Shown here: piece by piece, positions 1 to 64,000 of the stretch
Layout: each line of letters opens with the position of its first letter
Position numbering within the stretch: position 1 is the stretch's first letter
Source: Zingiber officinale
Lineage: Eukaryota; Streptophyta; Magnoliopsida; Zingiberales; Zingiberaceae
DNA: 64,000 bases
NCBI RefSeq assembly: GCF_018446385.1
Contig: NC_056004.1
Coordinates: 30,262,492-30,326,491 of the forward strand
Direction: 5' to 3'
Position numbers and translations under genes: made by a program
The notes under the pieces: model-generated
Databases searched by the model: none
What the model saw: the letters and a program-made list of their open reading frames with translations, nothing else
Told to the model about the DNA's origin: nothing

Positions 1-1320
1 CCTCCGTCGGACTCCCCTCGTCCTCCTCACGACACCGCCACTGGACTCCTTCTCCTCCCCGTGTGACGCCGCCACCGGAGAGACCCGCTACTGCCCTTCT
101 CCTCCTCGTCGGCGCCGACGCCGACTGCCACCTCTTCTCTCCCGCTCCATGCGACTCTACCACTGGGCTGATTCGCCGCTCTTCCTCTTCCCCGCGGACT
201 CTGCCTCTCTTCCTCCTCGTGATGTCGCTGCCAACACAGTCGCTCCGCTGCCTCCGAGCACTTCTCGCCAGAGCCGCCCCTCTCTCTCTCCTCTTCCCCT
301 CGCCGGAGCCGCCTCAGAGTCGTCCCCCTCTCCTCCTCTCGCCAGAACCAGCCAAGGAGGCACCACCTCCCCTTACATGGACAGCCGGAACCCATACCCG
401 CGCTACCGGCTTCGCCGGAACCTCCTCCCCTGCCGGTGTTTCCAAGCATAGGTTCAGCTACCATGGACGACCCTATGGTGGCTTATTTGGTGTCGTTCCC
501 TATTTGTTGTGCCTTGGCCTTCGCGTTAATTGGTGTGTGTGTGTTGTGTCCCGACCTTCGCATTGATCTGATTTGTGTGTCGTGTCCCGACTTGTGAGTC
601 GATAGTGTATTATTGTGGTTTGCGTGCCAATCTCGTGTCCCGGCCTACGTGCCGATCTCGCTTCCCGGCCTGCGTGCCGATTGCCGATCTTGTGTCCCGG
701 CCTACGTGCCGATCTCGTGTCCTGACCTGCAGCTTGTCTTCCGGATCCATACCGCGTTCGGCTCTGTGCCTCCAGACCCAGCTCCACATCCGACTCCCGT
801 TCGTCTACTCTTCCGGGTCCCGACAACTCGAGTCGCGTCTCATCCGAGGGCGCCCCTCTGGGCCAGGGTACGTTCTCCGTTCATATTTCATACGCATTTT
901 CATTATTTTATGGCTTAGTCTGTTATTTATATATGCGTTGGATTTGCCTCGAGCCTCGGGGTACCAGGGATCGGAGAAACCCGGTCACTGGCTGCAAGTA
1001 GCATTGACCGGAGGACTTCTGAAGACTTGGTCAACGTAGAAGCCATCTCAGCATACCCCTCCTTTGGGACATCGCGAGTCGGTCAACATCCCATCCACCT
1101 CGCCCGACGGTCTGTCTGACTCAGTTTCCGTACGAAATTACATACCTTGGTCTATATTTCACTTGACTCTCCAGTTCCTTCTTGTTGTACGCATCAACAC
1201 TTACCATCTCTCAAATTGTTCTTGTTTGTCCTTGGTGTTAGAGCAGCGTGATACTTGCACCTCTTCTTGGAATTTGACACCACCTTATAAGGATTATATG
1301 CCCAGTTCCAAGTAAAATAA
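1..1320. other. GC-rich upstream region, no gene supported
   Basis: The first 450 bases are C/T-rich and read like plant 5' transcribed sequence or retroelement sequence. Several frames are open only because the composition is GC-rich, and none shows a domain I recognise. Bases 850-1320 contain phrases resembling LTR sequence, but I find no TG...CA pair, primer-binding site or target duplication. I therefore leave it as unassigned upstream sequence of the SOSEKI gene, possibly derived from an old retroelement. Confidence 0.4.
545..735. repeat. Short tandem repeat, about 25-30 bp unit
   Basis: A phrase close to cgtgccgatctcgtgtcccg recurs four to six times in slightly changed form between about 545 and 735. 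Spacing is irregular and copies are imperfect, as in an old minisatellite. Function unknown. Confidence 0.6.
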
Positions 1321-1339
1321 ACTCAAAATCTCACTTTAT

Positions 1340-1444
1340 TATGGAGCACAACAAACAAGTTCTTCAGGACATGACACCTGAGTTGAGCATTAGTCCAATG
1401 AGTGGACCAATGGTACAGATACTTGTGGCGCCATCTTCGTTTTG
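1340..1444 (+). other. Possible 34-codon upstream ORF
   Basis: An ATG at 1340 opens a 34-codon frame ending in TGA at 1442-1444, about 230 bases before the SOSEKI start. I do not recognise the peptide. If the SOSEKI transcript begins this far upstream it would be an upstream ORF; it may equally be chance. Confidence 0.15.
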
Positions 1445-1675
1445 AAATCACACCCAACTTTTTCTGTGTCACTGCAGCTTGGGGAGCAGGAAAAGCTGCA
1501 TGGAGGTTGATAGCTTATTGCCATGGGTTGACTTCGTGCTTGTTCCTCTTTTCTTCTTCCTTTTCAAAGTCCTTTTTATTTCAGTTCTATAACTGACTTC
1601 ATGTTCAGTAAATGCCACTCTTCAATTCCTAGCTTCCTTATAGAAAACCTTCTTTAACCTTGGGACGATTGAGCC

Positions 1676-2798
1676 ATGGCAATTGCTTCCAGAGGGAGAG
1701 CTGAGCTTACTTCGAAGACGAGCGCAGAGAGTACAAAGGTGTGGACAGAGCCGAGGCCGAGACCAAAGGCTCAAGTGGTTTACTACGTCTCAAGGAATGG
1801 CAACCTCGACCAACCTCATTTCATGGAGGTTCCTTTCTCCTCTGCGGAAGGGCTCTACCTCAGAGGTAATGGGTATTGTAAAACATCATCAAAATTTCTT
1901 GTAATCATTTCAACGAGCGATTTGTTTGCAGATGTCATCAGCCGTCTCCATGTTCTCAGAGGCCGGGGCATGGCGGACATGTACTCCTGGTCTTGCAAAA
2001 GGTAAGAACACTGGAGAAGGATCAACTGATCTCGATGATTGTTTTTTTTTTGTTCCCCCTCAATGCTTCGTTTTGTTGCATATCAGGAACTACAGAAATG
2101 GCTATGTGTGGCATGACCTGTTGGGAGATGATTTCATCCACCCTGTTCATCGTAATGAGTACGTGCTCAAAGGAACACATATCCTGCACTTCTACTCCTC
2201 TTCCTCCGCTTCCATGGAAAGCTCCGCCTCTTCCTCCGTCGGCTCCGGGAAGTCTTTGGAGACCCAGAAACGCGTGCAAGGTGACACCTTTCCCTCTTCC
2301 ACCATCAATTCGAGTGACGCGCCCACCCAGACGGACGAGCACAGGAGCCATCGCAGGCGATCTGATCCGACCGAGGAGAACCAAGACGAGAAGCCAAAGA
2401 CACTGACGATGGTAGAGAACCCCGCCTCCGAGCTCAGCCGAGAGGAGATATCCTCGCCGAGCCCCGATACGCTGGAAGCGCTGATCAAGGAGGATGGCTG
2501 CCGGATCGTGACAGCGGAATCAGAGGAAAAGGAGAGGGTGGAAGGAGGCTGCTTAAGCGGAAGAGTGAAGGCCACGTCGGCGCTGATGCATCTGATCTCG
2601 TGCGGCTCGACCTCGGCGAAGGCGAGCGCTTTGTCGTCGTTGCCGCAGTGCAAGGGACGTACTGTCGGACCGATCGGAGTCCACGGCCCACTTTCCGAGC
2701 TTGCGGGCAATGAGATCGGAGGAGGTGTACTTGAACAGGAGGTTGGTAGAGAGCAATATGACGCCGGCAGCGGGAATTCATCGACCTGTCAAGCTTGA
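1676..2798 (+). CDS. SOK: SOSEKI (DUF966) cell-polarity protein, three exons
   Basis: Exons 1676-1865, 1932-2001 and 2087-2798 join cleanly at GT-AG sites (phases 1 and 2). SOSEKI proteins are plant polar-edge proteins that polymerise through an N-terminal DIX-like domain. That domain is plain here: VVYYVSRNGNLDQPHFMEV and EGLYLRDVISRLHVLRG, then MADMYSWSCKRNYRNGYVW and EYVLKGTHILHF across all three exons. A long, low-complexity acidic/serine linker follows, then the second family block ALMHLISCGS near 2586. The spliced product is about 323 residues, short for the family. Oddity: a peptide resembling the family's EYFSGSLVE block is encoded in another frame near 2716-2760, ending in TAG at 2830-2832, while the main frame stops at 2796-2798. 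This may be a one-base indel, a sequencing error or true divergence. Family assignment is firm; the C-terminus is not. Confidence 0.9.
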
Positions 2799-2832
2799 AC
2801 TGAAGGGAGAGAGCCCGGCGGGAAGGTGTTAG

Positions 2833-3420
2833 GTCGATGGAGATTTGCCACTTCCCGTACTGATACTGGGGCAGATTGACGGGAGTCTTGGACGCCTTTT
2901 ACCACTTGAACTGAGAAGAGAAAAATAGAACTGAATTATATATTTTATTTTTATTTTTATTTGCTAAATTCAAGGGTTTTTTTTTCATTTATTTTAACGG
3001 AAAGAATGCTATAGCCGATAAGAAATTTAAATGGTTTGTGCTCCCCAAACCTACGAGTAGCTATCAAAGTAGGTGTCGAGAACATTAATAAGAAAAAATA
3101 TTTTCAGAAAAATATTTATCAATTGTTTTGTTTTTTTATTTTTCATTAAATTTGGTTAGTTCGATTCTCCGACTCCCAACCATATGCATTACCTCCCAAT
3201 CAATAGACAAGACTTGCGAAACCAACGATGAACGGCGGACGCAGGAGGAGCTCGCCGATCCAACGGATCCAGTAGATCGAAAGGCGTAACTTCTTTATTT
3301 TCCCCATTCGGCCAACGTTGTCGGATCTGAGTCGAAATAGTTCGGTATAGATGCTACACATGGGCTGTCGTCCTCGTTTGTGATCTGCTCTTGCTTTGCC
3401 ACGTTCAGAGGTAGAGAAGG
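2833..3420. other. Intergenic spacer between SOSEKI and ECR
   Basis: AT-rich sequence holding the presumed 3' UTR of the SOSEKI gene and the 5' leader and promoter of the ECR gene, which is in the same orientation. No coding exon or transposon end was seen. Confidence 0.6.
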
Positions 3421-6400
3421 ATGAAGGTGAACCTTGTGTCTCGCAGTGGGAGGGAGGTCGTCAAGGGTGGGATTGAACTTACCGATGAGGTATTTCTCGC
3501 TTTCTCTCTGTCTGATAAGGGAATTTCATTTTTTTTTTTTTTAATGATTTGTCGGAGGGCTTTGTCCAAAAACCCTCGAAAAGCTCATTCTCGAGGTATT
3601 TCTTTGTCACAAATTTCGGTGGTTTGTATTTCTAGTTTGTTACTCTTTATGGTTCGATGTGCTTACTAGAAGTTTTCGAATTTGATTTTTCTTTCTGATA
3701 TATTTGTTCATCGATACAAGTTTAAAGTTTTGTTCCTCGGCGTGCGTTTTCAGGCTACTGTGAGCGATTTACAGGAAGCTATACATGCTCGAAGTAAGTT
3801 ACTTCAGGCCTTTAATTTTTTTTTCCTCATGTTCATGTTCGTAGAGAACCCGCTACATCCACACGCCAGTGAGCACAAACACACAGCAAAAGTGAAATGG
3901 TTATACTTAGAGATGCTCACTCCTTTACAGCAATATTGAGTAGAATGGCTAGAAGACAATACCTAAAATTTTATGCTTACAAACTTGGTACTTTGGCATC
4001 ACTTGAGCTGCGTATCATTCATATCTTTTTTGTTAATTTTTGTGGTGTAGTAGTAATTTGACATTGTGCCTATGTACTGAACAATAGTAAATGGTCTTGG
4101 TTAATCTTCAATATTTGTGATTGATTGTAGGTATGTGGCTCAAAACTATGTAGATGAAGTGATTTATGATCTCAAATCTAATAGTTTCAAGATTATAATA
4201 GTGACACATCAGTATATTTCAGATTTTTCTGATATATTTAGAAAATTAGGTTATAATGTCTTAGTTTACTATAGAAAAGGTTCTTTTGAATTTTGACTAA
4301 ATTTCCTTTGTTATCATTTGATTTCTTGAATGAAAAAAATTGGTATTTATGCATATGCTTTGTTAGAGCCTGCACATATATTCTGCTAACTTATGTATAC
4401 GAAACACCTTTAGGAAACAAAATGATGAAAAGGTTGGATATAGAAAATCTATATATTGTCATCGAAATTCATTACTAATAGCAACTTTTACTACGTTCAA
4501 AGCGAAGAATCTAGGGACAAATATTTTGGAGGTATGCTTTTGAGTATGCATAAGTTGGTCCACAAGACTGGACTGATGCCATATAAGGTTAATGGAATTA
4601 TAATAAACTAGAAATTGTAATTAAGATTAATCTAGGGTTAATAACTTTAAGCCCCCTTGAATTTTATAGTGAGTTACATTTTGCCCCCCTCTATTTAAAA
4701 AACTACACTCAACCCCCCTTGACATGAAGTAAAAAAAAGGAAAAAAAGTAAATGACTAAAATAACCCTAACCTAAATCAGATTTTTAAGAAGAAAATGGA
4801 AAAAATAAAAAAAAATCCCATAAGATCATTGAAAGCTTAACCTTAACCAAATCTGATTTATATATAGGTCCAAAATTTCACTTGTTTCTAGAAAAAATTT
4901 CTTCACAAAATTCATACATGCACCAGTATAAATTTACCTCCTTCGTGTTGGCCCTGGGACGAGTTGGCGGGGGTGCTGGGGCGAGCGCATTCGCCTTTTT
5001 CTTATGCCACAATACATGCACCAGTATAAACAACAGAAAAACAACAACTCTAAAAGTGTTAATCAATCAAAAACTCATTTTACCAAATAAAAAAGAGCTA
5101 AAATTCTAAATTAATGAATCAAAATTAAATGAAGATGGAACAAAATTTATCATTAAAAAAATAAAATGAAGACCCTTTGACGATTTAGAAAAAAATCACT
5201 CTTTTAATTTTTGTCCAAAGGTAAATTTTTATTTCAAAGCAGCTAAAAATACTTTTCGTTTCAAAAAGCTGTTGTTTTGAAATGAAAATTTACTTTTGGG
5301 TAAAAATTAAAAGGATGATTTTTTTCTAAATCATAAATGGTCTTCATTTTTTATTTTTAATGATAAATTTTGTTCTATTTTTATTTAATTTTGATTCATT
5401 AATTTAGAATTCAGAGTTACTATTTTTCTGTTATTTATGTTAGTACATATATGAATTTTATGAGGATATTTTTCTAGAAACAAAGTGAGATTTTGAACTT
5501 ATATATAAATCAGGTTGAGTTAAGGTTAAGCTTTTAACGGTTTTATAAGATTTTTATTTTTATTTTTCATTTTCTTTGTAGAAGTCATTTTGATTAGGGT
5601 TATTTTGGTCATTTACTTTTTTTTTCTTTTTTTACTTCATGTCAAAGGGGGGTTGAGTGTAGTTTTTTAAATAGAGGGGGGTAAAATGTAACTCGCTATA
5701 AAATTCAAGGGGACTTAAAGTTATTAACCCATTAATCTAATTGACTATCAACATAGAGGTTCACTTGATCACTATTGTGACAAAGGACAAAACAATTTTC
5801 CTATATCACTTTGTCAAAATGTCACAGGTTACTTGTCCAGAAAAGCTAAGCTAGAAAAGCTATTATACAAATAAATTTATGTAGAAATGTAAGTAAAAAG
5901 AGATGAACAAGGGAGATTACTAGGATTTTTTTATTATTGGTTCAACTCAGATTCTCAAAGGAACTCAGAAGTAGAGGAATTAGAAATTCCATTGACATTA
6001 CAATATGATTTTATATAAAGCTTGACAGCCAGAAAATTTGATCTTAAATAGACATGATTCATTTGAGTTTTTTTTTTATAAAATTATGATTTACACTATC
6101 CACATGTATAGAATGATGCATACTGTAGTTATCTTAAAGTAGGTTAGCATATGTATATGTACCACTGTCGTTTTCTTTTCTCAAGTAATTTAAGATGAAT
6201 CTGAGAACTGATGCACTCTGAAGATCCTGACCTGTTTTCTTGCCTCTGTACGTTCTTTCAGCTATGTTTAATCACCAACAATAGGCACAATAGGTGTTGT
6301 GCAATTTAACACAGTTTGACAACATGCTAAGAGATATATCGGAAAGTGCAATAGGGGGGGGGGGGGGGGGGGGGGGGTTTAACAAAACCAAACAGAGATG

Positions 6401-9040
6401 CAGCGGAAATAATAAACACTCGGTCGGTTTACTTGGTTCACAACTGCTATTCCAAGGCTCACGATCCCTTGGACTGTTTCCGAATGAGTAATCCACTAAA
6501 GTTCTCTCCGAAAAGCTTTCGGAGAAGGAAGAAAGCTCGTACAAGATGTGAGGAAGATGTAATACATTGCTATCACCTTAAATAAATGCAAGTAATAGAT
6601 TATATCGACAACGTAAAGTAGAATGTAGGCATAGGTTGTCGGAGAGTCTCTCTACGATTTGAGCAGCAAGAGAAAAGGTATTGAAAAGAGTGTTGAATAC
6701 TGAGTCTTGGATCCCGAGACTTCTTTTATAGGCTTCATCCGATCGACTGGAAAACTGAACCCTTCCGGTCAATTGAACTTCTATTAGGCGACTCGCCCCG
6801 CTTCTTTCTTGTTTGCTCCGGTCTGATCTAATCGATCCCGCAAAATTCGCTTTTCCGGTCGACTGAACCTATTTAGGCAATTGGACCCTAGGGGTTTCCT
6901 TTACTGTTCGATCCGATCATATCCATTCTATACTTTCCATATTTGTTCAGCCGACTGAACCTCTTTATTTTTAAAATTTGATCACAATCTGGCCGTGCTT
7001 ATCTACCTGGATCGGTCAACCGAACCATCATGTTCGGTCAATCAAACCCTTCGGTCAACCTAGTTTTATGTTTTCTGCAAAACAAAGTTAGTACAACAAG
7101 AATAATAAAAGTAGTCTTACAAAACAAAGTTACAAACAATATGATTATACATGAGTTAATCTTGATAGTTAGGACTGTTTGATCTCGACTTAAGACACTT
7201 CTGTTGGTTTTTTTTCAGTCAGATCAACACCTAAGGTTGTCGCAACTGGGACACGTCTTCACTACCTTCCGGAATGAAAGGTCTCTTCAGGACTTACCTT
7301 ACTTATTTGCTAAATTTTGGTCTAATTGACATGTTTGAACTTCTTCTGCTCATCAATGGTCGATCGACCTGATTTACTAAGACTTTTATGCAACACTGAA
7401 TTAACACAATAGATACAAATAGTAAAAGTAAAACTGTGTTAGCAATATTTATAAAACACTAGTCTAATCGATTGTGTGGTCACACTTGCTTGGAGTTCAC
7501 TTCTCTAAGACTTCTCACTACTTAAGGTTCACTCCCTTAGCATTTTCATCTTACTTGTAGTTCACTCCTCCGCGACTTCTTACTTGCCTAAGTCAACTTT
7601 GACCTATGAGAACTCTCTTGCCTAGGCAACTGTCAGGACTTCTACCTTTGCCTAGGTTAATCTTGATCTATCAGGACTTCTATCTTTGCCAGACATTCGA
7701 TCAATTTGGACCTAATTTGACTTTTCTATTGTCAAGCATTTGATCAACCTTGACCTGCTTGAATTTTTCCCTTTGCCTAGGTCAGTCTTGACCCGTGACT
7801 TCTAATTAACTTGGTCGACTATATCTTATTAAACATATTGGCAAACAAACATCAAAGCTTTGGAGGTTGCATCAACATGAACTTCCTCTAGTACATTTAC
7901 CGTCATTATCAACATACATGCATTGTTTGTTACATTAGAGTTTTTTTTAATAATATTTAATATTTAATATTGTTAGTTCTATTCAATTTCTTCTGTCAAG
8001 ATATGCAAGTTTCCTTAAGATTTCGAAGTACATCACTAACAATAATGCCCCATATGATTCCTCTTAATTGCAGTTAAAAAATATTATCCTTCAAGACAAC
8101 GCCTTACCCTTCCCCTGCAAGCTGGATGTAAAGGAAAACCAGTGGTGCTTATCCCAAAGAAAAAATTAGCAGACTATTGCGATGGGAATGCGAACAACCT
8201 AACTGTTGTTTTCAAGGATTTAGGTGTTCAAGTTTCTTACAGCACTCTTTTCTTCTGGGAGTATTTGGGTCCTTTAGTTATCTATCCAGTTTTCTACTAC
8301 TTTCCAGTGTACAAGTACTTCGGTTATGAGGGTGAACGTACTATTTACCCAGTCCAGACATATGCGTTGTACTATTGGTGCTTCCATTATTTCAAGCGTA
8401 TTCTGGAGACTTTCTTTGTTCATAGATTCAGTCATGCAACTTCACCTCTCTCCCATGTATTCAGAAACTGTGCCTATTACTGGACTTTCGGAGCATACAT
8501 TGCTTACCATGTGAATCACCCACTGTATACACCTGTTGGTGATTTTCAAATAAAGATTGGATTCACATTTGGGTTGATTTGCCAGCTCGCAAACTTCTAC
8601 TGTCATCTCATCTTGAGGAACCTCAGAAGCCCTGATGGTAATGGTGGTTACCAGATTCCTCGTGGGTTTTTGTTCAACATAGTGACTTGTGCAAACTACA
8701 CCACAGAGATCTATCAATGGCTTGGTTTCAATATGGCTACTCAAACAATACCAGGTTGTGTGTTCCTTGTAGTGGCTACTCTCATTATGACTAACTGGGC
8801 CCTTGCAAAGCACCGGCGACTCAAGAAGGTAAACTAACACCATTCTCTATTGAGTGCAATTACTTTATATGCTTAGTTTCTGAAATTTAAATCCAGTTAC
8901 TATATGTCTTGCATGGTCCGATGCAAATTACATCAGTGTTATGTCTGTCTCTGATCTACTTTTTGTTGCAGTTGTTTGATGGAAAAGAGGGGAGACCTAG
9001 GTATCCACGACGATGGGTGATACTCCCTCCGTTCATGTAA
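3421..9040 (+). CDS. ECR: Very-long-chain trans-2-enoyl-CoA reductase, four exons
   Basis: Exons 3421-3489, 3754-3793, 8074-8828 and 8972-9040 join at GT-AG sites and give 310 residues, the usual plant length for ECR/CER10. The enzyme does the last, NADPH-dependent reduction of the ER fatty-acid elongase cycle, which feeds cuticular wax, sphingolipid and seed-lipid synthesis. The N-terminus ([13 protein letters not shown], then [10 protein letters not shown]) is the ubiquitin-like cytosolic domain. [13 protein letters not shown] and [18 protein letters not shown] lead into a multi-pass membrane region. The C-terminal steroid-reductase domain holds [33 protein letters not shown] and [11 protein letters not shown], and ends [11 protein letters not shown]. 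No damage is seen in the exons. Intron 2 (3794-8073) is unusually long because of insertions. The family call is very secure by residue pattern. Confidence 0.96.
4635..5730. mobile_element. Foldback MITE, Mutator-type (9-bp TSD), in ECR intron 2
   Basis: The 1096-bp block begins gggttaataactttaag and ends with its near-complement cttaaagttattaaccc. Most of the rest is also inverted, so the element can fold into one long hairpin. It is flanked by perfect 9-bp direct repeats ATTAATCTA (4626-4634 and 5731-5739); a 9-bp duplication is the Mutator hallmark. There is no transposase. The left arm has about 100 extra bases, partly GC-rich, bounded by two copies of acatgcaccagtataaa (near 4916 and 5014). 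It lies wholly in the intron and should be spliced out. Confidence 0.9.
6345..7877 (-). mobile_element. Degraded solo LTR-like block (Ty1/copia type) in ECR intron 2
   Basis: The sequence after a G-run resembles other LTRs of this window read on the minus strand: tttacttggttcaca, a 'gtaggcataggttgtcgga' phrase shared with the LTR at 50630-52072, runs of ggtcgactgaac-like words, and repeated tcaacctTGACCT phrases. It ends gcatcaaca at 7877. I found no matching target duplication, so both edges are approximate. Old and eroded. Confidence 0.55.
6354..6377. repeat. Poly-G run of 24
   Basis: An uninterrupted run of 24 guanines at the left edge of the LTR-like block in intron 2. Related LTRs have a G-rich aggggggtgaatag phrase at this place, so the run probably grew from it. 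Its exact length may be unreliable in the assembly. Confidence 0.85.
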
Positions 9041-9671
9041 GCTGCAGCAATTTCTGGGTGTATGCTTCTCGGATTTGAATATTCAAGTATAATCGTTTTG
9101 TAGAAATATCAAAGCGCTTATGGAATGTAAGAAGTCGTTGGCCCACTGGGTTACGTGCATGATATGTACACCTGAAATTTCTTCTTTCATTGTACGTTCA
9201 ACTTTAGTTTTGTTCTATGGATTTTCTCGTCTTTTGTGCACGGGAGACCTTCGTAAAGATGTTTGCTCACTTACTTTGTCTTGCCATCACTATGTTTTAG
9301 ATAGAGCTTATATGTACTTGGTCGTTTCCTACTGATGGGTTAAGATACAGGCCCGAAGCTTGTAAAGCCACAACATCGTTTGTATTGCAAATGCTACATA
9401 ACTGAAAACAAATTAGATACGAAATGTCTAGGAACGATAGCAACAGAGTAATAAAAAGATATTTTGTAGAATTTAGTGATAGGCATACTGAAGCTGTGCC
9501 ATCATTTAGTAACTGTAAAAGAAAACTTGATGATAATAAGCACATATTCATATAATAGTGATACTACTCTATACATTGATATCATATTCTTTCCTCCACT
9601 AGTTGACACGGTTGGTTTATATAAGGGTATTGTTATCAATAGTCCTAGGGTCGATTTTTAATGTGTACGAA
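9041..9671. other. ECR 3' UTR and spacer
   Basis: AT-rich non-coding sequence downstream of the ECR stop codon, presumed 3' UTR followed by spacer. No further exon is recognisable. Confidence 0.55.
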
Positions 9672-9990
9672 ATGCTCCGCTAATTGTCTCAACCCCTCTT
9701 TACATGTGTTGTTGTTGCTGGACGAGATTCTCGTGATTTACATTCCTTCCAAACAGTGGGGGACCACCCTGGAGGGGTTACTAAGATGACAGTTTCACCT
9801 TTTGCTACCAATTAATGTCATATCCTCTATTTACATAGTCGATTCAGAAACTACAAATTACAAGATCGAAGAACAACTCAAAAGATGTGTGTTGCATCTA
9901 TTTTTTTTTTTTGATGAAAGGTAAATATGATATCATTGGGAAAAAGCATACAGGCCAATGATACGATATGTTCCAATCACTTCACGTTCG
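9672..9990. repeat. Dispersed repeat, copy 1
   Basis: About 320 bases repeated in the same orientation at 10941-11245. Shared phrases include attgtctcaacccctc, tttacatagtcgattcagaa, a T-run, and gatgaaaggtaaatatgatatc. In both copies it continues into a second shared block with taccgtctagtgg and tggtgtcatacacaagatag. The T-run suggests the 3' tail of a LINE or SINE read on the minus strand, but no coding remnant supports that. Confidence 0.75.
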
Positions 9991-10940
9991 GATAAATGCC
10001 AGATCAATGTGGGTACTCGTTTGTACCGTCTAGTGGGTTGGTGTCATACACAAGATAGAGCACCTATCACAGGGGTTGGTGTATGCGCAGATACACCAGC
10101 CTACATCACTGTCGAACATAATGGTGTACACGATACAATCACAAGCATAATCACATCACACATCAGTCTACACCAACGCATTCATCATCATCCTCGTGAC
10201 TCTATCCGTCCATAGCTGTCCAGCCAATCACATCATCCCGCCAGTGCCCCGATCGCCTGATGCCATCACAAATTCGATTGATCCGCTCTAGGAGTGGCCT
10301 GGTCTCAAGGGGTGATTGCCCAATATGTTGTCAACTCAGTCTAGTTAGACATGTCGAGACCAGATCAATTGGTTGTGATCCCTCCCTAGGTTCACCATCC
10401 TCCTAAGTTATAGTTTAGGTCAGGGTGGGCGGTCGAAGGCTGCTCGGAGGCCGCCAAAAGTGGGCAAGTGGCCAGGCTGTCGGGCACTGAGCAGGGTGCG
10501 ACCTCCTGCCACCCACTCCGACTCAAACTATAATGGTGAACTCAAGGAAGGATCGCAACCAACTGCGGCAAGATCACGGCCATGATCTAGTCACAATTGC
10601 GAGTGATTCATCCCCTGGTCCACTTTTTTATTGACTAGGAGATCTGCTCCTAGCCATGCCAAGTGTTCCTCATATCTCCGGTGATCCATCCACACTCCAG
10701 CCATCCTCTTCACCTCCTTTGGCTCACCCCAATTGCCAGAAATGAGAGTTGTTGGTCCAAATGTTTGCCAATTAGCACCACGTTGACAACCTTTATGATC
10801 AACCCCCAGTCCATCTCACCGAGCAACGCCTCCTCTTCCACTTTGGTTGCCCTCTCATTCTGGCCACCTCACACCATGGTGCTGATGCAAGTACATCAAG
10901 GACAATAACTTCATCTTCAGCAGAGACCGAAACTAGTATA
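9991..10940. other. Non-genic stretch between the two repeat copies
   Basis: After the shared block (to about 10072) the sequence is unique and of mixed composition. A phrase near 10380-10480 (ctaggttcacc..cctcctaag...ggcggtcgaaggctgctcgg) resembles 56960-57015, so part of it is probably a dispersed repeat. The open frame at 10663-10908 has no recognisable domain. Confidence 0.4.
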
Positions 10941-11322
10941 ATGTCCTGCTGGTTGTCTCAACCCCTCCTTACATACATTGCAGTTGTTGGGCGAACCCTT
11001 CGTGATTTACCTTCCTTCCAAATAGTGGGGGCCACCCTAGAGGGACTATCGAGATGTCGATTTCACCTTTTGTTGCCAATTGATATCATATCCTTTATTT
11101 ACATAGTCGATTCAGAAACTACAAATTACATGATTGAAGAACAACTCAGAAGATGTGTTGCATCTATTTTTTTTTTCGATGAAAGATAAATATGATATCA
11201 TTGGAAAAAAGTATACAACCAATGATATGGTTGGTTCCAATTACATGTCCAGATAAATACCATATCGGTGTGGGTACTCATCATACCGTCTAGTGGTTGG
11301 TGTCATACACAAGATAGAGCAC
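10941..11322. repeat. Dispersed repeat, copy 2
   Basis: Second, same-direction copy of the 9672-9990 block plus the following taccgtctagtgg block. Its end was used as the target of the hAT MITE at 11323-11852: the repeat resumes as cagagcacctatcac after the insert, as in copy 1 (tagagcacctatcac). Confidence 0.75.
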
Positions 11323-11852
11323 TAGGGGTGTTCATTAATCGGGTCAATCCATTAACCCGCCTGATCCAAATAACATTCGGATTATTTGATTTTATTAAAT
11401 GAAATTCAGGTCGGTTGAATGAATAGACCCGAAATATTAATTGGGTTAATGATTTGATTTTGGATATAACTTCCCATCCAAATAACCCACCCAAAATTCG
11501 AATAAGGAATTAATATATATTTTATAATTTTTTCAGTATAATTTTTGGAATCTTTGGAATGTGAAGGTATTTTTTTCTTATATTGAATGAAACTATTTTA
11601 TGAAATTTAGAGATTATTTATTTATAAATATAAATTATTTGGAGTTTATTTATTTGAAGAACATTGAAAATTTGAAATGAAAAAAAAATTAGGTTAATTG
11701 GCACCCGAACTGAATAACCCAAATTAGATTCGGGTAATTCGATTTAGTTTATAGTTAATTCGATTTGGTTCTTGGTTGGATTTAGAATAAAATCTGAATA
11801 ACCCGAACTGAATGATTCAAATAACCCAAACTGATCCAAATGAACACCCCTA
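11323..11852. mobile_element. hAT-type MITE, 530 bp
   Basis: Terminal inverted repeats taggggtgttcatt and aatgaacacccct(a) match the common plant hAT-MITE ends. Flanking 8-bp direct repeats TAGAGCAC (11315-11322) and CAGAGCAC (11853-11860) differ at one base. The interior is AT-rich and non-coding. The uninterrupted homologue at about 10055 gives the empty-site sequence. Confidence 0.9.
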
Positions 11853-11872
11853 CAGAGCACCTATCACACGGG

Positions 11873-12844
11873 TGTTAGGACCCTTGGCGGTCGGCTAGAG
11901 GAGGGGGTGAATAGCCCTTGCACAAAAACAAAACAAAACCTTTCTCAGACTTATAACTTAATTAACATAACACTTGCATAAGAATGATAAAGAAACTAAA
12001 AGATAGAGGTACCGAGAATTTACTTGGTTACAATCGGGAAGGTTGTTAATCCAAAGAAGTAAAGCGCACTAATTTCTCCTTCGGGCAGAAGCCTCTTTAC
12101 AGCAATGACAGCATAGAATCAGAGCGCTAAACAGAAAACTAAAAGTGTACAAGTGTTGTTTCACAGTTTCTTGTTCTACTTAGCTTTTGGGAGCAGGGAT
12201 GCTTATATAGCCCTGCTCATGGTGCTTGGAAGGGTTCCAGGTGCATGGAATGTGATAAAAATCTATCCCCAACGCAACAGTCAAAAGCCACGTCGATCTG
12301 GATAAAAGTCAGGTTCCGGGCGCCCCGGACTGGTCCGGGCGCCCCTAGCATCAGAAGTCAGCCTTTTGTTGACTTTAGGTCTGGGCTTCCTTCTTCGGTT
12401 CAGCTCACTTGGGTGATTTCGACCATCCGAAATAGGGCTCACCCGAACCCAACTTCCGGCCTTCTCGAGCAAACTTCCGCTCCGGCTTCTTGTCCCTTGG
12501 AATCGCTGTTTGTTTCCTTCTCGTCCACCAGCGTACTCTTCCACAACATTTCATCCCTCAGACAGCTGTGTCTTTTACTCCTCGAGGAATCTTCCGCTCC
12601 GGCTTCTCCTCCTTCAGAAACACCACACACTCCCTTCTCGTCCGCCGGTGTACTCTTTCACAGCACCTCGTCCCTCAGACGCGCCAAACCCATCAGCTCT
12701 CTCTCGTGCCGTCCTTCTCACTAGATGCGTCTTTTGCTTGGCATCCTGTGCTCCTAAGTTCCTGCACACTTAGACACAGGGTTAAACACAACAGGACCTA
12801 ACTTAACTTGTTTGATCACATCAAAACTATCTTGGGTACCAACA
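11873..12844 (-). repeat. LTR of element F
   Basis: 972 bp, begins tgttaggacc and ends gggtaccaaca (plus-strand reading), followed by a polypurine tract, so it is the 3' LTR of a minus-strand element. It contains the palindrome gggcgccc twice in the 12315-12350 block. Confidence 0.8.
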
Positions 12845-13900
12845 ATCTCCCCCTTTTTGATGTGAGCAACCCAAGTTAAGTTAGGATAAACAAACATAAA
12901 GTAAAAGAAATAAATTTTGCAATAAGGTACAAAAATTAAAAAAGTTTAAGCTACCTCTCCTTAGACTTAATCTTCCCTTCTCCCCCTTTGATCACATAAA
13001 AAAATGGGGTACCTCAAAAAAATCTAAGGGTAACTTTTCAAAAATAAGAAAGTTTTTAGTTAAAAAAATCTCTGATTTTCCAATATTTTTGAAAATTTTA
13101 TCAAGTTTTTGAAATCTTTGAAAATAATTTTGATATTGCTTAAAAAAATTTAGAGTAATTTTAGCAACTTTAAGTTCTACAAAAATAAATTTCTAAGTAA
13201 AAAAAAATATTTGAGTAACTATTTAAAGTATTAATTATAATTAGATGCTTTATCAGTTAGTCAATTAAATATTTTATTTCATTAATTGACTTTTAGGCTG
13301 TGACGAGACACTAGGCTTTCTTGATTATTGGAGCAATAACCACTTTCTAGACAAAGCTTCTTAAGGAAATTAAACATTTAATCTACTCTCTGAAAGCCCT
13401 AAGTCCAATTAAATTTTAATTTAGATAAGATTTTGGAACCCAATATAGGTTCCAGCCTACTGGATTAATTAAAAATCTTTTGGATATGTATTTCTTTGAA
13501 ATTTTCTTAATTTGTCCCTTGTGGTGTTTAACATACCAGTTTAAATTATTATATCTTTTATTGTTTTGATTAAACAAACATGCACGATTTTTCAAGTATG
13601 CTATTTCTGTTTGCAAATTATCATTTTTCAATTTTATTTTGTCAAATTCTTCTCATGGATAAGATTTGGCTAGAATTAACTTTAACTCTTGATTTTCTTT
13701 TTCTAGCTTACAGCAATCCTTTGACAATAATTTAACAAACTTGAATAATTTATCGGGAGGCAGAGATCGTACCTGACTTACCTTGTCGGTCCCATCATCC
13801 GTAGCTCCCCCTGAACTGCTGCTTTCATTCGATGTAGCTCCCCTTTCATCGATGCTCTCGATGCTCATTTCGGACAAGCTTGCTTCGTGTTCGTTTTCTT
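11873..13900 (-). mobile_element. Element F: partial SIRE-like/gag-only Ty1/copia retrotransposon
   Basis: Minus-strand element keeping one LTR (11873-12844; TG...CA, with acggg before it), the polypurine tract just inside (aatctcccccttttt at 12843-12857), an AT-rich 3' region, and the C-terminal part of a gag-like protein (about 13653-13900: LPPDKLFKFVKLLSKDC and KLEKENQELKLILAKS). The same gag tail occurs in element B. The 5' half is absent; the fragment abuts element G near 13900. Broken fossil. Confidence 0.75.
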
Positions 13901-14472
13901 GATGGCTACCAACATCACGTCATAGCAATCCTGGGCGTTGTGTGTCACCGACTGATGGGAGGAACAAAACATTGGCGTCCATATTTTGCTCTTTATAGCC
14001 TTTGGGCAACCGGCTGCCACATGTTGCACGACATGCGTCCTAGGCTCATGGTGTGACTGAGCTCCTCCTGATCGAGGCCCCTTAGGGGTTTGATGGTTGC
14101 TCGACTGCCGCCATTCGGACGGTTCTGCGGGCTCGGCAGGCGTCTCCCTCCTCATTGCTGCCTAGGCTTCTTCCACGTTGATGTATTCGATGACCTTCTT
14201 TTGTAGGTGACCGAAGTTCCTTGGCGGCTTTCGAATGAGCGATTGGAAGAACTCGCCCTCGGTGAGCCCCTGGGTGAAGGTGTTCATTAGCATGTCTGAG
14301 GAGACTGCTGGGATATCTATGGCCACCTAATTGAAGTGCTAGATGTAGGCCCTCAATGCTTCCTTGGGCCCCTGCTTCAGTGAGAACAAGTTCACGCTTA
14401 TCTTCTGATGGCAACAGCTGCTGGCAAAGTTGGGTAGAAACGTCGCTCAGAAGTCCTTGAAGTTATGGATGG
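13901..14472 (-). mobile_element. Element G (left part): Ty3/gypsy gag, C-terminal side
   Basis: Minus-strand gag of a Tat-like Ty3/gypsy element, with a zinc-knuckle-like CSSHQSVTHNAQDC. It is separated from its N-terminal side (39895-40522) by insertion of element A at the target GATGG. Broken fossil with several breaks. Confidence 0.7.
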
Positions 14473-15574
14473 TGTTGGAGCAATCTGGGTACCCTAGGTT
14501 TTAATGTTTGAGAAAAGATTTAAATTAGGTTTATTGTTGTATTTGATATGCATTGTGAGTATGCAGGATATAGGTACAAAAAGGAAAGTCCAAGTGTGAT
14601 CTTGGCAAAGGAGGAAAGTCCAAAGATGAGTCTTGGCGGTATAAGTCCAAGCATGTAGTCTTGGCAACGTAAGTCCAAGTGTGACTTGGCAATGAATGAA
14701 GTCCCATAGGCGTGACCTCTTGGCAAAGGAAGACCCGACAACAATGACATGGCTGATGGAAGCTCCAGAAGGCAAGATGTGAAGGATGGAAAGGCATCCG
14801 AGGGACGCAAGGCTGATGGAGGAGGCTAGAAGGCTATTTCTAGGTTGGTCGGGCGAGAACGAGTGCTGAGTGAATGCACTCAGGGGTTAAATCCTAGGAT
14901 TAGGGTTTTATTGTAGCGTTACTGTAGCAGTATTGTAGCAGTCGACTGGTGTTTTCATCAGTCGTCTGGTGCGGTCAACCAGACAGTCGACTGAGAGTGA
15001 ATAGAATGCTTCTGTTCGTTCGGTTAGTGTGGAGCAGTCGACTAATGGAAGTATTAGTTGACTGGTATCGAGCTGTTAGGTTGTAACAGTCTAATCTTCA
15101 CAAAGGGCAGTCGATTGATGGTTTTTACAGTCGACTAGTAGGCGGAGTTTTCCAACTCGTGGCCTATATAACAAAGCATTTGAAGCTTGGTTAAGGTTGA
15201 TGAAATAGACTTGGTTAAAGCCTATTAGACTCTCCCAAGCCCTCGTGTGATCGGTGTGCTTGTATTCAAGTGTTTGTGGCGAGGTTTCTCCACCAACAAG
15301 GAGCTTGAGCTAGCCGGAGGTTTTTCGGGGAGTCATTCACCGACGGATCGGAATCGTCCACCTTACAGACAACCGTGGAGTAGGAGTAAGTGATCTCCGA
15401 ACCAGGTTACATAAACGTATTAGAGGTTTGATTGTCTTGGTTATTACCTCTAGGTTTAGCATTCTATTTGCTAGATTTGTTTTTATATTTCTGTTGTACG
15501 CTAACATTATAGGAAGCGATCGATTTGGGTGAGACATTATTCATCCCCCTCTAGTGGACGTATAGGTCTCAACA
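14473..15574 (+). repeat. 5' LTR of element A
   Basis: 1102 bp, TG...CA. It contains several copies of cagtcgactg and variants between 14940 and 15150, a cctatataacaaagc TATA-like phrase near 15163, and a final ccccctctagtggacg before the primer site. Confidence 0.9.
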
Positions 15575-15592
15575 ATTGGTATCAGAGCTAGG
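15575..15592 (+). promoter_or_regulatory. Primer-binding site of element A (initiator Met-tRNA)
   Basis: attggtatcagagct follows directly on the 5' LTR, complementary to the 3' end of plant initiator Met-tRNA, as in most Ty1/copia elements. Confidence 0.85.
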
Positions 15593-16139
15593 TGAACTCT
15601 TGTTGGACTAATCACCAAGGGAACAAGTGCTAGAGGAAGAAGATGGAGTCGGAAGGTCCGCTAGGATAGGACATCCGAATCTCACCTCCATACGAGCGTG
15701 AGGACTTCGACTATTGGAGGAAGCGTATGCATATGTGGTTCCAAATGAATTAGAACCAATGGATTGTGTTGGAAGAACCGTTTAAAGCTCCAACGGATAA
15801 GAAGGGAAAGCGTCTCCGACCTCGATATTGGACCGAGGAGCAAAGGGAGCAATCGGAGATGGACAAGGAGGTAAGTAGAATTTTAATTAATTTATTACCT
15901 TCTAATGCAGTATTGAATGTAGATGAATATGAGAATGCAAGCGACCTTTGGAAAAAGATAATTGTGCTTCATGAGAGTCCTACACAAATCCAAGAAAAGG
16001 AGGAGCCCAAGGAGAAGGACTCATTGGTCCAAGAAGAGAATGACTAATTGGATGTTGACACGGGTTCAACATCCGAGGAGGAGAAGGAAGATGAGGAGGT
16101 ATCATCCACATCTTCAAGGGAGGACGAAGTGGAACCATC

Positions 16140-17044
16140 AGTTGGTCCCTTTGGAGGCCGGCAAGAGGGGAGGGGTGAATTGCCCTACAAAAATAAACAC
16201 AAAACCTTTCTCGGATATTCAACTAATTAACAGACACTTGTAATAAAAAGGAAGAGACTAATTAAAAGATCAGACACAAGAGGGTTTACTTGGTTTGCAA
16301 TCAGAGGATTGCTAATCCAAGGCAAAGATGGCGTACTATCTGATTCTCCTCTGGAAGGAGTAGCCTCTTACAGCGTTGACAGTACAAAAGAATAGAAAGC
16401 ACAGAAAGAAATGAATTACAAGTGAGTTGATTTAACTGTGCAGATTAGTGCTATATTTATAGTACTGGTTGGGGCGCCCCGAAGGGGTTTCGAGTGCCAT
16501 GGGGGGGGGGGGATAAAATTTTATCCCCCAATGATCAGATCATGTTTGACGCGATCCTGGTCAAAATCCAGGTCCGGGCGCTCGGAAGGGTTCCAGGCGC
16601 CCCGGACTACTCCGGGCGCCCCGGAGCCCAAAGTCAACAGAAGTTGATTTTTTTCATCCGGGATCTCTTCTCTGGTTCAGTCCCGCCTCGGTTCGGTTCT
16701 TCTCCTCCGAATCCGCTCGCTTGGGTGATCTCGGACATCCGGAATAGGGCTCACCCGAACCCAAGTTCCGGCCTTCTCCTCGAGCAGCCTTCCTTCCTGA
16801 TTTCTCGTCCCTCGAACGCTGCGCATGTTCTTCTCGTCCACCGGTGTACTCTTCCGCGGTCACCTCGTCCCTCGGATGCACTGAGCCTGTCGGCTCTCTC
16901 CCCGTGTCGTCCTTCTCGCTAGCTGCGTCTTCCGCTCGACTTCCTGTGTTCCTAAGCTCCTGCACACTTAGACACAGGGGTTAAACAAACGCAGGACCTA
17001 ACTTAGCTTGTTTGATCACATCAAAACACCTTGGGGTTCCAACA
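16140..17044 (-). repeat. 3' LTR of element B
   Basis: 905 bp, homologous over its whole length to 19403-20319. Contains a block with repeated gggcgcc words (16575-16625) and a run of 12 G at 16501-16512. Confidence 0.9.
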
Positions 17045-17895
17045 ATCTCTCCCTTTTTGATATGAGCAACCGAAGTTAAGTTAGGGTATACATATGCAAT
17101 AAAAACAATTTATATTCAAATAAGTCCAAATATTTTTCAATTGAAAAATTATATTACCTCCCCCTAGACTTGACATACTTCTCCCCCTTTGATCACATAA
17201 AAATTGGGGTTATAAACAAGTCAAAGGTAAATTCTAAAAAAAATTTTAAGTATAAAAAATTTTAAAAATGTCTAAGTAAAGACACTCTTCAGAATTTTTC
17301 TTTCGAAAAAAAAAATTTAAGTAAAACATTTTTTAGAAAAAAAAACAGTCATAAGTGTTAACAAAAATTTTCTAAAATTTTAAGTTTGAAACTTATTTCA
17401 ACATTTCCTAAATTTTTTTTTTTCTAATTTTCAGAAAAAAATTTCTAAGTTAATATTCAAAAGAAACAATTCTAAGTCAATTTTAAAAAAAAAATCTAAG
17501 GAAATATTATCATAAAAAATTCTTAGTCAATTTTTTTTTAAAAAAAATCTTAAGGAAAAAAAAAAAATTCTAAGTTAGCTTTCATAAAAAATTTCTAAGT
17601 CAATTTTCATAAACAATTTCTAAGGTAATTTTAAAAAATTTTCTAAGTCAAGTTAAAAAAATTTTAAATATTTTCTAACACAAATTGAATAACTCTTTTA
17701 AAGCATTAAGTAATTTAAATTAATACTTTTTCAGTTAGTCAATTAAACTTTTCATTTCGATACTTGGCTTCCAGGTCGTGGCGAGACACTAGATCTTCTT
17801 GGTTATTGGAGCAACAACCACTTCCTTAGACAAAACCTCATAATGAAATTAGTTGTTTAATTTCCTTGCTGAAAATGATAAGTCTAATTTTAATT

Positions 17896-19347
17896 TTAAA
17901 TTAGACATATTTTCGGAACCCAATAGAGGTTCATACCTACAGAATTAACCAAGTATTTCCTAGGTACATAGACTTTTGATATATTTCTAATTTGACTTTG
18001 ATGGAATCTATAATACCAATTTAAACCTCTATATTTTCTAAAAGTAGAAATATTTGAACCATTAGATTTTTTCAATCTTTCTATTTCTTCTTTTAGTTTT
18101 TCATTTTCATTTTTCAACTTATCAAAATCCTCTATAAGACATGATTTTGCCAAAATTCTTTTTGTTTCTAAAATTTCATTTTCTAATTTGGTATTTTTAT
18201 TTTCTAATTTATATATAGATTTAGCCATTGCCTTAATACCAAAGTAAAGTTGATCAGGGGGTAAGAGGCATATCTCACTTACCATATCAGACTTGAAGCC
18301 TGAATCTCCCCCTGCTTCGTTGCTTTCATCTGAGGTGGCTCCCCCTTCATCGATGCTAGGTTCTGATGTGCTTTGCCCTTCGTAGCTTGCCATCAACGCT
18401 AGCCTGGCATATTCTTGAATCTCGGACTCAGATGAAGAAGTGTCATCCCAAGTAGCTTTTAGGTTCTTGTGCTTCTTGGGAATCTTTCCTTTGTCCTTCT
18501 TTAGTTCTAGGCAATCTTCTTTTAGGTGTCCTTCCTTTTGACACTGGTAGCAACGCATCCTTCTTCTATTTCTTGGATTCTTTTTACTCTGCATTTCTTT
18601 AAATTTATTAGATCTAAAAAACTTTTTAAAGTTTCTTACCATGTACACTTCCTGATCATTCTCTGAGTCTGACTCGGGTTCATCCCTTTTGGTTGCGTTT
18701 AGCGCAATCAACTGGCTTGATTCCTTTATTCCTGCACACCTAGTTTCATGCAATTCAAGAGTGGAGAACAGTTCTTCCAAACTACTTACCTCCAGGTCTT
18801 TCGAAATGTAGTAGGCGTTGACGATTGATGTCCAGTTTGAAGTTCTAGGAAACACGTTGAGTGCGTAGCGTATTGTGTCCCGATTTGTAACCGTTTCTCC
18901 GAGGTTCTCGAGACCGGTAACTAGTTCTTTTACCTTCGCGTGTAAATTGGCTACCTTCTCACCTTTTTCCAGACGTATGTTCATCAGCTTGTTCTGGAGG
19001 ATGTCTCTTCTAGCGAGCTTTGCTTCGGACGTGCCTTCGTGGAGTTCCAGGAACTTCTCCCAGAGTTCTTTAGCGGATGAATAGCTTCCGATACGGTTGA
19101 CCTCTTGAGGCGGCAACACGCTCAGTAGGTGATATTCCGCACGGCTGTTCGCTACAGACTCATTCTGCTCCTTCTTTGTCCAGTGGCTCTCTTCTTTTTC
19201 TTCTCCGTCTTGATTCATCGGAGCTACAAAACCATACTTCATAATAGACCGAATTTCAAAATCAGTTCTTAGGAATACCTGCATACGTCGCTTCCAGTCT
19301 GCGAAGTCCCCCTCGAATTTTGGTGGAACGATGCTTGGTCCGGCCAT
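17896..19347 (-). CDS. gag polyprotein of element B
   Basis: A single open frame of 483 codons from an ATG at 19345-19347, which follows the primer site by about 40 bases; this start is preferred over longer readings that would run through the primer site and LTR. Order of parts: N-terminal MAGPSIVPPKFEGDFADWKRRM, a UBN2-type copia gag core (LLSVLPPQEVNRIGSYSSAKELW, LENLGETVTNRDTIRYAL), the CCHC zinc knuckle CYQCQKEGHLKEDC, an acidic linker and a C-terminal coiled coil. It would form the particle shell and bind RNA, and would need pol supplied by another element. It looks intact. Confidence 0.85.
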   Translation of the reverse strand: MAGPSIVPPKFEGDFADWKRRMQVFLRTDFEIRSIMKYGFVAPMNQDGEEKEESHWTKKEQNESVANSRAEYHLLSVLPPQEVNRIGSYSSAKELWEKFLELHEGTSEAKLARRDILQNKLMNIRLEKGEKVANLHAKVKELVTGLENLGETVTNRDTIRYALNVFPRTSNWTSIVNAYYISKDLEVSSLEELFSTLELHETRCAGIKESSQLIALNATKRDEPESDSENDQEVYMVRNFKKFFRSNKFKEMQSKKNPRNRRRMRCYQCQKEGHLKEDCLELKKDKGKIPKKHKNLKATWDDTSSSESEIQEYARLALMASYEGQSTSEPSIDEGGATSDESNEAGGDSGFKSDMVSEICLLPPDQLYFGIKAMAKSIYKLENKNTKLENEILETKRILAKSCLIEDFDKLKNENEKLKEEIERLKKSNGSNISTFRKYRGLNWYYRFHQSQIRNISKVYVPRKYLVNSVGMNLYWVPKICLI

Positions 19348-19402
19348 CTTGTTGCTTCGATCGGCGATTAGTCCTCCTGAAGCACCTTGCTCTGATACCA
19401 CT

Positions 19403-20319
19403 TGTCGGTCCCTTTGGAGGCCGGCAAGAGGGGAGGGGTGAATTGCCCTATAAAAATAAACACAAAACCTTTCTCGGATATTCAACTAATTAACAGACAC
19501 TTGTAATAAAAAGGAAGAGACTAAATTAAAAGATCAGACACAAGAGGGTTTACTTGGTTTGCAATCAGAGGATTGCTAATCTAAGGCAAAGATGGCGCAC
19601 TATCTAATTCTCCTCTGAGCGGAGTAGCCTCTTACAACGTTGACAATACAAAAGAATAGAAAGCACAGAAAGAAATGAATTACAAGTGAGTTGATTTAAC
19701 TGTGCAGATCAGTGCTATATTTATAGCACTGGTCGGGGCGCCCCGAAGGGGTTCCGGGTGCCCTGAGGGGGATAAAATTTTATCCCCAAATATCAGATCG
19801 CGTTTGACGCGATCCTGGTCAAAATCCAGGTCTGGGGCCCGGAAGGGTTCCGAGCGCCCCGGAGGGCTCCGGGCGCCCCGGACTGCTCCGGGCGCCCCGG
19901 AGCCCAAAGTCAACAGAAGTTGACTTTTTCGTCCGGGACCTCTTCTTTGGTTCAGTCCCGCCTTGGTTCGGTTCTTCTCCTTCAGATCCGCTCGCTTGGG
20001 TGATCTCGGCCATCTGAAATAGGGCTCACCCAAACCTAAGTTCCGGCCTTCTCCTCGAGCAACATTCCTTCCCGGTTTCTCGTCCCTAGAACGCCGTGCA
20101 CGTTCTTCTCGTCCACCGGTGTACTCTTCCGCGGTCACCTCGTCCCTCGGACGCACTGAGCCTGTCGTCTCTCTCCCCGTGCTGTCCTTCTCGCTAGCCG
20201 CATCTTCCGCTTGACTTCCTGTGTTCCTAAGCTCCTGCACACTTAGTCACAGGGGTTAAACAAACGCAGGACCTAACTTAGCTTGTTTGATCACATCAAA
20301 ACACCTTGGGGTTCCAACA
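19403..20319 (-). repeat. 5' LTR of element B
   Basis: 917 bp, ends tgtcggtccc...gttccaaca in plus-strand reading. The primer site lies just outside its left edge. Repeated gggcgccccgg words occur at 19855-19905. Confidence 0.9.
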
Positions 20320-21277
20320 CCATCCACATCTTCAAGTGAAGAAGAAGAAGAGCAATCCAAGGATGAGGAGGTCTTGGAAGCTCAACCCTCAACCTCAACT
20401 ACCAAGAAGAGCGAGAAGAGTCACATCAAATGCTTTGAGTGTGGTAAGATGGGACACTACAAGAGTAGGTGTCCTTCGCTCAAGAAGGTAAAAGAGGTAA
20501 ACTCTAAACTCACTAAAGTTAATTTAAAAACTAATGTGAGTTGTAGGAAGAAGAAGGAGAAGAAGCATATTCGATACTTCACATGTGGTGAGTGGGGCCA
20601 CTACCACACAAAGTGCCCAAGAAGAAGAGAGCTCAAGAAATTGACGCACTTAAAGAAGTGGAAGAAGAAGAGAGCTTCAAGGGTAAGGGAGGTAAACCCT
20701 AACTTGAATTCAAGTTCAAATTCAAATTCGTCCATGTATGTTAGAAATAATATGAATTATTTACCCATGCATATTTATGGTTTTAGATATACTGATAGGA
20801 ATAGGGTTAATGTAGGTGATAACCCTAGGAAATCATTTTCAAATGATAGACCTAAAAGGAAACAACCTATCTTGCCTAAGGAGAAGAAGGTGGTTGAAAA
20901 CCTAGGCATTAATCCCAAGAAGAGGAGACACATGCCTAGGAAGGGTAGGTCTAGGAATGTCCATGATGGACATGTTGATTCTAGGGTTAGAACCCTAGAA
21001 TTGGAAAATCAAGCCTTGAAGGCAAAGTTTGAGAAAGTGGAGAAAGTCCTAGAGAGGTTCATTATTGGACCTAAAGGACATGGCATGTATTTGGTTGGTC
21101 AAAGATCAAAAAATGTCAAATTGGGTCCCTCCAAGATCAAAAGGAGGTCAAGTGCTAAGGTGACACATGACATTAGTAAAGGAGGAGTGACCAAGGACAA
21201 GGGAAAGTAATCCAAGGTTAATAAGAAGGAATATGCTAGGATGACATATAGTTACAACAAGTATGAGGTGTCCAAGG

Positions 21278-22343
21278 TATTGGATCGAGAATTCGCTAGA
21301 GGAGGGTGAATAGCGATTAAAATTAATATCGAGTAAGTAGCGGAATAAGAAATACGAAAAAAGAGCAATGCTAACACAAGTAATCTTTACTTGGTTCGGA
21401 GCCTATGTCGACTCCTACTCCAACGCCCGCACTCGTTGAGTGCTTTCATTGGGCAATCACTAATAATTCAAAAATATATTACAAGTGCAGTACAGGAATT
21501 ATTTAAAAAGAAACCGACAATAAAAAGAACAGAAAGAGAATAGCACTTGTCGGAGAGCTTTCGTGGCGTCCCAGGAGCACAGAAGAGCATATCGTGAATT
21601 GTGTTGTGACTCCAGTCTTTACCCTTCTTATATAGGAGGTTCGGGGTGCCTAGATCCCTTCGGGCACCCTGAATATGATGTAGCTGGGCCAACCAGGGTG
21701 CTCCATGTGGCGAAGTGACGTTGTGGATAAAACTTACATTCCGGGCGCCCGGATCCCTTCCGAGCACCCGGACTCCATTTTCCAGCAACTTCATTTCCCT
21801 GCAAGAAAATGTTAGTCCAACGCATAAATGTAAAATATCCTGCAAAACAGAGTGTTAGCACAGTTTATGATCAAAACAGGATAGTAATTAGATTCTGTCT
21901 CCTCGAGACCGGAATCTAGTCACAATCTTGACTTAGATATCTGAAATGGATCTAAGTCGGATCGACGTCTAATGTTCCCTTCCCGGGAACGCGTCCTCAC
22001 AGTCACTCCCCTCCAATGACTTACCTCCAGTTACCTGCCAGACGTCCAGTCAGCCCTTCGATCCATCTGGGCTTCGTGCCAGCTATCCAGTCACCCCGTC
22101 GACCTAGCTGGACTTCGTGCCAAATGTCCGGTCAGCCCATCGACCCGTTTGGACTTCGTGCCATCTATCCAGTCGGCCCGTCGACCTAGCTGGGCTTTGT
22201 GCCAAACGTTAGGTCAGCCCGTCGACCTGTCTGGGCTTCTCCTGCACACTCGATCAGAGTGTTAGATAACAACGAAACTAACTTAGCCTATTTTTTCATT
22301 CATCAAAACTTGAGTTAGACCTTTAGTGCTAACCGCACCAACA
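21278..22343 (-). repeat. Left (3') LTR of element D
   Basis: About 1066 bp, begins tattggatcgagaattcg and ends accgcaccaaca. The start matches solo LTR K (tgttggatcgag) more than the right-hand LTR of D. Inside are gggcgcccgg-like words and, at 22025-22240, about four copies of a 55-bp phrase around cgtgccaaatgtccggtcagcccgtcgacc. Confidence 0.8.
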
Positions 22344-23594
22344 ATCTCCCCCTTTTTGATGCAATGACAACCTGATTAAGTTAGTGAAAAAATATGTAAG
22401 AAAAAACAAGCATTTATAAGGCTGTTAAAAAGGTTGTTAAGTTAGCTTTATTTTTAAATTTTGTTGTTTAACTAATTTAAACCACCTAACCCTCCCCCTT
22501 TGGCATTCATCAAAAAATCATCATAGAACAAAAAATGCAAGGAAATCTAGAACTGTAAGTCAGATTATCTTGGGAGAGTTTAAGCTAGAAATATAGAAAG
22601 ATAACTTAAGCTTTTATCTTTTTTTTTTAAAAAAAATATCTTTAAAATTTGTAATTTTAACTTAATATTTCGAAATAAGTTTTGCAAATTGAAAACATCA
22701 TAGTATTTTAAAAATTATTAGAGCTAAGTCCAATTTTCAAATAAAGTTTTCAAAATTGAGTAAATTTTGTTTTCAACCCTAAGTTTGTAACCTCTAAATT
22801 CTAAAGTAAATTTTCAAACCAAGTATAATTTTCAAAATGAAAAGTCTAAGTTACAAACCCGAATAAAGTTTATTTTTCAAAATCAACTTTTTAAACCTAA
22901 GTTTGGAAGGTCTAAATTTCAAAACTAAGTTTAAAAAGTATGAGTGTCAAAATTAAGTTTGAAAAGTTTAGAGTTTGAAACTAATTTTCAAAACTAAGTT
23001 TAAAACAATCTAACTTTCAAAACTAAGTTTGGAAAAATAAAAATAAAAAAAATTTTAAAACACTTAGTTAGTGTTAAACTGATTCAGAAAGAGATATTTT
23101 TCAAAATTTAATTTCAAAATAGGTATAAAAGCAATTAATCCTCCCCCTGAAGCTGATATTACAAAAACTGTCTAACCTGTTAGCTACTTACTGACTATTA
23201 GAGGATAACAGCTTTCACTTGGTTAGTCAAGTTAAGTCTAATCATAATCAGTTAGTCTTTGACTAAACTGACTGACTTAATCTGATTAATGTCTGTTTGG
23301 TATTTAATGCCCAGACTTATGTCGATGCACTGAAATAAGCATCTTAAGTCCAGGCAATTTGCCTATGCATCTCACTCCTTTCTATGTTCGACAATCACAA
23401 ACAAGGGAATCCTAGGGTGTTGGTGAGATGCTCAAGTACTAGCCCTAAGAGAACATGCTTTCGAAGGAAGTGTTCTAGTCTAAGGCTAAAACAGATTTAA
23501 AATTCTAGAAATGGAAAATTTTTAAAAAAATAAAGATTTTATCCTAGAATTTGAAAACACTATTTTTGAAAACAGTTTTTGCAATTTTAGTATC

Positions 23595-24314
23595 CTAGTC
23601 TATTAAACACATCCCTAATTTTCTACGTACATTACTAAACTCACTTTCAGGGAGGGGTTTGGTAAATATGTCAGCTAAATTAGATTTGGACTCGATGTAC
23701 TTGAGTTCAATGCCTCCTTTAGTGACATGATCCCTGATAAAATGGTGCCTAATTTTAATGTGTTTGGTTCTGGAATGATGCACAGGATTTTTTGTTAAAT
23801 TAATTGAGCTAATATTATCAATTAATACTTTTACATTTGTAATGTTTAAGTTAAAGTCTTTTAAAGTGTGCATCATCCATAGTAGTTGGGCAACGTATTA
23901 TCTTATGGCTATGTATTCTGACTCAGTTGTAGATAGAGCAACACAGTGTTGCTTTCTACTAAACTAGCTGATAAGTGATGGACCTAGTAGTTGACACCCA
24001 CCACTTGTGCTCTTGCGGTCTAATTTGCATCCAGCATAATCTGAGTCAGTATACCCTATTAATTCAAAATTGTTAGTCCTAGGATACCAAATTTCTACAT
24101 TTGTTATTCTTTTAAGGTATCTAAAGATTCTTTTGACTTGAGTCAAATGCGATTCTTTAGCACAGGTTTGATATCTAGCACACATATTCACTGCAAATAA
24201 AATATCGGGTCGACTTGCAGTTAAGTATAGTAGGCTACCTATGACACTTCTATAGTATTTTAGGTCAATTGGTTTCCCATTTGGGTCGTCATCTAGAATA
24301 GTATTAACTGCCAT
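23595..24314 (-). pseudogene. RNase H region of element D
   Basis: Ty1/copia RNase H and the preceding C-terminal RT segment: YYRSVIGSLLYLTASRPDIL, YTDSDYAGCKLDRKSTSGG, then KHIKIRHHFIRDHV and SNLADIFTKPL. Family assignment is clear. Broken fossil. Confidence 0.85.
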
Positions 24315-25878
24315 GGGTGTTTTTTATTTCTTTAGTATTTTCCATCTCAAATTTTTTAAGTAATTCTTTGGTATATTTTTGCTGATAGATATAATTTTCC
24401 TCATTTGTTTGTTTGATTTACAATCCTAAAAAGTAAGTTAATTTTTCTACTAGACTCATTTCAAATTCTTGTTCCATTAAATTTATGAATTCTTCTAAAA
24501 ATTCTGAATTAGTTGAGCCAAAAATTATATCATCTACATAGATTTGAATTATAAATATGTCCTCTTTTATTAATTTAATGAATAGGGTTGGGTCAATTTG
24601 ACCTTGGTTAAACCCTTTGGATATTAGGTAAGAGGTTAACCTTTCATACCAAGCCCTGGGTACTTGCTTAAGTCCGTATAAGACTTTCTTTAATTTAAAG
24701 ACATAGTCAGGGTGTTCTAGACATTCAAATTCGGGTAGTTGACCTACATAGACTTCTTATTTTATTAGCCCATTTAGAAAAGCGGATTTGACGTCCATTT
24801 GATACAGTCTGAACCCTTTATGGGTTGTATAACTGAGTAGCATTCTAATAGACTCTAATCTAGCTACTGGAGCATAAGTTTCATCATAGTCAAGTCCTTC
24901 AACTTGATTGAACCCCTTAGCGACTAGCCTAGCTTTATTTCCGGTAATTTCCCCAGTTTCTCTTAATTTATTTCTAAACACCCATTTTGTTTCTATTATT
25001 TTCTTATTTTTGGGTGGTGGTACTAAGTCCCAAACTTCATTACGCTTAAATTGAGCTAGTTCCTCTTGCATAGCTATGACCCAGTTTGGATCAAGTAATG
25101 ATTCAGCTACGGTTTTGGGTTCAATTTTTGAAATTAGAGAAATTTGACTTAGGTTTCTAAAAGATGACCTAGTCGGAACCCTTAAGTCTGGATCACCAAT
25201 TATTTGATTAATTGAATGATTTAGGTTGACTCTTATAGTTCTAGGCGGTGGTTGATTATCTAAAGGTTCTTCTTCTTCTTCGTGATCATTGATTCCTTCT
25301 TGATTATTATTTTCTTGAATAAATTTAATTGGCTGAGGTTGGGTTTGTTCTAGGTTTTGTTTGGATTCCTCAAATTTTACATTAGTAGTTTCTTCAATTC
25401 TTAATGTAACCTTATTATATATTCTGTACCCCCTACTGTTTAGGGAGTATCCTACAAAGATTCCATCTTCTACTTTAGAGGTGAATTTCCCTAAGTGTTC
25501 TCTTGTGTTTAAGATAAAGGTTGGGCACCCAAATACTTTAAAATATTTTATATTTGGTTGCTTATTATAATATATTTCGAAAAAAGTTTTGTTATGTGTT
25601 TTATTTAATGTTGTTCTATTTTGCATATAGCAGGCTGTACTGACAGCTTCTGCCCAAAAGTATTTGGGTAAATTATATTCATTCAGCATAGTTCTAGAGG
25701 CTTCAAGTAAAGTTCTATTTTTTCTTTCTACTATTCCATTTTGTTGGGGAGTTTTAGGACACGAAAATTCGTGATGATATCCGTTTTCAAGAAAAAATTT
25801 ATTAAAGTTGTGATTTTTAAATTCTCCCCCATTGTCACTTCTAATTCTTTTAATTTTAAGGTCTTTTTCATTTTCAAC
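24315..25878 (-). pseudogene. Reverse transcriptase and integrase C-terminal region of element D
   Basis: Read on the minus strand it has the integrase C-terminal part ([40 protein letters not shown]) followed by copia RT ([62 protein letters not shown]). Broken fossil with a few breaks. Confidence 0.85.
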
Positions 25879-26583
25879 TTATTTGCAAAAGTTTGTAAAG
25901 TTTTCAAAAGTTTCATCCTTATTTTTTAAAAATTTTACCCAAGTGAACCTAGAATAGTCGTCTATTATTACTAGGCAATATAAATTGACATTTATTGATT
26001 TGACCCCATGAGAGTCAAATAAGTCTAAGTGTAGAAGTTCTAGTATTGAGTTGGTTTGAGCTTGATTAGTAGATTTTGTTTGTTTACCTTGTTGACAAGC
26101 ATTACATATTATTGAGTCTAAGTTAGGTAATTTTGGTAAACCTCTAATTAATCCATTTAATTTACTTATATTTCTGAAATTTGTGTGTGACATTCTTCTA
26201 TGCCATAACCAAGTTTCTTCTTTTTGTGTTAAATAACACTTAATTGAAGAAGTGGTTAGGTTAATTGCATAGATGTTATCTTTTCTAAACCCTTTTAGAC
26301 TTATCTTAGGATTATCTAGGTGTTTGATTAAGTATTCCAAAGATAAGAACCTAACCTTATACCTAGTGTCACACAATTGATTGATACTTAGGAGATTATA
26401 CTTGAAATTTTCAACAAGTAGAACATTTGTAATAATGAAGTCAATTTTAAGCTCAATATTACCTATACCAATTATCTTGAGTTTGTCATTGTTTTCAAAG
26501 GCAACTGTTCCTAAACTTTTGTAGGTAAGTTGTGTGAATTTGGTGTGATCCCCAGTCATGTGTTTAGAGCAACCACTACCCAA
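25879..26583 (-). pseudogene. Protease end and integrase N-terminal/core region of element D
   Basis: Contains GSGCSKHMTG (end of the protease region in copia polyproteins), the integrase zinc-binding pattern WHRRMSHTNF...CNACQQGK, and the core start LLHLDLFDSHGV ... VIIDDYSRFTW. Order PR-INT-RT-RNH confirms Ty1/copia. Broken fossil. Confidence 0.85.
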
Positions 26584-26669
26584 GATTCACTTTGTTTCCT
26601 ATAATAAGTAGAGTTTGAAGGTTAGCCTATGTTTTGATTCCAATTTTGTTTAGGTAAAACTAATAGTAA

Positions 26670-26697
26670 AATTATTATTATTATTATTATTATTATT
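26670..26697. repeat. (ATT)n microsatellite
   Basis: About nine uninterrupted TTA/ATT units inside element D. Confidence 0.85.
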
Positions 26698-26699
26698 CA

Positions 26700-26990
26700 A
26701 GGATTTTTTTAAATGATTTTTAAAATTTTAAAATAATTTTTAAAATAATTTTAAAAATAATTTTAAAATTTTTTAAAAGAATTTTTAAAATAATTTTTAA
26801 AAGTTTTTAAAAGAATTTTTAAAGTTTTTAAAATAATTTTTAAAATTTTTAAAGTTTTTAAAAGAATTTTTAAAGTTTTAAAAGAATTTTTAAAAGTTTT
26901 TAAAATAATTTTTACAAGTTTTTTAAAAGAATTTTTAAAGTTTTAAAAAGAATTTTTAAAATAATTTTTAAAGTTTTTAATTTATTTTAA
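26700..26990. repeat. A/T block of TTTTTAAAA repeats
   Basis: Roughly 290 bases built almost only from variants of aatttttaaaa and agtttttaaaa, irregularly repeated about 20 times. It separates the pol-like and gag-like regions of element D. Confidence 0.8.
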
Positions 26991-27684
26991 TTAAATGAAT
27001 TAAATTTAATTTAATTTTATTTAATTGAATTAATTTTATTTAATTAAGTCCTTAGTTATCTCACCTGATCTACGTTTTCAATCAGGGAATCCTATAATTT
27101 TGTGAGATGAATTAGGTTCAGTTTTAGAGTTTTGTTTAACTTTATGTTAGATTCAGGTTTAGCTTTGGGCTCAACAAATAAGCATTCTTCGGATAAACTT
27201 CTGGGCTATGGTGAGTCACTTGGACATCATTAGAGTAACTATGCCTTCGAGGTTTTCCAAATAGTCCTATCCACTGAACTTAATACAAAACCTTGGTCTA
27301 ACTGGTTAGGATCCATAAAGGGCTTTGGTTAGTTCTACTTAGCTAAATGTATCAGGTCGAAGTCATATCTTCCTAGACATGTATAGACTAAGCTTTCCTA
27401 ACATACTATCATCCAAAACTTCACCAGTACCATAGGTCAAGTTAAACTTGGTCCCTTTCTAACTAGTTCTAATTACTCTGCCGAGTAGGATTTTTGAATG
27501 TGCCAGCTATTCTGGAGTCTCCCCCTGAATTATTGGCCTTTATTTTTTAGTTTTAGTTTTTTGTTTATGTCTGTTACTTTTATAATTATATTTGACTTGA
27601 TGATATTCTAAGTTTTGGTGGGTTTTAAAATATTTAGATTTTGAATTTATTGGTCTAGGTTTGTATTTTGGTTTTTGAATTGAT

Positions 27685-29449
27685 TTATTTGATTTTATAT
27701 AATATATTTTTTTCTTTGGGTATGCAGTATTGGTTAAGTCCTACTTGCGTGGTTAGACACACTTTCGGAACCCAAGCTTTACTTGATTGTTTGTGTTGGG
27801 TTATTAACGATTTAAATGTTTTATTTGAACTTGACTTGTAGCCAAGTCCAGTTTTGTTGTAAATTGTTTTTTGATTATTTAAAATTATATCTAAATTCTT
27901 AGATCTTGTTGTAAATTTTTCTAAGAGATCATTTAATTTATTAATTTCTATTTTTAGTGATAAATTTTCCTCCTCAAGTGTTCGGTCTTGAGTTGGATTT
28001 GGATTTGTGATTTGTTCCTTGAGGTTTTTGATTTTCCTCAAGCAACAGTTTGTTTTCATTTTCTATTGTAATTAATTTCCTATTTAAACATGCAATAATT
28101 TTAATGAATTTTTTATTCAAATTAAAGTTTACCTCTTCGGGGCCTTAGGAAATGAGTACGGAGTCGTGACTCGATTCGGGTTCAGACCCGTCTTCCGATT
28201 CTTCCTCCGATTCTTCTTCGCGAGCCATTAGCGTGAGGTGGCTCTGGTGCTTCTGATCTTCGACCTCCGATTCTTCTAAAGAAGAGTCGTCCCAAGTTAC
28301 TTTGAGAGCTTTCTTCTTGGATGTCTTCGTCTTGTCGCTCTTCAACCTCGGGCACTCATTCTTGTAGTGACCCTTCTTGGTAAATAGCATTAAAATAAAA
28401 TAAATTAGATTAGCATGCTTTTTACCATAATTCAAGGGGGTAGGCTCAATAAATGATACCTTGGGTTTTATCTTGGAAGCTCCCCCTTGACTTGTGCTTC
28501 CTCCCTTGACTTTAACCGCTTTCTTCCCTTTAGGACATTGACTTTGGTAATGCCCTTTTTGATTGCAGGAAAAGTACACAATGTACTCCTTACTCTTCTT
28601 TGTTATAGGAGCGGTCTCCTTGGGCTTCTCCTTGCCCTTTGTTGCCACTTGGCCCTTCTTCTTGGCCAATTTAGGGCACTTATTTTTGTAGTGCCCATGT
28701 TCCCTACACTCAAAACATATAATATGATTTTTATTTTTAATTGAAATATTTTTACCTTCGTATGTAGGGATGACACTTGATCCTCCATTTGATGTCTCTT
28801 GATTTTTGGAGGATGCATCATCTTCTTCTCCACTTGACTCAGATGTAGAAGCTTTTCCTTCTTCTTGATCCGATGTCAACAAGGGTTGCTCCCCCTCAAT
28901 TCTAGAGGTGGAGACTTCTTCATCTTCATCTTGTACATGGAACAAAGAGTATGCTCCCTCTTTGCCCTTTTCGTTGCATTCCATTGAAGATGAAATTTCT
29001 TAGACCTCTTCTTCAGAAATTGAGCATCTCTCAACTTCCAAGTCCTCTTCCTCTTGGTCTTGATCCACTGAATCACCCTCTTTAGATTCTGCTTGATTTG
29101 GTACAGTGGAGGGGATCTCATGAATCTTTGCCAATTTGCTCCAAAACTCCTTGGCATCCTCGAATTCTCCAATTTGAACCAAAATATTGCTTGGCAATAA
29201 ATTGACCAATAGCTTGGACACTTTGTTATTTGCCTCGCTCCTTTGAATTTGCTCTTGGCTCCATTTGCTCTTGTTGAGGATCTTGCCTTTTGAATTTTTT
29301 GGAGCTTCGAAGCCTTCCATTAGAGCAAACCATTGCTCTATCTCCATCATCAAGAAATTTTCAATTCTTGATTTCCAAGAATCGAAACTCATCATAGTGA
29401 ATGGTGGATGCACCCTTGTGTCGAATCCGAGTCCATCTCGGAATTCCAT
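27685..29449 (-). pseudogene. gag of element D
   Basis: SIRE-type copia gag on the minus strand: SFDSWKSRIENFLMMEIEQW and KLLVNLLPSNILVQIGEFEDAKEFW at the N-terminus, an acidic middle, zinc knuckles CFECREHGHYKNKCP and YFSCNQKGHYQSQCP and a related third one, then a coiled-coil C-terminus ending with a WVPKVCL-type phrase. It lies about 110 bases inside the primer site. Broken fossil. Confidence 0.8.
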
Positions 29450-29570
29450 TTGAAGTTGAGCTTTTGATGAATTCTTGACTTTTTAATTTGCTTCAACTTC
29501 TTCACCCTCTAGCCTTATTGCCCCTTCCGGCTATGATTCCAGTAAAGAGCGACTTCGCTCTGATACCACT

Positions 29571-29951
29571 TGTTAGGGTCGAAATGTGATAGAGGGGGGT
29601 GAATAGTTCATCGTGCGCTTGTCGTCTTGTTGTCGCTTGTTTCTTGGTGATGATAGGCAGCGAAAAATACAAGAAACAAAAATACAACGCTAACACAAAG
29701 GATTTACTTGGTATCCACCTTAAGAAGAGGTGACTAATCCAAGGATCCACACACGACACACACTCTCCACTATGAAAACACTCCTTTACAGTAACTACCG
29801 AAGGCGGAGAAGCCCTGTACAAACTCACACAACAACAAGAAGAAAAGAAGAAGCAAATACAAGTAAATCTTACAAGATTTTATACAATGAACCCTAGCTA
29901 GCTTCTCCTTGTTGTTTGGAACGCCTCTTGACCTTGAAAGTGCAAGAACAC
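29571..29951 (-). repeat. Right (5') LTR of element D, first part
   Basis: Begins tgttagggtcg right next to the primer site. It is interrupted at 29951 by element H and resumes at 37422, as shown by the AACAC target duplication of H. Confidence 0.8.
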
Positions 29952-30380
29952 TGTAACGCCCACCCCTCCTGCTAGTAGAGCGGGGTTACTTTACTTAACC
30001 ATTATTATTTGCGGAACATACATGCATATTAAAATTTCTTTCGAAGGTAAAACAGTAGAAATATCATGAAGTCATGCGGAATAATAACATAATAACTTAG
30101 TTCATGTCAACATAACAAAATAACATAAGCAGGTCTTTTATTTGTCTTAGCCGAGCCACCACCACACACATCTCCTTGCCTCTCCTGCAGCTCCCCTAGG
30201 TCATCCATTCTTTGCCTTTATCTGTGGTACAAGGAAAGTAAGCTATAAGCACACAGGCTTAGTAAGATCCTTTCCTACTCACAAAAACCATATATCAAAG
30301 CATAAACACATAAGCATATAACCATGGAAATATGATCATCTAACATCATATGGTGAATACATAGCATCATAACATATTAT

Positions 30381-30670
30381 CTCATAAAGAACATCATGCT
30401 ATATCATATCATAAATCATCATGTCATATAAATCATAAGGGCATAGCATGTCATATCATAAATCATATCATCTCATAAAGAACATCATGCTATATCATGT
30501 CATAAATCATCATATTATATAAATCATAAGGGCATAGCATGTCATATCATAAATCCTAACATATCATCTCATAAAGAACATCATGCTATATCATATCATA
30601 AATCATCATATCATATAAATCATAAGGGCATAGCATGTCATATCATCAATCATATCATGCAAGATGTCTT
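30381..30670. repeat. Tandem repeat in H, 91-96 bp unit, three copies
   Basis: ctcataaagaacatcatgct recurs at about 30381, 30472 and 30568, each followed by the same atatcat / aatcataagggcatagcatg text. Confidence 0.8.
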
Positions 30671-31610
30671 TTAAAACATGTGTCATGTCATATGCAAGAT
30701 GTCTTAAAACATATCATATAGTACTTGAACATAATATCATCATGAGGGCCCGGCTTGTACCACATACATACATAAATGTGCGCAATCCCTAGGACAGGGT
30801 AGCTAGCCCCGAACCTACTAGGGATTTAGGTCCGTACTACGACCGTCGACTTAGGGGCGTACTAAGGAGCCCATCCCTTTACTAGACCCGTTCATAGTCC
30901 GTCGGCCTAGGGGCGCTTATGGAGTCCACCCTTGATACAAGCCATACAAAGTAAAATAGCATATCATGATTCATGTCATAACATAGCATATCATATCTTA
31001 TCATATCATGAAGAGTGCTCTTAGTCCCCAAAGGGAAGCAACTCTTAGGCCTTCACTTATCATGTCATAAAGAGTGCTCTTAATCCCAACAAGAAGGGAA
31101 GCAACTCTTAGGCATTTGCTTATCATATCATAAAGCATGCATATTTGGGCGCATAGTACATCATAAGAGACATTATTATGCATGGATCATAAGCATACAT
31201 AAATGAGCATATTATTTGTCATATCATAAAGCATGCATACTTGAGCACATAGCACATCATAAGAGACATTATCATGCATGGTTCATAGGTATACATAAAT
31301 GAACACATCACCTATCATAGAAAAGACATAATCATGCATGGAATCATTAAATAACATCTCTTAATTCATAACGTAGCATGTGAGGCACATCTAGGCTCCT
31401 AAACCCATTATGGCCGAAAGTTCAAGAGTATGAACTTAAACTCTAAACAACATACAAGCATAAGAATCTCATGTTAACTTCATATCATATCATAAGAAAG
31501 GTCATAAGCATGTTAATCCAATTTCTAAGTTTTCCTAGGTCTTGATCCTTGTCATGGCCGAAAGTCTCATGAAGAGGAAAAATCAAGCTCTAACACATAC
31601 AAGCATAAAT

Positions 31611-31990
31611 ATCTAGCTAAATTCATATCATATCATAAGGAGATTCATGAGCATGCTAGGTTAAATTTTTAGCTTCCTTGAACCCTAAAATTTGTTCATG
31701 GCCGAAACCTTCATGAAGAGGAAACCAAGCTCTAAGCAACATGCAAGCATAAATATCTAGCTAAATTCATATCATATCATAAGGAGATTCATGAGCATGC
31801 TAGATTTAATTTTAAGCTTCCTTGAACCCTAAATTTTGTTCATGGCCGAAACCTTCATGAAGAGGAAACCAAGCTCTAAGCAACATGCAAGCATAAATAT
31901 CTAGCTAAATTCATATCATATCATAAGGAGATTCATGAGCATGCTAGATTTAATTTTAAGCTTCCTTGAACCCTAAATTTGGATAATGGC
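31611..31990. repeat. Tandem repeat in H, about 144 bp unit, three copies
   Basis: atctagctaaattcatatc recurs near 31611, 31754 and 31899, followed each time by a gagcatgctag phrase and tggccgaaa. Confidence 0.8.
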
Positions 31991-33230
31991 CGAAAGTTTC
32001 ATGTAGAGGAAAATAAATTCTAAACAACATACAAGCATAAATATCAAGCTAACTCCATACACTACAAGAAATTTTGGATTTAACCACACCAAATAGACAA
32101 TAGTTTTTCAAGACATTGTTGTCTTTTTTCCATGTAACAACAGTTTTATTGAAAACTGTTGTTGTTCACCATAATGTTTTTTAAATAACAACAGTTTTTC
32201 AAAAAACTGTTGTCTAATGTGTGTCAAAGACAATAGTTTTAAAAAACTATTGTCTTTTAGTGTTGCTTATGTAATAATATACAACAGTTTTATTAAACTG
32301 TTGTCTATTAAATGTTGTTGAATCCTAAAAACACAACAATTTTTTTAACTTCATGAAAAAAAACCTAAAACCCACTTCTCTGTGACTCTTCAACGAACAA
32401 AAACCTATCTCCGACTCCTCCTTCGCGACTCCTCCGCGAAAGAGCTCCTCGTCGCTCTCGCTGCTTTGCCTTTAAAGTGTTAGCGCATCGACTTTTCGGC
32501 GCTTCCTTGGGAGGTAGAATTTTTTTTTAATTTTTAGAAATTTTTTAGAATATAAACGGAGTCGGTATGACACATTTAATAGGGTAAATCGATTAAATTT
32601 AGAGAAAGCCTATTTCGAGTACCAATAAAGTGGGAGTTTATTTATTTAATAACCTACATATATAAATCTAAACAATCTCATTTTTTTCCCCATTCCTCCT
32701 CTTCTCTTGCCGATCTCACCGTCATCGTGATCTCCTCTTCATTGCTGACCTCCGACGCAGCCGGCGCTGCCCTCACATTCCCGAAGACACAGCCATCGCA
32801 GCTGTCGAGGGTGCTGCCGGTTACTCCCAATCACCGCCGCCCTTTCCCCTCTCCCGTGCCCTAGTTTCCCCTCTCCCGATCTTGCCGACGTCGAGCTCCT
32901 CTGTGAGATATCGAAAAATTAATTAAATAGGGTTATTTAATTAATAGCCTTATAGAATTTTTTCAGAATTTTTAGAATTTTTCTGGAAATTTTTCGGAGC
33001 TCATGCGACGTGTTTTGAGGGGACAAAATTATGGGTACGGATAAGGTCTGTTTGGGATACCATTTAAATAAGGAAATGTTTAATTATTTATATTCCTTTT
33101 CTTATTATTTCTCCCTAACGCCGATCCCGATCCGAGTTCCTCACCTCTCCCGAACCTTTTCCTTTCTTCCCTTCTTCCTCTGTTCTTTCTCGCGGACAAC
33201 ACTAAGGCGACGGGCAACAGAGTTCTACCT

Positions 33231-33611
33231 CCGATGATTGTCGACGTCGACTGGTAGCATGTCGCCGGAGCTTGCTAGAGATCGAAGCCCGGATCATCCT
33301 GATCTCTTCTTCTTCTCAACTCTTTCCACCCGAGCCCTAGGTTTTTCCGTCGCCGAGTCCTCCCTCTCCTCTCTCACGCGACGCCGACACTGCCGAGCTC
33401 TCCCTTCCTTCGCAAAGCCGTCATCGCCTTGGCTTGAGGACAGATCGACAACGCCGTTGATCGAGGGAGTGCGTAGGTTCCCTGTGCTCCGATTTCCCCT
33501 GGATCGTCGCCGGCGTATGAGGTATAGCTGTGCCCTAATTTTTGTTCTGGTGCCGTGGGATCAAGCTAGAGCCATCCGATCGCCGGCGTGAGGTTGCCTT
33601 AGGGCTTCGAA
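33231..33611 (+). other. GC-rich leader inside the CACTA element, possible captured 5' exon
   Basis: C/T-rich sequence like a plant 5' UTR, ending cttcgaag|gtaagc at 33611, a good splice donor. The next acceptor is the LIP5 exon at 33731. The frame 33238-33591 has no domain I recognise. It could give a chimeric leader for a captured-gene transcript. Confidence 0.35.
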
Positions 33612-33730
33612 GGTAAGCAACCAGCCCTAATATCTGAAGAGAATCACCATTGAATTTCGTTTTAATACTCTTTTTATATTTTGGATGATAATTTGCTTCA
33701 TTTTGATTCAGATTCTGTGATTTTGCACAG

Positions 33731-35316
33731 GACAAAAAGTCATTGCAATTAGGGCCTGAGGACAACCTTTATGTGGAGGGTTTTGCATCAAATCTTTTTG
33801 CAAAGGCAGATAAGCAAGATCGTGCTGGTCGTGCAGATCTGTATGTGAAGGAACATGTTTCTTTATCATTTTCTTATCTATCTAGGCATATCTATTAAGA
33901 CATTTCACTGGCTTTTCTTAGTCTCATAATGGTTGGGAAATTAAGTACTAGTAATATTACAGGAATACTGCAAAAACTTTTTATGCTGCAAGTATCTTTT
34001 TTGAGATACTATATCAATTTGGTGAACTTCAGCCTGAAGTAAGTTTTGCACTTTGCCATTTTATAAAGAACTATTTTTTTGGTTCAATATGAGCAAGCAG
34101 ACTAATTCTGAGCATACTCTACTTTCCAGATTGAGCAAAAACAGAAGTATGCAGTTTGGAAAGCTGCAGATATAAGGAAAGCTCTTAAAGAAGGCCGGAA
34201 ACCTGAACCAGGTCCTCCAGGTGGTGATCCTGATCAATCAATTTCCTCAGGCCTCTCGAGCTACACTTATGTATGCTCTATCACCTGTATTTCATAGCCA
34301 AATAAAAAAAAATACAGAATGTTTCCTTTTTATGAACCATAACATAATGTTGTGGAGAGGCTTTTCTTTTGCTTGGTTGGCCTAATAATGTCATACTTTT
34401 TTTTTATCTTTTGTTAGGGCACACAACCAAGCGATGGATTGTCATCTAGTCAGCAATTTGACAATGCATCGCCTCAGCATATACACAAGGTCAATTTGAA
34501 TGTGTAATTTGTGCATCGCTTGCTACATATTTCTTGCTACAGAATTGTTGAATCTTGTCTATTTTGTTTTTCTTTTTCTTTTCCTGTACAGAATTCAGAA
34601 GGAAGTGAGCATTTTGTGGATAATTATAGAAATGCTGATTTACCCCCTAAAAATGCTGGTGAGCCACAGGGTTTTAGTCAGGCACCACAGGATTTAAATC
34701 TAGAATTAAATCGTAAGTTAGATTAAATTACAGTTACTTTATCATTTCTTAATTTTTTTTTCTAACTTACATTTGCAATATTTGCATCTCGATTCATTTG
34801 ATTATGTTCACTTTGTATTCAACATGAAGCTAAAAGGTGTTTTGTACATATTAAAGACTCTTTGGTGGTTTTTTTAGTTTCAATCTACTGCTCTTTTTAG
34901 CATCTTTATCCTACTATAATGTTATTCTTTAAGATTATGTTGCATTGATTTCTAAAAGTTGCATGACATCTCTCTACTCTGCCTTCAAAACTAACGATTT
35001 ATGTTGTTTCAAGTAATTACTGTAGCCATTCCTACTATTGTTTCAAGAGGTTACCATTTATGTTACATAGATAATGCTTTTTGCACTTTTGTTAGATGAC
35101 TATATCAAATGATTTTTATGGTTATGTAACATTTATGCAGTGCAATTAGAATCACGCGTACAGTTTAGTTTCTAATTTGTAATATATATCTTTATTCGAA
35201 TAGGTGTCCTCAAGAGTATTGGGAAGAATGCTGACAAGCTAAAAAAATGGAGAGACTTTAACAAATTAAGGAGCACTAGGAGCTGCAATCCCTCCTCTTC
35301 ACCGACATCTAAGTAG
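33731..35316 (+). pseudogene. LIP5: Captured fragment of LIP5/VTA1 (ESCRT cofactor) gene
   Basis: Exon-like segments 33731-33840, 33963-34038, 34130-34270, 34418-34489, 34592-34712 and 35204-35316 have GT-AG borders and keep one frame. They read DKKSLQLGPEDNLYVEGFAS, NLFAKADKQDRAGRADLN, TAKTFYAASIFFEILYQFG and KYAVWKAADIRKALKEGRKP, the middle of the VTA1/LIP5 N-terminal domain and its start of linker. LIP5 stimulates the AAA-ATPase SKD1/VPS4 in multivesicular body sorting. The N-terminal exons are missing. The C-terminus, which in LIP5 is the VPS4-binding VTA1 domain, is replaced by an unrelated basic tail (KSIGKNADKLKKWRDFNK) ending at 35316. Introns are retained, so capture was from DNA and not through RNA. 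Any product would be partial. Confidence 0.88.
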
Positions 35317-36219
35317 AAAATCTCGTGTTATATTGTTCTACCTTTGTTTTAATAGTGTTATCATTTTGTTGGTTGCTTATGAAATTTCTTCAGAATGTTA
35401 TAGATATTATTTTTGAATGTTAAAAAATTGTATATTAAATTTTATTTTGAAATTTAGTATTTTAAATGATTTATAATATTAGAAAATTGTGTATTAATTT
35501 TTTTTGTTTTTTATCTAAAAAAGACAACGATTTTTCACCGTTGTCGTAGATAGTTTAAAACTGTTGTTAAAGACCCTGTTATTAAAGGTAGACGCTCAAA
35601 GACAATAGTGAAAAACTGTTGTCTTTGAAGGAAAAGACAACAGTTTTTCACCGTTGTAAAAATGTTATCTTTGCCTTTAAAGACAACGGTTAAAAATTGT
35701 TGTTTTTGAGCATCCCTTTTAACAACACGGCATTTAACAACAGCTCTAAAGGGGCTACGACAACAATGAAAAACCGTTGTTGTTAGGCTTTTTTCTTGTA
35801 GTGATATCATATCATAAAGGAAATCATGAGCATGCTAGATTTAGTTTAAAGCTTCCTTAGACCCTAAAATTCTCCATGGCCAAACCATAAAGAAACATAT
35901 GTCTAGATTTCAAGCAACATCAAAACATGATAACCCTGAGTTAGCTTTATATCCTATCCTAAGGAGAGTCATGAACATGTTATACTAAGTTTTAAGCTCT
36001 CCTAGGTCTTTCATTCACATCATGACCGAAACCCTATAGTGTAATACCACTAGGTTCCAACACATACAAGCATGCAAACACTTAGAATCTTTCATAGCAT
36101 TTCATAAAGAAGGTCATGAGCATGATAACCTAAATTTTAACCTCTCCTAATCCATCATTTCAAGTCTTGGCCGAACACCTTAGGAGCATGAAATTAAGTT
36201 TTAAGCAACATACAAGCAT

Positions 36220-36640
36220 AAGAACACCCAACCAATCTCCTATCATAGCATACATATCATAGGGACATAGTGATCATGGTTAGTTTAGGTCTTAAGCTTT
36301 CCTAGGTCTTTCATCTACACTTGGCCGAAAGTTCAAAATTATAGATCTAGGTTTTAAGTAAGCATACAACATAAGAACATTAACTAGCTTCCTATACTAG
36401 GGTACTTATCATAAGAACATAATGAACATGCTTATTTAGGTCTTGAACTTCCCTAAACCTTTTATTCATGTCTTGGCCGAACCCCTTAGGAGCATGAAAT
36501 TAAGTTTTAAGCAACATACAAGCATAAGAACACCCAACCAATCTCCTATCATAGCATACATATCATAGGGACATAGTGATCATGGTTAGTTTAGGTCTTA
36601 AGCTTTCCTAGGTCTTTCATCTACACTTGGCCGAAAGTTC
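36220..36640. repeat. Two copies of a repeat about 302 bp apart in H
   Basis: aacacccaaccaatctcc followed by catagcatacatatcatagg and the same following 90 bases occurs at about 36226 and 36530. Confidence 0.75.
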
Positions 36641-37421
36641 AACCTTGTGATCCTAGGTTTCAAGCATTCTATTCTTATGGAAAACATAAACAACTTGTAT
36701 CACAGGTGAGGGGATACTTACTTTCTTTCACTTGTTGTTCCTAAAGAAAGTGGTACCCTTGTGAGAAGGAAGAAGGAGCTTCTCTTCCTAGTTCTCCCTT
36801 TTGTTTTCTCTTTCTTGTAAGGAGTAAACCTTGAGACTCCTTCCTAGGAAATAGTTTTCTTGGAGAGAAAACCATAGCTTGGATTTTAGAAATGAGGGAG
36901 AGAGAGCTCTATGTCTCGGTGGAGAAGGAAGAAGGAGAAAGAAGGAGGAGGAAGAATTAACAACTTTTCTTTCCCTTTTCTTCTCTCAATCCTATTTATT
37001 CCTCATGTAAATGAAACATGTCCTCATTCATTTCCCTTAACCCCTCTATCTCCTCCCTCTCTTAATTCCCACGAAATTAGAGGAAAAGAAGGAAGGAAGG
37101 CAACTTGGCTTTTGCTTGATTTTTTCCTTAACCAAGAGGAAGAGGAGGTAAGCTACTTGGTTTTCTCTTGCTCCTTTACTTAACTATCCTCTTACTTTTA
37201 ACTACAATTTCCATTCTTTTCTATTCATCTATTATTCATTACTCTAGTGGTTACCATACACCAATTTAATTCTATTATTTGTGGGAGGTTCAAGGTTCAA
37301 ACCTTAACCTCACTTTCTTTTTATTTCATTTTGGTTTCTATTTCTATTTCTCTTTTTTCTTTTATTCTAAAGGAAAAATATTCATAGGTATAGATTATCA
37401 TTTTGTGGGTGTTACAAACAC

Positions 37422-38642
37422 CTTGCTCCAAGAAGATTCAAGATCTGGCGGTGAGCTCTGGAGAAATCACTGTAAGGATCGGAGAAGAATCAGGCGAGTA
37501 TCTATATGAGTCGTGCGAAGAAGAACGCTCGCAACGGCTTTATCCAGCGCCAATGGTCGGATCCCAATCGATTGGGGAGGCTTTGGATCGATCGGTCGAT
37601 CGATCCAAAGCGCCTCTGTGCTCTCTATAAATCGCTTGAATCGATTGCCCGATCGATTCAATGTTTACTTGCGATTCCAACCTCTCAATCGATCGCCCGA
37701 TCGATTAGAGGTTCCCAATCGATCAGGTGATCTATTGGGAGGCTTTCTGTGTTGTGTCGATTCCCCCCAATCGATCCACTGATCGATTGGGAGCAGGTTT
37801 TGTCGTGACACTTCACCCAATCGATCAACTGATCGATTAGGCATGAGTCAATCGATCGGTTGATCGATTGAGCCAACTTGATTTTCCCTAATCAAGTTCC
37901 AAGCCCCTAAAACCCAACATATGGTCAACCATGACCTGTTGGGACATCATACCTAGCATTCGGTCACCCTCGACCTGCTAGGACTTCCTCACCAAGTGCC
38001 CAGTTAATCCCTTTGACCCACTTAGACTTTCTCCTCGTGCCAAGTATCCGGTCAAACCTTTGACCTACTTGGACTTCTCAATACCAGGTGTCCGGTCAAC
38101 CTTTACCCACCTGGATTTCCACGTGCCTGGCTTCACTCACCAGGACTTCTCTTCTGCCTAGCTTCACTCACTAGGACTTCCCATCTGCCTAGCTTCACTC
38201 ATTAGGATTACTCATCTGTCTAGCTTCACTCACTAGGACTTCTCATCTACTTGGCTTCACTCACCAGGACTTTCCACCTGGCTTCACTCACCAAGATTTT
38301 TTAACTGCCTGGCTTCACTCACCAGGACTTCTTCTCTGCCTAGCTTCACTCACTAGGTCTTTCACCTGGCTTCACTCATCAGGATTTTCCAATCAAGTAT
38401 CCAGTCAGTCTTGACCTACTTGACTCTTCTTCACATCTAACTGGTCAACCTTGACCAGAGGATAATTGTACCCACAATCTCCCCAAATGAATGATTGCAT
38501 CTGTAATCTTCACGTATTATCAATCTTCATGTATTGTCAATATATTGTCAAACATCGAAACCCAAACATCAAGACTCAAGCTTGAGCCTTCTCAAGCTTA
38601 GTCAACCAGGTCAACCTTGACCTAGGGAATATTGCACCAACA
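37422..38642 (-). repeat. Right (5') LTR of element D, second part
   Basis: Continues from 29951 after element H and ends attgcaccaaca. It contains a palindrome block of aatcgatt/gatcgatc words (37560-37870) and then a run of short tandem phrases (38125-38380). Confidence 0.75.
38125..38380. repeat. Short tandem repeat in the D LTR, about 25-30 bp unit
   Basis: ctgcctagcttcactcactaggacttc and close variants repeat about nine times in a row. Confidence 0.85.
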
Positions 38643-38748
38643 GGTTCCATTATTTATGCATGAGTTGATTTGCATATTTATTTACATATGTGTTGCTATA
38701 TTGTTTCTCTAACTTAAAAGGGTTACCAAACATCAAAAAGGGGGAGAT

Positions 38749-39894
38749 TGTTGAAGCAATCTGGGTACCCTAGGTTTTGATGTTTGGGCAAATGTTTAAG
38801 TTAGGTTTATTGTTATATTTGATATATATTGTGAGTGTGCAGGATACAGGTACAACAAGGAAAGTTCAAGTGTGATCTTGGCAAAGGGAGAAAGTCCAAG
38901 GATGAGTCTTGGCGGTGTAAGTCCAAGCATGTAGTATTGGCAACGTAAGTTCAAGTGTGGCTTGACAATGGATGAAGTCCCGGAGGTGTGACCTCTTGGC
39001 AAAGGAAGACCCGACAATAATGACAAGGTCGATGGAAGCTCCAGAAGGCAAGATGTGAAGGATGGGGAGGCATCTGAGGGACGCAAGGCTGATGGAGGAG
39101 GCTAGAAGGCTAGGTCTAGGTTGGTCAGGCGAGGACGAGTGCTAAGTGAATGTACTCAGGGGGTTAAATCATAGGATTAGGATTTTACTGTAGCATTAAT
39201 GTAGTATTACTGTAGTAGTACTGTAATGTTACTGTAATAGTACTATAGCGTTTCTGTAGCAGTCGACTGGTGTTTTCATCAGTTGACTGGTGTAGTCGAC
39301 CGGACAGTCGACTGGGAGTGAATAGAATGCTTCTGTTCGTTCGGTTAGTGTGGAGCAGTTGACTGATGGAAGTATCAATCGACTGGTATCGAGTCGTTGG
39401 GTTGTAGCAGTCGAATCTCCACAGAGGGCAGTTGACTAATGGTTTTAGCAGTCGACTGGTAGGCGAGGTTTTTCAACTCGTGGCCTATATAACAAAGCAT
39501 TGGAAGCTTGGTTAAGGTTGACGAAATATATTTGGTTAAAGCCTATTAGACTCTCCCAAGCCCTCGTGTGATCGGTGTGCTTGTATTCAAGTGTTTGTGG
39601 TGAGGTTTCTCCACCGACAAAGAGCTTGAGCTAGCCGAAGGTTTTCCGGGGAGTCATCCACCGACGGATCGGGATCGTCCACCTTACGGACAGCCGTGGA
39701 GTAGAAGTAAGTAATCTCTGAACCACGTTACATAAATGTGTTAGAAGTTTGTTTGTCTTGGTTATTACCTTTAGGTTTAGCATTCTATTTGTTAGATTTG
39801 ATTTTGTATTTTCGCTGTACACTAACATTATAGGAATCAATCGATTTGGGTGAGACGCTATTCACCCCCCTCTAGCAGACGTAAAGGCCCCAAC
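38749..39894 (+). repeat. 3' LTR of element A
   Basis: 1146 bp, homologous to 14473-15574, immediately after the polypurine tract aaaaagggggagat (38735-38748) and before TSD GATGG. It has the same cagtcgactg palindrome block at 39260-39460 and an extra run of tactgtag words near 39190-39260. Confidence 0.9.
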
Positions 39895-40522
39895 AGATGG
39901 ATCCGTCTGACAACCTCTTGAACTAGCGTTGTGCTGACCCAGAGAGGGTGGTGAGAAAGACCCGGTCCTTCACTCCATCGGTGTACTGATGAATTGTGAC
40001 CGCATTATCGAATTTGGTCAAATGGTCGTTTGGGTCGGTAGTTCCGTTATACTCTCCAATCGCTAACGGTGTGTAGTGCCTCAGCAAAGGGTCATTCAGA
40101 ATCCCCTTTGAAAATTATTGATTGATCCGCTCGGGTGAATCATCCTCCCTAGGTGCCTTCCCTTTCCTTGCATCTTGAATAGGCGCATCATCTGAAGAAG
40201 ACCCCAGGTTTTTATCCGCTCGGTCCCGTTCCTCCGATAGAGTTCTAAACAACGCTCGGTGGAAGGGAATATGCGCATTGGGTGCTTCCCCATACGTGAT
40301 GGCCAGCTTCTTGCTATTACCCCGAGCCGATACTTGGTCCGCTCATTCATCGTGCTCAGCTAGTCGACCAGCGGCTGATGCTGCGGGCTCTTGCGCTTGG
40401 CGTTCGACCAACGCTTGTTGTTGTTGTTGCTGCTCCACTATCTTATCTGCTCGGGCTTGTACCAGCATGACAAACTCCTCTTGTGTCAGCGTCACCATAG
40501 TGAATTTTCCAGCGTCCTCCAT
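39895..40522 (-). pseudogene. Element G (right part): Ty3/gypsy gag, N-terminal side
   Basis: Minus-strand reading from an ATG at 40520-40522 gives VTLTQEEFVMLVQARADK, a glutamine run, and the gag core YTPLAIGEYNGTTDPNDHL, FDNAVTIHQYTDGVKDRVFL, TTLSGSAQ, characteristic of Tat/Athila-type Ty3/gypsy gag. It continues, beyond element A, at 14467 and below. Broken fossil. Confidence 0.8.
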
Positions 40523-40567
40523 CTTCTCGTTCGGATGTAGGCTACGGTTTCACAAACGACGCCAAAA

Positions 40568-41460
40568 TGATCCTCTCCGAAAGCGAGAATGTGGAAAACT
40601 GGGGATGTGGCGGCTTCGCTGACTGGCTGAAGACCTCACTCCGTTCTGTAAAACAAGTAACGTCAGTGCCGAGCCAGGGAAGAGATCCCTAGCGTTGGCA
40701 CTCCAACGCTCAAGTCAGTCACTGGAATGTGGAGAAAAGTGGAGGAACTGTAGAACTATGTGCAAACAGTAGATAACGCATGCCTCCACTGGTGATTGAC
40801 TCTCCCTTTATATAGAGCCTTGGTGGGCGATGCGCGTGCTTCTCGAGGCATAGGGGCACTCTCCTATATATCCTATGAAAGGACCTATCAAGAAAGTACC
40901 TCTAACAACAAACCTTAACAGGGCATGCATATCCCTGACGAGACAGTAGAAGCTTCCATCGTATGATCCACTTGTTGACCATGCCTCGTGTCAACGACAC
41001 TACCTCCCAAAAGGATATAGAGAGATACTACAATGGTCCCGTTTCTTGGTCGAGCGTGGGTAGCTGCTCAGTCAAGACTCTGCTCCGTTCATGGTTAGTC
41101 CCGCTACTTAGCCGAGCAGGGTAGCCTCTCGGTCGGGACCCCTCCTCTCTATCGACCTCAGTGGCTCTTCCGTACGGTGACTGTGTAGCAACCTATCCTC
41201 CCCCGTTCGGACTAGCTATCCGGTCGGCCTCGACGTCTTGCTACTCTATGTTGAGAGTCGGTTGTCTTACGTATCACCTCGAGTTGGACGGGTGGTCTGC
41301 TCGGACATGTCTTCCGTTAGTCGGGCCCTAACTACCCGACCGACCATTGCAATTGTCCTTTGTTTGATCCTTTGATACTCGAGCGTTGACCAGCTTGACT
41401 TTGACCTCCACCTTGGCAGTTGGCCCCGTGCCAGGTAGGCCTCCCTCCATCGCCGCATCA
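40568..41460 (-). repeat. 5' LTR of element G
   Basis: Lies just upstream (minus strand) of a gypsy primer site, ttttggcgtcgtttgtg (near 40550-40567). The likely ends are tgatcctctccg and cgccgcatca; the outer edge could also be about 14 bases further right. Contains a tatatagagcc TATA-like phrase near 40813. G keeps only this LTR and gag, and its other end is lost at the junction with F. Confidence 0.65.
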
Positions 41461-41849
41461 GCACCCAAGCATCATATTCAAATACTTGAAACCCAAGTTG
41501 AACTTTCTTACATTTTCTTAAATCCCTTCACTTGACCTTTTAAGATGGAATTTTCTTCCTCGAGTTTTGTAACTGAGTTGAAGTTCTATCTTGAACATGA
41601 TTAGTTGAAGGATTCAAGTTGACCTACTCCTTAAGGTGGTTAACTTCCTTGAATAGCAAGTTAATCTTATGCTCAGATTTAGTCAAATTTTTAAACAAGT
41701 ATTTAATTATTTTGAGCATTCTATATTTAGAAAGGGTGGTTACCTTATCTAGTCATTTTGAAATAAATATGGATCTGTGGCTTCTATCGGATTCAGAATC
41801 AGACTCGGACTCGATCTTGAACTCCTCGTTTCTTGTCATAAGTTCCAAG

Positions 41850-44496
41850 TGTTGGTGCAACCTTAGGTCAAGGTTGACCTGGGTGACCCGACTCGAGTTG
41901 ACCTGACTCGAGGTATATTTTGATGTTTGATAAGAATAGAGAAGTTGTATTTTGATGTTTGACAAGAATAGGAACTTTAGGGATTGTGGGTGCAACCTTT
42001 GGTCAAGGTTGATCTGGTTGACCCGACTTGAGTTGACCTGATTCGGGAAGAGTCCAAGTATGGAGACTTGGCACGGAAAGGTCCAAGCAGGGAGCTTGGC
42101 ACGGGAAAAGTCCAAGTATGGAGACTTGGCACGGAAAAGTCCAAGCAGGGAGCTTGGCACGGGGAAAAGTCCAAGTATGGAAGCTTGGCATGGGAAGTCG
42201 GAGAGGGCTCGGTACCTCGTTCTCCGGACTAGGTCAGAGAGGGCTTGGTAACTCGTTCTCTGGACTGGATGGAGTCGGAGAGGGCTCGGTAGCTCGTTCT
42301 CCGGACTAGGTCAGAGAGGGCTCGGTAGCTCGTTCTCTGGACCGGACGAAGTCGGAGAGGGCTCGGTAGCTCGTTCTCTGGACTAGGTCAGAGAGGGCTC
42401 GGTAGCTCGTTCTCTGGACCAGACATGGAAGTCGGAGAGGTCTCGGTAGCTCGTTCTCCGGATTAGGTCAGAGAGGGCTCGGTAGCTCGTTCTCTAGATC
42501 AGGAAGGCTTTAGGTTTAAGGCTGGGAAATTGGATCGGTCTGCTGACCGATCCAGTGATACACTGGGTCATCTGATCGATCTGATGACCGATCAGAAACC
42601 AAACAGATTGGGAGAAGGAATGGCCTGATCGGTCCACAGATCGATCAGGGCTCTAGCAACCAACTCTTTGTGAGAGTTGGGATCAGTCTGGGCACCGATC
42701 AGCCTAGGGCCTGATCGGTCCACAGACCGATCAGGGATCGACAACAACTCTCTGTGAGAGTTGGGATCGGTCTGGGGACCGATCAGCCTAGGCCCTGATC
42801 GGTCCCATGGCCGATCAGACCCATCCTGGACCGATCAGGGTGGAGCCTGATCGGTCCAGGCCTAGCCGTTGAGACACAACGGCTAGATTTCTGTCTTCTT
42901 CTTCGCAGGTTTTGATATAAGGTGGAGGGCCTCTACTGTTGAACTCACTCTTCTTCTTCCTCCTTGCGATCTGAGCTTTGCTGAGCTCTTCATCCCTGAA
43001 GCTTCGTGTGAGCTTCCCTCGGCTGAGTTTCCAACTGAACAGTTGCTGCTGTGCTGTGGTTGGCATCCGTGAAGTTGCTGCTTCATCAACAGTCGACAAG
43101 AAGGCAAGCAAACTAGTGTTTTTACATTCATATTGTTCTTGGCTTCTTGCTGTATTTCTTGTACTCCGATCTTGCTGTTGCAAGAGAGATTGTGGCGAGG
43201 TTTCTCCACCCAGAAGGAGTTTTTATTAGTCGGTTTTCCGGGGTCTCATCCACCGACGGATATATAGGATTCGTCCACCTTACGGACAAGCCGAGGAGTA
43301 GGAGTATCATCTCCGAACCTCGTTATATCGTCGCATTTGAGGTTTGATCTTCTCCATTTTCGTTTCTACTTTTTATTTCCGCTGCGCTAACTCAAATTGT
43401 AGGAAGAAACGTGAACTTTGTTGGAGCAATCCCAATGGTCCGCGGGACCATGTGTTTTGGTGTTTGGGCAAAAGGTTTAAGTTAGGATTACCCTTGTTAT
43501 TTGATATGTGTACTTGAGTTGTGCAGGACTGCAGGTGACACATGTGACTCAGGTTGACGGCTTCGGGTCCGGTGAAGGATGGAGCATCCGAGGGACCGTG
43601 GACAAGGCAGCAAGGACAAGGGCCGAGGGAAGCGACTTCGAGGCATACGCGAAGGATGGCATTGGGGACGAGCCGCGGGCTTGGATGCATCCGAGGGACG
43701 AGAGCCAAAGGAAGTAGGCTTGAAGGCAAGAGGTCAAGGCTGCAAAGAAGAGTCAAATGAGTCGTGAGGGTACGAGTGCATGAGAGATTGTACTCGGAGT
43801 AAAATCCTAGTTTTAGGGTTTTACTGTAGCGGCACTGTAGCAGTACTGTAGCGCACTGTAGCAGTTACTGTAGCGTACTGTAGCAGTCGACTGGTGTATG
43901 GACCAGTCGACTGATGCACTGTAGCAGAGCCGTTGAGATAGCCGTTGGGCTGGCACCAGTCGACTGGTGCAAGGACCAGTCGACTGGTAACGGGCAAATC
44001 AGGTTCTGATTTGTTCCAAGCTCTATAAGAAGGAGCTTGGTATGGCCGGCCAAGGCGACGAAATTAGACTTGGTTAAAGCCTAATTAGTAGTCATCTAGT
44101 GCTCTAGCAATCCAAGTGTTCTTGATCGAGTTGTGGCGAGGTTTCTCCACCGACAAGGAGGATTGTGCTAGCCGGAGTTTCCGGGGACTAATCCACCGAC
44201 GGATTGAGGGATCGTCCACCTTACGGACACGCCGTGGAGTAGGAGCTTTATCTCCGAACCACGTAAATCGACGCGTGTTGGTTTGCTTGCTCTTTCTTGT
44301 TCTTTGTATTAGCATTTAGCTTTCATATTCGTATTTGTATTCTTTGTATTCCGCTGTGCTAACGAATACGTAGGAAGCAATCGATTTGGGGGTGCCGTCT
44401 ATCCAACCCCCCTTCAAGCCGGCCACCGATCATCCAACAAACTTGGGGTCGGCTATTCACACCCCCCTCTCTAGCCGCTATCCGAAGGTCCTAACA
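41850..44496 (+). repeat. 5' LTR of element C (with insert)
   Basis: About 1620 bp of its own sequence plus solo LTR I. It holds tandem copies (about 34 bp) of gtcagagagggctcggtagc at 42190-42500, then repeated tgatcggtcc..ggaccgatca palindromes at 42530-42870. Confidence 0.9.
43419..44439 (+). mobile_element. Solo LTR I inside the 5' LTR of element C
   Basis: Starts tgttggagcaatcccaatgg, ends ccgatcatccaaca, flanked by perfect TSDs AACTT (43414-43418, 44440-44444). The 3' LTR of C shows the empty site gtgaacttggggtcgg. It is related to the LTR of element A (gtttgggcaaa, gtggcgaggtttctccaccgac) and has four cagtcgactgg palindromes at 43880-43990. 1021 bp, no internal region. Confidence 0.93.
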
Positions 44497-44558
44497 AGTG
44501 GTATCAGAGCGAGGTCGCTCTTCGTCGGATTAACACCCGGGGGAGCACGAGCTAGAGA

Positions 44559-46029
44559 ATGGATCAACTTGGAGAAGACGTCACGATTCCACCCTTCTAC
44601 GATCGCGACGACTTCACGTTTTGGAAGGTAAGAATGAAGTATTTTTTTATGACTAACCTAGTAAATTGGAATTGTGTACAAGTAGGTTTTATTCCTCCGG
44701 TGGATAAAGAAGGAGAACCTCTCGAGAAGAAGAAGTGGACTAAGGAACAAATCCACCAATCCATAATCAACGACGAGGTAACGAAAATCTTTGAATTTTC
44801 ATTACCTAATGATATCTTGTGTAAGATAGGTAGATACAACAATGCCAAGGAGTTGTGGAACAACTTGGCTAAGTTTCATGAGGAGAGCTCCAATTCAAGT
44901 CATGAAGAGGAGTCAAGTGAGCCAAGTAGCTCACATCATGGAGGTATGGAATTAGAAGTTGAGGGCTACTCAACATCTAAGGAAGAAGAGGAGGAGAGTT
45001 CTTCTTCAAGAATGAAGCAAGAAGAAGAAGCCTCTACCTCCGGAAGGGATGAAGAAGAGAGCTTATATCCATCCTCAACCCTAGGTAACTCAAGCAACTT
45101 AATTTCAAGTAAATTACATATAATGTGCTTTGAGTGTAGGGAATATGGGCATTACAAAAGTAAATGTCCAAAGAGGATTCGAAAGACTCCACCGGCACCA
45201 AAAGTCAAGGAAGCCGGAGTCCCGATACGCAAGGGCAAGGAGCATGTGGTGTGCTTCCAATGCAAGCAAAGGGGACATTATAGGAGTCAATGTCCAAGGG
45301 GGAGGCAACCTCACAAGGACAAGAGACCAAGCACATCTATGGGGGGAGCTAAGGCAAACCCTAAGGTATCCTTTAAGGCACATTCTTGCAATTCTAATAA
45401 GACACATGCTAGTAGTTTTATTGCAATTGTCAATAATGATAAGCATGAGAACCATAGAAACCGATACATGTGCTTAGGTGCCAAACATGTTAGCCTAGAT
45501 AAGGACAATGCTAGAAATGCCAACCCTAGAGTTAACTCATCTAAGGTTAAGGAAAACCTAGATAGGAATCCCAAAACAACTAGACATATGCCTAGGAATA
45601 CCTCAAAGAAAAATGGAAAATTAAAGCTTGAGGTATTAAAGAAGGAAAATCAAGTCTTGAGGTCAAGACTTGATAGAAAAGACTCTTAAGAATTTGGAGA
45701 AGTCAACTCTAGGGTCTAAGGGTCAAAAACCAAAGCCCAAGGACATGAGAGGTTTGGGTCACAAACCTAAGTCTCAAGTGGTCAAGCCCGCTTATCATAA
45801 TGTTCCATTCGATTATGGAACAAGACCTAGGGCTAAGAAGACCATCACCAAGGTCACAAGGGGAGTCACCCCTAGAGTTGATCTTGATGAGTCCCAAATG
45901 ACCAAGGCTTTAAAGCCTAGGAGGGTCATTAGGAGGGTTGCTAGGGAAGTCATCCCTAGTGAATATTTAGTGAACCCAATGAGCTCAAATAGGTATTGGG
46001 TTCCTAGGAGCGTGATTCCTTCACGCTAG
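44559..46029 (+). pseudogene. gag of element C
   Basis: SIRE-type gag beginning MDQLGEDVTIPPFYDRDDF about 50 bases after the primer site. Parts: FWKVRMKYFFMTNLVNWNCV, EFSLPNDILCKIGRYNNAKELWNN, an acidic serine-rich segment, zinc knuckles CFECREYGHYKSKCP and CFQCKQRGHYRSQCP, and a C-terminal part ending near YWVPRSVIP. Mostly open, with at least one break. Highly similar in plan to the gags of A and D. Confidence 0.85.
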
Positions 46030-47783
46030 ATGGTTTAGGGTGTGCCAACCTTAATTGGATAGGTAGTTAACCTACTCATGGCAAAAGGTGGCATTTTAGA
46101 AATTTTCAAGGTGTAATCAAGCCTTGAAAATGAAATTAAAAATTATTCCTAAGGTGATTAGGATGTGCCAACCACATTTGAGAAGTTTTCTAGGGTCAAT
46201 CTAATTGGCACATAGTGATCCAAAAAATCTTTAGTATATGACTTTAGGTCTATTACACTTAAGAATATAGAATTTATGGCAAAATGATCAAAATTATCAA
46301 AAATGACAACTAAGGCTAGAATTAGGTATTTTCTATACCTTTATATGTTATTTGCCATACATTGTTTGTCATATGTCACGTCATGACATCATATTTATTT
46401 TATTATCATTTGAAATGTCATGATAATGCTTAGGTTAGTTATATGTCATGCCTTATTTAAGTTTCATACTTTATGCCATGACATCATGACATTGGCACTT
46501 ATTTCCACTTATGATATTATTTTATGCCATGTCATCATCTCTTGCATTTATGATCAATTAAATTGATTTAAGGATAAAAACACAATTTGATATGGAGATC
46601 TAATTATTGTTTAGAAAATGCATGAGAACTTAGCTTAAGATGACCTAAACCCATATCTCACATCAAAATTAACTTGGATGTGTTTGATACACCTTAGATG
46701 TGTGTGAGATATTAGGATTATGAGTTAGGATCAAGGTGCATAGTTCTTGTACCTAGATGAGCCTAATTCGAAATTGAGGATCATAGGGAAAACTTGTGTA
46801 CAAGTCATGTACATTTAGTCCTAAGATTGTGGTCCTAAATTGAATGGTTTAAAATCATTTCAAAATTGTTTTGAAAAACCTTGATGAAGTTTTTCTAGTG
46901 ATAGCATTCATCATTGAGCAAGTTGATACAAAGATGGATTAACCTTGAGCTATTTCAAAGTCTTTCGAACTTTGTATCAAGATTAAAAAATGGGAGTTAT
47001 TTTCATATAAAACTATTTTTCCATGACAATATATGTTATGAGGAATGTATCCTCAAAATTTTACAATTTTTGGAATTTTCTGTGATTTTTTAGGGGTTTC
47101 TGAATTTCGGGAGAAAAATCAGAAATCCTTATCAGAGAGTTGTGGACCGATCAGAGAAGATCCTGATCGGTCCAGGGAAGTCTGGATTGGTCACTGGACC
47201 GATCCAGGGCAGTGAGGATCGGTCTGGTGACTGATCTAGTGAAGTTCTGATCGGTCTGGTGACCGATCAGAGCGTGCCAAAATGCTGATTTTTCGACTGT
47301 TGTCTGAAATTTCAGCTATGAAAGTTGGTGTTTTAGATTTCTAAAGGGTTGAAACTCTCCAAGACATTGTTGGTGGAATGGTCAAGGAGGAGTTAACCTT
47401 TAGGGGGAGTTTTACCTAATGGTCAAGGGGGAGATGACCTTTAGGGGGAGTTTTTACTCGTCAAGATTTCTGAGGATGAGTGATATGGGATTATCACTAA
47501 GTTGACTGTGGATTTTAGTATCAAGGGAGAAATTAAGGGTTTCAATGAAAGGTATGAGACTTTCATTAGGAAGAAACTCTTGACCTTGATTCACTCTTTT
47601 TGATGTGTGTCAAAAAGGGGGAGAATGTCTAGAGAATGTTCAAGGAAGAACATTGGAGTTTGGGAAGAATGTTCAGATAATGTTCGAGGAAGAACATTGG
47701 AGAACTATTGGAAAACCTAAGTTAGGTTATCGGGTTAACCTAACTTGATTATGGCTTTTGCCAAACATCAAAAAGGGGGAGAT
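46030..47783 (+). other. Noncoding 3' internal region of element C
   Basis: No protein domain is visible in any frame. It contains copies of the gatcggtctggtgaccgatc palindrome word (47150-47270), which also occurs in the LTR, ggtcaagggggag phrases, and the polypurine tract at the end. Confidence 0.7.
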
Positions 47784-49441
47784 TACTGGTGCAACCTTAG
47801 GTCAAGGTTGACCTGGGTGACCCGACTCGAGTTGACCTGACTCGAGGTATATTTTGATGTTTGACAAGAATAAAGAAGTTGTATTTTGATGTTTGACAAG
47901 AATAGGAACTTGGGGGATTGTGGGTGCAACCTTTGGTCAAGGTTGATCTGGTTGACCCGACTTGAGTTGACCTGATTCGGGAAGAGTCCAAGTATGGAGA
48001 CTTGACACGGAAAGGTCCAAGCAGGGAGCTTGGCACGGGAAAAGTCCAAGTATGGAGACTTGGCACGGAAAAGTCCAAGCAGGGAGCTTGGCACGGGGAA
48101 AAGTCCAAGTATGGAAGCTTGGCATGGGAAGTCGGAGAGGGCTCGATAGCTCGTTCTCCGGACTAGGTCAGAGAGGGCTCGGTAGCTCATTCTCTGGACT
48201 GGATGGAGTCGGAGAGGGCTCGGTAGCTCATTCTCTGGACTAGGTCAGAGAGGGCTCGGTAGCTCGTTCTCCGGACTAGGTCAGAGAGGGCTCGGTAGCT
48301 CGTTCTCTGGACCGGACGAAATCGGAGAGGGCTCGGTAGCTCGTTCTCTGGACTAGGTCAGAGAGGGCTCAGTAGCTCGTTCTCTGGACCAGACGTGGAA
48401 GTCGGAGAGGGCTCGGTAGCTCGTTCTCCGGACTAGGTCAGAGAGGGCTCGGTAGCTCGTTCTCTAGATCAGGAAGGCTTTAGGTTTAAGGCTGGGAAAT
48501 TGGATCGGTCTGCTGACCGATCCAGTGATACACTGGGTCATCTGATCGATCTGGTGACCGATCAGAAACCAAACAGATTGGGAGAAGGAATGGCCTGATC
48601 AGTCCACGGACCAATCAAGGCTCTAGCAACCAACTCTCTGTGAGAGTTGGGATCGGTCTGGGGACCGATCAGCCTAGGGCTTGATCGGTCCACAGACCGA
48701 TCAGGGATCGACAACAACTCTCTGTGAGAGTTGGGATCGGTCTGGGGACCGATCAGCCTAGGCCCTGATCGGTCCCATGACCGATCAGACCCATCCTGGA
48801 CCGATCAGGGTGGAGCCTGATCGGTCCAGGCCTAGCCGTTGAGACACAACGACTAGATTTCTGTCTTCTTCTTCGCAGGTTTTGATATAAGGTGGAGGGC
48901 CTCTACTGTTGAACTCACTCTTCTTCTTCCTCCTTGCGATCTGAGCTTTGCCGAGCTCTTCATCCCTGAAGCTTCGTGTGAGCTTCCCTCGGCTGAGTTT
49001 CCAACTGAATAGTTGCTGCTGTGCTGTGGTTGGCATCCGTGAAGTTGCTGCTTCATCAACAGTCGACAAGAAGGCAAGCAAACTAGTGTTTTTACATTCA
49101 TATTGTTCTTGGCTTCTTGCTGTATTTCTTGTACTCCGATCTTGCTGTTGCAAGAGAGATTGTGGCGAGATTTCTCCACCCAGAAGGAGTTTTTATTAGC
49201 TGGTTTTCCAGGGTCTCTTCCACCGACGGATTGATAGGATTCGTCCACCTTACGGACACGCCGAGGAGTAGGAGTATCATCTCCGAACCTCGTTATATCG
49301 TCGCGTTTGAGGTTTGATCTTCTCCATTTTTGTTTCTACTTTTTATTTCCGCTGCGCTAACTCAAATTGTAGGAAGAAACGTGAACTTGGGGTCGGCTAT
49401 TCACACCCCCCCTCTCTAGCCGCTATCCGAAGGTCCTAACA
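47784..49441 (+). repeat. 3' LTR of element C
   Basis: 1658 bp, begins tactggtgcaacc (tgttggtgcaacc in the 5' copy) and ends aaggtcctaaca. Same tandem (48130-48470) and palindrome (48500-48840) blocks as the 5' LTR. Confidence 0.92.
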
Positions 49442-50629
49442 CCAAGAGGCTTGACTCCTTTGATTCCTATGCATCCGACTCTTCTGAAGATGATTCGTCC
49501 TAAGTAGCCTTGAACTCTTTTCTTGTTCTTGAAGACATGGGCTTCTCCTCTTTTAGGTTAGGACACTCATATTTGTAGTAGCTCTTTTTGTTGCACTCGT
49601 AACATGTTACCTCAGATTTTGGTGTGTTTGAGGTGTTTTGTACTTTCTTCATTTTTCTTTTATTAAACTTCTTTTTAGTAAACATCTTTCGTAACATGTT
49701 TACCATTTCCTCTTCATTGTTCAAATATGAGTTTGACTCGCTTTCATATTCTTGTTTCGGTCGGGACTTAAACATAGTCTCCTTGCTTTTGTTTTAACCT
49801 ACATACAAAGTTATACCCTTCTCGGTCATACTAGAGTTAGTCTGATCATATAACTCTAACTTGTAAAACAATTCATCTAATTTAATAATAGAAAAATCCT
49901 TTGAAACTTTATAGGCACCATAGATGCCCACAGTATATTCCAAGAGAAAGAGTTTAGAGCTTACCTTATTATGTTCTGATTTTCAAGTTGGTGGCCGATG
50001 AGGTGAGCCCATTATTCTTGTGTGTAGTTGAGTCATGGTTTCTCCATTCAACATTTTAATATTGAATAACTAATTTAAAAGTAGATCCAGTTTAGTTACC
50101 TTTGACTAGTTGGTTCCTTCATGTAATTTGACTAGTTGGTCCCACAATTCTTTGGAATTGTCAAATGGACCAACTCAAATGAGGTTTTCCTTGGTTAGAC
50201 CACATTAGAGTGTATTCATTGTCTTGTAATCGACTTGGGTCTTCCTTTTCATTTCAGAATTCCACTTTTCTAGGTCTAGTGATTCTCCGTGTTCAGTTGG
50301 TGGTGAGTATTCCTTTATGATTGTGAACCACATATCGATGTTGGATTTGAGAAAGCACTCCATCCTCCATTTCCAGTAACTAAAGTATTCTCCGTTGAAT
50401 AGTGGAAGACGAACCATGCTATATCCTTCTTAGTGAGACATCAACATTCTTGCAATAAGAGATAATCCAATTTTTTTTTCAAAACTTTGTCTTGGGATTA
50501 GTAGTGCGAGATAGAAGAAATGATGCTATAGAAAAAGAAAAGAAAACTTTTTTGAGAAATAGAAAAGATTTTAAAAGGCTCAAAAGACTATTAAGTTATT
50601 TTAGAGCAAACCAACTCTAATACCAATTA

Positions 50630-52072
50630 TAGGATCCTAATAGACTAGAGAGGGAAAGGTGAATCTTGTTCGTTAGAAATCTTTTCTTTTAAATGTAAAT
50701 CAAAGTATAGCGGAAAGAAATAAACACAAGAACATAGTTCCTTTTTTTTACTTGGTTCGCGGTCCAGTGACTACTACTCTAATGTCTGTGATCCTTGATG
50801 GCTTTCGATGGGCAATTTACTAAATATTTGAATAGTACAGATATAAAAGATGAGCAGTTACAATGAAAGTATAGATATAAAACATATCAACAATGAAGAT
50901 TAGGTCTTAGGCATAGGTTGTCGAATAGCCTCTTATAGTAGTAGTAGCAAAACTTGCACATGCAGTAACAACAGAGACGAAGCGGTGAGTGTGATCGAAA
51001 TGAATGGATGCTCGGCTCAGATCCTAAGGTCTTCTTTTATAGGTATTGTTCGGTCGACTTAAACTCTGGCCAGTCGACTGAACCTATCCATCGACTAAAT
51101 CTCTTATTAGTCGACTGAACTCTATGCCCTTCCTTATTTGCCTCGGTTCAATCAACTCAATTCTGTGATTTTCACTGTTTGGTCCTGATCAAGCTTATCC
51201 GTCGACTGAACCTATGAATTTTCCTTCCTGCGAGATCTAATATGATCGTTTGTAATTTCTTTTTATGGATTGGTCGACTGATCCAACTTATCAGTTGACG
51301 GAATAAGGTGTATACCATATTCGTTGAGTTTCAATATGATCTTTGCCACACTAGCTTAATCGGTCAACTGATTCCACTGATCAGTCGACTAAAAATGTTG
51401 TGTACCTATTTACTAGACTTTGATCTGATCTATGTCAGGCTGGCTGGATCGGTCGACTGATCCCAACTATTGGTCGACCGAACCTTTGATCAATTCTGGA
51501 ATTTTGTTTAACTACAAAACAAAGTTAGCACAAGCAATATATAATAATAGAAGTTTTACAAGACAGATTTAGCACAATATATAGTAATGATACATGAATA
51601 TGACAGTTAAGACTGTCTTGATCTCAACTTACAAACCTCCGTTGGTTTCTTTAGTTGGGTCAATACCTAAAGTTTGTCCCTACCAGGACACGACCTCAAT
51701 GCACTCCCTCAAGGAGGTTACCTCACTCATCTATCAAACATTATGTCCTCTAGATCTATTTGGACTTTAATTGCTCAGCATCGTATTGGCCTGCCAAGGC
51801 TTCCACTTGATTTAATATCGGATCCTTCGGACCCATCGAATCCACCTACCAAATGTCAGGTCCACTTGATCCATCTGAACTTCTTGTCTTGTTTCCATGA
51901 TCTGCTGAGATTTTTTTTACCTAGTATCAGGTCTAGCTACCCCTACTAGGACTTTTCAAATTAAGCATCCTACACACTTGATCAATTTATCATATCACAA
52001 CAAGACTTAATTAACTTGAATCTTTGATAACATCAAAATATATGTTTGATTCTAGTGCACCCTTCACCAATA
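50630..52072 (-). repeat. LTR of element E
   Basis: About 1.44 kb between the worn primer site and ttcaccaata. Contains seven or more cagtcgactg/ggtcgactg words at 51040-51490 and a lariat of tactTGGTTCGC-type text shared with other minus-strand LTRs here. Edges approximate. Confidence 0.65.
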
Positions 52073-52678
52073 GGTATTTTGCCGGAACGCTTTCTTTTTT
52101 AGACCTATTTTCAAGTGACAAAAGGTGAACGGTTCACCCCAAGCATCCTTCACCATCGGCCCCATAACGAAATGAAGGGATGACATAATGACCTCTATAG
52201 CTGGGAGGAATTTTATTCCTCAAAGAAGTATTATCCCTGGAGGAATTCGATTGATAATCTATCATCCAAATATCAACTCGGCTATGCCTACACAACCATA
52301 TAAAAACATTATAATCCTTATTCTTATGGATGATGATGATTAGTTGATGTTAATAGACAGAAAGGTCCTCGTATCCTGTAAGCACTTTTTGCTATTTCCT
52401 TTTTAAGTGAAACCAAGATTTAAGCTTAGCTCCCATATCAACTTTCATGTTCGGACTCTCCTCGCAAGCTAAACTGTCAACTGCGAGCAGCCAAACTGAT
52501 TGTGTACACAAGCTTCTGCATCATTCTTCAATTGTCATAATACAAACAAAATGCAATTCTTCCCAAGACTATGAAGGGCACATAAAAGGGATGCTATCAA
52601 CAAAGCTAGACTTGTCTCTCCAAGCGAGTCCTGTAAAATAATTTGATGACTGCAAAATACCCAGGATATATGATCCTT

Positions 52679-52698
52679 ATATATATATATATATATAT
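52679..52698. repeat. (AT)n microsatellite
   Basis: About ten AT units. Confidence 0.9.
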
Positions 52699-52844
52699 CT
52701 GCAACCTTCTGTCTTTATCAACTCCGAACTCAACAACAAGAACGGCGGAGGTCCGAACGATTGCAAAGGATCGGAGGTCAGTCAATACGATCGCAGAACG
52801 CAGTGACGGCAGTAAATGTCGCCTTAGGTCGGCATTTAAAAACA

Positions 52845-52871
52845 CTGCCGACGTTTTTAAAACGTCGGCAG
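52845..52871. repeat. Perfect inverted repeat, 13-bp arms
   Basis: ctgccgacgtttt, one T, then aaaacgtcggcag: a complete palindromic hairpin with almost no loop. A further ggtcggcattt word lies just upstream. It may be the end of an otherwise eroded DNA transposon; no second end or target duplication was found. Confidence 0.7.
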
Positions 52872-53120
52872 GTAAATCTCGTTAAAAGTAACTGTTATTT
52901 AGTGTACATATTAAAAAAGAATTAATCGTTTCCTTGACAATTAGCTGTCTACTTAATTGTTATGTGCACTTTATATTTTTGATCAATTTATTAGGTTTTA
53001 TAGGTTACCAAAATCTGTCCGGAGCGCATTATTATAAATTCAATTTGAAATTATTGATCAATTTATGCCTGCTCCACCGGTTTGTGGTGTAATTGACAAG
53101 GGAGATAAATAAACATCAAC

Positions 53121-53127
53121 ACCAACC
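53121..53127 (+). promoter_or_regulatory. AC-II element (ACCAACC) in the laccase promoter
   Basis: Exact match to the AC-II motif bound by R2R3-MYB regulators of lignin genes, 658 bases upstream of the laccase ATG. A 7-base match can be chance; its pairing with the AC-I motif below raises the odds. Confidence 0.4.
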
Positions 53128-53322
53128 CCCGGAAAAGACTTTCATTATCCTGCATACTTGCATTAGAGGCAAAACTTTACTACGCAATGCAGAATATAGT
53201 GAATTAAAATCAACTTAATGTCAACTGTTTATGCGTGGTCATTACTGTCCAACAGGAAAAAAAAAAATTCATGAGATTTGACTCTTCCTAGCAACTATGA
53301 CATTTTGCCTTCTTAAGTACAA

Positions 53323-53329
53323 ACCTACC
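53323..53329 (+). promoter_or_regulatory. AC-I element (ACCTACC) in the laccase promoter
   Basis: Exact AC-I motif, 456 bases upstream of the laccase ATG. A looser MYB46-type site, ACCAAAC, follows at 53425-53431. Both fit secondary-wall MYB control of a lignin laccase. Confidence 0.45.
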
Positions 53330-53690
53330 ATCCTTGTTACTTTACACGAGTTGGGTCAAACATCTCTCTCTTTGCTTAGAACCACAGAGAAGAAAGTAAA
53401 AAAGAAAGACATGCACAGCTGCACCACCAAACCTCTGTTCCACCTACAATCCTTGTACTCTTGTAGTAAAATGACTCGAAGATACTGCGTAGTGTGAGAG
53501 AACAGTTATTGCTTGATTGGATTACATGTCCAGTTAATTTGGAGCTAGATTGAATAAAAGCCAGAAAAAGGTCACATTGTAAATCAGTAGAATATTTCTT
53601 TGCCTACACTCTAAAGCTTCGTGGACCTCATATCCACCAAATAGATTACAAAATCTTATGTTCTAGCTGCCCCATCCCTCTTCTGTTCTG

Positions 53691-53700
53691 TATATATATA
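53691..53700 (+). promoter_or_regulatory. Laccase TATA box
   Basis: tatatatata about 85-94 bases before the ATG, followed by a CT/CA-rich leader (ctctcacaccccatctcatctcc) typical of plant 5' UTRs. Confidence 0.6.
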
Positions 53701-53784
53701 ATATGCTCTGATCGTGAACTCTCACACCCCATCTCATCTCCTTGTGATCAGTTGTATTAACTATCCATCAACTTAGGCACAGGG

Positions 53785-55855
53785 ATGGGTTCCCCGCCTC
53801 TTCTCTTGCTTTTCTCCTTCCTGTTAATGCTTCAACATGCTACCCGAGCCGAGCAAACCAGGCACTACAAGTTCAACGTATGTTGTTGTTCGTTGACGTG
53901 GGCGTGGATTAAAGTTTCATGGTTGATGTATATGTGTTCCTATTTGATTCATTGCAGATACAAATAGCAAATGTGACTCGGCTTTGCAGCACAAAGAGCA
54001 TCCTGACGGTGAACGGGCAGTTCCCGGGGCCAAAGATCGTCGCCAGAGAAGGGGACCGAGTCGTCGTCAGGGTGACCAACCATGTCGATCACAATGTCAC
54101 CATTCACTGGTATAATTAAGAAATAAATAGGGTAGTTTTAGTTAAGTGGCACCTGACTCGATGACATTTTTTGCCAGGCATGGAGTTCGGCAGCTGCGAA
54201 GCGGCTGGGCGGACGGCCCTGCCTACGTGACCCAATGCCCCATCCAAACAGGGCAAAGCTATGTGTACAACTTCACCATTGTGGGGCAAAGAGGCACTCT
54301 GTTTTGGCACGCCCACATCTCATGGCTCAGGGCCACCCTCTACGGCCCTATCATCATCCTTCCCAAGCTTGGTGTTCCCTATCCCTTCGGCAAACCCTAC
54401 AAAGAAGTCCCCATCATTCTTGGTATCGATACATATTCTATTGCACGTTTATTAACGTTGCTCGGATAATTAACTGATTTGCGTGCAGGGGAGTGGTGGA
54501 AGACTGATACAGAGGCCGTCATTAGCCAAGCTCTTCAGACCGGAGGAGCCCCTAACGTTTCAGATGCCTACACGATCAATGGCCTTCCTGGTCCCTTGTA
54601 CAACTGCTCAGCTCAACGTACGTACTATACCATTCTGATATAATTAGCCAATTGTTTGCCTATGATATCTACTATATACGTATTGGCATGCAGATACCTT
54701 CAAGCTGAAGGTGAAGCCGGGGAAGGTGTATTTGCTTCGCCTAATCAACGCTGCAGTCAATGACGAGCTGTTCTTCAGCATCGCCAACCACACCGTCACC
54801 GTCGTCGAAGTCGACGCTGGTTACGTGAAGCCCTTCGACACCGAGATCGTCCTCGTATCCCCCGGCCAAACAACCAACCTGCTCCTCCGCACCAAGCCCT
54901 ACTTCCCTGGTGCCATGTTCCTCATGAAGGCCAGGCCCTACGCCACCGGCCAAGCCACCTTCGACAACACCACCGTCGCCGGCTTTGTGGAATATCAGAA
55001 ACCCTACAGCGTATCCGCCTTCGACAAGAAGCTCCCGCTCCACAAACCAACCCTCCCGGCATTCAACGACACGTCGTTCGCGGCAAACTTCGCTGGAAAA
55101 TTGCGCACCCTGGCGACGGTCCGATTCCCCGCCAACGTGCCGCAGTCGGTGGACCGGCGGTTCTTCTTCACCGTGGGACTGGGGACGAATCCGTGCCAGG
55201 TCAACGGGACGTGCCAGGGGCCGAACGGCACCAAGTTCGCGGCCGCCGTCAACAACGTGTCGTTCGCGATGCCGACCACGGCTCTGCTCCAGGCGCACTA
55301 CTTCGGGCAGTCGAGGGGCGTCTACACTCCGGACTTCCCGGTGTACCCACTCCGCCAGTTCAATTACACCGGAACTCCGCCGAACAACACGATGGTGGGC
55401 AACGGGACGAAGCTGGTGGTGCTTCCGTTCAACGCCAGCGTAGAGTTGGTGATGCAGGACACGAGCATTCTTGGCACGGAGAGCCACCCGCTGCACCTCC
55501 ACGGCTACAACTTCTTCGTCGTGGGACAGGGCTCCGGCAACTTCGACCCCGCCAAGGACCCTGCCAATTTCAACCTGGTGGATCCGGTGGAGAGGAACAC
55601 CATCGGCGTTCCGGCCGGCGGATGGGTGGCCATAAGATTCCTGGCCGACAATCCAGGTAAATATATTCGGAGCGAAATTTAATCAACTAATTGTTGGTAA
55701 TGGATTAATTAATCAACGTAGGTGTGTGGTTCATGCATTGTCACATCGAGGCGCACATGAGCTGGGGCTTGAAGATGGCGTGGCTGGTCCTCGACGGGAG
55801 CCTTCCCAGCCAGAAGCTGCCTCCTCCGCCGTCGGACCTACCAAAGTGTGGATGA
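53785..55855 (+). CDS. LAC: Laccase (multicopper oxidase), six exons
   Basis: Exons 53785-53877, 53958-54109, 54178-54422, 54489-54617, 54694-55656 and 55722-55855 join at GT-AG sites into 571 residues, the usual laccase size and intron number. A hydrophobic N-terminal signal peptide ([22 protein letters not shown]) marks a secreted apoplastic enzyme. The copper-binding blocks are complete: [44 protein letters not shown], and [21 protein letters not shown] with the His-Cys-His of the type 1/type 3 sites. Many N-x-T/S sites suggest glycosylation. Plant laccases oxidise monolignols to radicals in lignin polymerisation, here supported by AC promoter motifs and a miR397 site. Exons 3-5 are GC-rich against AT-rich introns, as is common in monocot genes. 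No damage seen. Subgroup (LAC4/LAC17-like or other) not resolved. Confidence 0.96.
54743..54763 (+). promoter_or_regulatory. miR397 target site in laccase exon 5
   Basis: aatcaacgctgcagtcaatg(a) differs from the perfect complement of miR397 (recalled as catcaacgctgcactcaatga) at only two of 21 bases. It encodes the conserved LINAAVNDE segment, the known miR397 site of plant laccases, so post-transcriptional control by copper-responsive miR397 is expected. Confidence 0.85.
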
Positions 55856-56333
55856 TCTTCCGAATCAATTCATTCTTTAATTTGCTGGTATTTGGACGAC
55901 TAACTCGCATGGACCGTCCTGACTTCAAATTTGATTGTTTTTTTGCATCTCGCTTTCTCGTTTCTTTTTGGTGTGTTGAACTTGTACTTTGGCCACTCTC
56001 TTGCTTTAATAAGATTGCAATTTAGTCATTTTGTATATCCGATCTAAGGAATGTCCGAGGGATTCGGTGACCCATTCAATGAGACTGTTGGTATGGAAAG
56101 AGATCTGCCTCCAGCATTACTTCCTTTTTCGGAAAACCTCCGACATTAATGCCAATTTTACTGGGGTGAAGAAATCGAAGAGGAATTCATAGTGGCCGAT
56201 TGATCTTCCTCTCCCTGTTCGAAATATGTTCGTTGATGATTTTAATCGAACACCTCGATCGTTCCGCTTTTTTCTTTTTCTATGTTGGCACTCTTCACTC
56301 TGGTAAACGTTTTGTAGAAGCAGATACAAAGGG
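55856..56333. other. Laccase 3' UTR and spacer
   Basis: Contains a plausible plant polyadenylation region (ctttaataagattgcaattt near 56003). No exon of its own before the aldo-keto reductase ATG. Confidence 0.5.
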
Positions 56334-56456
56334 ATGGCGGAGTATGGGCCACGGTACTTTGAGCTCAATACGGGGACGATGATGCCGTCGGTTGGGTTTG
56401 GAACGTGGAGAGCTCCGCCCGACGTGATCGGAGATGCCGTCGTCGCCGCTGTCACG
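56334..56456 (+). pseudogene. Orphan first exon of an aldo-keto reductase (AKR4-type)
   Basis: From ATG 56334 a 41-codon frame reads [20 protein letters not shown], then [21 protein letters not shown], and ends at a good donor (gtacgt, 56457). This is the N-terminus of plant AKR4-type reductases (FxLNTGAxxPSVGLGTWQAxPGVVGDAVAAAVK), NADPH-dependent enzymes that reduce aldehydes and sugars. The next exon should start with the GYRHIDCA block carrying the catalytic Asp, and I cannot find it in the following 7.5 kb. The gene is therefore either a truncated fragment or has a very large, transposon-filled first intron running out of the window. M replaces the common A/K before PSV and F replaces L in GLGTW. 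Confidence 0.75.
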
Positions 56457-59285
56457 GTACGTTCAACTTTGCGGTCATGAAACGTTACTGATAAACATTC
56501 GCACGGATAAGATTGATGTGATTGCCTCTTTTGTACGATTTTAAAGAATTATTTGCATTCGTAATTCAATTATTTTTTTACCAAATATTAATTATATATT
56601 TATTGAATTATATTTTGTATATTACTAAATTCTCTTAAAATTATGGAATTATCAAAAGTCGGATTTAACTTTGAAAATTTTCAAATGGTATATTTATTTC
56701 CTATTTTATCTTTCTCACCGAGTTCGATCATCTGTCCTTAAAATCTTATATCCTCTTGTCTCACTCATCGCCCTAGTTTACTGTCAACGATTTTCAGATC
56801 GATCAGTACTATATCCTGGGAGGAAGGTTAATATAAAGGAATCGTTGCCGATGCGATCGACGTTAGAATCTGACTCGATCTAAGCACATATTGACGATGG
56901 AGGAAAGTCTGCTCAGATCTGATCAGATTCCGGCGTTGATCACGTCGGTAGCAATCTCCTAGGTTCACCTTCCCCCTAAGATATAGTGTTAATCGGGCCG
57001 ACGGTTGAAGGCCGCCGACGATGGACTGGGACGATGAGTGAGACACGAGGATAACAAAGTTTAGAAACAGAGGATCTGTACTCGGGCTCTGGGTGGTGCA
57101 TTAAAAAAAATAATATTACTGTTAGATTTTAAAAATCAATATGTATTATATTTTAAAAAATTAATATCATTTTGCATAGAGAGGTACTTACATCTTTAAT
57201 GTAAGACTTATGAGAGATTTGTAAAATCTAAAAAATTGAATAAAAAATTTTTGAATTATTTAAAGGTAAGGTTGAGATTTGTAATTTAAGAGAAGTAAAC
57301 TTATCTTTTTATCTTGAATTTGATACAATAGATATGAAACCATACATTATCTTATGAATAAGATCATAAAAAACTCATTTAGAATTTTGACATTATAAAT
57401 ATTTTAATAAACTATCATACAATGTGATATATTGAACTCATGAAAAATACCTTTAAAGCTCTCAACATTAAAGATGCCCTACGAGACTCACATTTGTTAG
57501 CAATTCAACCCATATAGAATATGAGACGTGGAATAAAAAAAAATCAATTTATCACTTGTATTTGAAAAACGTTGTCAAAGTTGGCACAATTTACTAGTTT
57601 TGTTATCATGAAGCGTTGATTATAAGAAATACTACCTCATGTTTTCAAGTCATTGATAAGAGGAAATACACTGTGCTGGTTGTTTATACTTCTTGCTATT
57701 TCTGGATTTTGCGAAAGCACATTCATCTTCAGTTTTTGTGCATACGAACTGAAGATCTGTTTTAATTAATAAGTAATAACATTGTAGAACTCTTAGATAT
57801 TATCATTTAAGTATTTATGATTCGATTCTTAATTATAACATATTTATAAAAAAAAAACTCAAATAAAATGTGTAATTAGAGAATGTTAAACTTCTGGATC
57901 ATCCATCATGAACGTTTCTCGATTTATCCTGATAACTTATGAAAACTTTCATGGGGATGGATCGGTTGCCTAGTATTAACTGGTTCAATATTTTTTTTCA
58001 AGTTAAAAAAAGTTTATGCATTCTCTCATGTGAGAAACAAGCCTAAGGATGTTGACGATCTATATGAGCCTTCATTAGTGTTTCCTGATTTACTTAGTAA
58101 CCAATGAATTTTTTTTTTTTGGTCGGGTTGGTCACACTCAGGATTAGTCGGTTAGGAGAACTAGATACCTAGTATCAACTAAAAAAAAGTTTATGCAACC
58201 CCATGGATATGGTTTGGTAGTAATTAATGTCCTCAATTTAGGTTGGGGCCATCGGATTATCCTAGCCCGCTAAATAATTTAAGCATATTTGGTTGAAATT
58301 TTATCAATCTATTTTAAAATTGGTCTTAACGAGCTGACCTGCCTAAGCCCATGACCCACGTTCGGTCTAAGGATTGAGATTTTTTTCTTTCCAAAATTTA
58401 AAATTTAAGTGTAAAACTTAATGGGCTCGTGTGTTTGATCTGTCTAAACTGCAATTCAAACATGAAATTTTCAACCTTTTCATATTTTTTATTTTTTGAT
58501 AGGCTCATGGTTTGACCCACCTAACTCACAACCCATCTTGGGTCGGATTAGAGATTTTTCAACCTGCTAAGATAGTGGGTCAGTCCGCCTTGCCCCACCA
58601 TACGATGGGTTTCAGACGAGTTGTCCCACCCTGCCTCAAGTTGGCTCGTTTCACTACACTAGTAGTAAGTGACAAGTGGTTTTCCCAAGCAATAAAGTTT
58701 GATTCCCACATAGAGCACATCTACGGTGTTGAACTAGTAGTGATATTGGGAAGCAATACTAGAGTCGTTAATTTAGAGCCGTTAATTTGGATTGAGCTCA
58801 TCGGAATGGCCTGCCATACTAAACAATTTAAGCAAGTTGGATTAAAATTTTATCAACTCATTTAAAGGTGGACGACCCCACATAGGCCGTGACCCTTGCG
58901 GGTTAACCCACAATAAGCTTGGGTTGGCTCTCGGTTGAGAAAAAAAAATCTCCAAAAATTAAAATTAAAATAAAAAATTCAATGAGCTCATGAGTTTGAC
59001 CGACTTAATTTGTAACCCAAATTTTATATTTTATATTTTATATTTTATTAATTATATTATATTATTGTTCATATTAAAATTGAATTGTAGAAGCGCTCAC
59101 GGTAGATGGTCCAAAAGCCCAACATCTCGTAGTTGCGTGCCCCATTTAGAGTAAAAAATTCTTGCAAATGCATTGTAACTAGAGATCGAACTGTGGATGT
59201 TTGAGTGAAAATTTGATGTCTTACCATTGCACCGTAGTCTTAGGGGTACTATTCTTGAAAATCAAGAATTATAGTTAATACGGGT
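56457..59285. other. AT-rich non-coding stretch with degenerate duplication
   Basis: No exon or intact transposon. 56940-57060 resembles the sequence near 10380-10480. Two diverged same-direction copies of one unit lie at about 58240-58500 and 58790-59035 (shared: aatttaagca.gttgg.ttaaaattttatcaa, tgacccacc/ccttgcgggtt, aatgggctc.tg.gtttga). The frame 58512-58865 falls between them and has no domain I recognise. Confidence 0.5.
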
Positions 59286-59564
59286 TGTAACGAGCAAGCC
59301 CAAAAGATGACGGGGCGGTCAAAGTCAAGGTGATATTGCAATAAAAGTCAAGGAAAGGAAGCATTCCCCACCTAGCATGATTGTTCACCCAACTTCAAGG
59401 CTTTCAGGTCTAGCCTGACCGAATTGCAAACTGTTTGGGAGAAGGTCGATTGGCCCTTAAGCCGGTCGAACATAAGGGATTTGGGGCTTTACTCTTGAAC
59501 TGGAAAGATAGCATGTTCGATCATTCAATAGACAACCGAGTTTAAAAACAGTCAGTCTTATAGG

Positions 59565-60795
59565 TGTTGGATCGAGCTCGTGGCTATTTCGTTCGATTAT
59601 CGGAAAACTATCAGAGTTTAAAACGTGCAGCGGAATAATAAGAGGAAATAAAGAAACTCAGAGACACAAGGAATTACTTCGTTCGGAGCCTAAGGCGACT
59701 CCTACTCGAAGGCCCGCGATCCTTGATCGCTTTCCATGGGCAACAACTATAAGCTCGATAAGAATTACAAACTAATTACAATGAAAGTATTATAACAACT
59801 TTATACCGACAACTAAAGAAGAGGAAAACAGAGCTCCGGGTCGTCGGGAGGTTGTTGCAGCACTTCTGGATCGTGTCGTTAGCAGCTAGATGCAAATAAA
59901 TCGCTTGGCAGTTGATGATTTGAAGTGCTGGTCGAAACCCCCTTATAAAGGGTGTTCAAGGCCCCTTGAAGGCTGTTCAAGGCGCCTCCATGCTGCCGAG
60001 TCCTCCGCGTGGATCAAGCTTGAACTGGTCGAAGTTTATCTGCTTAAAGCGCCTTATACCCTACTCAAGGCGCCTTCCAAGGCGCCTTATACTCCCTTCA
60101 AGGCGCCTCCATGGATGCTTCGCAGCCAGGTCAGCTTTTGCACCCGAGGCGTCTCCAAGCTCCATGGAGGCACCTCGGACACTGTTCATCCGAGGGAAAA
60201 CTTCATTATTTTGTACCTGCAAGACATGTTAGTCCCAAATACTATCCTGCAACACAAAGTTAGCATAAACAGCAGCATTAATATGATAAAGAATATTATG
60301 ACAGTCTCTGAACTGTCCGGGTCTGACTTCGGATTTCCGTCCGGAAACCCTAGGTCAACCCGACGCCTACTGTTCCCTCTACGGGGAACGCATCCTCACC
60401 TACTCCACTCAGGAGATTTACCTGTTGCCAGTGCGATCCTCCAGATCGACTGGACTTTTGCTCAGCACTCGACGCTTCCGGACTTTCTGCTGGACATCCG
60501 CTTCCCGGCTAGTCTAGACTTTCACCTGGTTAGCGACACCAGGACTTTCTACCTAGGGTTACCACCCCCTTGGACTTTTGCCTGAAGCCATCGACCTGCC
60601 AAGACTTTCCGCATAGGGTTACCACCTCCTATGACCTAGGGTTATCACCCCCTAGGGTTTTCCGTTTGCCTAACCGCAGCTAGGACTTTTCTGAAATACT
60701 CAAGCAGACTTGTTAGATTACAAAACACCTTAACTTTGAATCCTTTGCCATTATCAAAACACGAGTTCGATGGTCGGATGCTTCCCGCATCAACA
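59565..60795 (-). mobile_element. Solo LTR K inside the LTR of element J
   Basis: 1231 bp, tgttggatcgagctcg...cccgcatcaaca, with perfect TSDs ATAGG (59560-59564, 60796-60800). Orientation is inferred minus from likeness to the minus-strand LTRs (ggatcgag start, ttacttcgttcggagcct phrase shared with the left LTR of D). Carries six or more aaggcgcctt-like palindromes at 59960-60110. No internal region. Confidence 0.92.
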
Positions 60796-62529
60796 ATAGG
60801 TCGGCCGGAATATCCGACCTACCTCATAATCGACCAGCCATATATGCGGTCAGAATAAGAGCCAGCCTCCTGGAGGTGCATAAATCTCTCTTTGCATGCC
60901 CGACCATATAAAAGGTCGACTAGGCTTAAGGAATAGCCTAAAAAATCTCCCTTTGCATGCCCAGCCAAAAAAAAAGCCGCCCGGGCTTAAAGCACTTATT
61001 CTCCCAAATCTCTCTATGCATCCTGGCCAGATAAAAGACTGGCCGGGCCTAAGACACTCAACTTCATATCAATTCCCAAATGGATTTTCAACACACAGTT
61101 CAACATATGGTTTCTTGAATGGATTTCAGCATGCCCAATGCATCATATTATTTTTTGAGCAGATCGTAAATACTATGCAGGACATAATATAGCAGCTTAA
61201 TGCAACAATAGACATAAAGATGGTTGACCTTATGGGTCAGTCGAGGTATACTCAGCCGAAAAAATAAGCAGAGAATCCTAACAAACTGTAAAAATAACAA
61301 CCACATATCAAAAAATATTCTGCTGGAACCTTCTTCAAGTATTATTGTGTCTCCCATCAGCCGATCACTTATAATAATATATTCCTTTAATGGCCTCAGC
61401 AACAACATAAGTTGTAAATAACAAAAGACGTACATATATGGATAAATGGAAGGTTCCTCAGACAATTATTACACATTGCCTAGGTTGTATACTTTCCATT
61501 ATCCAACAACCTCTGACATTCTTAGTCACCTCATGATTGTGGAGGTTATGAGATGTGGTATATAAAGGGGGGTCACCTCTATTGGTAAGGTACGTTCTCT
61601 GAACATCTGGAACTTTCTCTCGCGCACATGTTCTTTACTGTTCTTCATTCACTAAGCCGAAATTGTACTAACTTGAGCGTCAGCGGGCCTTCGCAGGGAT
61701 TCCCCTTGGTTTTTGGATACTGACATTATGTTTGCTTGTCTGAGTGTGCGCAGAATTGAAAGGAAGCCTATCCGTGGAGTAAAAAGTCAGTCTTCTCTCA
61801 ATCAACAACTAAGCCACCATGCCTAGTGCACCATCTTTGTAGTTTTCAGATAGGATCAAATTTAGCGCTATTTGTGAAAACTTTTGCCTGAATCTTAAGA
61901 TCAGAGATGGAAGAAGTTGGATGACTCACCACAGTCACCTTAATGCAAGAAGATCTAAAGATGTTCATCAATGCCCGAGCATAGAAACTAGCCTAGAAGC
62001 AACAACAAGCAGCTACTGGTGGTAATTTACCACCTAATCCCGTAGTGTCGACAACAACCTATCAAAAGGAAATAGGGGATCGGGAGGAATGCCCTACTTA
62101 TCTACCTCTCGTGCCTCACTTGCCAATCCCGCGTCATCGAGTGCTCTTCCGTACGCTGCTTGAGTACATGGGCTAAGAAGGACTATACCAAGCACCTGTC
62201 CGAGATAGGCACAAAGGAAAAGTTCCCACAACTTGCAACTCTCCCGAGAAGATTAGCACCCCCAAGAAGCAACAAGTTTTTTCAGGTGGGTGATCTAGTT
62301 TAGAAGCGGATGAAACTGGTCGGAGACGTCAACAAGCAGGAGGAGAACCATATAAGGTGGTACAAAAGCCTGTCTTGGGTTCCTACTACCTTAAAGACGC
62401 AGAAGGGAAAGGGTTGGAGCGACCTTGGAGTGCGAATTATCTACAGTCTTATAGGGTTTGAAAAGTACGCCTATAATTCACTCATGTATTATATAAAATT
62501 TTTACACCTAATGAGAATGCAGGCAAATT

Positions 62530-64000
62530 CATTTGAAAAATTCCCTCAAGTTCTAGACTCCCGAGCATTCGCCCGGGTTTCAAGCGAGCATGCTCTTGCG
62601 GATTCAAGTTCCAAACTCCCGAGCCTTCGACCGAGTTATAAGCAAGCATAATTTCATGCCTTCAAGTTCTAGACTCTCGAGCATTCGACTGAATTATAAA
62701 CGAACATACTCTTGCACTTTCAAGTTTCATACTCCCAAGACTCTGACCAGGTTATAAGTGAGCATGCTCTCGTGCCTTTATATTATAGACTCCCTAATCA
62801 CTAGTCAAGTTATAAGCAAGCATACTCTCATGCCTTTATATTCTAGACTCCTGAGCATCTGGCTAGGTTATAAGTAAGGATGCTCTCGTGTCTTCAAGTT
62901 CCAGACTCCAAAGCCTCTGATCGGGTTATAAGTGAGCATGCTCTCGCGCCTTTATGTTCCAGACTCACGAACACCTGGCCAGGTTATAAGAGAACATGCT
63001 CTCTCTCCTTTATATTCTAGACTCCTGAGCATCCGACCTAGTTATTAGCGAGCTTGCTTTCATACTTTCAAGTTCCAGACTCCCGAACCTTCGGTAGGGT
63101 TATAAGCGAGCATGCTCTCATGCCTTTTTTCCAGACTACCGAGCCACCGGCCGGGTTATAAGCGAGCATGCTCTCACGCCTTTATATTCTAAACTCCCGA
63201 GCATCTAGCCGAGTTATAAGTGAGCATGCTCTCGTGCCTTCAAGTTCCAGACTCCCAAACCTCTGGCCAAGTTATAAGCGAGCATGCTGTCATAGCTTCA
63301 AGTTCTAAATTCCTAAGCCTTCCGCCGGGTTATAAGCGAGTATGCTATCGTGCCTTTATATTCCAGACTTCCAAGCCACCTGCTAAGTTATAAGTAAGCA
63401 TGTTCTCGCGCCTTTATATTCCAGACTTCCGAGCTACCTACCGGATTATAAGTATGTTCTCGTGCCTTTATATTCTAGACTCCCAAGCATTTGGCTGAGT
63501 TATAAGTGAGCATGCTCTCGTGCCTTCAAGTTTCAGACTCTCGAGCATCCGACCAGGTTATAAGCGAGCATGCTCTCGCGCCTTCAAGTTCCTGACGCTC
63601 GAGCCTCCGGTCGGGTTATAAGCAAGTATGCTCTCTCACTTTTATATAACAGACTCCCGAGAATCCGATCGGGTTATAAGATTGTATGCTCTCGAGCCTT
63701 CAAGTTCCAAACTCCCAATCCTCCGGTCGGATTATAAGTGAGCATGCTCTCGTGCTATTATATTTTAGACTCTCGAGCATCGCCCGGGTTATAAGCGAGC
63801 ATGCTTTTGCACCTTTATATTCAGACTCTCGAGCATTCGGCTGGGTTATAAGCAAGCACGCTCTCGTGCCTTTAGATTCTAGACTCCCACACATTCGGCT
63901 GGTTATAAACGAGCATGATCTCACGCCATGTTACAAGAGACTCCGACCATCAAGTTCTAGACTCCTGAGCCTCCAACCGGGTTACAAGAGAGCATACTCT
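62530..64000 (+). repeat. Tandem array, about 61-bp unit, roughly 24 copies, open at the window end
   Basis: Each unit reads roughly ttccagactcccgagcatccgg, ccgggttataagcgagcatg, ctctcgtgcct, followed by either tcaagttc or ttatattc, so two subtypes of unit alternate irregularly. Copies differ from each other by perhaps 10-20 percent. It sits between the pol tail of element J and its expected 3' LTR, the place where Tat/Ogre-type elements often carry tandem repeats. Confidence 0.9.

Follow-up and report, generated by a model that had tools for sequence, protein, structure and literature searches.

Why should exons of LIP5/VTA1, complete with their introns, lie at a site in the ginger genome whose surroundings consist of a tandem repeat, and are they still likely to encode a protein? 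The DNA analysed here, which we refer to as the window, is a stretch of 64,000 nucleotides from Zingiber officinale, and within it these exons are enclosed by the two ends of a single transposon. We consider it very probable that this transposon is an ordinary non-autonomous Pack-CACTA element, of the Tgm-Express1 or Tpn1 type, with a captured LIP5 fragment.

The element occupies positions 32060 to 35803 (3,744 bp, plus strand), its limits being set by terminal inverted repeats, a target-site duplication and a recognisable empty site. It opens at 32060 with the sequence CACTACAAGAAA (32060–32071) and ends at 35803 with the exact reverse complement of that sequence (35792–35803, minus strand), so that all 12 of the 12 bp match. 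Immediately outside these repeats are the two copies of the trinucleotide ATA, the left at 32057–32059 and the right at 35804–35806. When the window was searched for 12-bp CACTA-type ends spaced 200–20,000 bp apart and bordered by a matching 3-bp duplication, this pair was the only one found, and none appeared in 60 first-order Markov windows. A 12-mer, ACAACAGTTTTT, was found 25 times in the window when both strands were searched and two mismatches at most were allowed; 16 of these matches are inside the element, where ten fall in the first 300 bp, six in the last 300 bp and none in between. These mark the 5′ subterminal repeats (32086–32345), which form a foldback, and the 3′ subterminal repeats (35519–35786), which form a near-palindromic foldback that is 76% self-complementary. 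Inverted ends beginning CACTA, a 3-bp target-site duplication and a subterminal motif present on both strands are the features of the CACTA (En/Spm) superfamily; the 3-bp duplication is that given for CACTA elements (PMC8978399, PMC5105172), and the definition of subterminal repeats applied here is that of PMC8978399. The CACTA ends, subterminal repeats and ATA duplication described in the first-pass annotation are thus all borne out by the perfect terminal repeats, the duplication and the clustering of ACAACAGTTTTT.

No transposase family was matched when 13 element-derived sequences were compared with Pfam, a sample that comprised three sequences together with ten of the 35 stop-to-stop frames of at least 45 amino acids and so did not take in every frame of the element. 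Two matches in element frames fell below the cut-offs and were set aside (Chloroplast_duf, 0.02; Nodulin_late, 0.58). The lack of a transposase domain in the scanned frames suggests that the element is non-autonomous, and is what would be expected of such a member of the superfamily.

The site at which the element is inserted is a 144-bp tandem repeat. If the flanks are joined after removal of the element and one copy of ATA, their alignment to each of three adjacent 144-bp units runs on without a break, implying that the LIP5 sequence was brought in by the element and is not a gene resident at this site. Elsewhere in the window the element finds one weak match of 57 bp, and a tblastn comparison of the LIP5 frame with the remaining window gave no match. 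Scans for the parent gene or other copies returned nothing from prokaryote contigs and one locus from viral contigs (L001, 16 residues at 75% identity).

Other mobile and coding sequences are found in the same window. An LTR retrotransposon lies at 41850–49441, with long repeats that are 95% identical, TG..CA ends and a CCAAG duplication; among the frames listed, those of at least 120 amino acids on the plus strand between its repeats are 44556–45689, which has two zinc-knuckle matches, and 45661–46029, suggesting that pol may be missing. A Copia-type polyprotein is spread over several separate frames on the minus strand (24757–29482), two scanned frames of which (24757–26586) match RVT_2, integrase-related and gag-pre-integrase families, with further frames appearing gag-like by eye. 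On the plus strand, a 259-codon open frame at 8058–8837 has a Steroid_dh match (enoyl-CoA reductase-like) and could represent either an exon or a retrocopied gene; a frame at 1905–2798, which covers positions 55–89 of the 89 in the SOSEKI DIX-like profile, is probably a SOSEKI gene exon or fragment; and a laccase-type multicopper oxidase exon at 54666–55682 matches both Cu-oxidase and Cu-oxidase_2. The copia-type gag and pol frames, the laccase-type oxidase and the SOSEKI domain together suggest plant DNA. A minisatellite with a 58-bp unit, present in about 24 diverged copies, extends over 62546–63927, and Rfam gave no match over the window at the gathering score.

What, then, does the element carry? 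Five exons of LIP5 follow one another on its plus strand, namely A (33731–33840), B (33963–34038), C (34130–34270), D (34418–34489) and E (34592–34712), separated by GT..AG introns of 91–147 bp and joined in continuous phase through 520 bases without a stop. Exons A, B and C are each recognised by splice sites, phase and the Vta1 profile. Exons D and E, which have splice sites and phase and no profile match of their own, belong to the linker, and the middle segment of LIP5 in which they fall is described as less conserved (PMC9887185). In the spliced LIP5 frame, residues 10–83 match positions 72–145 of the 145-position Pfam Vta1 profile (E=7.8e-26), and comparison with human VTA1 (2lxl) gives 37 identities in 88 aligned residues (E=8e-17). 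Exon A can be placed within the gene because a CRISPR target that PMC9887185 assigns to exon 3 of the rice LIP5 gene matches it with three of 20 bases changed and the six amino acids unchanged; exon A is thus exon 3, and exons B to E would, from their order, be exons 4 to 7. The retention of introns indicates that the fragment was captured from DNA rather than from spliced RNA. With a fragment of a host gene lying between CACTA ends, the element has the composition that defines a Pack-CACTA.

The portion of LIP5 represented is the second MIT domain together with part of the linker, the first MIT domain and the VPS4-binding domain being absent from the frame. A functional LIP5 has tandem MIT1 and MIT2 domains and a C-terminal VSL domain, whereas here only positions 72–145 of the profile are covered and Vta1 is the sole Pfam match of the frame, which terminates in the segment F described below or at an intron stop. 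The earlier statement that the N-terminal exons are missing agrees with a profile match that begins at position 72. In yeast, MIT1 of Vta1 is reported to bind Did2, and MIT2 of Vta1/LIP5 to bind Vps60/CHMP5 (PMC5141497); SKD1/VPS4 is bound by the C-terminal domain of LIP5 (PMC9887185, PMC4092137). A product of the present frame should not, in the absence of this C-terminal domain, bind SKD1/VPS4, and the competition for SKD1/VPS4 that had been suggested for it is therefore unlikely, since just MIT2 is kept.

A sixth exon-like segment, F (35204–35316, plus strand), had been counted with these five as a last exon encoding a basic tail. Exons A to E stand, with their splice sites; F is in phase after E, and its open frame is at chance level. 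A pyrimidine-filtered AG acceptor with 36 or more open codons after it in the right phase occurred in 1157 of 2000 Markov sequences modelled on the region, and in 1484 of 2000 if any AG was accepted, so that the open frame of F is no evidence for an exon. In the real region 18 acceptors pass the filter; two of them open into frames of 30 codons or more, the longest being F with 37. The GC content of F (0.42) is above that of its flanks (0.26 and 0.24), and it may for this reason still be a captured exon. The tail matches no family in Pfam, and its best match in the PDB (E=0.4) was taken as chance; as a meaningful new C-terminus it is not upheld. Of the proposed replacement of the C-terminus, the absence of the usual VPS4-binding end is borne out, and the tail is indistinguishable from a chance open frame.

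Ahead of exon A is a GC-rich leader, given here as 33120–33612 on the plus strand (its start is arbitrary), which ends at the strongest splice donor of the element. As the first-pass annotation had it, the leader has a donor of its own: the site after 33612 (AAG/GTAAGC) is the best of the element's 197 GT sites when scored with a rough matrix. Such ranks are a weak guide, given that two of the five LIP5 donors, those of exons A and C, rank just 43 and 34 of 197. Also in the leader of the element, beside GC-rich patches, are two copies of an AT-rich motif, 77% identical (32515–32561 and 32953–32999), which may be the mark of a duplicated leader or of an older fusion.

The use of donor 33612 has consequences for translation. 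The leader contains a 110-residue open reading frame (33259–33591, plus strand), in the same frame as exon A, that is closed by a TGA at 33589–33591, and splicing from 33612 joins exon A behind this in-frame stop, 21 bases before the junction. All six junctions would then be 3′ of the TGA, and nonsense-mediated decay of such a transcript would be expected. Left unspliced, the LIP5 frame is closed by a TGA at 33704, and there is no methionine in the 210-residue frame from A to F. At ten GT sites, splicing could link an ATG in frame with exon A. Nine of these rank between 90 and 197 of the 197; the other, at 33045 (AAG/GTCTGT), ranks fifth and would define a short possible start segment (33031–33045, plus strand) from an ATG at 33031 (A at −3, G at +4), giving 215 amino acids without a stop. 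The rank of this donor and the favourable context of the ATG make translation of the LIP5 frame possible but do not indicate it. The prediction that a transcript would yield a LIP5 middle-domain protein is thus weakened by the missing methionine and by the stop reached through donor 33612; the route through ATG 33031 and donor 33045 would permit it.

The history that best accommodates these features is one in which a CACTA element acquired a piece of genomic LIP5/VTA1 DNA with its introns, comprising exon 3 and the next four exons, presumably from a parent LIP5 gene elsewhere, and was inserted by cut-and-paste transposition into the 144-bp tandem repeat, where 3 bp were duplicated. The breakpoints of the captured piece would be expected to fall at 33613–33730 and at 34713–35203. 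Its mobility would need a transposase supplied by another element. Transcription, if it occurs, could plausibly produce a chimeric spliced RNA, in which the LIP5 frame reached through the strongest donor would have no start, an in-frame stop and six junctions downstream, probably giving no LIP5 protein; the fate of such an RNA would be decay, by the nonsense-mediated route, or silencing. Two features argue against the reading as a captured fragment. The frame is unbroken over 520 bases and has GT..AG introns, as in a gene that is in use, although a recent capture explains the unbroken frame equally well; and there is a good donor, 33045, through which exon A would be linked to an ATG whose context is favourable.

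The locus could also be a source of silencing, the foldbacks and the LIP5 RNA being diced to siRNAs directed against the element and perhaps against the parent LIP5. The predicted foldbacks are strong: that at the 3′ end has an energy of −112.9 kcal/mol (z −13.1) and that at the 5′ end a z-score of −9.8, none of 200 shuffles being as stable in either case. There is precedent in maize, where captured sequences act as siRNA reservoirs according to the review PMC13317346, which describes this for Helitrons, Pack-MULEs and Sirevirus elements. Such foldbacks, however, follow from the ordinary subterminal repeats of CACTA elements. The strong ones are those in the transposon ends, and of the 16 inverted pairs listed, not one reaches into the LIP5 exons with either arm. 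Exon E itself has a 22-bp imperfect palindrome. This explanation is compatible with that of a Pack-CACTA element with a captured fragment, and taken by itself we regard it as unlikely.

Could the element instead have given rise to a chimeric gene of recent origin? Splicing at donor 33045 would yield a transcript that encodes, from ATG 33031, a protein of about 215 residues containing MIT2, which could bind ESCRT-III proteins of the VPS60/CHMP5 type and compete with full-length LIP5. The unbroken frame with its splice sites, the rank of the donor and the context of the ATG are all consistent with this, as is the fact that the profile positions covered are the MIT2 half, the Vps60/CHMP5-binding module in the account of PMC5141497. 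Against it, an equal or better pair of ATG and donor arose in 129 of 1000 Markov leaders, and the pair lies not in the GC-rich leader but in AT-rich sequence (GC 0.30) ahead of it. Donor 33612, which is stronger and through which the frame is closed by TGA 33589, would also have to be skipped, and we consider such a gene improbable. Still more so, and in our estimate very improbable, is an extension in which the element acts as a mobile cassette of exons, delivering an intact VPS60-binding MIT2 from ATG 33031 and donor 33045 as a dominant-negative dial, the basic tail serving as a novel terminus for targeting or binding; if true, a cassette with MIT2 only, devoid of MIT1 and the SKD1-binding end, would tune multivesicular-body formation. 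That the species' own LIP5 gene is resident here, broken up by transposons, is scarcely credible, because the exons are enclosed by the termini of a single element, without which the host repeat closes up, and a search of the window with plant LIP5 N-terminal and VSL motifs gave nothing convincing (best E values 0.78 and 0.34).

We conclude in favour of capture by a non-autonomous Pack-CACTA element, and the case is a clean one, in that a single sequence shows the ends and the duplication, an empty site internal to it and host exons that keep their introns. It is also a trap for annotation, since gene finders may label the CACTA-borne fragment as a LIP5 gene. Among the matches listed in a literature search, LIP5/VTA1 never occurred together with CACTA or Pack-MULE, and no capture of LIP5 was reported there.

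The capture of gene fragments by CACTA elements is, nevertheless, of a kind already known. The soybean element Tgm-Express1, as described in PMC1947982, is likewise a CACTA element with captured host fragments that retain introns and splice sites, and it yields chimeric, alternatively spliced RNAs from its captured exons. It differs in carrying fragments of five genes, compared with one identified gene here, and in its position within an F3H intron, its RNAs being driven by the F3H promoter, whereas the present element lies in tandem repeats. Non-autonomous elements of the Tpn1 family of Ipomoea nil, as presented in PMC5105172, share conserved CACTA ends, captured host sequence and AT-rich 3-bp duplications (all but one of 339), but have 28-bp terminal inverted repeats, a host of another lineage and other captured genes. 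The CACTA elements described from Chenopodium also carry captured fragments (PMC8978399). Also comparable are the Pack-CACTA elements of rice, maize and Arabidopsis, which are characterised as having host coding DNA between CACTA ends and no transposase (PMC8903248, PMC13317346), just as none was found in the frames scanned here. The set in PMC8903248 has 5-nt duplications, compared with 3 bp in the ginger element, and for these elements capture is proposed to occur through the fusion of neighbouring insertions (PMC8903248, PMC13317346).
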